The notes beneath the pieces are model-generated. The model was not told the origin of the DNA and did no database searches. It saw only the letters and a program-made list of their open reading frames with translations. A stretch of DNA of 64,000 nucleotides from Hypericibacter adhaerens (GTDB lineage Bacteria; Pseudomonadota; Alphaproteobacteria; Dongiales; Dongiaceae): contig NZ_CP042582.1 of NCBI RefSeq assembly GCF_008728835.1, positions 2,046,001 through 2,110,000 of the forward strand, given 5' to 3'. A program made the translations under genes and the position numbers. This document shows, one piece after another, positions 1 to 64,000 of this stretch. Numbering within the stretch: the first letter of the stretch is position 1; each line of letters starts with the position of its first letter.

Positions 1-43
1 CGACACGCGGGCCCGCGAAGCGTCGTAACCGGCCAGAGGCCGG

Positions 44-84
44 CGCGGTACCGGGGCCGGGTTTCGATGGGCCCCGGTGCCGCG
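44..84 (-). terminator. Stem-loop downstream of the response regulator gene
   Basis: Two 15-base arms at 44-58 and 70-84 can pair around an 11-base loop with one imperfect pair. The structure lies just past the stop codon of the minus-strand response regulator, so it could end that transcript. No clear T-run follows on the minus strand, so intrinsic termination is uncertain. A smaller hairpin (CCGGCC/GGCCGG) lies at about 30-44. Confidence 0.4.
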
Positions 85-87
85 CCC

Positions 88-810
88 TTATTTCTTCCGG
101 CCGCTGATATAGATGTAGCCGGCCCCGCGCACGGTCTTCAGCACCTGCGGATTCTCCGGATCCTCCTCGATCTTGCGCCGGATGCGGGCCATCCGGATGT
201 CGATGCTGCGGTCGAAGACGTCGCCCTGGTTGCGATGGGCCAGCTCGAGCAGCTGGCTTCGGCTCAAGACGCGGTCCGGATGCGAGACGAAAGCGTGGAG
301 CAGGTCGAACTCCATGCTGGTCAGGGGAACCTGCTCGCCGTTCCCGTCATAGAGATGGTGCGCCGCCAGATCGAGCGTGCAGTTGCCCATCTTGACCACT
401 TCCGGATGGAGCTCCTGCGGCACGCAGGGGCGCGAGCCCTTGCCCTTGCGGCGCAGGACGCTCTTCATCCGCGCCAGCAGCTCCCGGGGATCGAACGGTT
501 TCGCGACATAGTCGTCGGCGCCCATTTCCAGGCCGACGATCCGGTCGATCACCTGGCCGGCGCCGGCGAGGATGATGATGCCGATATCCTGCTTGGACCT
601 GAGCTCGCGCGCGAGCGACAGCCCGTCCGCGCCCGGCAGGTTCACGTCCAGCAGAACCAGATCGATGCGGCGCGTGGCGAGGACCTTGTGCATGGCCTCA
701 CCGTCGTTCGCCACATAGACCTCGAAGCCGCAATGCTCGAAATAGTCGCGAATGGTGGCGCGGACCTCGGGGTCGTCGTCCACCGCCAATAACGATCCTC
801 TTTCGCTCAT
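88..810 (-). CDS. OmpR/PhoB-family two-component response regulator
   Basis: 240 aa. A receiver domain (about residues 6-120) is followed by an OmpR-type winged-helix DNA-binding domain (about 138-236). Receiver landmarks are the acidic pair D11/D12, phospho-acceptor D55 in LVLLDVNLPG and K104 in VAKPFDP. The position that normally holds the Thr/Ser switch (ILLTA) reads ILAGA here, so the switch hydroxyl seems to be missing. The gene lies 28 bp downstream of a hybrid sensor kinase on the same strand, which is its likely partner. It should bind DNA as a dimer to control transcription. Targets cannot be read from the sequence. Confidence 0.93.
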   Translation of the reverse strand: MSERGSLLAVDDDPEVRATIRDYFEHCGFEVYVANDGEAMHKVLATRRIDLVLLDVNLPGADGLSLARELRSKQDIGIIILAGAGQVIDRIVGLEMGADDYVAKPFDPRELLARMKSVLRRKGKGSRPCVPQELHPEVVKMGNCTLDLAAHHLYDGNGEQVPLTSMEFDLLHAFVSHPDRVLSRSQLLELAHRNQGDVFDRSIDIRMARIRRKIEEDPENPQVLKTVRGAGYIYISGRKK

Positions 811-838
811 TCAACGCCTCCTTCGCGCGGGAGTCTGT

Positions 839-3800
839 TCAACGCCAACGGCCATCGTGATCGATCCCATTCGGGTTCGCCTCCTGGGCCGAGCGAGCCC
901 GCTCGGATGGGGAGCCGGCTTCCGTCACCTGCGCGACCAGCCGCAGCACGTCCTCCGGCAGGAACGGCTTTTCGAGGCACGGCCTCCTGGCATCGCGCAG
1001 GAAGGTCCGTGCCTCCGAGGAGAGGGTGTCACCGGTGATGAAAGCCAGCCGGTTGACCATGTGGGGATGCCGCTCCGCCAGAGCGCGGTAGAGCCCGGGT
1101 CCGTCGAGCAGCGGCATGCGGAAGTCGCTGAGCACGAGGTCGTAGTCGCGCATCGCGATCTGGTCGAGCGCCTCCTGGCCGTTGAACACCACATCGGTCT
1201 TGAAGCCGCGCCGGTCGAGAATCTCGCTGAGGGTCGCCGCGATCTCCCCCTCGTCGTCGACGACCAGGATCCGCAGGTCGCGGCGAGCCTCGTCCCGGCC
1301 GGAATCCTCCTCGGGGACGTCCAGCGGGCTCGACAAGGGAAGCTCGACCGTGAAGGTGGCGCCGCCGCCCGGCGTGTCCATCACGGATATCTCGCCGCCA
1401 TAGGAACGCACGATGCTGGAGCACAAGGCGAGACCGATGCCGGTACCTTCGCCCGCGGGTTTCGTGGTGAAGAAGGGGTCGAAGATCCGGCTTCGCATCT
1501 CGGCCGGAACGCCGGGACCGTTGTCGGACACCGAGAGGCAGGCGCGCCGGTTGATGCCGTCGAACCAGGTGCGGATCCGCAGGAGCCGCGGGCCCGGGCT
1601 GGCGGCCAGGGCCTGCTGGGCATTGACGATGAGGTTGGTGACGACCTGGTGCATCTGGTCGGCATCGACCGTGACCGTCGGTTCGTCCTTGGCGAGCTTC
1701 AGCTCGAGGCGGATATCCGCGGCGCGGAGCTGGAATCCGAGCAGGTCGACGGCGGCGTCGACGATGCCGCCAAGAGCGGTCGGCCGGGGCTCGGGCTGGC
1801 GCTGGCGCGCCATGGCGAGGAATGTCCGCACGATGCGGGCGCAGCGGTCGGCCGCGTTGCGGATGCGCTCGGCCCGCCTGACGATGGTCGCGTCCCGGCT
1901 CGTCTCCTGCAACAGCGCGATCTGGCCGATGACGACGGAAAGAGGATTGTTGAGCTCATGGGCCACGCCGGCGAGCAGCGTGCCCAGCATGGCCATCTTC
2001 TCGTTCTGATAGAGCGCCTCGCGCTGCCGGATCAGCGCCTCCTGGGAGCGCTTGCGGTCGGTGATGTCCACCAGGGAGCCCACCAGCCGGACGGGGTGCC
2101 CCTCGGCATAGACGATGAGCCCGCGCATGCCGATCCAGCGCGCGTCGGGCGAGGTATCGTGCAGGCGAGCTTCATGCTGGAAGCGGCGTCGCTGCGCCAC
2201 GAAGCGGTTGGCGAGATTGCTTTGCAGGGCTTCGCGATCTTCCGGGGAGAACTGCTCGAGCAGGCCGGCGATCGAGCCGCCGAGGGTCTCCGGGCCGACC
2301 CCCAGGATCTCGTGGGTGCGGGGTGAGAAATAGGTGCTTCCCGTCGGCACGTCCCAGTCGAACAGGCCGACATCGGCGCCCTGAGCCGCCAGCTTATAGC
2401 GCTCCTCGCTTGCCCGCAGGCGCTCCTCGGCCGCCTTCAACTCGGTCACGTCGTGGACGGTGCCGATCAGGCTCCGGGGGCGTCCGGCGGCATCGCGGAT
2501 CGCCTCCGCCCGCTCATGGACGATGCGGACCTCGCCGTCCGGGCGCCGGATGCGATACTCGATCTCCGTGGATCCGCCATGCACCCGCAGGGTGTTGTCC
2601 AGCTCCAGCACGCGCCTGCGATCGTCCGGATGAATCGCCTGCAGGTTCTGGTCGTAGGGCCAGGAACGCCGGCAGGGCTCCAGGCCGAAGATGCGCCATC
2701 CCTCGTCGGACCAGACGACGTCGTTGGTTTCGAGGTCGAGCTCCCAGCTGCCGACATGGCCGATCCGCTGCGCCTCGATCAGGCGGCGGTCCCGCTGGCG
2801 GATCTGATCGTCCGCGCGCGAGCGCTGGATGGCGCTGGTGATCAGCGCCGCCGCCGTCTTCAGCAGGTCGATCTCCATCTCGTCCCAGACCCGTTCGGAC
2901 CGGCAATCGTCGAATCCGATCGAGCCCCATTGGACACCGTCCACCAGGATGGGAACCGAGAGCATCGAGAAGGTGCTGGTTTCCGCGAACCATCGCCGCG
3001 CGTCGCCCTCGGTTTCGGAGAGCGTCACCTGGACGACCTCGCCGCGGGAGCGGCGCTCGAACCAGTCGGCGAACTGCGAACCCGCCTCGGCCGAGATCGG
3101 GTCGTTCTGGTAGCGGGGATCGCCTTCGATCGGCAGGCAGCCTTCCGCCGCCCAGCTGAAACGGCAGCTCTGCACCTGCCCGTCGCCCTCGGGCGCGGGG
3201 TGGATCTCGAACAGGAAGACGCGGCAGACATCGGTCGCGGTCCCCAGGCGGCTGAGAAGGTCGGGCATCGCCGGGCGCCAGTCCGCGGCCCCGATGATGC
3301 GGGTCGCGGCATAGGAGATGGCGTCGAGCACCGCGCCGCGCCGGGCCAAGGCGGCTTCCGCCCGCTTGCGGTCGTTGATCGGCGTGCTGACGGTGAGGAG
3401 CGCGGGCTCGCCCTGGTAATCCACCGTGCGCGACCCGATCAGGACCCAGAACGGCTCGCCCAGGGGAGTCTGGCAGCGGGCCTGGAAGCCGTCGACATGG
3501 CCATAGCATTGGATCTGGCGGACGAGGACGTCGCGGTCCTCGGGATAGAGCAGGTTCAGGATGTCCCGGGGATCGCCGAGGAGGTCGTCGGGCAGGGGCA
3601 GCAGATAGGGCGAGACGCTGTTGGCGAAGAGCACCCGCTCGTCGAGCTTGCTCGTCACCGAGATGACCACCGGCACGGCCTCGATGAGATGGCGCTGCGC
3701 CATCGCCGCGCGGTCCCGGGCGACGCGTTCCTGCTCGCGCGCCGCCTCGCCCTGGAGACGGTCCAGCATCGTGTTGAAGCCGTCGATGAGCTCGCCCACC

Positions 3801-4945
3801 TCGCCGCTCGCGCGATAGCGCGCCCGGAGGCTGTAATCCTCGCCATGGCGGATGCGTTGGGCGACGCGGGAGAGATCGCGGATGGGGGTGGTGATCTGCC
3901 GGGCCACCACGAAGATGAGTCCCAGTGACGCCAGCCAGACCGCGGTCGCCATGCCGAGATCGACGGTTCTGCGGCGATAGAGACTGCCGATCCGATGGCA
4001 GAGCAGGCGGCGCAGCTCGCCATCGGCCTGCCGCCAGAGCTCGTCCATGGTTCCCAGCGCCTGCCGCAGCAGCACGCCGACGGCCGCCGCGTTGGCGTCG
4101 GCCGAGCGGCGATCGGTCACCATGTAGCGCAGAGTGTGGCTCAGATCGTGGACGGCGCTCTCGGCGCGCAGGAAGGCGGGCTCGAGCCGGCTGCGCAGCT
4201 GCTGATCGGCATTGCCGCGGAACGCGGCCGCCATGTCGGACCGGATGCCGGCGATGGTGGCGCTGAAGGCGCCGTCCTTGAGCAGGAAGCGCACTTGGGA
4301 TTCGTCATCGGCGGAGCGGGGAAGCTTCAGCGCCAGGGCCTCGCCCGCCAGGTCGACGGCCTCGGCGGCCGCTTCCGGCAGCCGCAGCATGACCACGGAC
4401 ATGGTGTAGTAGCTGTCGAGGTCGGCATCGAGAATCAGGTTGGATTCGTCGCCGATCTTGGAGATCAGTTCGCGCGCGGTGGCGATGGCCTGTGCTTCGA
4501 GGTCGCGTCGGGCGGGGGAATCGCCGTCGCTCCGCGTGACCAGCTCGCCCAGCTCCGTGAGGAGCGTGTTGACGAGGGCGCCGGTATCCATCGAATCGCC
4601 GAACTCGCGCTCGGCCGCCGCCAGTGCCGTCATCTGCTCCTGCAAGGCGGCGCTCTGATCCTCGCCGCCGGGTCGCGCGATCAACACGGTCTCGCGGTTG
4701 CGGACGATCGCCATCAGGACCTGACGCACGACATCGGCATAATTGATGCCGCGCATTTCCTTGCGGCTGAACTCGATGCTGATGTTCTTCTCGGCGATCA
4801 GCGTATAGGCGAGATAGGCGACCGACGCGAAGCTCAGCAGATAGATCAGCAGCAGCCGATGGGCGACGCGCAGGCCGGAGAACGCCGCGCGCCGCTTGTT
4901 GCCGAACGTCGGGAGCCATGCCGGTTTGTCAGCTGCTATCGTCAT
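839..4945 (-). CDS. Membrane-bound hybrid sensor histidine kinase (HAMP-PAS-GAF-PAS-PAS-HisKA-HATPase-REC)
   Basis: 1368 aa. Two membrane segments (about 29-50 and 329-348) enclose a helical periplasmic region of about 280 residues that contains the motif LDADLDSYYTM, seen in several bacterial sensor domains. HAMP spans about 349-401, followed by PAS (about 420-535), GAF (about 545-715), two more PAS domains (about 730-985), HisKA with phospho-acceptor H996 in VAHELNNPLS, and HATPase_c (about 1090-1210; motifs DNGPGV, GEGTGIGL). The C-terminal receiver has D1274 in LVLSDFRMPLLDG and a Lys in EKPF. The neighbouring OmpR-type regulator suggests a branched phosphorelay, or a kinase with its own receiver acting as sink or feedback. 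The signal is unknown; GAF and three PAS domains imply several inputs. Confidence 0.95.
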   Translation of the reverse strand: MTIAADKPAWLPTFGNKRRAAFSGLRVAHRLLLIYLLSFASVAYLAYTLIAEKNISIEFSRKEMRGINYADVVRQVLMAIVRNRETVLIARPGGEDQSAALQEQMTALAAAEREFGDSMDTGALVNTLLTELGELVTRSDGDSPARRDLEAQAIATARELISKIGDESNLILDADLDSYYTMSVVMLRLPEAAAEAVDLAGEALALKLPRSADDESQVRFLLKDGAFSATIAGIRSDMAAAFRGNADQQLRSRLEPAFLRAESAVHDLSHTLRYMVTDRRSADANAAAVGVLLRQALGTMDELWRQADGELRRLLCHRIGSLYRRRTVDLGMATAVWLASLGLIFVVARQITTPIRDLSRVAQRIRHGEDYSLRARYRASGEVGELIDGFNTMLDRLQGEAAREQERVARDRAAMAQRHLIEAVPVVISVTSKLDERVLFANSVSPYLLPLPDDLLGDPRDILNLLYPEDRDVLVRQIQCYGHVDGFQARCQTPLGEPFWVLIGSRTVDYQGEPALLTVSTPINDRKRAEAALARRGAVLDAISYAATRIIGAADWRPAMPDLLSRLGTATDVCRVFLFEIHPAPEGDGQVQSCRFSWAAEGCLPIEGDPRYQNDPISAEAGSQFADWFERRSRGEVVQVTLSETEGDARRWFAETSTFSMLSVPILVDGVQWGSIGFDDCRSERVWDEMEIDLLKTAAALITSAIQRSRADDQIRQRDRRLIEAQRIGHVGSWELDLETNDVVWSDEGWRIFGLEPCRRSWPYDQNLQAIHPDDRRRVLELDNTLRVHGGSTEIEYRIRRPDGEVRIVHERAEAIRDAAGRPRSLIGTVHDVTELKAAEERLRASEERYKLAAQGADVGLFDWDVPTGSTYFSPRTHEILGVGPETLGGSIAGLLEQFSPEDREALQSNLANRFVAQRRRFQHEARLHDTSPDARWIGMRGLIVYAEGHPVRLVGSLVDITDRKRSQEALIRQREALYQNEKMAMLGTLLAGVAHELNNPLSVVIGQIALLQETSRDATIVRRAERIRNAADRCARIVRTFLAMARQRQPEPRPTALGGIVDAAVDLLGFQLRAADIRLELKLAKDEPTVTVDADQMHQVVTNLIVNAQQALAASPGPRLLRIRTWFDGINRRACLSVSDNGPGVPAEMRSRIFDPFFTTKPAGEGTGIGLALCSSIVRSYGGEISVMDTPGGGATFTVELPLSSPLDVPEEDSGRDEARRDLRILVVDDEGEIAATLSEILDRRGFKTDVVFNGQEALDQIAMRDYDLVLSDFRMPLLDGPGLYRALAERHPHMVNRLAFITGDTLSSEARTFLRDARRPCLEKPFLPEDVLRLVAQVTEAGSPSERARSAQEANPNGIDHDGRWR

Positions 4946-5176
4946 CGCTTGTGTCTGTCGAACCGCTTGCGCCGGCGTTGCGAGCTCGGGCGCGCCGCCG
5001 AGGCTCGAAGCCGAAGGATTTCCCGCCGGAAGGGCTTGGCCTGCGGCCGCGGCTTGTCACCCGGGCAGCGTAGCGCCCGCCCCGATCGCGGCCCCGCTGC
5101 GGGGCGGATCGGGCGAGGGCGCGGCCAGTCTTGCAGGAGGCATCGCCAACCGGGGCCGGCTGAAGGCGGGTCGGGT

Positions 5177-5416
5177 TCAATGCCGGCCGGAATTCTTTCC
5201 TTTGGGATCGTTGTCGTTGGCCGCCACCAGCCAGACCGCCGCATCCGAAGGCGGCTCATGGAGATCGGTGGTCATCATCCAGTTCGACCGGCCGCCGTAG
5301 ATATAGACGCTGCGCCGCAGAGCGTCGGCGCGTCGCCTCGCTTCCATGATGACGATGGTGGGGGGATCGTTCGGCAGGAACAGACTTTCCGCCGTGGGCT
5401 TGCTGGTGTCGCTCAT
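5177..5416 (-). CDS. Small hypothetical protein (79 aa)
   Basis: I do not recognise a family. The ATG at 5416 is preferred because GGAG lies about 6 bases upstream; an in-frame ATG at 5428 would add four residues. The product is soluble-looking, with no signal peptide or membrane segment. It has an Arg-rich middle (EARRRADALRRSVY), a segment YGGRSNWMM and a polar tail. It lies on the same strand as the sensor kinase, 231 bp upstream of it, and may be a separate small gene. Length and composition are the only support. Confidence 0.45.
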   Translation of the reverse strand: MSDTSKPTAESLFLPNDPPTIVIMEARRRADALRRSVYIYGGRSNWMMTTDLHEPPSDAAVWLVAANDNDPKGKNSGRH

Positions 5417-5428
5417 GATTCGCTCCAT

Positions 5429-5670
5429 CGCTTGATTGAGGAGGAAAGTGGCGGCGCCAGGTTTCGGCTCGATTTCTTCAGAAGCGTTCTAGTGTTTCAA
5501 TTGCTTCAACCAACCCGTCAGGGCGTCGGTTTAGCCGCCGCGAGATGGACAAAAGTGCTGTCATAAGGGCCTGTGACGGCCCCGCATGACGCGCCTTTAT
5601 GTCCCTCCCGTTACAAGGGGGAGGCTGATCCAGCGAATTAGACGGCGGCGTTTCGCGCCAGGACACGAAA
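5429..5670. other. Intergenic region between small hypothetical gene and metY terminator
   Basis: About 240 bases with no convincing gene. It should hold the promoter for the small minus-strand gene at 5177-5416. The stretch around 5470-5520 is more AT-rich than its surroundings, but I see no clear -35/-10 pair. Confidence 0.4.
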
Positions 5671-5699
5671 ACGGCCGCCGGCTCGGGGCCGGCGGCCGT
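5671..5699 (-). terminator. Rho-independent terminator of osmC-metY
   Basis: A perfect 11-bp stem (CGGCCGCCGGC at 5672-5682 with its complement at 5688-5698) surrounds a 5-base loop. On the minus strand it is followed by TTTT. It lies about 26 bases past the metY stop codon, as expected for an intrinsic terminator. Confidence 0.8.
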
Positions 5700-5724
5700 G
5701 GGGAAGGCGCAATATCCAGGGCGG

Positions 5725-7044
5725 CTATTCGGCCGCGCGCTTGAGGCCGGTGGCCGCGGTCAGCGCCTGGTCGAGGTCGGCGAGGATGTCCTCGATATGC
5801 TCGAGGCCGAGCGCCAGGCGGACATAGCCGTCGGTGACGCCGGTCTTGATCTGCTCCTCGGGCGAGAGCTGCGAGTGCGTGGTGGTCGCCGGATGGATGG
5901 CGAGGCTGCGCGCGTCGCCGATGTTCGCGACATGATAGAAGAGCTTGAGCGCGTCGATGAATTTGCGGCCGGCGTCCTTGCCCTCCTTGAGCTCGAAGCC
6001 CACCAGCGCGCCATAGCCGCCCTTGAGATAGGCGTCGGCGCGGCGCCGGGTCTCGCCGGTCTGGAAGCTCGGGAAGATGACGTTGGTCACCGCCGGATGC
6101 TTCTTCAGCCATTCCGCCGTCTTGATCGCGTTCTCGCAATGCTGGCGCATGCGCAAGGGCAGCGTCTCGAGCCCCTGGATGAAGAGGAAGGCGTTGAAGG
6201 GGCTCATCGCCGAGCCCAGGTCGCGCAGCAGCGTGACGCGGGCCTTGATGATGTAGGCGATGGGGCCGAGCGGCTTCACGGCCTGGGTCCAGATCGCGCC
6301 GTGATAGCTGGGATCGGGCTGGTTCAGGCCGGGGAAGCGGTCGGCATGCTTCTCCCAGTCGAAATTGCCGCCATCGACCAGCATGCCGCCGATCGAGGTG
6401 CCGTGGCCGCCGATATATTTGGTGGTCGAGTAGACGATGATCGCCGCCCCATGCTCGAAGGGCTTGCAGAGCACCGGGGCCGCCGTGTTGTCCATGATGA
6501 GCGGCACGCCCAGCGACCGGCCGATATCGGCGACCTCCTTGATCGGGAACACATGGAGCTTGGGATTGGGCAGCGTCTCGGCATAGTAGGCGCGGGTCTT
6601 GGCGTCGGTCGCGCGGCGGAAATTCTCCGGGTCCGACGGATCGACGAACCGCACCTCGAGGCCCTGCTCCTTGAGCGTGTTGGCGAACAGGTTCCAGGTG
6701 CCGCCATAGAGGTCGGTCGAGCTGACGATGTTGTCGCCGGCCCGCGCGATGTTCTGCAGCGCGAAGGCCGAGGCCGCCTGGCCGGAGGCCAGCGCCAGCG
6801 CGCCCACACCGCCCTCGAGCGCCGCGATGCGCTCTTCGAGGACCGCCTGGGTCGGGTTCATGATGCGGGTATAGATGTTCCCGAATTCCTTGAGCCCGAA
6901 CAGGTTTGCGGCATGTTCGGAGTTCTGGAACTGGTAGGAGGTCGTCTGGTAGATCGGCACCGCCACGGCGTTGGTGGCGCTGTCGCTGCGATAGCTGCCC
7001 GCATGCAGCACGAGCGTTTCCGGGTGCTTGCTGGTCGTCGGCAT
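5725..7044 (-). CDS. metY: O-acetylhomoserine aminocarboxypropyltransferase / Cys-Met metabolism PLP enzyme
   Basis: 439 aa from the ATG at 7044, chosen because GGGAGG sits 6 bases upstream; the ATG at 7050 would leave no spacing. It is a PLP-dependent Cys/Met metabolism enzyme of about 430 residues. The Schiff-base lysine lies in [11 protein letters not shown] (K209), and the phosphate-binding and Tyr segments are [10 protein letters not shown] and DNTAAP. Length and the [11 protein letters not shown] context fit the MetY group (direct sulfhydrylation of O-acetylhomoserine to homocysteine) better than the shorter MetB/MetC group. A methionine gamma-lyase-like activity cannot be excluded. It is co-transcribed behind an osmC-like gene 34 bp upstream, which links sulfur assimilation with peroxide or sulfane chemistry. 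Confidence 0.9.
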
Positions 7045-7078
7045 GGTCATCCTCCCTGTCGTCGGATGGCGCAGCCTA

Positions 7079-7621
7079 TCACGCGGCGGCTGGGCGTGCC
7101 GCCCCGTTGACCAGATCGAGACTGGTCTGGACCGGCGTCACGTTGCGCAGCATGTCGAGCACCGGGCTGTGCCGATCGACCGTGACCTTGAGGCGCTCGA
7201 TATCCTCGATCGAGGCGGGGCTGTCGATCGTCACGACGGCGCGGATGTCGCGGAAGCCCGGCCGCACGCTGTCGGTGACGGCGAAGAGCCCGCGCAGATC
7301 GATGCGGCCTGTGACCTTGACCGAGACATGGCGCAGCGGGATTCCCAGCGTGTCGGCATAGAGACGGTAGGTGGCCTCCTGGCAGGCGCCCAGCGCCGCC
7401 AGCACCAGCTCGGCCGGGTCGGGGCCGGCATCCTCGCCGATCTCGGTGCCCGCGAGCTGGGCGGGCTTGTCCGCCGCGAGCTGAAAATCTCGGATCCGGG
7501 CCTCGCTGGCGAGGCCTTCGGTCAGATGGGTGAGAGCGGTGAAGGCCTGCAAGGCCTCCGCCGGACGGTCGCGCAGCAGCGCCTGCGCGGCGATGAAGCG
7601 GTCCTGGTAGTTGGTCGCCAT
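7079..7621 (-). CDS. OsmC-family protein with a single redox cysteine
   Basis: 180 aa with the OsmC/Ohr fold. The N-terminal helix carries the first Cys (C80 in [12 protein letters not shown]), the usual peroxidatic position. The second conserved Cys, normally in a CP motif in the C-terminal half, is replaced by Ser in [11 protein letters not shown]. OsmC/Ohr proteins reduce organic peroxides with a Cys pair, so this member may use another thiol or have a non-peroxidase role. The start has a strong AGGAGGG site upstream. It is the first gene of a two-gene unit with metY. Confidence 0.88.
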
Positions 7622-7737
7622 GGTCGAGCCCTCCTGGGGTCGGTCGGTTGGGGCTCCGAGAACTCGGACGCTTTAGCGTTTGGTCACGCGGCGCAAGCTG
7701 CCCCTCAAATCCCCGCGGGTCCGTTCGGCCGACCTGT

Positions 7738-7761
7738 CCGCCGAAGCCTTGGCGAAGGTGG
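7738..7761. repeat. REP-like palindromic element (CCGCC-GAA-GCC-TT-GGC-GAA-GGTGG)
   Basis: A short imperfect palindrome with a GCC-TT-GGC core flanked by GAA/GAA internal loops. Similar elements recur in alphaproteobacterial intergenic DNA. It sits in the 318-base gap between osmC and the DUF1036 gene. The rest of that gap holds a terminator and an AT-richer stretch near 7840-7935. Confidence 0.5.
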
Positions 7762-7790
7762 AAGCCGGGTGCACCAAGCCCAAAACAAAA

Positions 7791-7817
7791 AACCGCCGCA
7801 GCGAAGCTGGGGCGGTT
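7791..7817 (-). terminator. Rho-independent terminator for the DUF1036 gene
   Basis: The stem AACCGCC/GGCGGTT encloses a second stem CAGC-GAA-GCTG, giving a compact hairpin. On the minus strand it is followed by a T-rich run (A-rich at 7782-7792 on the plus strand). It is about 120 bases downstream of the DUF1036 stop codon. Confidence 0.7.
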
Positions 7818-7939
7818 GGACCGACCTCGCTTTAGCTGCATTTCTATCGCGCCCGCAAGCTGTGGTTCAAATCGGCGCGTGCAGAATTTATGGGGAAATC
7901 CTGCTTGAAAGTCAAGAGAAGGCGTAAAATTCCCTCTAT

Positions 7940-8365
7940 TTACGGCTGCGGCGAGTAGATTTCATAGGTGAAGGACGCGTTCTTGCCCACCGACACCTCG
8001 AGGAAGCCCAGGGGCTTGGCCCCTTGGGCCGGGCAGTTGCTGTTCCCAACCACCCGGAACTCGTCGTTCTTCACGCAGAAGCGGAAACCGCCAGCGAGGA
8101 ACCAGTTATGCGCCTTGGCGTCGGCATAGAGATAGTACTTGGTCTCCGACAGCTTGCCGGGAAGGAGGGTGCTGCAGCGGGCCGGCTCGACGTTCCACCA
8201 GCCCTGCGAGATCCACACCCCCTGAGCGCGATAGCCCAGCGCCACCGCCACCCGCTCCTTCGTCTTGTTGCAGACGTTGAAGTCGGCCTTGGCGGGGGGC
8301 GATCCGGCCGCCAGCAGCGCCAGCACCAGGCCCGGGAGCAGGGCCAGGAAGCGCGCTTTCCTCAT
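7940..8365 (-). CDS. DUF1036-family exported protein
   Basis: 141 aa from the ATG at 8365; an in-frame ATG at 8425 would add 20 residues. The shorter start gives a classic Sec signal peptide: MRKAR, a Leu/Ala core, then AKA before DFNVCNKT. The mature protein has DUF1036 features: an N-terminal FNVCNKT segment, ALGYRAQGVWISQGWWNVEPARC and YYLYADAK, with four or more Cys that may form disulfides. The family is common in alphaproteobacteria and has no firm function. It is transcribed divergently from the MarR regulator at 8518. Confidence 0.82.
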   Translation of the reverse strand: MRKARFLALLPGLVLALLAAGSPPAKADFNVCNKTKERVAVALGYRAQGVWISQGWWNVEPARCSTLLPGKLSETKYYLYADAKAHNWFLAGGFRFCVKNDEFRVVGNSNCPAQGAKPLGFLEVSVGKNASFTYEIYSPQP

Positions 8366-8517
8366 CTTCCGGATGAAGATGAGGAGACCCCTGAAAATCT
8401 CCGTGTTCGGAATGACTTGACGCATGCCACTTCATGCGCCCACAGCCGTAAAGGAAGGCTTAAGCAGAGAATGTTACGGATGGCTGTTCAAGGAACTCCG
8501 CCCAAAGGAGACGGATC

Positions 8518-8991
8518 GTGACAGCCGGCTATCTCAGCACCATCGGACTGATCGAGCGTTTGCACCGCCAATGTCTCGAGGTCATCAAGGTCGAGCTCGA
8601 CCGCGGCGGTCTGCGCGACCTCTCGAACGTGCAGGCCATGATCCTGTTCAATATCGGCGATGACGAGCTGACGGTCGGCGAGCTGACCCAGCGCGGCTAT
8701 TACCTGGGCTCGAACGTTTCCTACAACGTCAAGAAGATGGTCGAGAACGGCTACCTGATCCAGGAGCGTTCCCGCCATGACCGCCGCAGCCAGATCGTCC
8801 GGCTGTCGGAAAAGGCGCTCGCAGTCCGCGACCGGATCCGCGCCATGTACGACCGCCATATCGAGGCGCTTGGCGCCGACGTGGCCCAGCTCGAGGGCGT
8901 GAACAAATCGCTCCTCAAGCTCGAGCGCTTCTGGAACAACCAGATCAGCTTCGGCCAGCGCACCCAGTCCCCGTCCCAGGACGCGGCGTAG
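8518..8991 (+). CDS. MarR-family winged-helix regulator (LdtR-like)
   Basis: 157 aa starting at GTG, with AAAGGAG about 8 bases upstream. The MarR winged helix spans about residues 25-105: LSNVQAMILFNIGDDELTVGEL, recognition-helix region GYYLGSNVSYNVKKMVENGYL, and wing with RSRHDRRSQIVRLS. The GYYLGSNVSYN segment resembles alphaproteobacterial LdtR, a MarR protein that controls an L,D-transpeptidase gene in Liberibacter and rhizobia. The divergent neighbour encodes an exported DUF1036 protein, a possible target. The exact regulon is inferred. Confidence 0.85.
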   Translation: MTAGYLSTIGLIERLHRQCLEVIKVELDRGGLRDLSNVQAMILFNIGDDELTVGELTQRGYYLGSNVSYNVKKMVENGYLIQERSRHDRRSQIVRLSEKALAVRDRIRAMYDRHIEALGADVAQLEGVNKSLLKLERFWNNQISFGQRTQSPSQDAA

Positions 8992-9001
8992 CCCACCTCA
9001 C

Positions 9002-9095
9002 CTCCTCCCCCGTCTTCGGGGGAGGATTAAGGAGGGGGCTGCTCGGTAGCTGATATCGCGTCGTCCCCCTCCCTATCCCCTGAACGGGGAGGGGA
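9002..9095. repeat. REP-like nested inverted repeats
   Basis: CCTCCCCCG-TCTT-CGGGGGAGG forms a perfect 9-bp stem (9004-9025). A second pair, GGAGGGGG (9031-9038) with CCCCCTCC (9065-9072), and a third TCCCC/GGGGA hairpin follow. The block lies between convergent genes and may also act as a bidirectional terminator. No coding potential was seen. Confidence 0.55.
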
Positions 9096-9110
9096 CCGCA
9101 CCTCGATCCT

Positions 9111-10217
9111 TCACCCGATCTTCGTCGCCTTCAGCCGGTCCTCGTCGAGCTCGATGCCGAGGCCGGGCTTTTCCGTGAGCGTGAACCAGCCGTCCTTGGC
9201 GTCGACCGGCTCGGCCAGCATGTAGTCGCGCCGGTCGAGGCCCCATTCGGGCGGGTCGTAGGGGAACTCGAGGAAGGGCGCGCCGGTGGCGCCGGCGGTC
9301 AGATGCGCGTTGGCGACGACGCCGATGCCGTTGGTCCAGGTATGCGGCGTGAAGACCAGGTTGTGCTCGAGCGCCATCTGGCCCACGCGCCGAAGTCCGG
9401 TGATGCCGCCCACCAGCGCCACGTCGGGCTGCAGCACATCGAGCGAGCCGCGCTGGATCAGGTTGCGGAACTCGTGCAGCTCGCGGGTCATCTCGCCGCC
9501 GGCGATGCGCACCCGCGTCATCTGCCGGAGCTGCGCCATGCCGTCATAGTCGGCGCGGTGGAGCGGCTCCTCCATCCAGAAGACCTCGAGCTCCTCGAGC
9601 GGCTTCGCCACCTGGAGCGCGTCCTTGAGGCTCCAGGGCTGGGCCGTATCCCAGGGCATGCGCCAGCCCTGATTGCAATCGACCATCAAGGTGAGCCTGT
9701 CGCCGACCGCCTTGCGCACGGCGGCGAGCGCCGCGATGTCCTGGCGCCAGTCGCCGCGATGGAAGCGGATCTTCATCGCCGTGAAGCCCTGGGCAAGGAA
9801 ATGCTGCGCCACCTCGGCGAGCTGCTCGGGCTTGCGCAGCGTGCCGGAGGAGGCATAGGCGCGCACCTTGTTGGAGAGCCCGCCGAGAAGCTTCCAGCAG
9901 GGCTGGCCGGTGATCTTGCCGGCGAGGTCCCAGAGCGCAAGGTCGAGCGGCCAGCAGCGGCCGTAATGGAAGTTGATGTTGGCGAGGATCCGGTAGTGGC
10001 GCTCGATCGCCATCGGGTCCTGGCCGATGAAAAGCTCCTCATGGCCGGCGAAGCCCACCATGAGGTCGCCCGAGCCGATGCCGGTGACGCCCTGGTCGGT
10101 CTCGACCCGCACGATGGTCGCGTCCCAATGGGTGCGCGGCCGCGTGTCCCAGCTCGCATGGAAGGGCGGGTCGAACTTGTAGCGGTGCTGGCTGATGCGG
10201 ATCGCGGTGATCTTCAT
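9111..10217 (-). CDS. Mandelate racemase/muconate lactonizing enzyme (enolase superfamily)
   Basis: 368 aa, the normal length for this superfamily. An N-terminal capping domain (about 1-125) precedes the TIM barrel. Barrel residues seen are K149 in AMKIRFH, metal ligands D180 (VDCNQGW), E216 (WMEEPL) and E242 (AGGEM), and a D265/H292 pair (LQPDV, FTPHTW). The Asp-His dyad and Lys place it in the MR subgroup, whose members abstract a proton alpha to a carboxylate in sugar-acid dehydration, racemisation or cycloisomerisation. The substrate is not identifiable. It seems monocistronic, so no pathway partner hints at the substrate. Confidence 0.88.
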   Translation of the reverse strand: MKITAIRISQHRYKFDPPFHASWDTRPRTHWDATIVRVETDQGVTGIGSGDLMVGFAGHEELFIGQDPMAIERHYRILANINFHYGRCWPLDLALWDLAGKITGQPCWKLLGGLSNKVRAYASSGTLRKPEQLAEVAQHFLAQGFTAMKIRFHRGDWRQDIAALAAVRKAVGDRLTLMVDCNQGWRMPWDTAQPWSLKDALQVAKPLEELEVFWMEEPLHRADYDGMAQLRQMTRVRIAGGEMTRELHEFRNLIQRGSLDVLQPDVALVGGITGLRRVGQMALEHNLVFTPHTWTNGIGVVANAHLTAGATGAPFLEFPYDPPEWGLDRRDYMLAEPVDAKDGWFTLTEKPGLGIELDEDRLKATKIG

Positions 10218-10533
10218 GGAAGGGTCCTGCCCCGGGTGTCTCGACGGTGAATCAGCGCGGGAGCGCGTCTCGACGCCAGATTAGCAAAGGAATGCAGTCG
10301 ATTAAAAATTTTAGATAAATCGAGTTGAATGATTCCGATGTCTTAAGAGCGGTCATGCTTTTCTAGGGCGGTCCGGGTTCCCGGTGGGGACCCTCAACAA
10401 CCTGCGGAGAGAAAGCCGACAGAGCGCAGACATTTCGTCCTCTTTCCTCGAGGACGCCCTGGCCGGTTCCGGAGCGGGACCGAGCCGACAGGCGATCCAA
10501 TGGGGATCTGCGCACCGCCGACGGAGGACCATC
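10218..10533. other. Divergent intergenic region with an AT-rich inverted repeat
   Basis: 316 bases between the minus-strand enolase-superfamily gene and a plus-strand membrane protein. Around 10280-10345 it is strikingly AT-rich for this genome. The inverted repeat TCGATT (10298-10303) / AATCGA (10318-10323) with a 14-base spacer rich in A and T may be an operator or overlap the promoter of the enolase-superfamily gene. No gene was seen. Confidence 0.45.
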
Positions 10534-11076
10534 ATGCGACAGACCGCTCACCTCGCCATCGCCGGCCCTCGGGGCCATGCCCATGCGTCGCACGCCCGTT
10601 CCGTCCGCGCGACGCAACTGGCGGCGAGCGCCAGCGGCGTCCTGGCCGCGGGGAAGCGGGCGCTCCGCGCCAAGTCGGCACCCAAGGCGAATCGGGCGGC
10701 CGAGTCGGATGGGCCGGGCTGGACGCTGATCGGCCTGATCGTCGGCGCCGCGTTGGCGGTCCTGATCGGCGCCTTCCTCGTCATCGGCTATGTGAGGAGC
10801 GGCGGATCGGCCGCCGCGTCCTGCCACGAGATCGGGCAGAAGGGGCTCGCGCACGCCGTCGTCTGCCCGTCCGGCCTGAGCAAGGACGATCTGGCCAGCG
10901 CCGGCCAGAACGCCTGCGACGAACCGCTCGGCACGCCCTGCATGGCCTATATCTGGATGGCCGGCGTCGACGCCCCGACCCGCCTGCCGGTCACCCAGAC
11001 CCAGTCCGGCGCCGTCTGGGCGGTCTGGAGCAACTGGGACGGCGTGCTCCGCAACTGCCGGCGCGAAGCCTGCTGA
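10534..11076 (+). CDS. Hypothetical single-pass membrane protein with Cys-rich outer domain
   Basis: 180 aa from the ATG at 10534, chosen because CGGAGGACC precedes it; an upstream in-frame ATG at 10384 would add a low-complexity extension. A basic N-terminal cytosolic part (about 1-70) is followed by one membrane helix (about 73-97, IGLIVGAALAVLIGAFLVIGY). The presumed periplasmic domain of about 80 residues has six Cys, Trp-rich VWAVWSNWDG and the C-terminal end CRREAC. The even number of Cys suggests disulfides. No family recognised. REP-like DNA follows it. Confidence 0.6.
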   Translation: MRQTAHLAIAGPRGHAHASHARSVRATQLAASASGVLAAGKRALRAKSAPKANRAAESDGPGWTLIGLIVGAALAVLIGAFLVIGYVRSGGSAAASCHEIGQKGLAHAVVCPSGLSKDDLASAGQNACDEPLGTPCMAYIWMAGVDAPTRLPVTQTQSGAVWAVWSNWDGVLRNCRREAC

Positions 11077-11099
11077 GGCGGGTCTCGACAAATACGATC

Positions 11100-11124
11100 C
11101 CCTCTCCCGCGTTGCGGGAGAGGG
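11100..11124. repeat. REP-like stem-loop
   Basis: A perfect 11-bp inverted repeat, CCCTCTCCCGC-GTT-GCGGGAGAGGG, 23 bases after the Cys-rich membrane protein gene. It resembles dispersed palindromes of other alphaproteobacterial genomes and may also stabilise or end the upstream mRNA. There is no T-run. Confidence 0.55.
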
Positions 11125-11281
11125 CCGGGGAGAGAGCTGCACCGACCGAGCAGCCTCCGCTTTAGTCCTCCGCCGCAGAGCGGGGGAAGAGATAACCAGA
11201 AGAACGTCATCCGGCCGTTGACAGCCCCGCGCCGCCATCGATCATGGCGGCCATCGCATCGCCGGCAGGGAAACGTCACCG

Positions 11282-11917
11282 ATGGATCTCGCATTGCTCG
11301 TCTCGGCCGCGATCGCCGGCGCGATCGTGGTGCTGACGCCGGGGCCGGCGGTGATCGCCTTCATCGGCATCGGCGCCGCGCGCGGCCGCTGGGCGGGCGC
11401 GCAGTTCCTGTTCGGCCATCTCCTCGGCGACACGCTCTGGTGCAGCCTGGCGCTGGTGGCGCTGGTCGGTGCCAACCTCGTTTCGCCCTGGCTGTTCCAC
11501 GGGCTGGCGCTCGCCTGCGGGCTCTATCTCCTCTGGCTCGGCACCAAAGCCGTGCTGGTGCGCAAGCGCCCGGACGGCGGCACCAGCGCCGATGTCGATC
11601 GCCCCTATGTGCGAGGCCTGCTGTTCGGGGTCTCGAATCCCAAGAGCTACCCGGTTACGCTCGCGGTCTTCACCGCGATCCTGGCGGGCCAGCTCGGCGG
11701 CTTCGGCTGGAGCGAGGCGCCGATCTTCCTGCTCGCCTGCCTGATCGGCTTCGTGCTCGCCGATTTCATCCTGATCTGGCTCGTCGGCACCGGCCCGCTG
11801 CGGCGCTTCTATTCAAGCCACGAGATCTGGATCATCCGCGCCACCGGGGTGATGTTCATCGGTTTCGCGCTCAACACGCTGTGGCACCTGGCGCGGGATC
11901 TCTCGCTCATCGCCTGA
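11282..11917 (+). CDS. LysE/RhtB-family amino acid exporter
   Basis: 211 aa with about six hydrophobic segments across its length. The family N-terminal signature lies at about residues 19-33 (VLTPGPAVIAFIGIG), followed by GxxxGHLLGD, and further in by YLLWLGTKAV and LLFGVSNPKSY. LysE/RhtB proteins export amino acids or derivatives through the inner membrane by proton exchange; the substrate is unknown. It has an isolated plus-strand position, convergent with plsY. Confidence 0.87.
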   Translation: MDLALLVSAAIAGAIVVLTPGPAVIAFIGIGAARGRWAGAQFLFGHLLGDTLWCSLALVALVGANLVSPWLFHGLALACGLYLLWLGTKAVLVRKRPDGGTSADVDRPYVRGLLFGVSNPKSYPVTLAVFTAILAGQLGGFGWSEAPIFLLACLIGFVLADFILIWLVGTGPLRRFYSSHEIWIIRATGVMFIGFALNTLWHLARDLSLIA

Positions 11918-11944
11918 GCGAGGGGGGAGCCAGAAGTCGGAAAA

Positions 11945-12568
11945 TCAGAAGGCGAGCTTGTTTTCCGTTCCCGAAAGCAGCCTTCGTATGTTTTCCCTGT
12001 GCTTGAAGATAATGATGAGCGCCATCAGGAAGGTGAATGCATAAAAATAGAGCCCGTGCCCAAAGACAGGGACAAACGAAATGACCATGAACAATATCGC
12101 GGCAGATATCGTGCCCAGGGAAACATAACGGGTTGAGGCCACGATCGTCACGAAAAGGCCGAGGCAGATGAGGGCCATCGTCCAGTCGAACATGAACAGC
12201 ACCGCCACCGCCGTCAGCGCTCCCTTGCCCCCTTTGAACCCGAAATAGACCGGCCAGTTATGCCCGATGACCGCGCCCGCGCCGGCCGCGAGAAGGCTGA
12301 CGCAATCGGTGGCCTCTCCCGATTGGACATAGACGCCGAGACGCAAGCCTATCAGGCAGGCAACGATCCCTTTTAAGACGTCGCCCGCGAGAACGAGCAC
12401 CGCGGCCGGTTTCCCGAGCACCCTCAGCGTATTGGTAAGCCCGGCGCTTTTGCTTCCCAGGCTGCGTATGTCCTTGCCGTACAGCCTCCCGACGATCACG
12501 CCGGTATTGAGGCTGCCCAGAAGATAGCCCGCCGCCAAGGCCGCCAGGATTTTCAGGATATCGACCAT
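11945..12568 (-). CDS. plsY: Glycerol-3-phosphate acyltransferase PlsY-like
   Basis: 207 aa from the ATG at 12568, chosen because GGAGGA precedes it. It is multi-spanning and has the three PlsY loops: an altered first motif GSKSAGLTNTLRVLG (usually GSGNPGATN), GHNWPVYFGFKGGKG as the second, and KHRENIRRLLSGTE near the C terminus. PlsY transfers acyl from acyl-phosphate to glycerol-3-phosphate, the first step of phospholipid synthesis. The gene is visibly AT-richer than its neighbours, especially at its 3' end, and its motif 1 resembles non-proteobacterial versions, so it may be acquired or a second copy. It follows the ald terminator directly. Confidence 0.85.
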   Translation of the reverse strand: MVDILKILAALAAGYLLGSLNTGVIVGRLYGKDIRSLGSKSAGLTNTLRVLGKPAAVLVLAGDVLKGIVACLIGLRLGVYVQSGEATDCVSLLAAGAGAVIGHNWPVYFGFKGGKGALTAVAVLFMFDWTMALICLGLFVTIVASTRYVSLGTISAAILFMVISFVPVFGHGLYFYAFTFLMALIIIFKHRENIRRLLSGTENKLAF

Positions 12569-12595
12569 CGATCCTCCTCCGCGTTCGCAAAGCAA

Positions 12596-12626
12596 AAAGC
12601 CCCGGCTTCATTGGAGCCGGGGCTTT
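12596..12626 (-). terminator. Rho-independent terminator of ald, just upstream of plsY
   Basis: Perfect 12-bp arms (AAAGCCCCGGCT at 12596-12607 and its complement at 12615-12626) with a 7-base loop. The flanking A- and T-rich ends would let it work in both directions. It lies 26 bases past the ald stop and only 27 bases before the plsY start codon on the same strand. Confidence 0.85.
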
Positions 12627-12651
12627 GCTTTGTCCGAAGGCCGCGTCCGGA

Positions 12652-13770
12652 TCAGAGGCCGAGGGCCTGCTGGGCCGGGGTGTATTTGAGCTTCAAGGCC
12701 GTCGAGACCGCCTTGTAGGTCACATGGCCCTCATGGACGTTGAGGCCGTTCATGAGGTGCTTGTCGTCGGCCAGCGCGCGGCGATAGCCTTTGTCGGCCA
12801 GCGCCAGCGTGAAGGGCAGGGTGGCGTTGTTGAGGGCCACCGTCGAGGTGCGCGCGACCGCCCCCGGCATGTTGGCGACGCAGTAATGCACGATGCCGTC
12901 GACCAGGTAGACCGGGTCGGCATGCGTGGTGGGCTTGCTGGTCTCGAAGCAGCCGCCCTGGTCGATGGCGATATCGACCAGCACCGAGCCCTGGCGCATC
13001 TGCTTGATCATCTTGTGGGTGACGAGCTTCGGCGCGGCCGCGCCCGGCACCAGCACGGCGCCGATCACGAGGTCGGAGCGCACCACGTTGCGCTCGATCG
13101 CGTCGACCGTCGAATAGACCGTCTTCACCTGGCCGCCGAAGATGTCGTCGAGCTGGCGCAGGCGGGCGATCGAGCGGTCGATGATGGTGACGTCGGCGCC
13201 GAGGCCGACCGCCATCTTCGCCGCATGCGTGCCCGAGACGCCGCCGCCGATGATGGTGACCCGGCCCGGCTGCACGCCCGGCACGCCGCCCAGCAGCACG
13301 CCCGAGCCGCCCGGCTCCTTCTGCAGATAGAAGGCACCGACATGGGCCGACATGCGGCCGGCGACCTCGCTCATCGGCGCCAGCAGCGGCAGGGCGCCGC
13401 GGTCGTCGGTCACCGTCTCGTAGGCGATGGCGGTGGCGCCCGACTTGATCAGGCCCTGGGTCTGCTCGGGATCGGGGGCGAGGTGGAGATAGGTGAAGAG
13501 CACCTGGCCCTTGGAGAGCATCTTGCACTCCTTGGGCTGCGGCTCCTTCACCTTCACGATCATGTCGGCCTTGTCGAACACCTCGGCCGCGTTCTTGGCG
13601 ATCTTGGCGCCGACCGCCTTGTAGGCCTTGTCGTCGAAGCCGATGCCGGCCCCGGCATTGGTCTCGACCAGCACCTTGTGGCCGTGATGCACGAGCTCGC
13701 GCACGCCCGCGGGCACCAGCCCGACGCGGTACTCGTGGACTTTGATCTCCTTAGGCACACCAATCAGCAT
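12652..13770 (-). CDS. ald: Alanine dehydrogenase
   Basis: 372 aa, the typical length. The N-terminal domain begins [20 protein letters not shown], and a substrate-site His lies in FTYLHLAPD. The Rossmann nucleotide-binding region is [28 protein letters not shown]. The enzyme reversibly deaminates L-alanine to pyruvate and ammonia with NAD. The start has GGGAGC upstream. The nearby omega-amino-acid:pyruvate aminotransferase on the same strand would produce alanine, so ald could recycle it to pyruvate. This coupling is inferred. Confidence 0.96.
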
Positions 13771-14071
13771 GATTTGCTCCCGAAGCTTTCAAACGGAACC
13801 GGCCCGCTTGGCCCGGCGCGCAAAAAGCGCGGGGCCGGCCGGCGATTCAATCCCTGGCGATGTCTCAGCCTGTCAATCCGCCGGGCCCGATCCCGAACTC
13901 GGCCGCGGCGCTTCACCGTTTCCCCGGCAAACGTTTCCCTGTCAGCCCGCCCCGAAAGGGGCCTTCGAGCCTGTTCCGGCCCTATCAAGGCCGTCGGCCT
14001 CGTCTCTTGGCTAGGGCCAGCCGGCTCCGAAAGGCGGAGCCAGCCGGCCGCCAGCGACAGTCCAATCCCGG
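13771..14071. other. Intergenic region with hairpins downstream of the aminotransferase
   Basis: 301 bases between ald and the upstream aminotransferase gene (both minus strand). It carries GGCTCCG-AAAGG-CGGAGCC (14023-14041), which may end the aminotransferase transcript, and a smaller GCCCC-GAAA-GGGGC hairpin near 13950. The ald promoter should also lie here. No gene was seen. Confidence 0.4.
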
Positions 14072-15406
14072 TCAGTTCACCGTCTTCAGCACCTTGCCGA
14101 TGGTGTCGAAGATCTGGTCGATATGGGTCTTCTGCACGATCAGCGGCGGCGACAGCGCGATGATGTCGCCCGTGGTGCGGATCAGCACGCCCTTCTCGTA
14201 GCAGCCGAGGAAGGCCTCGAAGGCGCGGGCCGTGGGCTTGCCCTCGCGCGGCTCGAGCTCGATGGCGCCGATCATGCCCAGGTTGCGCAGATCGATGACG
14301 TTCTTCGTGCCCTTGAGCGAGTGGACGCCTGCTTCCCAGTAAGGCGCCAGCTCGGCCGCGCGCTCGAACAGACCCTCGCGCTTGTAGATGTCAAGCACCG
14401 CGAGGCCGGCGGCGCAGGCCGCGGGGTTGGCCGAGTAGGTATAGCCGTGGAACAGCTCGATCGTGTTCTCGGGCGCGTTCATGAAGGCCTCGTAGATGCC
14501 CTTGCGCACGAAGACCGCGCCCATCGGGATCACGCCGTTGGTCAGGCCCTTGGCGCAGGTGATCATGTCCGGCACCACGCCGAAATACTCGGTGGCGAAG
14601 GAGGCGCCGAGGCGGCCGAAGCCGGTGATGACCTCGTCGAAGATCAGCAGGATGCCGTATTTGTCGCAGATCGCGCGCAGCTTCTGCAGATAGCCCTTGG
14701 GCGGCAGCAGCACGCCGGTCGAGCCCGCGACCGGCTCGACGATGACGGCGGCGATGGTGGAGGCGTCATGGAGCGCCACGATGCGCTCGAGCTGGTCGGC
14801 CAGCTCCGCGCCATGCTCGGGCAGGCCGCGCACGAAGGCGTTGCGCTTCAGGTCGTGGGTGTGGGGCAGATGATCGACGCCGGCGAGCAGGGGCCCGAAC
14901 ACCTTGCGGTTGGAGACGATGCCGCCGACCGAGATGCCCCCGAAGCCCACGCCGTGATAGCCGCGCTCGCGGCCGATGAGGCGCGTGCGCGCGCCCTGGC
15001 CGATAGCACGCTGATAGGCCAGCGCGATCTTGAGCGCGCTGTCGACGGCCTCGGAACCCGAATTGCAGTAAAACACATGGTCGAAGTCGGGCATCATCTG
15101 CGTCAGCTTGTTGGACAGCTGGAACGCGCCGGGATGGCCCATCTGGAAGGCGGGGGCGTAGTCGAGCTTGCCGAGCTGGGCCGCGACCGCCTCGGTGATC
15201 TCCTTGCGCGCATGGCCGGCATTCACGCACCAGAGGCCGGCCGTCCCGTCGAGGATCGTGCGGCCGTCATGGCTCTGGTAGTGCATGTCCTTCGCCGCCA
15301 CGAGCAGGCGCGGGGCCTTCTTGAACTGCCGGTTCGCCGTGAACGGCATCCAGAAGGGCTCGAGATTGTTCGGGGAAGCGTCGAAATCGACCGGATTGGC
15401 GGTCAT
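14072..15406 (-). CDS. bauA: Omega-amino acid (beta-alanine):pyruvate aminotransferase, class III PLP
   Basis: 444 aa from the ATG at 15406; a longer in-frame start at 15472 adds a hydrophobic stretch that would cross the divergent promoter region. The N-terminal NLEPFWMPFTANRQFK and LDGTAGLWCVNAGH segments closely match known beta-alanine:pyruvate transaminases. The PLP lysine is K286 in TCAKGLTNG, and D257 (IFDEVITGFGRLG) binds the pyridine nitrogen. It moves the amino group of beta-alanine or other omega-amines to pyruvate, giving alanine. It is divergent from a PuuR-like regulator. The exact amine substrate is inferred. Confidence 0.88.
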   Translation of the reverse strand: MTANPVDFDASPNNLEPFWMPFTANRQFKKAPRLLVAAKDMHYQSHDGRTILDGTAGLWCVNAGHARKEITEAVAAQLGKLDYAPAFQMGHPGAFQLSNKLTQMMPDFDHVFYCNSGSEAVDSALKIALAYQRAIGQGARTRLIGRERGYHGVGFGGISVGGIVSNRKVFGPLLAGVDHLPHTHDLKRNAFVRGLPEHGAELADQLERIVALHDASTIAAVIVEPVAGSTGVLLPPKGYLQKLRAICDKYGILLIFDEVITGFGRLGASFATEYFGVVPDMITCAKGLTNGVIPMGAVFVRKGIYEAFMNAPENTIELFHGYTYSANPAACAAGLAVLDIYKREGLFERAAELAPYWEAGVHSLKGTKNVIDLRNLGMIGAIELEPREGKPTARAFEAFLGCYEKGVLIRTTGDIIALSPPLIVQKTHIDQIFDTIGKVLKTVN

Positions 15407-15516
15407 GGAGCGGCCTCGCGACGGGTTGGGAAAGAATGGCGCGGAGCCTATCACGATTAAGAAAATAAACAATGGGGCGGCGGCTCCCCCTTATGGTGGC
15501 GTCATAAATGGCAGTC

Positions 15517-15542
15517 TGTTAAAGATATTGATCGACTAAACA
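15517..15542. promoter_or_regulatory. Candidate operator between aminotransferase and XRE-cupin regulator
   Basis: In the 157-base divergent gap, an imperfect dyad starts with TGTT and ends with AACA around GATATTGATC. Its position between a PuuR-like regulator and a catabolic gene suits an autoregulatory binding site. This is weak support. Confidence 0.3.
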
Positions 15543-15563
15543 GAGAGCGGAGGACCCGCTGCC

Positions 15564-16118
15564 ATGGAACCCGGTTTCGATTTGGGCCACCGGCTCAAGG
15601 GTTTGCGCGAGGCGCAAGGGCTGTCCCAGCGCGAGCTCGCCAAGCGCGCCGGCGTGTCGAACGCGATCATCTCGCTGATCGAGCAGAACCGGACCAGTCC
15701 CTCGGTCGGGCTGCTGAAGAAGGTGCTGGAGGGATTGCCGATCTCGCTCGCCGATTTCTTCGCCGGCAATTCCCGCCTCGCGCCGCAAATCTTCTTCCGT
15801 GCGGCCGAGCTGGTGGAGCTGGCCGGCGGCGCCATCTCCTACCGCCAGGTCGGCCGCGACATGGCGGGCCGCGCGATGCAGATCCTCCATGAGCGCTACG
15901 CGCCGGGCGCCGACACCGGCGCGCAGATGCTGCGCCACGATGCCGAGGAGGGCGGCGTGATCGTCGCCGGCCATCTCGAGGTCACGGTCGGGGATCGGCG
16001 CACGGTGCTGGGCCCGGGCGACGCCTATTACTTCGACAGCCGCACGCCGCACCGTTTCCGCAACGCGGGCGAGGAGGAGTGCATGGTGGTGTCGGTGAAC
16101 TCGCCGCCGAGCTTTTGA
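15564..16118 (+). CDS. XRE-family regulator with C-terminal cupin domain (PuuR-like)
   Basis: 184 aa. A helix-turn-helix (about residues 8-62; LREAQGLSQRELAKRAGVSN, then IEQNRTSPSVGLLKKVL) is joined to a small cupin sensor domain (about 110-180; GPGDAYYFDSRTPHRFRN). This is the PuuR layout, in which the cupin binds a small ligand and the HTH represses catabolic genes. GGAGG lies upstream of the ATG. Divergent placement beside the omega-aminotransferase suggests control of amine or beta-alanine use. Confidence 0.9.
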   Translation: MEPGFDLGHRLKGLREAQGLSQRELAKRAGVSNAIISLIEQNRTSPSVGLLKKVLEGLPISLADFFAGNSRLAPQIFFRAAELVELAGGAISYRQVGRDMAGRAMQILHERYAPGADTGAQMLRHDAEEGGVIVAGHLEVTVGDRRTVLGPGDAYYFDSRTPHRFRNAGEEECMVVSVNSPPSF

Positions 16119-16148
16119 GAAGGAAAAGCGGCGTCCTCGATACAGCCC

Positions 16149-16340
16149 TACCGTCACCCCGGCGAAGGCCGGGGTCCATGAACACCCATCGAGCAAGATT
16201 GGGCGCTGTCCGTGTTCATGGATGCCAACCGTCGCAACGTTCCTTTCGTCATCGCCGCGAAAGCGGGGATCCATCTTGATCCAGGTCACCCGGCTTTGAA
16301 GTGGATCCCTGCTTTCGCGGGGATGATGATGAAGGGGATG
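16149..16340. repeat. Cluster of REP-like inverted repeats
   Basis: An ACCCCGGC-GAAG-GCCGGGGT hairpin near 16155 is followed by a long inverted repeat. Its left arm at 16249-16273 (core GCGAAAGCGGGGATCCA) pairs imperfectly with the right arm at 16302-16326 (core TGGATCCCTGCTTTCGC). Such elements are common in alphaproteobacteria. They fill the gap between convergent genes. Confidence 0.65.
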
Positions 16341-16398
16341 ACGGCCGAGGGGACGCGACGAGTGCGGTGAGAGTGAGCGACGGGCGCGGTAATCGCGT

Positions 16399-17184
16399 CT
16401 AGTCGAACCGCTGATACCGCTCCACCGCGGCGCGGTCGTAGCCGAGGCTCGCCTGCAGGAGCTGCTGCGTATAGGCCTGCTCGGGCGTCCGGGTGCGCAG
16501 GGCCTCGACCGGCAGGGATTCCACGATGCGGCCGACATTCATGACGATGAGGCGGCTGCACATATGCGAGATGATCGCGAGATCGTGGGTCACCAGCACA
16601 TAGGTGAGCCCGCGCTCGTGGCGCAGCCGCATCAGCAGGTTCAGGATCTCCGCCTGCACCGAGACATCGAGCGCCGAGGTGGGCTCGTCGAGGAAGAGGA
16701 GCGCGGGCTCGAGCATGAGGGCGCGGGCGATGCCGACGCGCTGGCGCTGGCCGCCCGAGAGCTGGTGCGGGTAGCGGTAGCGGAAGCTGCGATCGAGCCC
16801 CACCGCCTGCAGCGTGTCGAGGATGCGCCGGTCGCGCTGGCCGACACCGTGGATCTCGAGCGGCTCGCGCAGGCAGCGATCCACCGTCTGGCGGGGATGG
16901 AGCGAGCCGTAAGGGTCCTGGAACACGATCTGGACGGTGCGGCAGAACGCGCGGTCGGGCGGGCGCGGGACCGGCTTGCCGTCGACCTTGACCTCACCTT
17001 CCCAGGCGGCGTTGAGGCCACAGATGGCGCGCAGGACCGTGGTCTTGCCCGAGCCGGATTCGCCGACGATGCCGAAGCACTCGCCCTTGCCGACATCGAA
17101 GGAAACGCCGCGCACCGCATGGACCTTGCCGGCCCCGTGGCCGAACACGACATGCAGATCCCGCACTGAAAGGAACGGCGCCAT
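16399..17184 (-). CDS. Peptide-type ABC transporter ATP-binding protein (DppF/OppF-like)
   Basis: 261 aa from the ATG at 17184, chosen because it overlaps the previous gene's TGA as TGATG; the longer frame adds an unlikely leader. Walker A is GESGSGKTT, the signature is LSGGQRQRVGIARAL, Walker B is LLFLDEPTSALD, and the switch His is in VTHDLAI. It powers import through the two permeases and pairs with the DppD-like ATPase upstream. The usual C-terminal oligopeptide-transporter Cys motif is not evident. Confidence 0.93.
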   Translation of the reverse strand: MAPFLSVRDLHVVFGHGAGKVHAVRGVSFDVGKGECFGIVGESGSGKTTVLRAICGLNAAWEGEVKVDGKPVPRPPDRAFCRTVQIVFQDPYGSLHPRQTVDRCLREPLEIHGVGQRDRRILDTLQAVGLDRSFRYRYPHQLSGGQRQRVGIARALMLEPALLFLDEPTSALDVSVQAEILNLLMRLRHERGLTYVLVTHDLAIISHMCSRLIVMNVGRIVESLPVEALRTRTPEQAYTQQLLQASLGYDRAAVERYQRFD

Positions 17185-18026
17185 CAGTTGCCTCGGAGCC
17201 AGGCCGGATCGCGCTTCAAGGTCGGCAGCACGTCGCGCGGATGCTCGATGCTGGGCATGGATTGGAGCAGCCCGCGGGTATAGGGGTGCCGGCAATTCTG
17301 CAGCTCCGACGCCCGGCAGGTCTCGACGATACGCCCGCCATACATGATGAGGATGCGGTCGCAGAAGGAACCCACGAGGTTGAGGTCGTGGCTGATGAAG
17401 ATCAACCCCATGCCGCGTTGTGTGACGAGATCGTCGATGATGGCCAGCACCTGCATGCGCACCGTCACGTCGAGCGCCGAGGTCGGTTCGTCGGCGATCA
17501 GCAGCAACGGATTGGTCACCAGCATCATCGCGGTCATGACCCGCTGGCCCATGCCGCCCGAAAGCTCGTGCGGGTAGGCGTTGTAGACGCGCTCGGGATC
17601 GCGGATGCGTACGGCCTTGAGGATCTCGATCACCCGCGCACGGCCGCGCGTTTCACCATGGATCGCGAGCGCCTCGAGGATCTGGTCGCCCGCCCGCATG
17701 ATCGGATTCAGCGAATATTTCGGATCCTGCAGGATCATCGAGATCTGCTTGCCGCGGATGAGGCGCATCTCGGCCTCGCCGAGATTCCGCAGGTCGCGCC
17801 CCATGAAATCGAGCCGCGTCGCGGTCAGGCGCGCGGAGGAGGGGATCAGCTTCAGGATGGCGCGGCCGAGCGTCGATTTGCCCGAGCCGGATTCGCCGAC
17901 GATGCCGAGCTTCTCCCGGCCGAGCTCGAAGCCGACGCCCTTCAGCGCCTCGACGCTGCCGACCGCCGTCGCATAGCGGACGGTGAGGTCCTCGACGCGC
18001 AGCAGGGGTTGAGCGGTGTCGGTCAT
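17184..18026 (-). CDS. Peptide-type ABC transporter ATP-binding protein (DppD/OppD-like)
   Basis: 280 aa. Walker A is GESGSGKST, the signature is ELSGGMGQRVMTAMML, Walker B is LLIADEPTSALD, and the switch is ISHDLNLV. The GMGQRVM signature is typical of DppD-type subunits. It is the fourth gene of a five-gene importer: binding protein, two permeases, two ATPases. It follows the second permease with a 10-base gap. Confidence 0.94.
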   Translation of the reverse strand: MTDTAQPLLRVEDLTVRYATAVGSVEALKGVGFELGREKLGIVGESGSGKSTLGRAILKLIPSSARLTATRLDFMGRDLRNLGEAEMRLIRGKQISMILQDPKYSLNPIMRAGDQILEALAIHGETRGRARVIEILKAVRIRDPERVYNAYPHELSGGMGQRVMTAMMLVTNPLLLIADEPTSALDVTVRMQVLAIIDDLVTQRGMGLIFISHDLNLVGSFCDRILIMYGGRIVETCRASELQNCRHPYTRGLLQSMPSIEHPRDVLPTLKRDPAWLRGN

Positions 18027-18036
18027 GGGCGGCGCC

Positions 18037-18957
18037 TCAATCGGTCTTCGGGTCGAGCACGTCGCGCAGCCCGTCGCCCAGTAGATTGAAGCCGAGGCTG
18101 ACGATGAAGATGGCGAGGCCCGGTGCGGCCGCGACCCACCATTGATCGAGGATGTTCTGGCGGCCGACCGAGATCATGGCACCCCATTCCGGCGTCGGCG
18201 GCTGGGCGCCGAGGCCGAGGAAGCCCAGTCCGGCGGCGGTCAGGATGATTCCCGCCATGTCGAGCGTCGCGCGCACGATGACCGAGGGCAGCGACAGCGG
18301 CATGACATGGCGGGTGATGATGCGCCAGCTTCCGGCGCCCTGCGCCTTCACGGCGGCGATGAAATCGCTGCGCCGCACCGCCAGCGTCTCGGCGCGGGCG
18401 ACGCGGGCATAGGCCGGCCAGGCGGTGAGCGCGATGGCGATGACGGCGTTGTCGAGGCCCGGCCCCAGCGCCGCCACGAAGGCCAGCGCCAGCACCAGGC
18501 GCGGGAAGGAGAAGAAGATGTCGGTGATGCGCATGAGCACGCGGTCGGTGCGTCCGCCGATATAGCCGGCGGTCGATCCGACCAGGAGTCCGATGGGAGC
18601 CGCGATGACGAGCGCCAGACAGACGATATAGAGCGTCACGCGCGCGCCATAGACGAGGGCGGAGTAGGTGTCGCGGCCCATGCGGTCGGTGCCGAGCCAA
18701 TGGTCGACGCTGGCCGGCTGCAGGCGTTGCGTCAGGTCTTGGAGCGTGGGATCGGCGGTCGCGATCCAGGGCGCGAAAGCGGCGCAGAAGACGAGCGCCA
18801 GGATGATGCCGAGCCCGATCAGCGCCAGCGGGTTGCGGGCGAAGACGAGCCAGCCGCGATAGAGCCGGCCGCAGAAGGCCTGGCGGCCGGATTCCGGCGC
18901 ATCGGTCGTCAGCCAGGCGCGCCAGCCGTTGGCGCCAGGGGGCGTGATGGCGGTCAT
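18037..18957 (-). CDS. Peptide-type ABC transporter permease (DppC-like)
   Basis: 306 aa from the ATG at 18957, which overlaps the previous gene by ATGA; the open frame continues upstream but inside that gene. An N-terminal cytosolic stretch leads into a first helix (LALIGLGIILALVFCAAF), followed by about five more segments. The cytosolic loop that contacts the ATPase is present (REA-type region near RSDFIAAVKAQGAGSWRI). It forms the inner-membrane channel with the DppB-like subunit. Confidence 0.93.
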   Translation of the reverse strand: MTAITPPGANGWRAWLTTDAPESGRQAFCGRLYRGWLVFARNPLALIGLGIILALVFCAAFAPWIATADPTLQDLTQRLQPASVDHWLGTDRMGRDTYSALVYGARVTLYIVCLALVIAAPIGLLVGSTAGYIGGRTDRVLMRITDIFFSFPRLVLALAFVAALGPGLDNAVIAIALTAWPAYARVARAETLAVRRSDFIAAVKAQGAGSWRIITRHVMPLSLPSVIVRATLDMAGIILTAAGLGFLGLGAQPPTPEWGAMISVGRQNILDQWWVAAAPGLAIFIVSLGFNLLGDGLRDVLDPKTD

Positions 18958-20048
18958 CGCGCGCGCGGGTCCACGATCTTGTAAAGCAGGTCGGAGAGCA
19001 GATTGACCCCGACGAAGACGGTGCCGACCACGATGGTGCCGCCGAGCACGGCGTTCATGTCGGCGTTCAGGAGCGCGTTGGTGATGTAGCGGCCGATGCC
19101 GGGCCAGGCGAAGACCGTCTCGGTCAGGACCGAGCCTTCCAGCAGGCTGGCGAAAGAAAGGGCGATGACCGTGATCAACGGCACCAGGATGTTGCCGAAG
19201 GCATGGCGCCAGACCAGCCGGCGGCGGCTCACGCCCTTGATGCGGGCGGTCAGGAGATATTCCTGGCCGAGCTGTTCCAGCATCAGGCTGCGCGTCATGC
19301 GGCTGATATAGGCGAGCGAGTAGTAGCCCAGCAGCGAGGCCGGCAGGACGATGTGGCTGAGCGCGTTGCTGAAGACCTCCCCGTCGCCGGCGATCGCGGA
19401 ATCGATCAGGATCATGCCGGTCACGGTCGGCACCTGGCCGTCGAGATAGACCTCGATGCGTCCCGGCCCCGACACCCATTGCAGCTCGAGATAGAAGACC
19501 AGCAGCCCCATGATGCCGAGCCAGAAGATCGGCACGGAATAGCCGACCAGGCCCAGCACCCGCATGACATGGTCGATGAGGCTGTTGCGGTAGACGGCGG
19601 CCCAGACGCCCAGCGGCACGCCGGCAACGATGCCGATCAGGATGCCGACGATGGAGAGCTCGGCGGTGGCCGGGAAGACGCGCAGGAGATCCTCGGCCAC
19701 GGGGCGCGCGGTCAGGACCGACATGCCGAAATCGCCGCGCAGCACGTTCCAGGCATAGATCAGGAACTGCCGCCAGATCGGCAGGTTGAGCCCCAGCTCC
19801 TCGCGGACGCGGTTGTAGGTGTCCTCGCTCGCCCGCTCGCCGACGATGGCGAGCAGCGGGTCGACCGGCATGAGCCGGCCGATGACGAAGGTGACGAGGA
19901 GCAGGCCGAAGAAGGTGGCGGCGACCGAGACCAGCGTCTCCCAGCCGGCCAGAAGCATGTGCCGCGCCCTTTGCTGGGACGTGGCCACGCTTCCGGCCGG
20001 CGGGGCGCTGTCGATCTCCGTTGCCGAAGCGGCCGAGGGCTTCGACAT
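18954..20048 (-). CDS. Peptide-type ABC transporter permease (DppB-like)
   Basis: 364 aa, with a Ser/Ala-rich N terminus before the first helix (about 35-60, LVSVAATFFGLLLVTFVIGRL). The DppB layout follows: a large outer loop with DPLLAIVGERAS and LNLPIWRQ, then the binding-protein-dependent transport domain with TARIKGVSRRRLVWRHAFGN. It overlaps the next gene by 4 bases, so translation is probably coupled. Confidence 0.93.
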   Translation of the reverse strand: MSKPSAASATEIDSAPPAGSVATSQQRARHMLLAGWETLVSVAATFFGLLLVTFVIGRLMPVDPLLAIVGERASEDTYNRVREELGLNLPIWRQFLIYAWNVLRGDFGMSVLTARPVAEDLLRVFPATAELSIVGILIGIVAGVPLGVWAAVYRNSLIDHVMRVLGLVGYSVPIFWLGIMGLLVFYLELQWVSGPGRIEVYLDGQVPTVTGMILIDSAIAGDGEVFSNALSHIVLPASLLGYYSLAYISRMTRSLMLEQLGQEYLLTARIKGVSRRRLVWRHAFGNILVPLITVIALSFASLLEGSVLTETVFAWPGIGRYITNALLNADMNAVLGGTIVVGTVFVGVNLLSDLLYKIVDPRAR

Positions 20049-20075
20049 CGATCGGCGGCTCTTATCGGTCCGCCG

Positions 20076-21665
20076 TCATTCCTTGCTCACGCCGACATAG
20101 AGCGTGGTCTCCGCCGACGGGCCCAGATAGAAGTTCTTGACCTTGGGCAGGAGGGCAGCGACCTGGACCTCCTGATACAGCATGGCGAAGGGCGAGATCG
20201 GCTGCCATGCCTTGATCAGGTCCTGATAGCCGGCCTTGCGCTTGGCTTCGTCGCGTTCCATCAGCAGGGCCTGGGCCTTGGCCGTCAGGTCCGGATCGAT
20301 CCAGCTGTTGCGCCAGGAGAGCGGCTTGCTCGCGGGCTCGTCCGAATTGTCGGTGTTGACCACGAACACCATGTTCGTGTTCGGATCGAAATAGTCGACG
20401 CCCCAGGTTCCGAGATAGAGGTCGTGCTTGCGGGCGCGGTAGGCGGTCAGCGCGGTCTTGGCATCCTCCGAGAGGATCTTCAGCTTGATGCCGACCTGGG
20501 CCATCGTCCCTTGCAGGCTCTGGGCGATGTCCATGCGCTCCTGGAAGGTCGAGGCGAGATCGACCGACAGCTCGAAGCCGTCGGCATAGCCGGCCTCGGC
20601 CAGCAGCGACTTGGCCTTGGCGATGTCGAGCTTGTAGGGGTTGGAGTCGACATAACCCAGGAAGCTGCTGGGCAGGAAGGTCTGGTTGGTGACATAGCGC
20701 TCGCGCAGCGCCGTCTTCTCCAGCCCCTGATAGTCGACCAGATAGCGGATCGCCTCGCGTACCTTGGGATTGGCCAGATACTTGTTCTTCAGGTTCAGGC
20801 CGATATAGAGGCTGGTGCTCTGGGCGGTCGAGGTCACCTCGAAGCCGCCCTTCTGGCGCAGCCCGTCGAGCTGGTCGGCCGAGAGGTTGCGGGCGATGTC
20901 GACATCGCCCGATTCCAGCAGCAGGCGCTGCGCCGATTCCTCGGCGATGTTACGCCAGACGACCCGCTTCAGCTTCGGCGCGCCGCCGTAGTAATCGGGG
21001 TTCGCCTCGATCACGAGCGTCTCGTCGGGCTTCCAGCTCTTGAGGATGAAGGGACCGGAGCCGGCCGAGTTGGTCTTGAGCCAGCCATTGCCCCAGTCGT
21101 TGTTGGTCTCGTGGTTCTTGAGCAGCTTGCTGTCGACGATGGCGAAGTTCGAGGCCGACAGCACGTTGATCACGTAGGAGGGGGCGTAGGGCTTGTCGAC
21201 CTTGAGCTGGAAGGTCAGGTCGTCCACGGCCTTCAGCGTGTCCTTCGCGTTGTCCGCGGAAATGCCCAGATCCTGGATCAGGAAGGCCGGCGCCAGGTTG
21301 AGCACCGTCATGCGCTGGAACGAATAGACGACGTCGGCGGCGGTGAGCGGATTGCCGCTGTGGAACTTCTGGCCGGGGCGCAGCTTGAAGGTATAGGTCA
21401 GGCCGTCGTCGGAGACCGACCAGCTCTCGGCCGCGCGCGGGACGATATGCGAGGTGTCGTGCGGATCGATGGAGATCAGGGTCACATAGACATTGCCCAC
21501 GAACTCGTAGGTCGAGATCTCGTACATCTCCGCAGGGTCCAGCGAGATGATGTCGTCGAACCGCCAGGCCTCGATCAGCGTGTCCTTCGGTGTCTCCGCA
21601 TGAACGACCGGCGCGCCCAGGGCCAACCCCGCCCCGATCGCCAACGCCGCAAGCAGCTTCTTCAT
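20076..21665 (-). CDS. Periplasmic peptide-binding protein of ABC transporter (SBP_bac_5)
   Basis: 529 aa from the ATG at 21665, which has GGAAGGA upstream; a longer frame at 21785 would bury the signal peptide. The signal peptide is MKKLLAALAIG followed by a cleavage site after HA in VVHAETP. No lipobox was seen. The mature protein is a family-5 extracellular solute-binding protein with the usual GLTYTFKLRPGQKFHSG segment. It captures peptides or related ligands for the importer encoded downstream. The ligand is unknown. It heads the operon. Confidence 0.93.
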   Translation of the reverse strand: MKKLLAALAIGAGLALGAPVVHAETPKDTLIEAWRFDDIISLDPAEMYEISTYEFVGNVYVTLISIDPHDTSHIVPRAAESWSVSDDGLTYTFKLRPGQKFHSGNPLTAADVVYSFQRMTVLNLAPAFLIQDLGISADNAKDTLKAVDDLTFQLKVDKPYAPSYVINVLSASNFAIVDSKLLKNHETNNDWGNGWLKTNSAGSGPFILKSWKPDETLVIEANPDYYGGAPKLKRVVWRNIAEESAQRLLLESGDVDIARNLSADQLDGLRQKGGFEVTSTAQSTSLYIGLNLKNKYLANPKVREAIRYLVDYQGLEKTALRERYVTNQTFLPSSFLGYVDSNPYKLDIAKAKSLLAEAGYADGFELSVDLASTFQERMDIAQSLQGTMAQVGIKLKILSEDAKTALTAYRARKHDLYLGTWGVDYFDPNTNMVFVVNTDNSDEPASKPLSWRNSWIDPDLTAKAQALLMERDEAKRKAGYQDLIKAWQPISPFAMLYQEVQVAALLPKVKNFYLGPSAETTLYVGVSKE

Positions 21666-21983
21666 GATGATGTCCTTCCCATCGGCGCTCGTTTTTTCAT
21701 TCAACCTTCCCGGGAGCGGAGCCTGCCCGCCGGGAATTCCTTTCAGGCACCGGAGATGAGCGCATGTAACCCCGATGAGGCTCAAGAGGAATTATGCGGG
21801 GAAGGAGGGCTCATTCGGCGGAGCGAGGCAGCGCGAACCGTCCCTGCGGCCGCACCCTCCCGACGGAGGCGCCACTGAACCGAGGCGGCATCCGCGATTC
21901 AAGAAAGGAAGATTGCCCGGTCGCGCGAGATTATCTTTCGCGCGAGCTCATGCGGTCCGTCGATCGAGAGCCTCGGTCGGGCG
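21666..21983. other. Intergenic region upstream of peptide transporter operon
   Basis: 318 bases. They must hold the promoter of the transporter operon and the 3' end of the EF-hand transcript. Open frames on the plus strand here run into the antisense of the EF-hand gene and look like shadows. No clear -35/-10 pair was identified. Confidence 0.4.
21921..21945 (-). terminator. Possible terminator of EF-hand gene
   Basis: TCGCGCGA occurs at 21921-21928 and 21938-21945. It is self-complementary, so the two copies form an 8-bp stem with a 9-base loop. A pyrimidine-rich stretch follows on the minus strand. Weak candidate. Confidence 0.35.
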
Positions 21984-22469
21984 TCAGCAGCCTTTCGGCA
22001 TCGGCTTGTTGCGCACCGTGGCGGCGAACTCGGGCCAGGACATCTGGCCGTCGCAGTTCGCATCCATATCGTCGAACTGCTTGCGCCGCGGCGCCTCGAA
22101 CTCCTCCGGAGTCAGGCTGCCGTCCTGGTTCTTGTCGAGGCTGGCGAAGCGCGTGGTTTCCTTGGCGAGCTTGTCGGGCTTGCTCTGGACCTCGGCCGTG
22201 AACTCATCGAGCGACAGCTGGCCGTTCTTGTCGGCGTCGAGCTGGGCGAAGCGGCTGCGCTGCTTGACCGAGAATTCCTCGTAGGAGATGACGCGGTCGT
22301 TGTTGGTGTCGAAGGGCTTGAAGAAGCCGTCGATCATCTCGTCGCTGGCGCCGGGGGCGATGATCTTGTCCTGGGCCAGCACGGAGAGGCCGTTCAGCAG
22401 CAGCATCCCGCCCGCGACCGCGAAGCTCAGCACGAGGACGGCGGCGGTGGTCACGGATCTGATCTTCAT
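21984..22469 (-). CDS. Exported protein with four EF-hand calcium-binding loops
   Basis: 161 aa from the ATG at 22469; a longer frame to 22568 overlaps rlmB and hides the signal peptide. The N-terminal hydrophobic segment (about 7-30) with VLAQD suggests Sec export or an anchor. Four 12-residue loops follow: DTNNDRVISYEE, DADKNGQLSLDE, DKNQDGSLTPEE and DANCDGQMSWPE. All have Asp at position 1 and Glu at 12. Loop 1 has Arg where Gly is usual, and loop 4 has an internal Cys. It is probably a periplasmic calcium-binding protein with unknown partners. Confidence 0.87.
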   Translation of the reverse strand: MKIRSVTTAAVLVLSFAVAGGMLLLNGLSVLAQDKIIAPGASDEMIDGFFKPFDTNNDRVISYEEFSVKQRSRFAQLDADKNGQLSLDEFTAEVQSKPDKLAKETTRFASLDKNQDGSLTPEEFEAPRRKQFDDMDANCDGQMSWPEFAATVRNKPMPKGC

Positions 22470-22524
22470 GGTCCTGCTGTTCCCTGTCGGCCCTTGAGCG
22501 CGGGTTCCCCGGCCAAGAAGCCGG

Positions 22525-23502
22525 TCAGCGAGGCTGCCGATGCTGGCGGGCCCATTCGTAGAGCGCAATCGCGGCGGCGTTGGACACGTTGAGTTGATCG
22601 ATCGGCCCCCCGGTCGGCAGGCGGAGCAGGAGGTCGCAGCCCTCGCGCGTCAGGCGGCGCATCCCCTGGCCTTCGGAGCCCAGCACCAGCGCCACCCGGT
22701 CCGCGAGCTTGGCCTCGGGCAGGCTGTCGGGCGCATCGGCCGCAAAACCCAGGCACCAAATATTGGCCTTTTTAAGAAGCTCGAGCGCCCGGGCCAGGTT
22801 GGCGACCCGCACCAGGGGCACCACGTCCAGCGCCCCGCTGGCGGATTTGGCCAGGGTGCCGGTCTCGGGCGCCGCATGGCGCTCGGTCACGATCACGGCG
22901 CTGGCGCCGAAGGCCGCGGCCGAGCGCAGGATGGCGCCGACATTATGGGGGTCGCTGACCTGGTCCAGCACGACCAGGAGCGCGGGGGCGTTCGGGTCGA
23001 GGTCGGCCGTCAGGTCCTCGAGCGCGATATAAGGCAAGGGCTCGACCCGGGCGGCGACGCCTTGATGGACGGCGCCCGCCGGCAGGAGCCTCCCGATGGC
23101 GTCCTTGTCCATCGATTCCGGGGTGGGCAGGGGACGGGGCCGGGCGGACCGGTCGATGCCCTCGAACAGCTCGCCGGCCAGCTCCCGGATCACCAGGATC
23201 CGGTGGATATGACGGCGGGGGTTGGCCAGGGCAGCCCTGACCGCATGCAGCCCGAACAGCCAGAAACCGCTGGTTCCGGCGCGTTCGGGCGGCGGGCGGC
23301 GGGGGCGGTCGCGCTCGGGTTCAGGGGCGAGGGGGCCGGGGGCCGGCCCGGCGGGCCGGCGCGGCGAGTCGGCCCCGCGCCCTCCCGGCGATCGGCCGGG
23401 CTTCGTGCCCGAGGGCGGCGGCGCGGCCGAGGAACGGTCGGTTTCGGGGCGACGGTTTGAAGCAGAGCGGGATTGCGGGAAACGCGGCTTGCCTTTGCGC
23501 AT
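22525..23502 (-). CDS. rlmB: 23S rRNA 2'-O-ribose methyltransferase, SpoU/TrmH family (RlmB-like)
   Basis: 325 aa from the ATG at 23502; a GTG at 23526 is possible. A basic, Pro/Arg/Gly-rich N-terminal extension of about 85 residues precedes a small L30e-like substrate-binding domain (from FGLHAVRAALAN) and the SpoU methyltransferase knot: NVGAILRSAAAFGA, VLGSEGQGMRRL and LNVSNAAAIALYEW. RlmB methylates G2251 of 23S rRNA using SAM. The long disordered extension is typical of high-GC alphaproteobacteria and may aid RNA binding. Confidence 0.92.
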   Translation of the reverse strand: MRKGKPRFPQSRSASNRRPETDRSSAAPPPSGTKPGRSPGGRGADSPRRPAGPAPGPLAPEPERDRPRRPPPERAGTSGFWLFGLHAVRAALANPRRHIHRILVIRELAGELFEGIDRSARPRPLPTPESMDKDAIGRLLPAGAVHQGVAARVEPLPYIALEDLTADLDPNAPALLVVLDQVSDPHNVGAILRSAAAFGASAVIVTERHAAPETGTLAKSASGALDVVPLVRVANLARALELLKKANIWCLGFAADAPDSLPEAKLADRVALVLGSEGQGMRRLTREGCDLLLRLPTGGPIDQLNVSNAAAIALYEWARQHRQPR

Positions 23503-23608
23503 GGCCCTGATTACATTGCCTTCCACAATTCGGCTACCAAGATCCGCCCTCGACCGTTGCCTCTGTGGTGTGGAACGGACGACGGGGCGCTTTTCGTGTG
23601 TTTAGACG

Positions 23609-23636
23609 TTGACAAGCTGCTGTAAATCCACATAGT
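23609..23636 (+). promoter_or_regulatory. Candidate sigma70 promoter for tRNA-Tyr/tRNA-Gly/tuf
   Basis: TTGACA at 23609-23614 is the perfect -35 consensus. CATAGT follows after 16 bases as a four-of-six -10. It lies 34 bases before the tRNA-Tyr gene, a sensible distance for a tRNA transcript. Confidence 0.6.
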
Positions 23637-23670
23637 TCGCAACTCCGTCGCGCGACCGGAAAGGGCGTAC

Positions 23671-23756
23671 GGAGGGGTGCCCGAGTGGCTAAAGGGGACG
23701 GGCTGTAAACCCGTTGGCGTCAGCCTACGTAGGTTCGAATCCTACCCCCTCCACCA
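23671..23756 (+). tRNA. tRNA-Tyr (GTA)
   Basis: 86 bases including an encoded CCA. The acceptor arms are GGAGGGG/CCCCTCC. The anticodon GTA (23705-23707) sits in the loop CTGTAAA, a long variable arm is present, and the T-loop is GGTTCGAATCC. This is a class II tRNA, as expected for bacterial tRNA-Tyr. Confidence 0.97.
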
Positions 23757-23831
23757 TCCTCTTCGGCCACGTGAGCGGTGACGCGAGCGCTTTTGAAGGT
23801 TCACAGCAGTCCATGGAATCGAGCGGTACAG

Positions 23832-23906
<75 letters not shown>

Positions 23907-24037
23907 AACCACGACGATCAGGCGCAAGGGTCGAAGCCCGTCCGGGGGCTCTAAACCGGCAGAAGCAAGAACAGGCGTCGGGCCCGCTGAGGGCCGATGC
24001 CACCAGACAAGGCTCAAGTCAGCAGGAACCGACCACG

Positions 24038-25228
<1,191 letters not shown>

Positions 25229-25283
25229 ACGGTTTTAGGAGCAGGACTGGAGCCGCAAGCGGGGGACGGCAGCCGCGACTGTC

Positions 25284-25307
25284 GGGCCGGTGCTTCGGGA
25301 TCGGCCC
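25284..25307 (+). terminator. Weak stem-loop after tuf copy 1
   Basis: GGGCCG/CGGCCC arms around a 12-base loop lie in the 89-base gap between tuf and tRNA-Trp. There is no T-run, so it may be a processing signal before the tRNA rather than a terminator. Confidence 0.3.
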
Positions 25308-25317
25308 CTCGGGTCTT

Positions 25318-25394
25318 AGGAGTGTAGCTCAATTGGCTAGAGCACCGGTCTCCAAAACCGGGGGTTGGGGGTTCGAGTCCCTCCACTCCTGCCA
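25318..25394 (+). tRNA. tRNA-Trp (CCA)
   Basis: 77 bases including the 3' CCA. The acceptor arms are AGGAGTG/CACTCCT, the anticodon loop CTCCAAA gives anticodon CCA, and the T-arm contains GGTTCGAGTCC. It is placed before secE, the standard order tRNA-Trp, secE, nusG. Confidence 0.97.
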
Positions 25395-25444
25395 CCGCCC
25401 GCTCTGACGGGCACCGCGATCGGTTCAGGGTTTGAATGGAAGGC

Positions 25445-25642
25445 ATGGCGAAGATCAACCCGTTGGAGTTTGCCCGGCAAGTGCGCCAGGAAGTCGGCAA
25501 GGTCACTTGGCCGACCCGCAAGGAGACCGGAATCACCACGGCGATGGTGTTCCTGATGGTGGTTCTGGCCGCCGTCTTCTTCTTCCTCGTGGACCAGGTG
25601 CTGTCGCTGCTGATGCGCTACGTGATCGGGTTGGGGAGCTGA
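25445..25642 (+). CDS. secE: Preprotein translocase subunit SecE
   Basis: 65 aa from the ATG at 25445; an ATG at 25436 would add three residues and has no better ribosome site. It has the short alphaproteobacterial form: an amphipathic helix with VRQEVGKVTWPTRKET, then one membrane helix (about 29-57). SecE stabilises SecY in the translocon. Its stop overlaps the region of the nusG start. Confidence 0.95.
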   Translation: MAKINPLEFARQVRQEVGKVTWPTRKETGITTAMVFLMVVLAAVFFFLVDQVLSLLMRYVIGLGS

Positions 25643-25645
25643 GTG

Positions 25646-26173
25646 ATGGCCCAGCGTTGGTACGTGGTGCATGTCTATTCGGGGTTCGAGCGCAAGGTCG
25701 CGCAGTCGATCCGCGAGCAGGCGCAGCAGGCGGGCATGACGGAGATCGCGGAGGTGCTGGTGCCGACCGAAGAGGTCGTCGAGGTGCGCCGCGGCTCCAA
25801 GGTCAATGCCGAGCGCAAGTTCTTCCCCGGCTACGTGCTGGTGAAGATGGAGATGACCGACGAGAGCTGGCACCTGGTGAAGAACACGCCGAAGGTGACC
25901 GGTTTCCTCGGCGGCAAGGGTCGTCCGTCGCCGATCTCGGATGCGGAGGCGGAGCGGATCCAGAACCAGGTGAAGGAAGGCGTGGAGCGCCCGAAACGGG
26001 CCGTGATCTTCGAGGTGGGCGAGCAGGTCCGCGTCGCGGACGGCCCCTTCACCTCGTTCAACGGGCTGGTGGAGGAAGTGGACGAAGAGCGCGGCCGCCT
26101 CAAGGTCGCCGTGTCGATCTTCGGCCGCGCCACGCCGGTCGAGCTCGAATACTCGCAGGTCGAGAAGCTCTGA
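25646..26173 (+). CDS. nusG: Transcription termination/antitermination factor NusG
   Basis: 175 aa from the ATG at 25646, with GGGGAG upstream; a GTG at 25643 just before it is an alternative start. The NGN domain ([19 protein letters not shown], then [12 protein letters not shown]) is followed by a KOW domain ([22 protein letters not shown]). It binds RNA polymerase, raises processivity and links to Rho or the ribosome. It follows secE with 3 bases between. Confidence 0.97.
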
Positions 26174-26355
26174 GCTTCTTGCGTCCGGCGAGGATGGCGC
26201 CGCAGCGCGGACGGATGTCCGGTTGCGGCTTCGGTGCGGGAGGCCTGGCCAGGGCCGATCAACCGCGCGCCTTGGGGACCCGATCGGGGTCCGACGGATC
26301 CGCCGACGGTTTGCGGCGGGCCTGCAGCGATGCGGGAGAGAGCTGAGGTAGGAAC

Positions 26356-26784
26356 ATGGCAAAGAAGATCGAAGGCTATATCAAGCTGCAGATCCCGGCC
26401 GGGAAGGCGAATCCCTCGCCGCCGGTGGGTCCGGCGCTGGGCCAGCGCGGCCTGAACATCATGGAGTTCTGCAAGCAGTTCAACGCGGCGACGCAGGGCA
26501 TGGAAGCGGGAATGCCGATCCCGGTGATCATCACCGCGTTCTCGGACCGCTCCTTCACCTTCGTCACCAAGACCCCGCCCGCGAGCTACTTCCTGCTCAA
26601 GGCGGCCGGCATCGAGAAGGGCGCCCAGACCACGGGGCGCGGCTTCGTCGGCAAGGTGACGATGGCGCAGGTCCGCAAGATCGCCGAGCAGAAGATGAAG
26701 GATCTCAACGCGCATGACGTCGATGCGGCCGCCCAGATGATCAAGGGCACCGCGCGTTCGATGGGCATCGAGGTGGTGGGGTAA
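26356..26784 (+). CDS. rplK: 50S ribosomal protein L11
   Basis: 142 aa. The N-terminal domain carries the proline-rich thiostrepton region ([13 protein letters not shown]), and the C-terminal domain binds 23S rRNA near the GTPase centre. GAGGTAGGAAC precedes the ATG. A 182-base gap separates it from nusG and may hold a secondary promoter. Confidence 0.98.
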
Positions 26785-26787
26785 GCC

Positions 26788-27480
26788 ATGGCAACCGGAA
26801 AGAGACTGCGCAAGGCTTACGAGGGCATCAACCGCGACGCCTTCTACAGCGTCGCCGACGCCGTGAAGATCATCAAGACGAACGCGACGGCGAAGTTCGA
26901 CGAGACCATCGAGATTTCGCTGAACCTCGGCATCGATCCGCGTCACGCCGACCAGAACGTGCGCGGCGTCGTGCAGCTGCCGCACGGCACCGGCAAGTCG
27001 CTGCGCGTGGCCGTGTTCGCCAAGGGCGACAAGGCCAAGATCGCCAAGGATGCGGGCGCCGACATCGTCGGCGCCGAAGATCTGGCGGAGAAGGTCAATG
27101 CCGGTCAGATCGAGTTCGACCGCGTCATCGCCACGCCGGACATGATGGCGCTGGTGGGCCGTCTCGGTAAGGTGCTGGGCCCGCGCGGCCTGATGCCGAA
27201 CCCGAAGCTCGGCACCGTCACCAACGACGTGGCCGAGGCGGTCAAGGCGACCAAGGGCGGCCAGGTCGAGTTCCGCGCCGAGAAGTCGGGGCTGATCCAT
27301 GCCGGCATCGGCAAGGCCAGCTTCAGCGAGGCGGCGATCGCAGACAACGTGAAGGCCTTCGTGGGCGCGATCAACCGCGCCAAGCCGGCCGGGGCCAAGG
27401 GCACCTTCCTCAAGAGGGTGTCGCTGAGCTCGACCATGGGCCCGGGCGTGAAGCTCGACGTGGCGACGGTCGTCGGCTGA
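26788..27480 (+). CDS. rplA: 50S ribosomal protein L1
   Basis: 230 aa. The L1 stalk protein has [18 protein letters not shown] and the conserved [14 protein letters not shown] segment. It lies 3 bases after rplK, so the two form the L11 operon unit. In other bacteria L1 represses this unit; the site was not located here. Confidence 0.98.
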
Positions 27481-27486
27481 GTTTTC

Positions 27487-27531
27487 CCGGACCGCCGGAT
27501 CGCTCCCCCGAGGAGCGGCCCGGCGGTCCGG
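27487..27531 (+). terminator. Large stem-loop after rplA
   Basis: 12-bp perfect outer arms (CCGGACCGCCGG and complement) enclose an inner CGCTCC/GGAGCG stem. The hairpin starts 6 bases after the rplA stop. No T-run follows, so it may act as a processing or pause site between rplKA and rplJL rather than as a full terminator. Confidence 0.5.
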
Positions 27532-27906
27532 ATCTGAATACGGCGACCCGGTCCCTTCGCGGGGAGCGGGAAGCCGGACAGGCCGGGGGAGATCCTTCGG
27601 GATCGAAGCCGGCCGCACCTGTCCGAGACTGCAGGTGCCCGGAAGCCGCTCTCTCAAGGAGCGACGGAAGGGCTTAATCCGGTGGGACTGGTTCCCACGC
27701 CCTGCATAGACGGGAGATCGAGTTTCAGAGCGGTGGTGCGGACAGTCCCGTCGGGTCGTCCCTGCCTTCCGTTTCTGGGCTTGAGCTTCTGGGACAGGCC
27801 GAACCGGACGTCCGGGGACGCCAAGTCGCCGGAGGTCCATCGAGCAACCGGGGCTCGAGGGCCGATCGCGAGATCGGATCCAAGGGCCCCAAAGCGGAGA
27901 CGATCA
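27532..27906 (+). promoter_or_regulatory. rplJ leader with candidate L10-binding structure
   Basis: 375 untranslated bases precede rplJ. A hairpin GCACCTG (27615-27621) / CAGGTGC (27632-27638) with loop TCCGAGACTG resembles the L10(L12)4 autoregulatory leader of other bacteria. The open frame through this region is not conserved-looking and was rejected as coding. A promoter for rplJL may also lie here. Confidence 0.5.
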
Positions 27907-28428
27907 GTGGACCGATCCGAAAAACTGGAGCTGATCACCTCGCTGCACAACACGCTGAAGGACGCCGAGCTGGTCGTGGTGACACGCCAGACCGGTCTGA
28001 CCGTGGCCGAGTCCACGGACCTTCGGCGCAAGATGCGTGCAGCCGGTGCCGGCTTCCGCGTGGCCAAGAATCGGCTCGCTCGTCGCGCTCTAGAAGGCAC
28101 CAAATTCACGGGCCTGTCTGGAATGCTCACCGGAACCACGGCGCTTGCCTATTCCAAGGATCCGGTGGCAGCGGCGAAGGTGGCGACCACCTTCGCCAAG
28201 GACAACGAGAAGCTCACCATCGTGGGCGGCGTCATGGGCAACCAGGTCCTCGATCCCGAAGGGATCAAGGCCCTCGCCAGCCTGCCGTCGCTCGACGAGC
28301 TTCGCGCCAAGATCCTCGGCATGCTGCAGACCCCGGCGACGCGCGTCGCCTCGGTCCTCGCGGCCCCTGCCGGCCAGCTGGCTCGCGTCTTCAATGCCTA
28401 TGCGACGAAAGAGGGCGGCGCGTCGTGA
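27907..28428 (+). CDS. rplJ: 50S ribosomal protein L10
   Basis: 173 aa from GTG at 27907 with CGGAG upstream, giving the usual L10 start DRSEKLELITSL. The family segments VVVTRQTGLTV, RVAKNRLARRAL and LIVGGVMGNQV-like blocks are present, with a C-terminal helix that binds L7/L12 dimers. The long in-frame extension to 27682 is leader, not protein. Confidence 0.96.
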   Translation: MDRSEKLELITSLHNTLKDAELVVVTRQTGLTVAESTDLRRKMRAAGAGFRVAKNRLARRALEGTKFTGLSGMLTGTTALAYSKDPVAAAKVATTFAKDNEKLTIVGGVMGNQVLDPEGIKALASLPSLDELRAKILGMLQTPATRVASVLAAPAGQLARVFNAYATKEGGAS

Positions 28429-28482
28429 CGCGCGGCTCCGAGCCGAACCCAGAAAAGCGTTCAAGCCTTAGGAGAAGTTAAA

Positions 28483-28860
28483 ATGGCTGATCTGCAGAAG
28501 TTGGTCGACGAACTGTCGAAGCTCACCGTCCTCGAGGCGGCCGAGCTGTCGAAGAAGCTGGAAGAGGCGTGGGGCGTCTCGGCGGCGGCACCGGTTGCGG
28601 TGGCGGCTGCCGGCGGCGCTGCCGCGGCTGCGGCTCCGGCCGCCGAGCAGACCGAGTTCTCGGTCATTCTCGTCGACGGCGGCGACAAGAAGATCAACGT
28701 GATTAAGGAAGTCCGCGCCATCACCAGCCTCGGCCTCAAGGAGGCCAAGGACCTCGTCGAGGGTGCGCCCAAGACGGTGAAGGACGGCGTGCCGAAGGCG
28801 GAAGCCGAGGCGATGAAGAAGAAGCTCGAGGAAGCCGGCGCGAAGGTCCAGCTGAAGTAG
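28483..28860 (+). CDS. rplL: 50S ribosomal protein L7/L12
   Basis: 125 aa. An N-terminal dimerisation domain is joined by an Ala-rich hinge (about 33-55) to the C-terminal factor-binding domain ([20 protein letters not shown]). It recruits translation GTPases. AGGAG lies upstream of the ATG. Confidence 0.98.
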
Positions 28861-28902
28861 TCGGACCGGTCGCGACGCCGGATTTCCGGCAGCGAACGAC
28901 AA

Positions 28903-28946
28903 GGCCGCCGTTTCCAGACCCCGCGAAGGTTTCGGAAACGGCGGCC
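28903..28946 (+). terminator. Stem-loop in rplL-rpoB gap
   Basis: Perfect 13-bp arms (GGCCGCCGTTTCC and complement) with an 18-base loop lie 42 bases after rplL. There is no T-run. In E. coli an attenuator and RNase III site occupy the same gap, so this may be a functional analogue that sets the ratio of ribosomal protein to RNA polymerase. Confidence 0.5.
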
Positions 28947-29140
28947 GCGTCGCCCGCGAGCCCCAGAGATCCGACAGCGAATTTGGGATCGCCGCATCCC
29001 CGAGAGATCGAAACGCGGCGACGGGCACGGGGCCCGGGCGGAAGGCGCAAGGCGCCGATGACCGCGAGAAACCCGCCGGTGGGAGCCCCAGGAGCTCCTT
29101 GGCCCAGTTGACGGGCATGACGCGCGAGGCGAGGACAGCA

Positions 29141-37485
<8,345 letters not shown>

Positions 37486-37541
37486 TCTCGAGTCCGTGCG
37501 GTGGCTTCAGGCCCCCGCTCGAGCGAGAGCTGAAGATCGAA

Positions 37542-37573
37542 GGGGCCCGTCTTCCGGAAGGAAGGCGGGCCCC
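37542..37573 (+). terminator. Rho-independent terminator after rpoC
   Basis: 14-base arms (GGGGCCCGTCTTCC and GGAAGGCGGGCCCC) with one T-G pair and a GGAA loop, followed by GTCCTTTTC. It lies 57 bases after the rpoC stop and separates the rpo operon from the str operon. Confidence 0.88.
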
Positions 37574-37912
37574 GTCCTTTTCGGGGTGCGACAGAGCGCC
37601 CGGAACGACTGTCCTGCGCCATTTGCATGGATTCCGGCCATCTCGGCGCCTCGTGCAAGGGTGGCCGGGGAGAATCACATTCAATATATTGATTCAGAAC
37701 TGAAATTTATGACTGCCACCGCGGCCGAGGCCGCCTCGGCGACGCGGAAGGCGCTCCCGGGCGGCGGCGGCGGCGCGAAGCGCTCCTGTGGATGAAACCG
37801 GGCGCCCGGGGCTGAAACCCGCAGAAACCCTCGGTTAATTGAAAATTGCCCGCCCCGCGCCCAGGCCCCGGCAACCGCCCGCAATGCAATGAATTCTCTT
37901 GCTGTTTCGCGC
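37574..37912. other. Intergenic region with AT-rich palindromes
   Basis: About 340 bases between the rpoC terminator and the str promoter. The palindrome TCAATATATTGA (37681-37692) is followed at once by TTCAG-AA-CTGAA (37693-37704). The pair stands out in GC-rich surroundings and could bind a regulator. No gene was seen. Confidence 0.45.
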
Positions 37913-37941
37913 TTGACGGGGGGGAGGTCGATTCATATTAT
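37913..37941 (+). promoter_or_regulatory. str operon sigma70 promoter
   Basis: TTGACG at 37913-37918 and TATTAT at 37936-37941, separated by exactly 17 bases. This is the best promoter match in the window. It would start transcription around 37948, giving a leader of about 190 bases before rpsL. Confidence 0.8.
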
Positions 37942-38022
37942 CCGCGCGCCTTCCGGGGCTGGTGGTAGACCTGCAAACGGTCTAGACGCAGCGCCGCCGA
38001 AAAGCACGAACGACACACATAG

Positions 38023-38060
38023 GTCGCCGAGCGGGGCCATGCCCCTGGCGACTATTTTTC
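38023..38060 (+). terminator. Terminator-like hairpin inside the str leader (candidate attenuator)
   Basis: GTCGCC (38023-38028) pairs with GGCGAC (38047-38052), and GGGGC pairs with GCCCC around a CAT loop. TATTTTTC follows directly. This has the form of an intrinsic terminator but lies about 80 bases before rpsL, after the strong promoter. A second stem, CGAGCC/GGCTCG, follows at about 38069-38091 and could be part of a switching structure. Confidence 0.6.
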
Positions 38061-38140
38061 TGGCCGCACGAGCCGAAGCGTTTTGGCTCGGCGCGGTCGT
38101 TTGCATCGCGGTTTTGCAACCGTACGAGGACCTATAGCCG

Positions 38141-38512
38141 ATGCCGACGATCAATCAGTTGATCAACAGCCCGCGTCGCCCGGTCGCCGCCCGCAACAAG
38201 GTGCCGGCGCTGAATTCGAGCCCGCAGAAGCGCGGCGTCTGCACGCGCGTCTACACCACGACGCCGAAGAAGCCGAACTCGGCGCTGCGCAAGGTCGCGC
38301 GCGTGCGGCTCACCAACGGCTACGAGGTCACGAGCTACATCCCCGGCGAAGGCCACAATCTGCAGGAGCATTCGGTCGTCATGATCCGTGGCGGCCGCGT
38401 GAAGGACCTGCCGGGCGTTCGCTACCACATCATCCGCGGCACGCTCGACACCCAGGGCGTGAAGGACCGCCGCCAGCGCCGTTCGAAGTACGGCGCCAAG
38501 CGGCCGAAGTGA
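38141..38512 (+). CDS. rpsL: 30S ribosomal protein S12
   Basis: 123 aa. The decoding-centre loops [12 protein letters not shown] and [14 protein letters not shown] are wild-type at the two Lys positions that give streptomycin resistance when mutated. First gene of the str operon; GAGGA lies upstream of the ATG. Confidence 0.99.
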
Positions 38513-38531
38513 TCTAAGGAGCGTCGATCCG

Positions 38532-39002
38532 ATGTCCCGTCGTCATGCTGCCGAGAAGCGCGAAGTCCTGCCGGACGCCAAGTTCGGCGACGTCGTCATC
38601 ACGAAGTTCATGAACTCGCTGATGTATGCGGGCAAGAAGTCGGTCGCCGAGCTGACCGTCTATGGCGCGCTCGAGCAGGTCGAGAAGAAGTCCAAGGGCG
38701 ATCCGGTGAAGGTGTTCCGCGACGCGCTCGACAACGTGAAGCCGCACCTCGAGGTGCGCTCGCGGCGCGTCGGCGGCGCCACCTACCAGGTTCCGGTCGA
38801 GGTCCGTCCGGAGCGCGCCCAGGCGCTGGCGATCCGCTGGATCATCCAGACCGCGCGCGGCCGCTCCGAGACCACGATGACCGACCGCCTCTCGGCCGAG
38901 CTGCTCGACGCCGCCAACAACCGCGGCGCCTCGGTGAAGAAGCGCGAAGACACGCACAAGATGGCCGAGGCCAACAAGGCCTTCTCGCACTACCGCTGGT
39001 AA
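38532..39002 (+). CDS. rpsG: 30S ribosomal protein S7
   Basis: 156 aa. The family starts [19 protein letters not shown] and has the 16S rRNA head-binding core [20 protein letters not shown]. It lies 19 bases after rpsL. In E. coli S7 represses the str operon at this junction; no similar structure was clear here. Confidence 0.98.
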
Positions 39003-39041
39003 CCCAGGCGATAGCGAAAGAGTTCGAGGACACCCGATATC

Positions 39042-41117
<2,076 letters not shown>

Positions 41118-41169
41118 TTTCGGAAGCGATCGACAGAGCAGCCCGCAAGCAGAAGACGGAGTAAGGACC

Positions 41170-42360
<1,191 letters not shown>

Positions 42361-42387
42361 GCGGCACCGGCAGCAGGGACCCAGACC

Positions 42388-42702
42388 ATGGAAAACCAAA
42401 ATATCCGGATCCGCCTGAAGGCGTTCGATCACCGCGTGCTCGATCAGTCGACCGGCGAGATCGTCAACACGGCCAAGCGCACCGGCGCCCAGGTGCGCGG
42501 GCCGATCCCGCTGCCGACGCGCATCGAGCGCGTGACGGTGCTGCGTTCGCCGCACGTGGACAAGAAGAGCCGCGAGCAGTTCGAGATCCGGACGCACAAG
42601 CGGCTGCTCGATATCGTCGATCCGACCCCGCAGACGGTGGATGCGCTCATGAAGCTCGAGCTCGCCGCCGGCGTGGACGTCGAGATCAAGTTGAAGAACT
42701 AG
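42388..42702 (+). CDS. rpsJ: 30S ribosomal protein S10
   Basis: 104 aa, with [14 protein letters not shown] and the loop [16 protein letters not shown] that reaches the 30S head. It is also NusE, a partner of NusB and NusG in antitermination. It starts the S10 section directly after tuf with no promoter gap. Confidence 0.98.
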
Positions 42703-42727
42703 TCCAGGCATGTCCGGGAGTGGAACC

Positions 42728-43432
42728 ATGCGTTCCGGTTTGATCGCACAGAAGCTGGGCATGACCCGCGTCTTCAATGAAGAAGGCGCGCATGTGCCGG
42801 TGACCGTGCTGAAGATGGAAGGCTGCCAGGTCGTGGCGGTGAAGACCGCCGAGCGCGACGGCTATACCGCCGTTCAGCTCGGGATCGGCAGCCCGAAGGT
42901 GAAGAACCTGACCAAGGCCCAGCGCGGCCATTTCGCCAAGGCCAAGGTCGAGCCCAAGCGCAAGCTCGCGGAATTCCGCGTCGAGCCGAAGGCGCTGCTC
43001 GAGGTGGGGGCCGAGTTCTCGGCCACGCATTTCGTGCCCGGCCAGTTCGTCGACGTGACCGGCACCAGCATCGGCAAGGGCTTCGCCGGCGCCATGAAGC
43101 GCTGGAACTTCGGCGGCCTGCGCGCGACGCACGGCGTGTCGATCTCGCATCGCAGCCACGGCTCCACCGGTAACCGCCAGGATCCGGGCCGCACCTTCCC
43201 GGGCAAGAAGATGGCGGGCCATCTGGGCGACGAGCGCGTGACGATCCTGAACCTGAAGGTCGTCTCGACCGACGCCGACCAGGGCCTGATCTATGTCGAG
43301 GGCGCGGTTCCCGGCGCCGAGGGCAGCTGGGTCATGCTGCGCGACGCGGTGAAGCGCAAGGCGCCGAAGGACCTGCCGTTCCCGGCGGGCCTCAAGACGG
43401 CTGCCGAGCCCGCGGCCGAGAAGAAGGAATAA
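42728..43432 (+). CDS. rplC: 50S ribosomal protein L3
   Basis: 234 aa from the ATG at 42728, with GGGAG upstream; an ATG at 42710 would add six residues. The start [15 protein letters not shown] and the loop [25 protein letters not shown] near the peptidyl transferase centre are both typical. It has a short Ala/Lys-rich C-terminal tail. Confidence 0.98.
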
Positions 43433-43437
43433 GGGCG

Positions 43438-44058
43438 ATGAAGCTTCCGCTCACCAGCCTGGACAACAAGAAGGTCGGCGAGATCGACCTTTCCGACGAG
43501 GTGTTCGGCCTGCCCGTGCGCCGCGACATCCTCGCGCGCGCGGTCAACTGGCAGCTCGCCAAGCGCCGCCAGGGCACGCACAAGACCAAGACCATCGGCG
43601 ACGTCCAGGGCACGACCAAGAAGCCCTACAAGCAGAAGGGCACCGGCAGCGCCCGCCAGGGCTCGCTGCGCTCGCCGCAGTTCCGCGGCGGCGCGGTGAT
43701 CTTCGGGCCCGTGGTGCGCAGCCACGAGCACGACCTGCCCAAGAAGGTCCGCAAGCTCGCGCTGAAGACGGCGCTCTCGAGCAAGCAGGCCGACGGCAAG
43801 CTGGTGGTCGTGGACAGCCTGGCCGCCGCCAAGGCGAAGACCAAGGAGCTGGCCGGCAAGCTCGGCAAGTTCGGCTGGCAGTCGGTTCTGCTGATCGACG
43901 GGCCCGCCGTGGACGACAATTTCCGCCGCGCGACCGCGAACATTCCCAACCTCGATCTGCTGCCGCAGCAGGGTGCGAATGTTTACGACATCCTGCGGCG
44001 CGACGTGCTGGTGCTGAGCAAGGCCGCCGTCGAGCATCTGGAGGCGCGACTGAAATGA
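43438..44058 (+). CDS. rplD: 50S ribosomal protein L4
   Basis: 206 aa. The exit-tunnel loop is [25 protein letters not shown]. In E. coli L4 regulates the S10 operon, but the S10 leader structure it needs is absent here because rpsJ follows tuf directly. It overlaps rplW by 4 bases. Confidence 0.98.
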
Positions 44059-44387
44059 GCAGAGCACGGCCGATCAAGCCGGTTGAGACCAAGCTCAGCC
44101 AGGCCCGCATGTACGAGCTGATCCGCTCGCCCGTGGTGACCGAGAAGTCCACGGCCGGGTCCGCGCACAGCCAGGTCACCTTCAAGGTGCCGCTGGACGC
44201 GACCAAGCCGGAGATCAAGGCCGCCGTCGAGGGCGTGTTCAAGGTCAAGGTGGTCGCGGTCAACACCCTGCGTCAGCTGGGCAAGACCAAGCGCTTCCGC
44301 GGCCGGCTCGGCTTCCGTTCCGACACCAAGAAAGCGATGGTCACCCTCGCCGAGGGCAACACCATCGACGTGACCTCGGGGGTCTAA
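44055..44387 (+). CDS. rplW: 50S ribosomal protein L23
   Basis: 110 aa, slightly longer than the usual 95-100 because of an N-terminal extension of about 18 residues before [14 protein letters not shown]. It is the exit-tunnel rim protein that docks SRP and trigger factor. The ATGA overlap with rplD supports this start. Confidence 0.97.
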
Positions 44388-44390
44388 GCG

Positions 44391-45212
44391 ATGGCGCTCA
44401 AGACATACAAGCCGGTTACGCCCTCCACCCGCCAGCTGGTCATCGTCGACCGCAGCGAGCTGCACAAGGGCGACCCCGTGAAGGCGCTGACCGAGGGTCT
44501 GCGCAAGACGGGCGGCCGCAACAACACCGGCCGCATCACCTCGTTCCAGCGCGGCGGCGGCCACAAGCGCCGCTACCGCACGATCGACTTCAAGCGCCGC
44601 AAGTTCGACGTCGAGGCGACGGTGGAGCGGCTCGAGTACGACCCGAACCGCACCGCCTTCATCGCCCTCATCAAATACACCGACGGCGAGCTCGCCTACA
44701 TCCTGGCGCCGCAGCGCCTGAAGGCGGGCGACGTGGTGGTGTCGGGCGAACGCGCGGACATCAAGCCGGGCAACGCGATGCCCCTCAAGAGCATCCCGGT
44801 CGGCACCATCGTCCATAACGTGGAGATGAAGCCGGGCCGCGGCGGCCAGATGGCGCGCGCCGCCGGCACCTTCGTCCAGCTCGTCGGCCGCGATGCCGGC
44901 GCCGCGCTCCTGCGCATGGCCTCGGGCGAGGTCCGCAAGGTCTCGAGCGAGTGCATGGCGACGATCGGCGCGGTTTCGAACCCGGACCAGCAGAACATCG
45001 TCATCGCCAAGGCCGGCCGCGCGCGCTGGCTGGGCCGCCGTCCGGTGGTCCGCGGCATCGCGATGAACCCGGTCGATCATCCGCATGGCGGTCGCACCAA
45101 CGGCGGCATGGCCTGGGTCACCCCCTGGGGCATCTCCACCAAGGGCAAGAAGACGCGGCACAACAAGAAGACGGACGGCCAGATTCTGCGCCGCCGTCAG
45201 GTCAGCAAGTAA
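44391..45212 (+). CDS. rplB: 50S ribosomal protein L2
   Basis: 273 aa. The conserved [17 protein letters not shown] block and the C-terminal [15 protein letters not shown] with its functional His are present. It is needed for subunit joining and peptidyl transferase assembly. It starts 3 bases after rplW. Confidence 0.98.
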
Positions 45213-45226
45213 GGAGGGCGAAGCAA

Positions 45227-45508
45227 GTGGCTCGCTCCGTTTGGAAAGGTCCGTTCGTCGACGGCTATCTGCTGAAGAAGGCGGAGACCTCGCGCGCGTC
45301 CGGCCGCAACGAGGTCATCAAGACCTGGTCGCGTCGCTCGACCATCCTGCCGCAGTTCGTCGGCCTCACCTTCGGCGTCTACAACGGCAACAAGTTCCTG
45401 CCGGTGCTGGTGACCGAGAACATGATCGGCCACCGCTTCGGCGAGTTCGCGCCGACGCGCTTCTTCCACGGCCACACCGCGGCCGACAAGAAGGCCAAGA
45501 GGGAGTAA
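45227..45508 (+). CDS. rpsS: 30S ribosomal protein S19
   Basis: 93 codons from GTG at 45227, with AGGAGG about 8 bases upstream, giving the classic start [17 protein letters not shown]. The core [14 protein letters not shown] and [11 protein letters not shown] is conserved. It binds 16S rRNA in the head with S13. Confidence 0.97.
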
Positions 45509-45515
45509 CAGGGCG

Positions 45516-45896
45516 ATGAGCAAGAAGGCACATCCCCGGCGGCTGGCCGAGACCGAGGCGAAGGCGGAGGCGCGGCTTCTGCGCACGAGCCCGCGCAAGC
45601 TGAACCTCGTGGCCCAGTCGATCCGCGGCAAGAGCGCCAGTGCTGCGCTGGCCGAGCTCACCTTCTCCAAGCGGCGCATCGCACGCGACGCGAAGAAGGT
45701 GCTGCAGGCGGCGATCGCCAATGCCGAGAACAACCACCAGCTGGACGTCGACCGCCTGGTCGTGGCCGAAGCCAGCGTGGGCCGGGGCTTCGTGATGCGC
45801 CGCTTCCATGCGCGCGCCCGCGGCCGCGCGGCCAAGGTCGAGAAGTGGTGGAGCAACTTCACCGTCGTCGTGCGCGAGAGCGAGGAGACCGCGTAA
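45516..45896 (+). CDS. rplV: 50S ribosomal protein L22
   Basis: 126 aa with [17 protein letters not shown] and the tunnel hairpin [21 protein letters not shown]. It lies 7 bases after rpsS. Slight N-terminal Lys/Glu-rich extension. Confidence 0.98.
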
Positions 45897-45897
45897 T

Positions 45898-46575
45898 ATG
45901 GGTCAGAAAGTCAATCCGATCGGGCTGCGCGTCGGCATCAACCGCACCTGGGATTCGCGCTGGTTCGCCGACGACGATTACGCGGCGCTGCTGCACGAGG
46001 ATCTGCGCCTGAAGAAGTATCTTCAGAAGCGCCTCCTGCAGGCCGGCGTCAGCCGCATCGTCATCGAGCGTCCGAGCAAGCGCGCGCGCATCACGATCCA
46101 CACCGCCCGTCCGGGCGTGGTGATCGGCAAGAAGGGCGCCGACGTCGAGAAGCTCCGCAGCGATCTCGCCAAGATGACGGGCAGCGAAGTCAGCCTGAAC
46201 ATCGTCGAGATCCGCAAGCCCGAGATCGACGCCAAGCTGGTGGCCGAGAACATCGCCCAGCAGCTCGAGCGCCGCGTCGCCTTCCGCCGCGCGATGAAGC
46301 GCGCCGTGCAGTCGGCGATGCGCCTGGGCGCCCAGGGCATCCGCATCACCTGCGCCGGCCGGCTGGGCGGCGCGGAGATCGCCCGCACGGAGTGGTATCG
46401 CGAGGGCCGGGTGCCGCTGCACACGCTGCGCGCCGACATCGATTTCGGCGAGGCGACGGCCATGACCACCTACGGCACCTGCGGCGTGAAGGTGTGGGTG
46501 TTCAAGGGCGAGATCATGGCTCACGACCCGATGGCGCAGGACAAGCGCGCCCTCGAGCAGCAGGTCGCGCGCTGA
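45898..46575 (+). CDS. rpsC: 30S ribosomal protein S3
   Basis: 225 aa from the ATG at 45898, immediately after the rplV stop, giving [20 protein letters not shown]. The KH domain has [14 protein letters not shown]. It lines the mRNA entry channel. The upstream in-frame extension overlaps rplV and was rejected. Confidence 0.98.
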
Positions 46576-46607
46576 AGGCGGGAGCGAGAGAGTAGGGAGC
46601 GAGCATC

Positions 46608-47027
46608 ATGCTTCAGCCGAAGCGAACCAAATACCGCAAGGCCCACAAGGGCCGCATTCACGGCAAGGCCAAGGCCGGGACCAACCTGGACTTCGGCCAG
46701 TACGGTCTGAAGGCGACCGAGCCCGGCCGCGTCACCGCGCGCCAGATCGAGGCCGCGCGCCGCGCCGTGACCCGCCACATGAAGCGCCTGGGCCGCATCT
46801 GGATCCGCGTGTTCCCGGACGTTCCGGTGTCGCGCAAGCCGGCCGAGGTCCGCATGGGCTCGGGCAAGGGCACGCCCGAATACTGGGTGGTCCGCATCCA
46901 TCCCGGCCGCATCATGTTCGAGATCGACGGCGTGCCGAAGTCGCTGGCGGTCGAGGCGTTCGATCTGGCGGCGGCGAAGCTGCCGATCAAGACGCGCTTC
47001 GTGGCCCGTCTGGGCGAGGAGGGTTGA
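46608..47027 (+). CDS. rplP: 50S ribosomal protein L16
   Basis: 139 aa starting [16 protein letters not shown]. The conserved [14 protein letters not shown] loop near the A site is present. The start lies 32 bases after rpsC, with AGGGAG upstream. Confidence 0.98.
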
Positions 47028-47028
47028 G

Positions 47029-47226
47029 ATGAAGGTCGAAGACGTGCGGCAGAAGACGCCGGACCAGCTGAAGGCGTCGCTGGCGGACCTGCGCAAGGAG
47101 GCCTTCAACCTCCGCTTCCGCCGGGCCAGCGGCCAGCTTGAGAACACCGCGCGGGTGCGCGAGGTGCGGCGCGACATCGCCCGCATCCAGACCGTGCTCA
47201 ACGAGAAAACCCGCGAGCGGGCCTAG
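47029..47226 (+). CDS. rpmC: 50S ribosomal protein L29
   Basis: 65 aa, the usual two-helix protein, with [22 protein letters not shown]. The start overlaps the end of rplP by spacing only, in the sequence TTGAGATG. It sits at the tunnel exit next to L23. Confidence 0.97.
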
Positions 47227-47237
47227 GAGACAGGAAC

Positions 47238-47486
47238 ATGCCGAGGCGAGTGCTCCAGGGTGTCGTGGTCAGCGACAAGAACGACAAGACGGTCATCGTC
47301 AGCGTCGAGCGTCGCGTCATGCACCCGATCTACAAGAAGTTCATCCGTCGCTCGAAGCGCTATGCGGCGCACGACGAGGCGAATGCGTCCAAGGTTGGCG
47401 ACACGGTGATGATCCGGGAATGTCGGCCGCTGTCCAAGACGAAGCGGTGGGAGGTCGTGACCTCCGCCGCTTCCCAGCAGGGCTGA
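47238..47486 (+). CDS. rpsQ: 30S ribosomal protein S17
   Basis: 82 aa. An OB-fold protein with [20 protein letters not shown] and [23 protein letters not shown]. It binds helix 11 of 16S rRNA. It lies 11 bases after rpmC with AGGAGACAGGAAC upstream. Confidence 0.97.
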
Positions 47487-47499
47487 GGAGAACCGCGTC

Positions 47500-47868
47500 A
47501 TGATCCAGATGCAGACGAACCTGGAAGTGGCCGACAACTCGGGCGCGCGCAGGGTGCAGTGCATCAAGGTGCTCGGCGGTTCCAAGCGGAAATACGCCTC
47601 CGTGGGCGACGTCATCGTCGTCTCGGTCAAGGAGGCGATTCCGAGGGGCCGCGTGAAGAAGGGCGACGTCCACCAGGCGGTGATCGTGCGCACCTCGAAG
47701 GCGATCCGTCGCACCGACGGCAGCCTGATCCGCTTCGACCGCAACGCCGCCGTGCTGATCAACAAGCAGGGCGAGCCGATCGGCACCCGCATCTTCGGCC
47801 CCGTCACGCGCGAGCTCAGGGGCAAGAAGTTCATGAAGATCATCTCGCTCGCTCCGGAAGTTCTCTAG
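47500..47868 (+). CDS. rplN: 50S ribosomal protein L14
   Basis: 122 aa starting [21 protein letters not shown], with [13 protein letters not shown] near the C terminus. In E. coli the spc operon promoter lies before rplN; here the gap is 13 bases, so no separate promoter fits. Confidence 0.98.
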
Positions 47869-47899
47869 AGCAACCGGGCCGGCGAAGAGGAAGACCGAG

Positions 47900-48223
47900 A
47901 TGGCGACCAAGCTCAAGATCAGGAAAGGCGACCGTGTCACCGTGCTGACCGGCCGCGACAAGGGCAAGAACGGCGAGGTGATCCGCGTGTTCCCGACGGA
48001 AGCGCGCGCCCTCGTCCAGGGTGTGAACATGGTCAAGCGGCACAGCCGCCAGACCGCGCGCGATCCGGGCGGAATCGTCGAGAAGGAGGCGCCGATCCAC
48101 CTCTCGAACCTCGCCCTGATCGACCCGAAGACCGACAAGCCGACCCGCGTCGGCTACAAGTTCCTGGATGACGGCCGCAAGGTTCGCGTTGCGCGTCGTT
48201 CGGGCGAAACCATCGATCGCTAG
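47900..48223 (+). CDS. rplX: 50S ribosomal protein L24
   Basis: 107 aa with a KOW motif ([20 protein letters not shown]) and [11 protein letters not shown]. It is an early 50S assembly starter. It follows rplN by 31 bases with GAGGAAG upstream. Confidence 0.97.
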
Positions 48224-48231
48224 GTGCTGCC

Positions 48232-48774
48232 ATGACGTCCCGTTTGCAGGAACATTACGAGAAGGTCGTGCGCCCGGCCCTGATGGCCGAGTTCAAGTAC
48301 GACAACCAGCTGGCCGTGCCGAAGCTGGAGAAGATCGTCATCAACATGGGCGTGGGCGAGGCTGTCAACGACAGCAAGAAGACCCAGCAGGCCGCGGCCG
48401 AGCTGACGGCGATCGCCGGCCAGAAGCCGGTGATGACCAAGGCCCGCAAGTCGATCGCGACCTTCAAGCTGCGCCAGAACATGAACATCGGCTGCAAGGT
48501 CACGCTGCGCCGCGAGCGGATGTACGAATTCCTGGACCGCCTGATCAATATCGCGCTTCCCCGCGTCCGCGACTTCCGCGGCGTGTCGCCCAAGAGCTTC
48601 GACGGCCGCGGCAACTACGCGCTGGGCCTCAAGGAGCAGATCGTGTTTCCCGAGATCAACTACGACCAGATCCAGGAAATCCGCGGGCTCGATATCGTCA
48701 TCTGCACCTCGGCGAAGAGCGATGCCGAGGCCAAGGCCCTGCTCAAGGGCTTCGCTATGCCCTTCGTCAACTGA
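48232..48774 (+). CDS. rplE: 50S ribosomal protein L5
   Basis: 180 aa with [16 protein letters not shown] and [19 protein letters not shown]. It binds 5S rRNA and contacts the 30S head. It lies 8 bases after rplX. Confidence 0.98.
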
Positions 48775-48796
48775 CCCGGGGCATCGGAGGAAAGAC

Positions 48797-49102
48797 ATGG
48801 CAAAGAAAAGCTCGATCAACCGCGACAAGAAGCGCCGCGCGATGGCCAAGCAGTACGCCGCCAAGCGCGACCGCCTCAAGGCGATCGCGAACGACGAGGG
48901 GCGGCCGATGGAGGAGCGCTTCGCGGCGCGCCTCAAGCTCGCCCAGCTCCCGCGCAATTCGTCGCCGGTACGCCAGCATAACCGCTGCGAGCTGACCGGC
49001 CGTCCGCGCGGGTTTCACCGCAAGTTCAAGCTGTCGCGCATTGCGCTACGCGAGCTGGCCTCGTCCGGGCAGATCCCGGGCATGGTCAAGTCGAGTTGGT
49101 AA
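48797..49102 (+). CDS. rpsN: 30S ribosomal protein S14
   Basis: 101 aa from the ATG at 48797, with CGGAGG upstream. It is the long zinc-independent form, since the region [16 protein letters not shown] lacks the CxxC pairs of the short zinc form. It assembles late in the 30S head. Confidence 0.97.
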
Positions 49103-49117
49103 GGAGGGAAGCCGGTC

Positions 49118-49516
49118 ATGGCATTGAGTGATCCCCTGGGGGATATGCTGACCCGGATCCGGAACGCACAGAAGGCGGGCGCGCAGAGCGTGTCGACCCC
49201 GGCTTCGAAGCTGCGTTCCAGCGTGCTGGAAGTCCTGAAGCGCGAGGGTTACATCCGCGGCTTCAGCCAGCAGGCGGCAGAACCGGGTTTCGGCGAAATC
49301 AGGATCGAGCTGAAGTATCACGAGGGCGCCCCGGTCATCCGGGAGATCTCGCGGATCTCCAAGCCGGGCCGGCGCGTCTATTCGCGGATCGCCGACCTGC
49401 AGCGGGTCTATAACGGGCTCGGCATCTCGATCCTCTCGACGCCGCGCGGCGTCATGTCGGACAGCGAAGCCCGCGCCGCCAATGTCGGCGGCGAGGTGCT
49501 GTGCCGCGTGTTCTAA
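49118..49516 (+). CDS. rpsH: 30S ribosomal protein S8
   Basis: 132 aa with [17 protein letters not shown] and the C-terminal [17 protein letters not shown]. It is the spc regulator in E. coli. AAGGAGGG lies upstream of the start. Confidence 0.98.
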
Positions 49517-49528
49517 AGGACGAATGAG

Positions 49529-50062
49529 ATGTCACGCGTCGGAAAAAATCCCGTTGCCGTGCCGAGCGGTGTCACGCTCGCGGTGGACGGCCGCAAGGTC
49601 AAGGCCAAGGGCAAGCTCGGCGAGCTCACCCTGCCGCTGAGCGTGCTGGTCGATGCCGGGATGCAGGACGGCAAGTTCTGGGTCAAGCCGGTCAACGAGA
49701 CCAAGCAGGCCCGCATGATGTGGGGCACCACCCGCAACCTGGTGCGCAACATGGTGCGCGGCGTGTCGCAGGGCTACAGCAAGAGCCTCGAGATCAACGG
49801 CGTCGGCTATCGCGCCGCGGTCCAGGGCAAGAGCCTGCAGCTCCAGCTCGGCTACAGCCACGACGTGAACTTCCCGATTCCGGAAGGCATCACGATCAAG
49901 TGCGACAAGCCGACCTCGATCACCATCACCGGGGCCGACAAGCAGCGTGTCGGTCAGGTCGCCGCAGAGATCCGCTCCTATCGTGGTCCCGAGCCCTACA
50001 AGGGCAAGGGCATCAAGTACGACAGCGAGACGATCCTGCGCAAGGAAGGCAAGAAGAAGTAA
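49529..50062 (+). CDS. rplF: 50S ribosomal protein L6
   Basis: 177 aa starting [15 protein letters not shown], with the C-terminal signature [12 protein letters not shown]. It has two related domains near the sarcin-ricin loop. It lies 12 bases after rpsH. Confidence 0.98.
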
Positions 50063-50074
50063 GAGGATCGAACC

Positions 50075-50437
50075 ATGGCCAATCCAGATGCATTGTTCGA
50101 GCGCCGCAAGCGCCGGAACCGGGTCTCGATCCGCCGCAAGAGCCACGGGCGCCTGCGCCTGTCGGTGTTCCGGTCGGGCCAGCACATCTATGCCCAGGTC
50201 ATCGACGACGTGAAGGGCGTCACCATCGCCGCGGCCTCGAGCCTGGACAAGGATCTGCGCGCCAGCCTGAAGTCGGGCGGCAACAAGTCGGCCGCCGAGG
50301 CGGTCGGCAAGCTGGTCGCCCAGCGCGCGCTCCAGGCCGGCGTCAAGGAGGTCGTGTTCGACCGCGGCGGTTATCTGTTTCATGGCCGGGTGAAGGCCCT
50401 GGCCGACGCCGCCCGCGAGGGCGGTCTCAGCTTCTAG
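50075..50437 (+). CDS. rplR: 50S ribosomal protein L18
   Basis: 120 aa with [18 protein letters not shown] and the C-terminal [21 protein letters not shown]. It binds 5S rRNA with L5. It lies 12 bases after rplF. Confidence 0.98.
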
Positions 50438-50447
50438 AGGTATCGAG

Positions 50448-51014
50448 ATGGCACGTCCCGCAAAGTCCGAGCGCCGCGAACGCGAGCGCGCCCCGCGCGA
50501 GGAATCCGAACTGGTCGAAAAGCTGGTCGGGATCAATCGCGTCGCCAAGGTGGTGAAGGGCGGCCGGCGGTTCGGCTTCGCCGCGATCGTCGTGGTCGGC
50601 GACGGCAAGGGCCGCGTCGGGCACGGCTCCGGCAAGGCGCGCGAGGTGCCCGAGGCGATCCGCAAGGCGACCGAGCAGGCCAAGCGCGCCATGGTGCGCG
50701 TGCCGCTGCGCGAGGGCCGCACGCTGCATCACGACATCATCGGCCATTACGGCGCCGGGCGGGTCGTGCTGCGCGCCGCGGTGCCCGGCACCGGCATCAT
50801 CGCCGGCGGCCCGATCCGCGCCATCTTCGAGGCGCTGGGGGTCCAGGACGTGGTGGCCAAGTCGGTCGGCACCTCCAACCCGCACAACATGATCAAGGCG
50901 GCGTTCGACGCGCTCACCCACAGCAGCTCGCCGCGTTCGGTGGCCGCACGCCGCGGCCGCAAGGTCAGCGACATCCTGGGCAAGCGCGCCGAAGGCGCGG
51001 ATGCCCGCGAGTAA
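50448..51014 (+). CDS. rpsE: 30S ribosomal protein S5
   Basis: 188 aa. A charged N-terminal extension leads to the dsRNA-binding-like domain ([20 protein letters not shown]) and the C-terminal [18 protein letters not shown]. It affects decoding accuracy. It lies 10 bases after rplR. Confidence 0.98.
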
Positions 51015-51041
51015 CCAGGTCGCGCACGGGAGTGATTGAAA

Positions 51042-51251
51042 ATGGCTGAGAAGAAGGCGGCCGAGAAGAAGGCGGCGGGGAAGATCACGGTGACCCAGAT
51101 CGGCAGCCCGATCGGTCGCGAGGACGGTCAGCGCCGCACCCTGATCGGCCTGGGGCTCAACAAGATGGGCCGCAGCCGCGTGCTCGAGGATACGCCCTCG
51201 GTCCGCGGCATGATCAAGCGCGTGCATCACCTGGTTCGGGTGGAGCCGTAA
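51042..51251 (+). CDS. rpmD: 50S ribosomal protein L30
   Basis: 69 aa from the ATG at 51042. An Ala/Lys-rich extension ([14 protein letters not shown]) precedes the L30 core [12 protein letters not shown] and [15 protein letters not shown] 109-base gap follows before rplO. A short hairpin (CCGCCGG-type) may lie there. Confidence 0.95.
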
Positions 51252-51360
51252 GGTTCGAGGAAACCGCCGGCTGGTAACCCGGCAGCGGGGTTCCTATCTA
51301 GACAGAAGTCCCTTGGGCGCCAGCCACGAGTCACAGGGCCAAGATTAAGGATCGAAGACA

Positions 51361-51852
51361 ATGAAGCTCAATCAGCTCAGGGACAACCCGGGCGCCCGCA
51401 AGAGCCCGATCCGCGTCGGCCGCGGCATCGGCTCGGGCAAGGGCAAGACCGGCGGGCGCGGCGGCAAGGGCCAAACCGCGCGCACCGGCGTCGCCATCAA
51501 CGGCTTCGAGGGCGGCCAGATGCCGATGTATCGGCGCCTGCCCAAGCGCGGCTTCAACAACATCTTCCGCCTGGAGCTGGTGGAAGTGAATCTGGGCCGG
51601 GTCCAGGCCGCGATCGAGGCCGGCAAGCTCGATGCCGGCAAGACCATCGACGGCAAGGCCCTCAAGGCCGCCGGCGTCACCACCCGGGTCAAGGACGGCA
51701 TCTCGCTCCTGGCCCAGGGCGAGCTCAAGACCAAGGCGACCTTCAAGGTCGCCCGCGCCTCCAAGGCCGCCATCGCCGCGGTCGAGAAGGCGGGCGGCAA
51801 GGTCGTGGTCACGAAGCCCGCCGTCGAGGCAGACACCAAGGCAGCGGGCTAA
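51361..51852 (+). CDS. rplO: 50S ribosomal protein L15
   Basis: 163 aa. The Gly/Arg-rich N-terminal arm ([19 protein letters not shown]) threads into 23S rRNA, followed by [17 protein letters not shown]. It assembles late. It is 23 bases before secY. Confidence 0.97.
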
Positions 51853-51875
51853 GGCCCGGAGGTCGGACGGGCACC

Positions 51876-53215
<1,340 letters not shown>

Positions 53216-53219
<4 letters not shown>

Positions 53220-53875
53220 ACCTGATTCTCCTGGGCCCGCCCGGCGCCGGGAAGGGCACCCAGGCCAAGCGGCTCGAGACGGCACGGGGATTGGTGCAGC
53301 TCTCGACGGGGGACATGCTGCGCCAGGCGGTGGCCTCGGGCAGCGCGCTCGGGCAGCAGGCGAAGAAGGTGATGGAGGCGGGCCAGCTCATGCCCGACGA
53401 GATCATCATCGCCATGATCGCCGAGCGAATTGACGCACCCGACGCCCGCAAGGGCTTCGTGCTGGACGGTTTCCCGCGCACCGAGGCCCAGGCCGAGGCC
53501 CTCGACAGGATGCTGGCGGGGCGCGGCCGGCGGCTCGACGCCGTGATCGAGCTGGTGGTGGACGAGGCCGCCCTGATCGAGCGCATCTCGGGCCGCTTCA
53601 CCTGCGCCAAGTGCGGGGCCGGCTACCACGACAAGTTCCAACCCCCGAAAAAGCCGGGGGTCTGCGACCGCTGCGGCTCGACCGAGTTCGTGCGGCGCAA
53701 GGACGACAATCCGGAGACCCTGAAGGCGCGGCTGGAGGCCTATCGGGCGCAGACAGCGCCGATCGTGCCCTATTACCGGCGCAAGGGGCTCCTTAAGGAA
53801 GTGGATGGGATGGCGGCCCCGGATCAGGTGACCGGGGCGATCGAGGCCATCCTGGCTCGGATAGCGACGGCCTAA
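53216..53875 (+). CDS. adk: Adenylate kinase, long zinc-type
   Basis: 219 aa. The P-loop is GPPGAGKGTQ (residues 8-17), and LDGFPRT marks the AMP-binding site. The LID carries C130, C133, C150 and C153, a four-Cys zinc site typical of long Adk but missing in many Gram-negative relatives. It converts ATP plus AMP to two ADP. It is translationally coupled to secY by ATGA. Confidence 0.97.
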
Positions 53876-53976
53876 CCGGTTGACTCGATGGCGAATCTTC
53901 ATATAATGCGCGCCCTCGGGCTGGCAGAGACCAAGGTCCTGTCGTCTATCCCGTTGAAATTCAAGGAGAAATAGCG

Positions 53977-54351
53977 GTGGCGCGTATTGCGGGCGTCAAT
54001 ATCCCGACGCAAAAGCGTGTCCTGATTGCCCTGACCTACATTCACGGCATCGGCAACGCCAAAGCCAAGGAGATCATGGAGAAGGTCGGCATCCCGCTCG
54101 ACCGGCGCGTGCACCAGCTGACGGACGACGAGGTCGTTCGCATCCGCGAGGTGATCGACCGCGACTACCGCGTCGAGGGCGATCTGCGCCGCGAAGTCGC
54201 GATCAACATCAAGCGGCTGATGGATCTGGGCTGCTATCGCGGCCTGCGCCATCGCAAGGGCCTGCCGGTCCGCGGCCAGCGCACCCACACCAATGCGCGC
54301 ACCCGCAAGGGCCCGGCCAAGGCGATCGCCGGCAAGAAGAAGGCCGTCTAA
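53977..54351 (+). CDS. rpsM: 30S ribosomal protein S13
   Basis: 124 aa from GTG at 53977, with AAGGAG upstream. The start is [20 protein letters not shown], and the C-terminal tail is [22 protein letters not shown]. It contacts the 50S and the P-site tRNA. It starts the alpha section; rpmJ is absent between adk and rpsM. Confidence 0.98.
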
Positions 54352-54375
54352 GGGTTCCAAGGAGAAGAGAAGGCC

Positions 54376-54768
54376 ATGGTCAAGGCAGCTACCGCGCGCC
54401 CGCGTCGCAAAGAGCGCAAGAACATCACCTCTGGCGTCGCGCATGTGAACGCGAGCTTCAACAATACGATGATCACCATCACCGACGCGCAGGGCAATAC
54501 CGTGGCCTGGGCCTCGTCGGGCAGCCTCGGCTTCAAGGGCTCGCGCAAGTCGACGCCCTATGCCGCGCAGGTCGCCGCCGATGCCGCCGCGCGCAAGGCG
54601 GCGGAGCATGGCGTGAAGACGCTCGAGGTCGAGGTGAAGGGTCCGGGTTCGGGCCGCGAGTCCGCGCTGCGCGCGCTGCAGGGTGCGGGCTTCACCATCA
54701 CCTCCATCAAGGACGTGACGCCGATCCCGCATAACGGCTGCCGCCCGCCCAAGCGCCGGCGCGTCTGA
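54376..54768 (+). CDS. rpsK: 30S ribosomal protein S11
   Basis: 130 aa with [21 protein letters not shown] and the C-terminal [18 protein letters not shown]. It lies on the 30S platform near the E site. It is 24 bases after rpsM. A 158-base gap with a hairpin follows. Confidence 0.98.
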
Positions 54769-54798
54769 GCGGATCCAAGAGACCGCAGACAATTCCAC

Positions 54799-54821
54799 CG
54801 CCCGGCGACCCGCGCCGGGCG
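54799..54821 (+). terminator. Stem-loop between rpsK and rpoA
   Basis: Perfect 9-bp arms, CGCCCGGCG and CGCCGGGCG, around a 5-base loop. No T-run follows, so it is more likely a processing or stability element within the alpha section than a terminator. Confidence 0.4.
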
Positions 54822-54926
54822 TTGCGTGTGCAGAAGAAGACCAGAACCAGTCCAGGCCGGCGGTAAACCGGGGACGCGGGCCCCGGATCAGAAGGCCGGC
54901 CGGACGGAAAGCGAGAGGTCGCAATC

Positions 54927-55943
54927 GTGTTGCAGAAAAACTGGACCGAGCTCATTAAGCCGAACAAGCTGGCTGTGGAGCCCGGCACTGATCCCAAGCG
55001 CTTCGCCACCGTGGTGGCCGAGCCGCTCGAACGTGGCTTCGGCCTGACGCTGGGCAACGCGCTGCGTCGCGTGCTGCTGTCGTCGCTGCAGGGCGCTGCC
55101 GTCACCTCGGTGCAGATCGAGAACGTGCTCCACGAGTTCTCCTCGATTCCCGGCGTGCGCGAGGACGTGACCGACATCGTCCTCAACATCAAGGGCATGG
55201 GCCTGAAGATGCACGGCGAAGGCCCGAAGCGCATGCGCCTCGTGGCCGAGGGCCCGGGCGAGGTGCGTGCCGGCATGATCCAGACCGGCCACGACATCGA
55301 GATCATGAATCCCGATCTCGTGCTCTGCACCCTCGACCAGGGCGCCAGCGTGAAGATGGAGTTCACCGTCGACACGGGCAAAGGCTACATGGCCGCGGCG
55401 CAGAGCCGGCTCGAGGATTCGCCCATCGGCCTGATCCCGGTCGATGCGCTGTTCAGCCCGGTGAAGAAGGTCTCCTACAAGGTCGACAACAGCCGCGTCG
55501 GCCAGGTCACCGACTATGACAAGCTCTCGATGCAGGTCGAGACCAACGGCGCGATCGCGCCCGAGGACGCCGTGGCGCTCGCCGCGCGCATCCTGCAGGA
55601 CCAGCTCCAGCTCTTCATCAATTTCGAGGAGCCGAGTGCCGTCCGCGAGGAGATCCGGACGGCCGAGCCGCCGTTCAACAAGAACCTCCTGCGCAAGGTC
55701 GACGAGCTCGAGCTGTCGGTCCGTTCGGCGAACTGCCTGAAGAACGACAACATCGTCTATATCGGCGACCTGGTTCAGAAGACCGAGGCCGAGATGCTGC
55801 GGACGCCGAACTTCGGCCGCAAGTCGCTCAACGAGATCAAGGAAGTGCTGGCGCAGATGGGCCTCCATCTCGGCATGGAGATCCCGAACTGGCCGCCGGA
55901 GAACATCGAGGACCTGGCGAAGCGGCTCGACGAGCCGTATTGA
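54927..55943 (+). CDS. rpoA: RNA polymerase alpha subunit
   Basis: 338 aa from GTG at 54927 with GAGAGG upstream. The N-terminal assembly domain ([26 protein letters not shown]) and the C-terminal DNA and activator-contact domain ([33 protein letters not shown]) are joined by a flexible linker. It dimerises to begin core assembly. It lies between rpsK and rplQ, as in most bacteria. Confidence 0.99.
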
Positions 55944-56107
55944 GCCGGAGACGGGCTTAGGGACTGAGCGCGGGCCGTGGTGGCCCGCACCCGGCCGTGC
56001 ACGGGTGGCCCTTCGGGGACCTCGCGGCGGCGGGATGATGCAATCGGGTCGTGCCCGGGGCGGAAAGCCCCGGCATCGGCGCCGGATCGGAGAAAAGGGA
56101 GCAAGCG

Positions 56108-56539
56108 ATGCGTCACGGAATGTCCGGCCGCAAACTCAACCGCAGGACCGGCCACCGCAAGGCCATGTTCGCCAACATGGCGGCGGCGCTGATCAAGCAT
56201 GAGCAGATCAAGACCACCTTGCCGAAGGCCAAGGATCTCCGGCCGATCGTCGAGAAGCTGATCACGCTGGGCAAGCGGGGCGGGCTCCATGCCCGCCGCC
56301 AGGTGCTGGCGACGCTGCGCGACGAGACGCAGACCCGCAAGCTGTTCGATACGCTGGCCGAGCGCTACAAGACCCGCAATGGCGGCTATACCCGGGTGCT
56401 GAAGGCGGGTTTCCGCCTCGGCGACGCGGCCCCCATGGCGGTCATCGAGCTGGTCGATCGCGACCCGGCCGCCAAGGGCCTGGATTCGGGACCGACCCAG
56501 AAAGAGACCGAGGGCGAAGAGCAGCAGCCCGAGGCTTGA
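56108..56539 (+). CDS. rplQ: 50S ribosomal protein L17
   Basis: 143 aa from the ATG at 56108; the frame upstream is leader. The start [20 protein letters not shown] is typical. An acidic/Gln tail of about 20 residues ([12 protein letters not shown]) extends the usual length. It is the last gene of the superoperon. A GGGGC-type hairpin in the 164-base rpoA-rplQ gap may tune it. Confidence 0.97.
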
Positions 56540-56578
56540 GCCGGGACCGACGCGCGGGCGCGGGTCCGAGAGATGGGG

Positions 56579-56606
56579 AAGGGGCGGTCCTTGGGGCCGC
56601 CCCTTT
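56579..56606 (+). terminator. Rho-independent terminator after rplQ
   Basis: AAGGGGCGG (56579-56587) pairs with CCGCCCCTT (56597-56605) and TTTCGCTTT follows. It is 40 bases past the rplQ stop and marks the end of the ribosomal superoperon. Confidence 0.8.
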
Positions 56607-56719
56607 CGCTTTGGGCTTGCCGGTTCTTCATGCCGGGCGGGTTGGGCCCGTCGCCGGTTCCCGTTAAAATCGCGGATGGGGCCGGCCGGTCTGTTCTGAA
56701 AACCGTTCAGGGAGTGCTT

Positions 56720-58141
56720 ATGCGTCTGTCGCGTCCGACCCGCCGATTGATCGATTTCGGCCTCGTTGTCCTGGTTTGCTGCGGCATCTGGTCCGCAGCC
56801 GCACCCGCCGACGAACCCGCCGTGCCGAGCTCGCGCGAGCAGATCACGCTGTCCTTCGCGCCGCTGGTGAAGCGGGTCGAGCCGGCGGTGGTCAACATCT
56901 ATACGCGGGCGGTCGTGCAGCAGCGCACCTCGCCGCTCTTCGCCGATCCCTTCTTCCGGCAGTTCTTCGGCGACGCTTTCGGCCAGCCTTCGCCCCGCGT
57001 CCAGAATTCGCTGGGCTCGGGCGTGATCGTGCGTTCCGACGGGCTGGTGGTCACCAACGTCCATGTGATCGAGGGCGCCCAGGAGATCAAGGTGGTGCTC
57101 AGCGACGGCCGCGAGTTCGCGGCGACGCCGATCACCACCGACGAGCAATCCGACCTGGCCCTGCTCAAGGTCGATCCCGAGGGCGCCGAGCTGCCCACGC
57201 TCGATCTCGGCGATTCCGACGCGCTCGAGGTGGGCGACCTGGTGCTGGCGATCGGCAATCCCTTCGGCGTCGGCCAGACGGTCACCAGCGGCATCATCTC
57301 GGCGCTCGCCCGCACCCGAGTCGGCATCACCGACTATGGCTTCTTCATCCAGACCGACGCCGCCATCAATCCCGGCAATTCCGGCGGCGCCCTGGTGACG
57401 ATGGACGGCAAGCTCGCCGGCATCAACACGGCGATCGTCTCGCGCACCGGCGGTTCCGTCGGTATCGGCTTCGCCATACCGGCCAACATGGTCCGCTCGG
57501 TCATCGATGCGGCCGGCAATGGCGGCAAGATCGTGCGGCCCTGGATCGGCGCCACCGGCCAGCCGGTGACGGCCGAGCTAGCGCAGGGCTTCGGCCTCGC
57601 CAAGCCCGGCGGCGTCGTTATCAACAATCTCTATGACGGCGGCCCGGCGCAGAAGGCCGGTCTCAAGGTCGGCGACATCGTGACGGCGATCAACGACCGG
57701 GCGGTCGAGGATCCGGGCGCGCTCAAGTTCCGGCTGGCGACGCTGCCCGTCGGCAGCACCGCGACGCTGACGGTCCTGCGCAAGGGCCAGTCGCTCGATC
57801 TGGCCGTTCCCCTGGTGGAAGCGCCCGAGACCCCGCCGCGCGAGGAGACGCTGATCGAAGGCCGCACGCCGCTCATGGGGGCGCATCTCGCGAACCTGTC
57901 GCCGGCCCTGGGGGAAGAGATCGGGATCTCGACCGTCTGGTCGGGCGTGGTCGTGACCAAGGTCGACAATGGCAGCCCCGCGGCGCAGGTGGGGTTCCGG
58001 CCGGGCGACATCTTGCTCAAGATCAACGACGCGCCGACCCCGGACGTGAAGACGGCGCTCGATCAGCTCGCCCAGCGCTCGGTCCATTGGAAGATCATGG
58101 TCAAGCGCGGCGACCGCGTGCAGACGCTCGATCTCGGATGA
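56720..58141 (+). CDS. Do/DegP-like periplasmic serine protease (HtrA family)
   Basis: 473 aa from the ATG at 56720, with GGGAG upstream; the longer frame runs back into the terminator. The signal-anchor or signal peptide is LIDFGLVVLVCCGIW-type, with cleavage near APADEP. The trypsin-like triad is H115 (TNVHVIEG), D145 (QSDLALLKVD) and S221 (NPGNSGGALV). Two PDZ domains follow (about 290-375 and 385-470). It degrades or refolds misfolded envelope proteins. The position after rplQ is conserved in alphaproteobacteria. Confidence 0.94.
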   Translation: MRLSRPTRRLIDFGLVVLVCCGIWSAAAPADEPAVPSSREQITLSFAPLVKRVEPAVVNIYTRAVVQQRTSPLFADPFFRQFFGDAFGQPSPRVQNSLGSGVIVRSDGLVVTNVHVIEGAQEIKVVLSDGREFAATPITTDEQSDLALLKVDPEGAELPTLDLGDSDALEVGDLVLAIGNPFGVGQTVTSGIISALARTRVGITDYGFFIQTDAAINPGNSGGALVTMDGKLAGINTAIVSRTGGSVGIGFAIPANMVRSVIDAAGNGGKIVRPWIGATGQPVTAELAQGFGLAKPGGVVINNLYDGGPAQKAGLKVGDIVTAINDRAVEDPGALKFRLATLPVGSTATLTVLRKGQSLDLAVPLVEAPETPPREETLIEGRTPLMGAHLANLSPALGEEIGISTVWSGVVVTKVDNGSPAAQVGFRPGDILLKINDAPTPDVKTALDQLAQRSVHWKIMVKRGDRVQTLDLG

Positions 58142-58166
58142 GCCCCATGGCCGCCGCAGGAGCCGC

Positions 58167-59474
58167 ATGAGCAGCCTCTTCGAAAGCCAGGCCCCGCGCC
58201 CGCTGGCCGACCGGCTGCGGCCGCAGACGCTGGAGGAGGTGGTCGGTCAGGATCATCTGCTGGGGCCCGAGGGGCCCATCGGCCGGATGGTCGCGACCGG
58301 CCGCATCTCCTCGATGATCCTCTGGGGGCCGCCGGGCTGCGGCAAGACCACGCTCGCGCGCCTCATCGCCGCGCGCAGCGACATGCAGTTCGAGCCGCTT
58401 TCGGCGGTTTTCTCCGGCGTGGCCGACCTGCGCAAGGTGTTCGAGGCGGCCAAGGGCCGGCGCGGCGTCGGCCGCGGCACGCTGCTCTTCGTCGACGAGA
58501 TCCATCGCTTCAACCGGGCCCAGCAGGACGGGTTCCTCCCCTATGTCGAGGACGGCACCGTGACGCTGGTCGGCGCCACCACCGAGAATCCGTCCTTCGA
58601 GCTCAATGGCGCGCTCCTGTCGCGCTGCCAGGTCTTCGTGCTGCGCCGCCTTGACGACGAGGCGCTGGAGAAGCTCCTGGCGCGGGCGGAGACGATGGAG
58701 AACCGGCCGCTGCCCCTGACGCCCGAGGCGCGCCAGGCCCTGCGGGCCATGGCGGATGGCGACGGCCGCTATCTCCTCAACATGGCCGAGGAGCTGTTCC
58801 GCCTCCAGGCCAAGGCGCCCTTGGACGTGGCCGGCCTCGCCGGCGCCGTGCAGCGGCGGATGCCGCTCTACGACAAGGCGCAGGAGAGCCACTACAACCT
58901 GATCAGCGCCTTGCACAAATCCCTGCGCGGCTCCGACGCCGATGCGGCGCTCTACTGGCTGGCCCGCATGCTGGCCGGCGGCGAGGATCCGCTCTATGTC
59001 GCGCGCCGCATGGTCCGCTTCGCGGCGGAGGATGTCGGTCTCGCCGATCCCGACGCGCTGCTCCAGGCGCTCGCCGCCTGGGACACCTATGAGCGCCTGG
59101 GCTCGCCCGAAGGCGAGCTGGCGCTCGCGCAATGCGTGCTCTATCTGGCGACGGCGCCCAAATCCAACGCCGCCTATCGCGCTTTCGGTGCCGCGCAGCA
59201 ATCGGCCCGCGAGACCGGCTCCCTGATGCCGCCCAAGCATATCCTCAACGCGCCGACGCGCCTGATGCGCGATCTGGGCTATGCCAAGGGCTATCAGTAC
59301 GACCACGACACCGACGAAGGCTTCTCGGGCCAAAACTATTTCCCGGACGGCATGGCGCGCCGGGAGTTCTACCGGCCGGTCGAGCGCGGCTTCGAGCGCG
59401 AGATCCGCAAGCGGCTCGACTACTGGGCCAAGCTGCGCGGCCGCGCTCGAGATCAGAGCCAGGACGAGGAATAG
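58167..59474 (+). CDS. rarA: Replication-associated recombination protein RarA (MgsA)
   Basis: 435 aa AAA+ ATPase. An N-terminal LADRLRPQTLEEVVGQDHLLG segment is followed by Walker A (GPPGCGKTT), Walker B (LFVDEIHRFN), sensor 1 (GATTENPSF) and a C-terminal tetramerisation domain with RRMVRFAAEDVGLADP. It acts at stalled replication forks. It lies 25 bases after the protease gene. Confidence 0.96.
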   Translation: MSSLFESQAPRPLADRLRPQTLEEVVGQDHLLGPEGPIGRMVATGRISSMILWGPPGCGKTTLARLIAARSDMQFEPLSAVFSGVADLRKVFEAAKGRRGVGRGTLLFVDEIHRFNRAQQDGFLPYVEDGTVTLVGATTENPSFELNGALLSRCQVFVLRRLDDEALEKLLARAETMENRPLPLTPEARQALRAMADGDGRYLLNMAEELFRLQAKAPLDVAGLAGAVQRRMPLYDKAQESHYNLISALHKSLRGSDADAALYWLARMLAGGEDPLYVARRMVRFAAEDVGLADPDALLQALAAWDTYERLGSPEGELALAQCVLYLATAPKSNAAYRAFGAAQQSARETGSLMPPKHILNAPTRLMRDLGYAKGYQYDHDTDEGFSGQNYFPDGMARREFYRPVERGFEREIRKRLDYWAKLRGRARDQSQDEE

Positions 59475-59482
59475 GACGCTCC

Positions 59483-60487
59483 ATGAGCGGCGTGGAATCG
59501 ATCACGGTCGGCCCGGAGGAGGCGGAGCAGCGCCTCGATCGCTGGTTCAAGCGCCGCTATCCGGAGCTGGGTCACGGGCATCTCGAGAAGCTGCTCCGCA
59601 CCGGGCAGGTGCGGGTCGACGGCAAGCGCGTGAAGTCGAGCCACCGCCTCGAACCGGGCCAGGTGGTGCGCGTGCCGCCTCTGGCGACCGGTGACGCGTC
59701 GCCGGTCGAGCGGGCCGGTCCGAGGGCGCCGCGGCCCAATCCCGCCCTGGCGCGGCTGGGCGAGGATCTACGCCGGCGCGTCCTGCATCGCGACGACTGG
59801 CTGATCGTTCTCGACAAGCCCGCCGGCCTGGCCGTGCAGGGCGGGACCGACACCACGCTCCATCTCGACGCGGCGCTCGACGAGCTGCGCTTCGGCAGCG
59901 AGGAACGGCCGCGGCTGGTCCACCGTCTCGACAAGGATACGAGCGGCGTGCTGGTGCTGGCGCGTACCCAGCGCGCGGCGGCCAAGCTGGCGTCGCTGTT
60001 CCGCGGCCGGGACGTGCACAAGCTCTACTGGGCGGCGGTGGTCGGCCTGCCCCAGCCGCTGTCGGGGCGCATCGACCTGGCGCTGTCCAAGCGGCCCGGG
60101 CAGTCGGGCGAAAGGGTCCGTCCCGACCAGGAGGAAGGTCAGCGCGCGATCACCTATTACCGCACCGTCGAGCATGCGGGCCGGAAGGCCTCCTGGCTGG
60201 CCCTGCGGCCGGAGACCGGCCGGACCCACCAGCTGCGCGCCCACTGCGCGGCCCTGGGCACGCCGATCCTGGGGGACGGCAAATATGGCGGCGCGGACGC
60301 GTTCCTCCCGGGCAAGGAGGTCTCGCGCCAGCTCCATCTCCACGCCCGTGCCATAGAATTGCCGCATCCGGCCGGCAAGACGCTCCGGGTCGCGGCACCC
60401 TTGCCGCCGCATATGGTCGCCACCTGGAAGTTTCTGGGCTTCTCCGTCTCGGCGGGGCCCGCAAGCCGCGAGGAATTCGAGTTCTAG
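59483..60487 (+). CDS. rluC: Ribosomal large subunit pseudouridine synthase (RluC/RluD-type)
   Basis: 334 aa from the ATG at 59483; the longer frame overlaps rarA. An S4-type RNA-binding domain (about 15-75, EQRLDRWFKRRYP) is followed by the catalytic domain with D150 in RLVHRLDKDTSGVLVLARTQ and the motif RTHQLRAHCAALGTPILGDGKYG. It isomerises U to pseudouridine in 23S rRNA; the target U cannot be read off. RluC versus RluD assignment is by similarity only. Confidence 0.9.
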   Translation: MSGVESITVGPEEAEQRLDRWFKRRYPELGHGHLEKLLRTGQVRVDGKRVKSSHRLEPGQVVRVPPLATGDASPVERAGPRAPRPNPALARLGEDLRRRVLHRDDWLIVLDKPAGLAVQGGTDTTLHLDAALDELRFGSEERPRLVHRLDKDTSGVLVLARTQRAAAKLASLFRGRDVHKLYWAAVVGLPQPLSGRIDLALSKRPGQSGERVRPDQEEGQRAITYYRTVEHAGRKASWLALRPETGRTHQLRAHCAALGTPILGDGKYGGADAFLPGKEVSRQLHLHARAIELPHPAGKTLRVAAPLPPHMVATWKFLGFSVSAGPASREEFEF

Positions 60488-60493
60488 GAGCCG

Positions 60494-61171
60494 ATGGCTG
60501 CGCATCCCTTCAAGCTGGTGATGTTCGACTGCGATGGCACGCTCGTCGACAGCCAGCACACGATCGTGGCGTCGATGTCGGCGGCCTGGCGCTCGCTCGG
60601 TCTTTCGGAGCCCGATCCGGCGGCCGTGCGCCGGGTGGTGGGGCTCACGCTCGAGACTGCGATCGCGGCGCTGCAGCCCGATGCCGACGAGCAGATGCTG
60701 GCGCGCCTCGCTGCGGTCTTTCGCCGCGAGGCTGTCGCGGCCCGGCAGAGCGAGCGCTATCACGAGCCGCTTTTTCCCGGGATCATCGAGGCGCTCGATG
60801 CGATCGAAGGTCCGGAGGTGATCTTCGGGATCGCCACGGGCAAGAACCTGCGGGGCCTGCGCCACACGCTGGAGCTGCATGGATTGACACGCCGATTCAT
60901 CACGTTGCAGACCGCCGATCGGGCGCCCAGCAAGCCTCATCCCGCCATGCTGCATCAGGCCATGGCCGAAATCGGCGCCGAACCGGCCTCGACAGTTCTC
61001 ATCGGAGACACCAGTTTCGACATGGAGATGGCCCAGAATGCGGGTACCGCTGGTATCGGCGCCGGTTGGGGCTATCATGATCCCGCGGACCTCACCCGAG
61101 CCGGCGCCGGCCGGGTGATTCTGAGGCCGGAAGAATTGCCGGCGGCGCTCGCCAACTACGGGGAACGGTGA
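60494..61171 (+). CDS. HAD-superfamily phosphatase (phosphoglycolate phosphatase-like)
   Basis: 225 aa. HAD motif I is FDCDGTLVDS with D12 and D14. The cap segment, GIATGKNL (motif II), a Lys in PSKPHPAML and GDTSFDMEMA (motif IV) are all present. It likely hydrolyses a small phosphate ester such as 2-phosphoglycolate, as Gph does. AGGAG precedes the ATG, and it ends within 3 bases of the AsmA start. Confidence 0.88.
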   Translation: MAAHPFKLVMFDCDGTLVDSQHTIVASMSAAWRSLGLSEPDPAAVRRVVGLTLETAIAALQPDADEQMLARLAAVFRREAVAARQSERYHEPLFPGIIEALDAIEGPEVIFGIATGKNLRGLRHTLELHGLTRRFITLQTADRAPSKPHPAMLHQAMAEIGAEPASTVLIGDTSFDMEMAQNAGTAGIGAGWGYHDPADLTRAGAGRVILRPEELPAALANYGER

Positions 61172-61173
61172 CT

Positions 61174-63279
61174 ATGCGCTTGAAGCACTGGCTGATTGGT
61201 CTCGTCGTGCTGATCGTGGCGGTGGTGGTGGCGGGCATCGCCATCCTGAAATCGCAGGATTTCAATCAGTACAAGGCCCTCATTGCCGAGAAGGTGAAGG
61301 AGGCCACCGGACGGGACCTGACGCTGGCGGGCGATGTCGAGCTGGTGATCTCCCTGAGCCCCGCGCTCGCCGTCAACGACGTGACCTTCTCCAACGCGCC
61401 CTGGGGAACCCGGCCGGAACTGCTCAAGATGAAGCGGCTCGAGGCCCAGGTGCGGCTGATCCCGCTCTTGAGCGGCAATGTCGAGGTCAACCGGATCGTG
61501 CTCAAGGGCGCGGACATCCTGCTGGAGACCAACGACAAGGGTCAGGGTAATTGGGTATTCAATCCGCCGGCGGCGGCCTCGACGACCAGCAGCGCCACGA
61601 GCAGCACGGCGCCCAGCGGCGGCGGCGCGCCGACGACGCTGCCGGTGGTGCACAGCGTGCGGATCGAGGATTCGCAGCTCCTCTGGACCGACGGGGTGAC
61701 GAAGCAGACCAAGACCATCGTCATCAAGTCCTTCACCGCCAGCGCCGACAGCGGCTCGAGCCCGATCGAGATCGCGCTGGAGGGCAGCTATAACGAGAAC
61801 CCGATCACGGCCAAGGGCACGATCGGCGCCGTTGGCGCGCTGCTGGCGAACCAGGCATTCCCGATCGACGTGACGGCCGAGGCCGGCGGCGCCAAGATCG
61901 CCCTCAAGGGCGCCGTGGCCAAGCCGATGACCGCCGAGGGCGTCGCCGTCGCCCTCTCCGTCGAGGGCAACAGCCTGGCCGACCTGAACGCGATCTCGGG
62001 TGCGACCCTGCCGCCGCTGGGGCCCTACAGCCTCGCCGGCAACCTGTCGAACCCGAGCGGCGTCTACAAGGTCGAGCAGCTCCAGCTCAAGATGGGCTCC
62101 AGCAGCCTGACCGGCGACGCCAGCGTGGCGATGGGCGGCAAGAAGCCGAACATCACCGCCAACCTCGCCGCGGCGGTCATCGATCTCAAGGATTTCGGCG
62201 TGAAGCCGGCCGCGGGCGGCGGCGCCTCGTCGGGCACGACCGCCAGCACGGGCGCCGCCAATGACGGCCGCGTGTTCCCGGCCGATCCGCTGCCTTTCGA
62301 TGGGCTGGGCGCCGCCGACGCGACCATCCATCTGACGGCGCAGAAATTCATCAAGGATCCGGTGACGCTGGAGAACCTGGCGCTCGACCTGCTGCTGCAG
62401 GCGAGCAAGCTCACCATCAAGAATTTCCAGAGCGCGCTCGGCGGCGGCACCTTCGCCATGTCGGCCGAGGTCGACGGCGCCAAGACCCCGGCTCCGGTGG
62501 CGCTCAAGATCGACGCCAAGCAGGTCGAGGTCGGCACGCTGCTGCAGACCCTCTCCGTCAGCGACATCCTGCAGGGCGGCAAGGCCGACCTGGCCGTGGA
62601 CGTGACCGGGGCCGGCAATTCGGTGCGCGAGATCATGGCGGGCCTGAACGGCAACACCAACCTGGCGATGGGCGAGGGCCATATCAACAACCGCTTCGCC
62701 AAGATCCTGCTGTCGGACCTGTTCCAGCTGATCGCCACCGGCGGCAGCGGCGAGAGCAGCAACCTCAACTGCTTCGTCAGCAAGTTCGACATCAAGAAGG
62801 GCCTCGCCACCTCGACCGGGCTGGTGCTCGACACCAACGGCGCCAGCATCGTGGGCAGCGGCGACATCAACCTGGCGACGGAGAAGCTCAAGCTCCACAT
62901 GGATCCGCGCGCCAAGCAGACGAACCTCGCCAACCTCGCGATCCCGGTGAATATCGGGGGCACGATGGCGAGCCCCAGCGTCACGCCCGACGCGGCGGCC
63001 CTGGCGGAGGGTATCGCCGGCGCCGCCGTCGGCGTGGCGACGGGCGGCACGGTGCTGAGCGCGCTCGCGGGCGTGGCCGGAACCGGCGCTGCCGGCTCCG
63101 CGACCACGACCGCGTCCAGCGGCGGGAACCCTTGCGTGGCGGCGCTCAACGGCGGCACGGATGCGGGCGCAACCGGCACGCAGCCCTCGACGCCCAGCTC
63201 GACCGGCGAGCAGCTGCTCAAGGATCCGGGCAAGGCGCTCGAGGACACGGGCGGCACGCTGAAGAACCTGCTGCCCTGA
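61174..63279 (+). CDS. AsmA-family protein
   Basis: 701 aa from the ATG at 61174, with GGGGAA upstream; a GTG at 61168 is also in frame. The N-terminal membrane anchor (about 6-27, WLIGLVVLIVAVVVAGIAIL) and the AsmA opening (FNQYKALIAEKVKEATGRDLTLAGDVEL, SNAPWG) fit the AsmA/YhdP bridge-like group. A Ser/Thr/Gly-rich insert (about 130-150) and an AsmA C-terminal domain (about 560-620) follow. These proteins are thought to affect lipid transport to the outer membrane. The C-terminal tail is low complexity. Confidence 0.87.
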   Translation: MRLKHWLIGLVVLIVAVVVAGIAILKSQDFNQYKALIAEKVKEATGRDLTLAGDVELVISLSPALAVNDVTFSNAPWGTRPELLKMKRLEAQVRLIPLLSGNVEVNRIVLKGADILLETNDKGQGNWVFNPPAAASTTSSATSSTAPSGGGAPTTLPVVHSVRIEDSQLLWTDGVTKQTKTIVIKSFTASADSGSSPIEIALEGSYNENPITAKGTIGAVGALLANQAFPIDVTAEAGGAKIALKGAVAKPMTAEGVAVALSVEGNSLADLNAISGATLPPLGPYSLAGNLSNPSGVYKVEQLQLKMGSSSLTGDASVAMGGKKPNITANLAAAVIDLKDFGVKPAAGGGASSGTTASTGAANDGRVFPADPLPFDGLGAADATIHLTAQKFIKDPVTLENLALDLLLQASKLTIKNFQSALGGGTFAMSAEVDGAKTPAPVALKIDAKQVEVGTLLQTLSVSDILQGGKADLAVDVTGAGNSVREIMAGLNGNTNLAMGEGHINNRFAKILLSDLFQLIATGGSGESSNLNCFVSKFDIKKGLATSTGLVLDTNGASIVGSGDINLATEKLKLHMDPRAKQTNLANLAIPVNIGGTMASPSVTPDAAALAEGIAGAAVGVATGGTVLSALAGVAGTGAAGSATTTASSGGNPCVAALNGGTDAGATGTQPSTPSSTGEQLLKDPGKALEDTGGTLKNLLP

Positions 63280-63304
63280 GGGGCCGGGGCTTCTTCCACG
63301 AGGC

Positions 63305-64000
63305 ATGAAACGTTTCTATCAGCAGGCTGCCGCGCGGCCTGAAACGGGCGGCCATGGGGTCCTGCTCGACGGGAAGCCGATGCGCAGCCCGGCCGGCCGG
63401 CCCTTCCTGCTGCCGACGGCGGGGCTGGCCGAGGCCATTGCCGCCGAATGGCAAAGCCAGGGCGAGCAGATCAAGCCCGCCTCCATGCCGCTCATGCAGC
63501 TGGCGGCGACCGCCATCGACCGGGTGGCCGACGAGCCCGGCGCGACCGTCAAAGGGATCGCCGGCTTCGCCGAGACCGATCTGGTCTGCTACCGGGCCGA
63601 GGGACCCCGCAGCCTGTTCGAGCGCCAGGAGCAGCTTTGGCAGCCCCTGGTCGACTGGGTCCGGCTCCAGTACGACGCGCCCCTGATCGTCGTGACCGGC
63701 ATCATGCCGCGTTCCCAGCCGCCCGAGGCCTTGCGCGCGATCGAGGCGGCGGTCGCGGCCCTGGAGCCCTTCCGGCTGACGGCCCTGGCCGCGGCGACCG
63801 CCGCCGCCGGCTCGGTGGTGCTGGGGCTGGCCTTGCTGGAGGGGCGGCTGACCGGGGCCGAGGTCCACGACCTCTCCCTGCTCGACGAGACCTACCAGAC
63901 CGAGCGCTGGGGCGTGGACGAAGAAGCCGCCCGGCGCCAGGCCGACCTCAAGGCCGAAATCCAGTCGGCAGAGCGGTTTCTGACGCTTCTCTCAGCGTGA
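63305..64000 (+). CDS. ATP12-family F1-ATPase assembly chaperone
   Basis: 231 aa. The start is MKRFYQQAAARPETGGHGVLLDGKPMRSPAG, and the family block TAIDRVADEPGATVKGIAGFAETDLVCYRAEGP is typical of ATP12. In mitochondria ATP12 helps F1 alpha fold; alphaproteobacterial homologues are known in this position after AsmA or HAD genes. The stop codon ends exactly at base 64000, so the gene is complete. Confidence 0.9.
   Translation: MKRFYQQAAARPETGGHGVLLDGKPMRSPAGRPFLLPTAGLAEAIAAEWQSQGEQIKPASMPLMQLAATAIDRVADEPGATVKGIAGFAETDLVCYRAEGPRSLFERQEQLWQPLVDWVRLQYDAPLIVVTGIMPRSQPPEALRAIEAAVAALEPFRLTALAAATAAAGSVVLGLALLEGRLTGAEVHDLSLLDETYQTERWGVDEEAARRQADLKAEIQSAERFLTLLSA

Follow-up and report, generated by a model that had tools for sequence, protein, structure and literature searches.

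A conserved structured RNA in the rpsL leader of Hypericibacter adhaerens and other Alphaproteobacteria

The 5' leader of the rpsL-to-rplQ ribosomal protein cluster in Hypericibacter adhaerens contains a conserved structured RNA of ~41 nt, which we term E1 (37955..37995, + strand). We identified E1 by leader comparison and with a covariance model, and we are highly confident that the rpsL operon has in it a genuine structured cis element. Coordinates throughout refer to the window, the 64,000-nucleotide stretch of the 5.87-Mb chromosome analyzed here. E1 is best read as a so far unnamed family of the ribosomal protein leader (r-leader) kind, with probable attenuation. Comparative evidence points to a conserved, covarying secondary structure in the 5' leader, and E1 is specifically associated with ribosomal protein operons: 90 of 93 genomic matches lie before rpsL or rpsJ.

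Structure, covariation and distribution of E1

E1 is predicted to form two stacked helices, P1 (37955-37961 with 37989-37995) and P2 (37966-37971 with 37979-37984; both + strand), separated by a conserved internal loop (GGYNGU/ARACRC). Among relatives, the most conserved part of the leader is the segment just behind the promoter that contains E1, GGGGCUGGUGGUAGACC...GGUCUAGACGCAGCGCC, and neither of the hairpins found farther downstream. Our comparison included one further species of Hypericibacter (G001, hereafter the sister species), which differs from the window at no position in the P1 or P2 helices and at one position in the P2 loop. Folding of the leader as a single sequence (z -1.95) retained P2 and the downstream hairpins, with the P1 strands paired elsewhere; in the minimum free energy structure, the 5' strand of P1 pairs with bases directly ahead of the rpsL start.

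Two alignments were used to assess this structure. Both lean toward it, since the first was picked by a motif and the second was selected by and fitted to a model that 18 of its 98 rows had built. The first, A1 (MAFFT), was drawn from 33 sequences retrieved with a regular expression; 20 were kept, and doubtful sequences and those with long P2 loops were dropped. Because the motif dictates how P2 begins, the invariance of those pairs is in part a product of the selection. In A1, 88.5% of cells are paired; shuffles give 81.6%, and none of 500 reached the observed value. Of the 13 pairs, 7 show change on both sides, a number matched by 16 of 500 shuffles. RNAalifold applied to A1 recovered the same P2 and a P1 that was shorter and partly shifted.

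The second alignment, A2, comprises 98 loci (96 distinct sequences) and omits near-duplicates, loci with a weak or absent match to R1, the covariance model built from A1, and five Rhizobiales leaders that differ (L012, L015, L016, L019 and L030). Here 92.1% of cells pair (shuffles, 76.6%), 178 cells have changed on both sides and still pair (shuffles, 52.5), and the covariation score is 0.486 (shuffles, 0.211); none of 500 shuffles reached any of these values. When partners were slid by 1-3 columns, at most 52.4% of cells paired. Change on both sides occurs at 11 of the 13 pairs, a count that 67 of 500 shuffles also reached and that is therefore weak on its own. Pair 15-92 occurs as UA (40), CG (21), AU (15) and UG (6), and pair 23-85, invariant in the 20 sequences of A1, occurs as AU (80), CG (5), GC (5), GU (3) and UA (2). 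Six columns are invariant in all 98 rows (G17, G21, U22, A86, A88 and C89); two bases each occur in column 18 (T or C) and in column 90 (G or A).

Model R1 finds a single clear match in the H. adhaerens genome (51.7 bits; the runner-up scores 14.9). Across 385 genomes of the class, it returned 93 matches in 92 genomes at E<=0.1, a count that may be short of weak matches because large whole-genome scans can miss them. Eighty-eight of these lie ahead of rpsL and 2 ahead of rpsJ (S10); the remaining 3 (in G274, G159 and G347; E 0.0195-0.0289) have none of eleven reference genes nearby. In a sample of the phylum, 9 of 299 genomes matched at E<=0.05, all 9 from Alphaproteobacteria. At the same cutoff, E1 was present in 32 of 40 leaders chosen by kinship and rpsL similarity; no match was obtained in L096, L098, L104, L105, L107, L111, L114 and L116. 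A second model, R2, matched 108 of the 385 class genomes at E<=1, contexts having been checked for part of the weak matches; one of these, in G075 (C11, E 0.012), falls within open frames and away from ribosomal protein genes. At E<=0.01, R2 matched 6 of 80 named rpsL loci, a set that includes other classes.

Some leaders in the class look different by eye. In 20 class members, mostly with small genomes, an E1-like sequence is plain in a few (for example, L213 and L219) and was not seen in most. The five Rhizobiales leaders set aside from A2 carry a different-looking GAUGUGAGG...CCUCAAACA behind the promoter, together with a CCUCUGC-like motif and a hairpin ahead of UUUUGCGCA or a similar sequence; this element is possibly a divergent E1 missed by the models. 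The rpsL leader of a 1.2-Mb genome (L226, G113) has no visible E1 and contains GGTAG...CTACC repeats that, at a guess, may represent a motif of the type described in Pelagibacter.

Genomic setting and promoter

The cluster begins with rpsL (S12; 38141..38512, +), and its genes are closely packed from rpsL through rpsE. Within the cluster, Pfam confirms the identity of S12, S10, L4, SecY, adenylate kinase, S11, RpoA and L17; the remaining gene names were assigned by reading translations. A similarity search places the nearest named rpsL genes in Rhodospirillaceae/Rhodospirillales and other Alphaproteobacteria. A plasmid search with the region returned 16 records, all with query coverage below 80%, and the five listed matched rpsL alone.

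Upstream, rpoC ends at 37485. The terminator scan detected a terminator-like hairpin behind it (37542..37573, +; 14 pairs, tail GTCCTTTTCG), which makes a separate promoter for rpsL probable. The gap between rpoC and rpsL is GC rich apart from a short AT-rich island at 37680-37710. A preceding annotation made from the window's letters (the sequence-only reading) had proposed a near-perfect promoter, TTGACG-17-TATTAT, and our scan bears this out: the sigma-70-type site at 37913..37941 (+) has 10 of 12 consensus bases, is the sole such site within 37400-38800, compared with 0.1 sites on average in shuffles, and has both hexamers unchanged in the sister species. That reading named a promoter downstream of the hairpin it had flagged in the leader (hairpin A, described below) as a finding that would count against attenuation; in the stretch it covered, the scan returned no other sigma-70-like promoter.

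For comparisons across the class we used 108 distinct leaders (119 minus identical ones); these are related, so counts among them are not independent. A recognized promoter of the same type precedes E1 in 106 of the 108, a count made without a shuffle control. In 101 of these 106 leaders, P1 starts 12-18 nt past the -10 element, which, given the usual initiation distance, would place E1 at the extreme 5' end of the transcript. In H. adhaerens, the promoter predicts a transcription start ~7 nt ahead of E1.

Hairpins and a short open frame between E1 and rpsL

Two hairpins lie between E1 and rpsL. Hairpin A (GGTCGCC..GGCGACT, 38022-38053, +; -20.9 kcal/mol) is followed by the T-run ATTTTT (38054-38059, +), and the two together form a candidate intrinsic terminator (38022..38059). 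The hairpin and TATTTTT run described in the sequence-only reading are thus present, ~80 bases past the -10 element. Among 1000 dinucleotide shuffles of the leader, 13 contained a hairpin with such a tail that was as stable as hairpin A, and 282 contained some tailed hairpin of -9 or better; hairpin A is therefore unusual in one sequence and not beyond chance, and conservation has to decide. Hairpin A was not listed by the automatic terminator scan.

In the sister species, hairpin A is kept with nearly the same energy (-21.1 kcal/mol) despite four changes. Two of these lie at the internal loop, where one costs the hairpin a single G.U pair; a third affects the apical loop, and the fourth converts the closing G.U to G-C. 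Two further changes fall in the linker ahead of hairpin A. Among the leaders examined, however, hairpin A with five T one base behind it occurs only in the window and the sister species. In other leaders, [AC]ATAG and a hairpin occupy the corresponding position, in some cases with GTTTG or, after several bases, a T-run. In the window, ACATAG (38017..38022, +) stands directly 5' of hairpin A, and [AC]ATAG occurs in 23 of the 108 leaders, compared with a mean of 10.2 and a maximum of 20 in 200 rounds of mononucleotide shuffling.

The second stem reported by the sequence-only reading corresponds to hairpin B (38062-38098), which with its trailing GTTTGCATCG spans 38062..38108 (GGCCGC..GCGGTC, +; -24.1 kcal/mol). 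In the sister species, its energy is -23.2 kcal/mol, and a substitution and a 2-nt deletion at the tip remove one A-U pair. Hairpin B, defined by a GACCGC/GGCCGC start and a GGUC/GGUU end, a rule applied without a shuffle control, is present in 14 of 14 distinct family leaders, and GCA follows it closely in 11 of the 14. These leaders come from 15 of the 17 genomes of the family, G002 and G005 having no usable rpsL leader; for L088, the automatically excised segment starts upstream and takes in an additional stem. Behind hairpin B, the window has a weak T-run (GTTTGC).

Considered more generally, terminator-like hairpins (at -9 kcal/mol or better and with a T-run behind them) are enriched past E1. 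They occur in 85 of the 108 distinct leaders, compared with 27-34 in ten rounds of dinucleotide shuffling, and are absent by the same criterion from 23. A GC-rich hairpin followed by a T-run, as in an intrinsic transcription attenuator, is accordingly found both in the window, as hairpin A, and in most leaders with E1. A conserved antiterminator pairing was also sought by eye; none held between the window and the sister species, and folding gave competing pairings only.

The 3' part of the leader (38099-38140) is identical in the sister species. By eye, it holds an inverted repeat, CGGTT-TTGC-AACCG (38109..38122, +), ahead of GAGGA (38126..38130, +), the probable Shine-Dalgarno sequence of rpsL.

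A 32-codon open frame (38039..38137, +) is the one element of the sequence-only reading that we discard. Its ATG at 38039 and its TAG at 38135-38137, three bases ahead of the rpsL ATG at 38141, are as that reading gave them, and since the frame spans hairpins A and B and ends so close to rpsL, it could in principle encode a leader peptide that controls attenuation by ribosome stalling. In the sister species, however, TTG stands in place of the ATG, and a 2-nt deletion changes the reading register, after which no stop occurs before the rpsL start; this makes a functional leader peptide very unlikely, and we judge the frame not to be a gene. It is also the tail of a longer frame of 82 codons, whose opening at 37889 lies ahead of the promoter, and its ATG, located within the apical loop of hairpin A, has no clear Shine-Dalgarno sequence upstream. 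We give attenuation by this route almost no credence.

Proposed mechanism and ligand, and relation to known leaders

The sequence-only reading had proposed a terminator-like attenuator in the str leader. This stands as the preferred interpretation, and the sister species retains hairpin A, but the parts of the leader that are widely conserved are E1, which went unmentioned, and hairpin B. With moderate confidence, we interpret the leader as an r-leader that uses transcription attenuation. Its observed basis is the structure of E1, its position, its specificity and the enrichment of terminator-like hairpins. For the protein ligand and its identity, for termination and for the direction of control, we infer the following scheme. 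The 5' leader of the rpsL-to-rplQ cluster would act as an r-leader in which E1, at the 5' end of the RNA, is the first part to fold and serves as the sensor, and hairpins A and B, located between this sensor and rpsL, would act as intrinsic-terminator or pause hairpins. When newly made rRNA uses up the ligand, read-through would prevail.

Other explanations of the same leader deserve weight to differing degrees. Many known r-leaders act on translation, and E1 could likewise be a site at which a ribosomal protein binds to control translation or mRNA decay, with hairpins A and B playing structural or pausing roles without real termination. The weak T-run behind hairpin B, the 3' leader and Shine-Dalgarno sequence unchanged in the sister species, and the predicted pairing of the P1 5' strand with bases just ahead of the rpsL start would all fit such a mode of action; the good T-run on hairpin A and the excess of terminator-like hairpins over shuffles (85 of 108 leaders versus 27-34) argue against it, and we regard it as possible though rather unlikely. 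That the hairpin and T-run arose by chance in a leader devoid of regulatory role is highly improbable: 13 of 1000 shuffles do equal hairpin A, but chance accounts neither for the covariation and genomic specificity of E1 nor for the presence of hairpin B in all 14 family leaders.

The position of E1 raises a further idea, namely that it is a 5'-anchored RNA acting on RNA polymerase or elongation factors, as HK022 put RNA does, and enabling read-through of the hairpins downstream. The distance of P1 from the -10 element (12-18 nt in 101 of 106 leaders) and the placement of E1 at the head of long ribosomal protein gene series (str or S10) with terminator-like hairpins behind are compatible with this. 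However, put RNA comes from a phage and is built differently, and a position at the 5' end is also natural for an r-leader; we consider the idea unlikely. In its fuller form, E1 would be encoded by the host and would itself modify RNA polymerase, so that terminator hairpins are read through where the ribosomal superoperon begins. E1 would then be the chromosomal equivalent of put RNA, occurring across Alphaproteobacteria and able to move between str and S10 promoters. This form seems to us more doubtful still.

Returning to the r-leader interpretation, the two matches ahead of rpsJ bear on the identity of the ligand. In G066 (L174) and G368 (L169), which belong to different families (f51 and f63), rpsJ is preceded by a promoter, E1 and a terminator-like hairpin. 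The rpsL leader of G066 (L098) has no E1 match with R1. In G368, where the end of tuf lies ~1.5 kb from rpsJ, whole-genome scans list no second E1 match; E1 ahead of the rpsL of that genome, whose locus was not found, is excluded to the extent of these scans. Because E1 precedes rpsJ in these two genomes, its ligand is most likely a product of the S10-spc part, which is always downstream of E1. By analogy with E. coli, we guess that L4 is the first candidate. Mimicry of rRNA was searched for in E. coli rrnB: the E1 model found no convincing E1-like site in 16S or 23S (best 7.8 bits), and a strict motif rule, itself passed by only 80 of the 98 E1 rows, gave 0 matches in these rRNAs.

Known RNA families do not account for E1. 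At gathering scores, Rfam 15 detected three tRNAs only in the window and no match for E1; relaxing the search of the leader stretch to E<=10 gave two sub-threshold matches, neither to an rpsL family, and the leaders of 20 relatives gave none. We take the Rfam families rpsL_ricks (RF01774) and rpsL_pseudo (RF01773) to derive from the rpsL-leader attenuators of Naville and Gautheret. Neither model matches the H. adhaerens genome, which sets the present leader apart from these families. Across 61 genomes, rpsL_ricks gave no match over the cutoff and 4 weak matches elsewhere; sub-threshold matches in class members include G018:C266:4787-4886 (37.6 bits) and G053:C61:97535-97662 (32.8 bits).

The following comparisons rest on the portions of each published source that were accessible to us. 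Naville and Gautheret (2010) reported rpsL-leader attenuators in Listeria, Xanthomonas, Pseudomonas and Rickettsia that, like the present leader, have a terminator hairpin in the rpsL leader, a proposed attenuation mechanism and no known ligand (PMC2965389); rpsL_ricks has been applied in a Rickettsia study (PMC4683814). The rpsL motif of Candidatus Pelagibacter ubique, reported from P. ubique and marine metagenomes only, is likewise a structured 5' UTR RNA in the rpoC-rpsL gap of a fused str-S10-spc series in an alphaproteobacterium (PMC2704228). It is described as a three-stem junction with a bulged P1 and a conserved J2-3, whereas E1 has two stacked helices; the two may share a common origin. 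Eckert and Weinberg (2020) described structured r-leaders, one of them (L2, rplB) in Alphaproteobacteria, and in the accessible text placed none ahead of rpsL in that class (PMC7247131). The E. coli S10 leader, regulated by L4 (PMC2704228), is a 5' leader controlled by a product of its operon, as we propose here; no Rfam family matches E1. The B. subtilis rplJL leader undergoes autoregulatory transcription attenuation by L10(L12)4, the mechanism proposed here, but differs in protein, operon and RNA (PMC4538822).

In the parts of the literature covered we found no description of E1, and an earlier description is possible. Within the same parts, the Pelagibacter motif and the Rickettsia attenuator are the only rpsL leaders so far described for Alphaproteobacteria. 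The model and alignment of E1 make its ligand and mechanism directly testable. The cluster downstream of the leader runs from S12 to L17 and includes RNA polymerase alpha, EF-G and EF-Tu; although internal promoters are possible, E1 would be a candidate control point of this cluster across a large part of the class.
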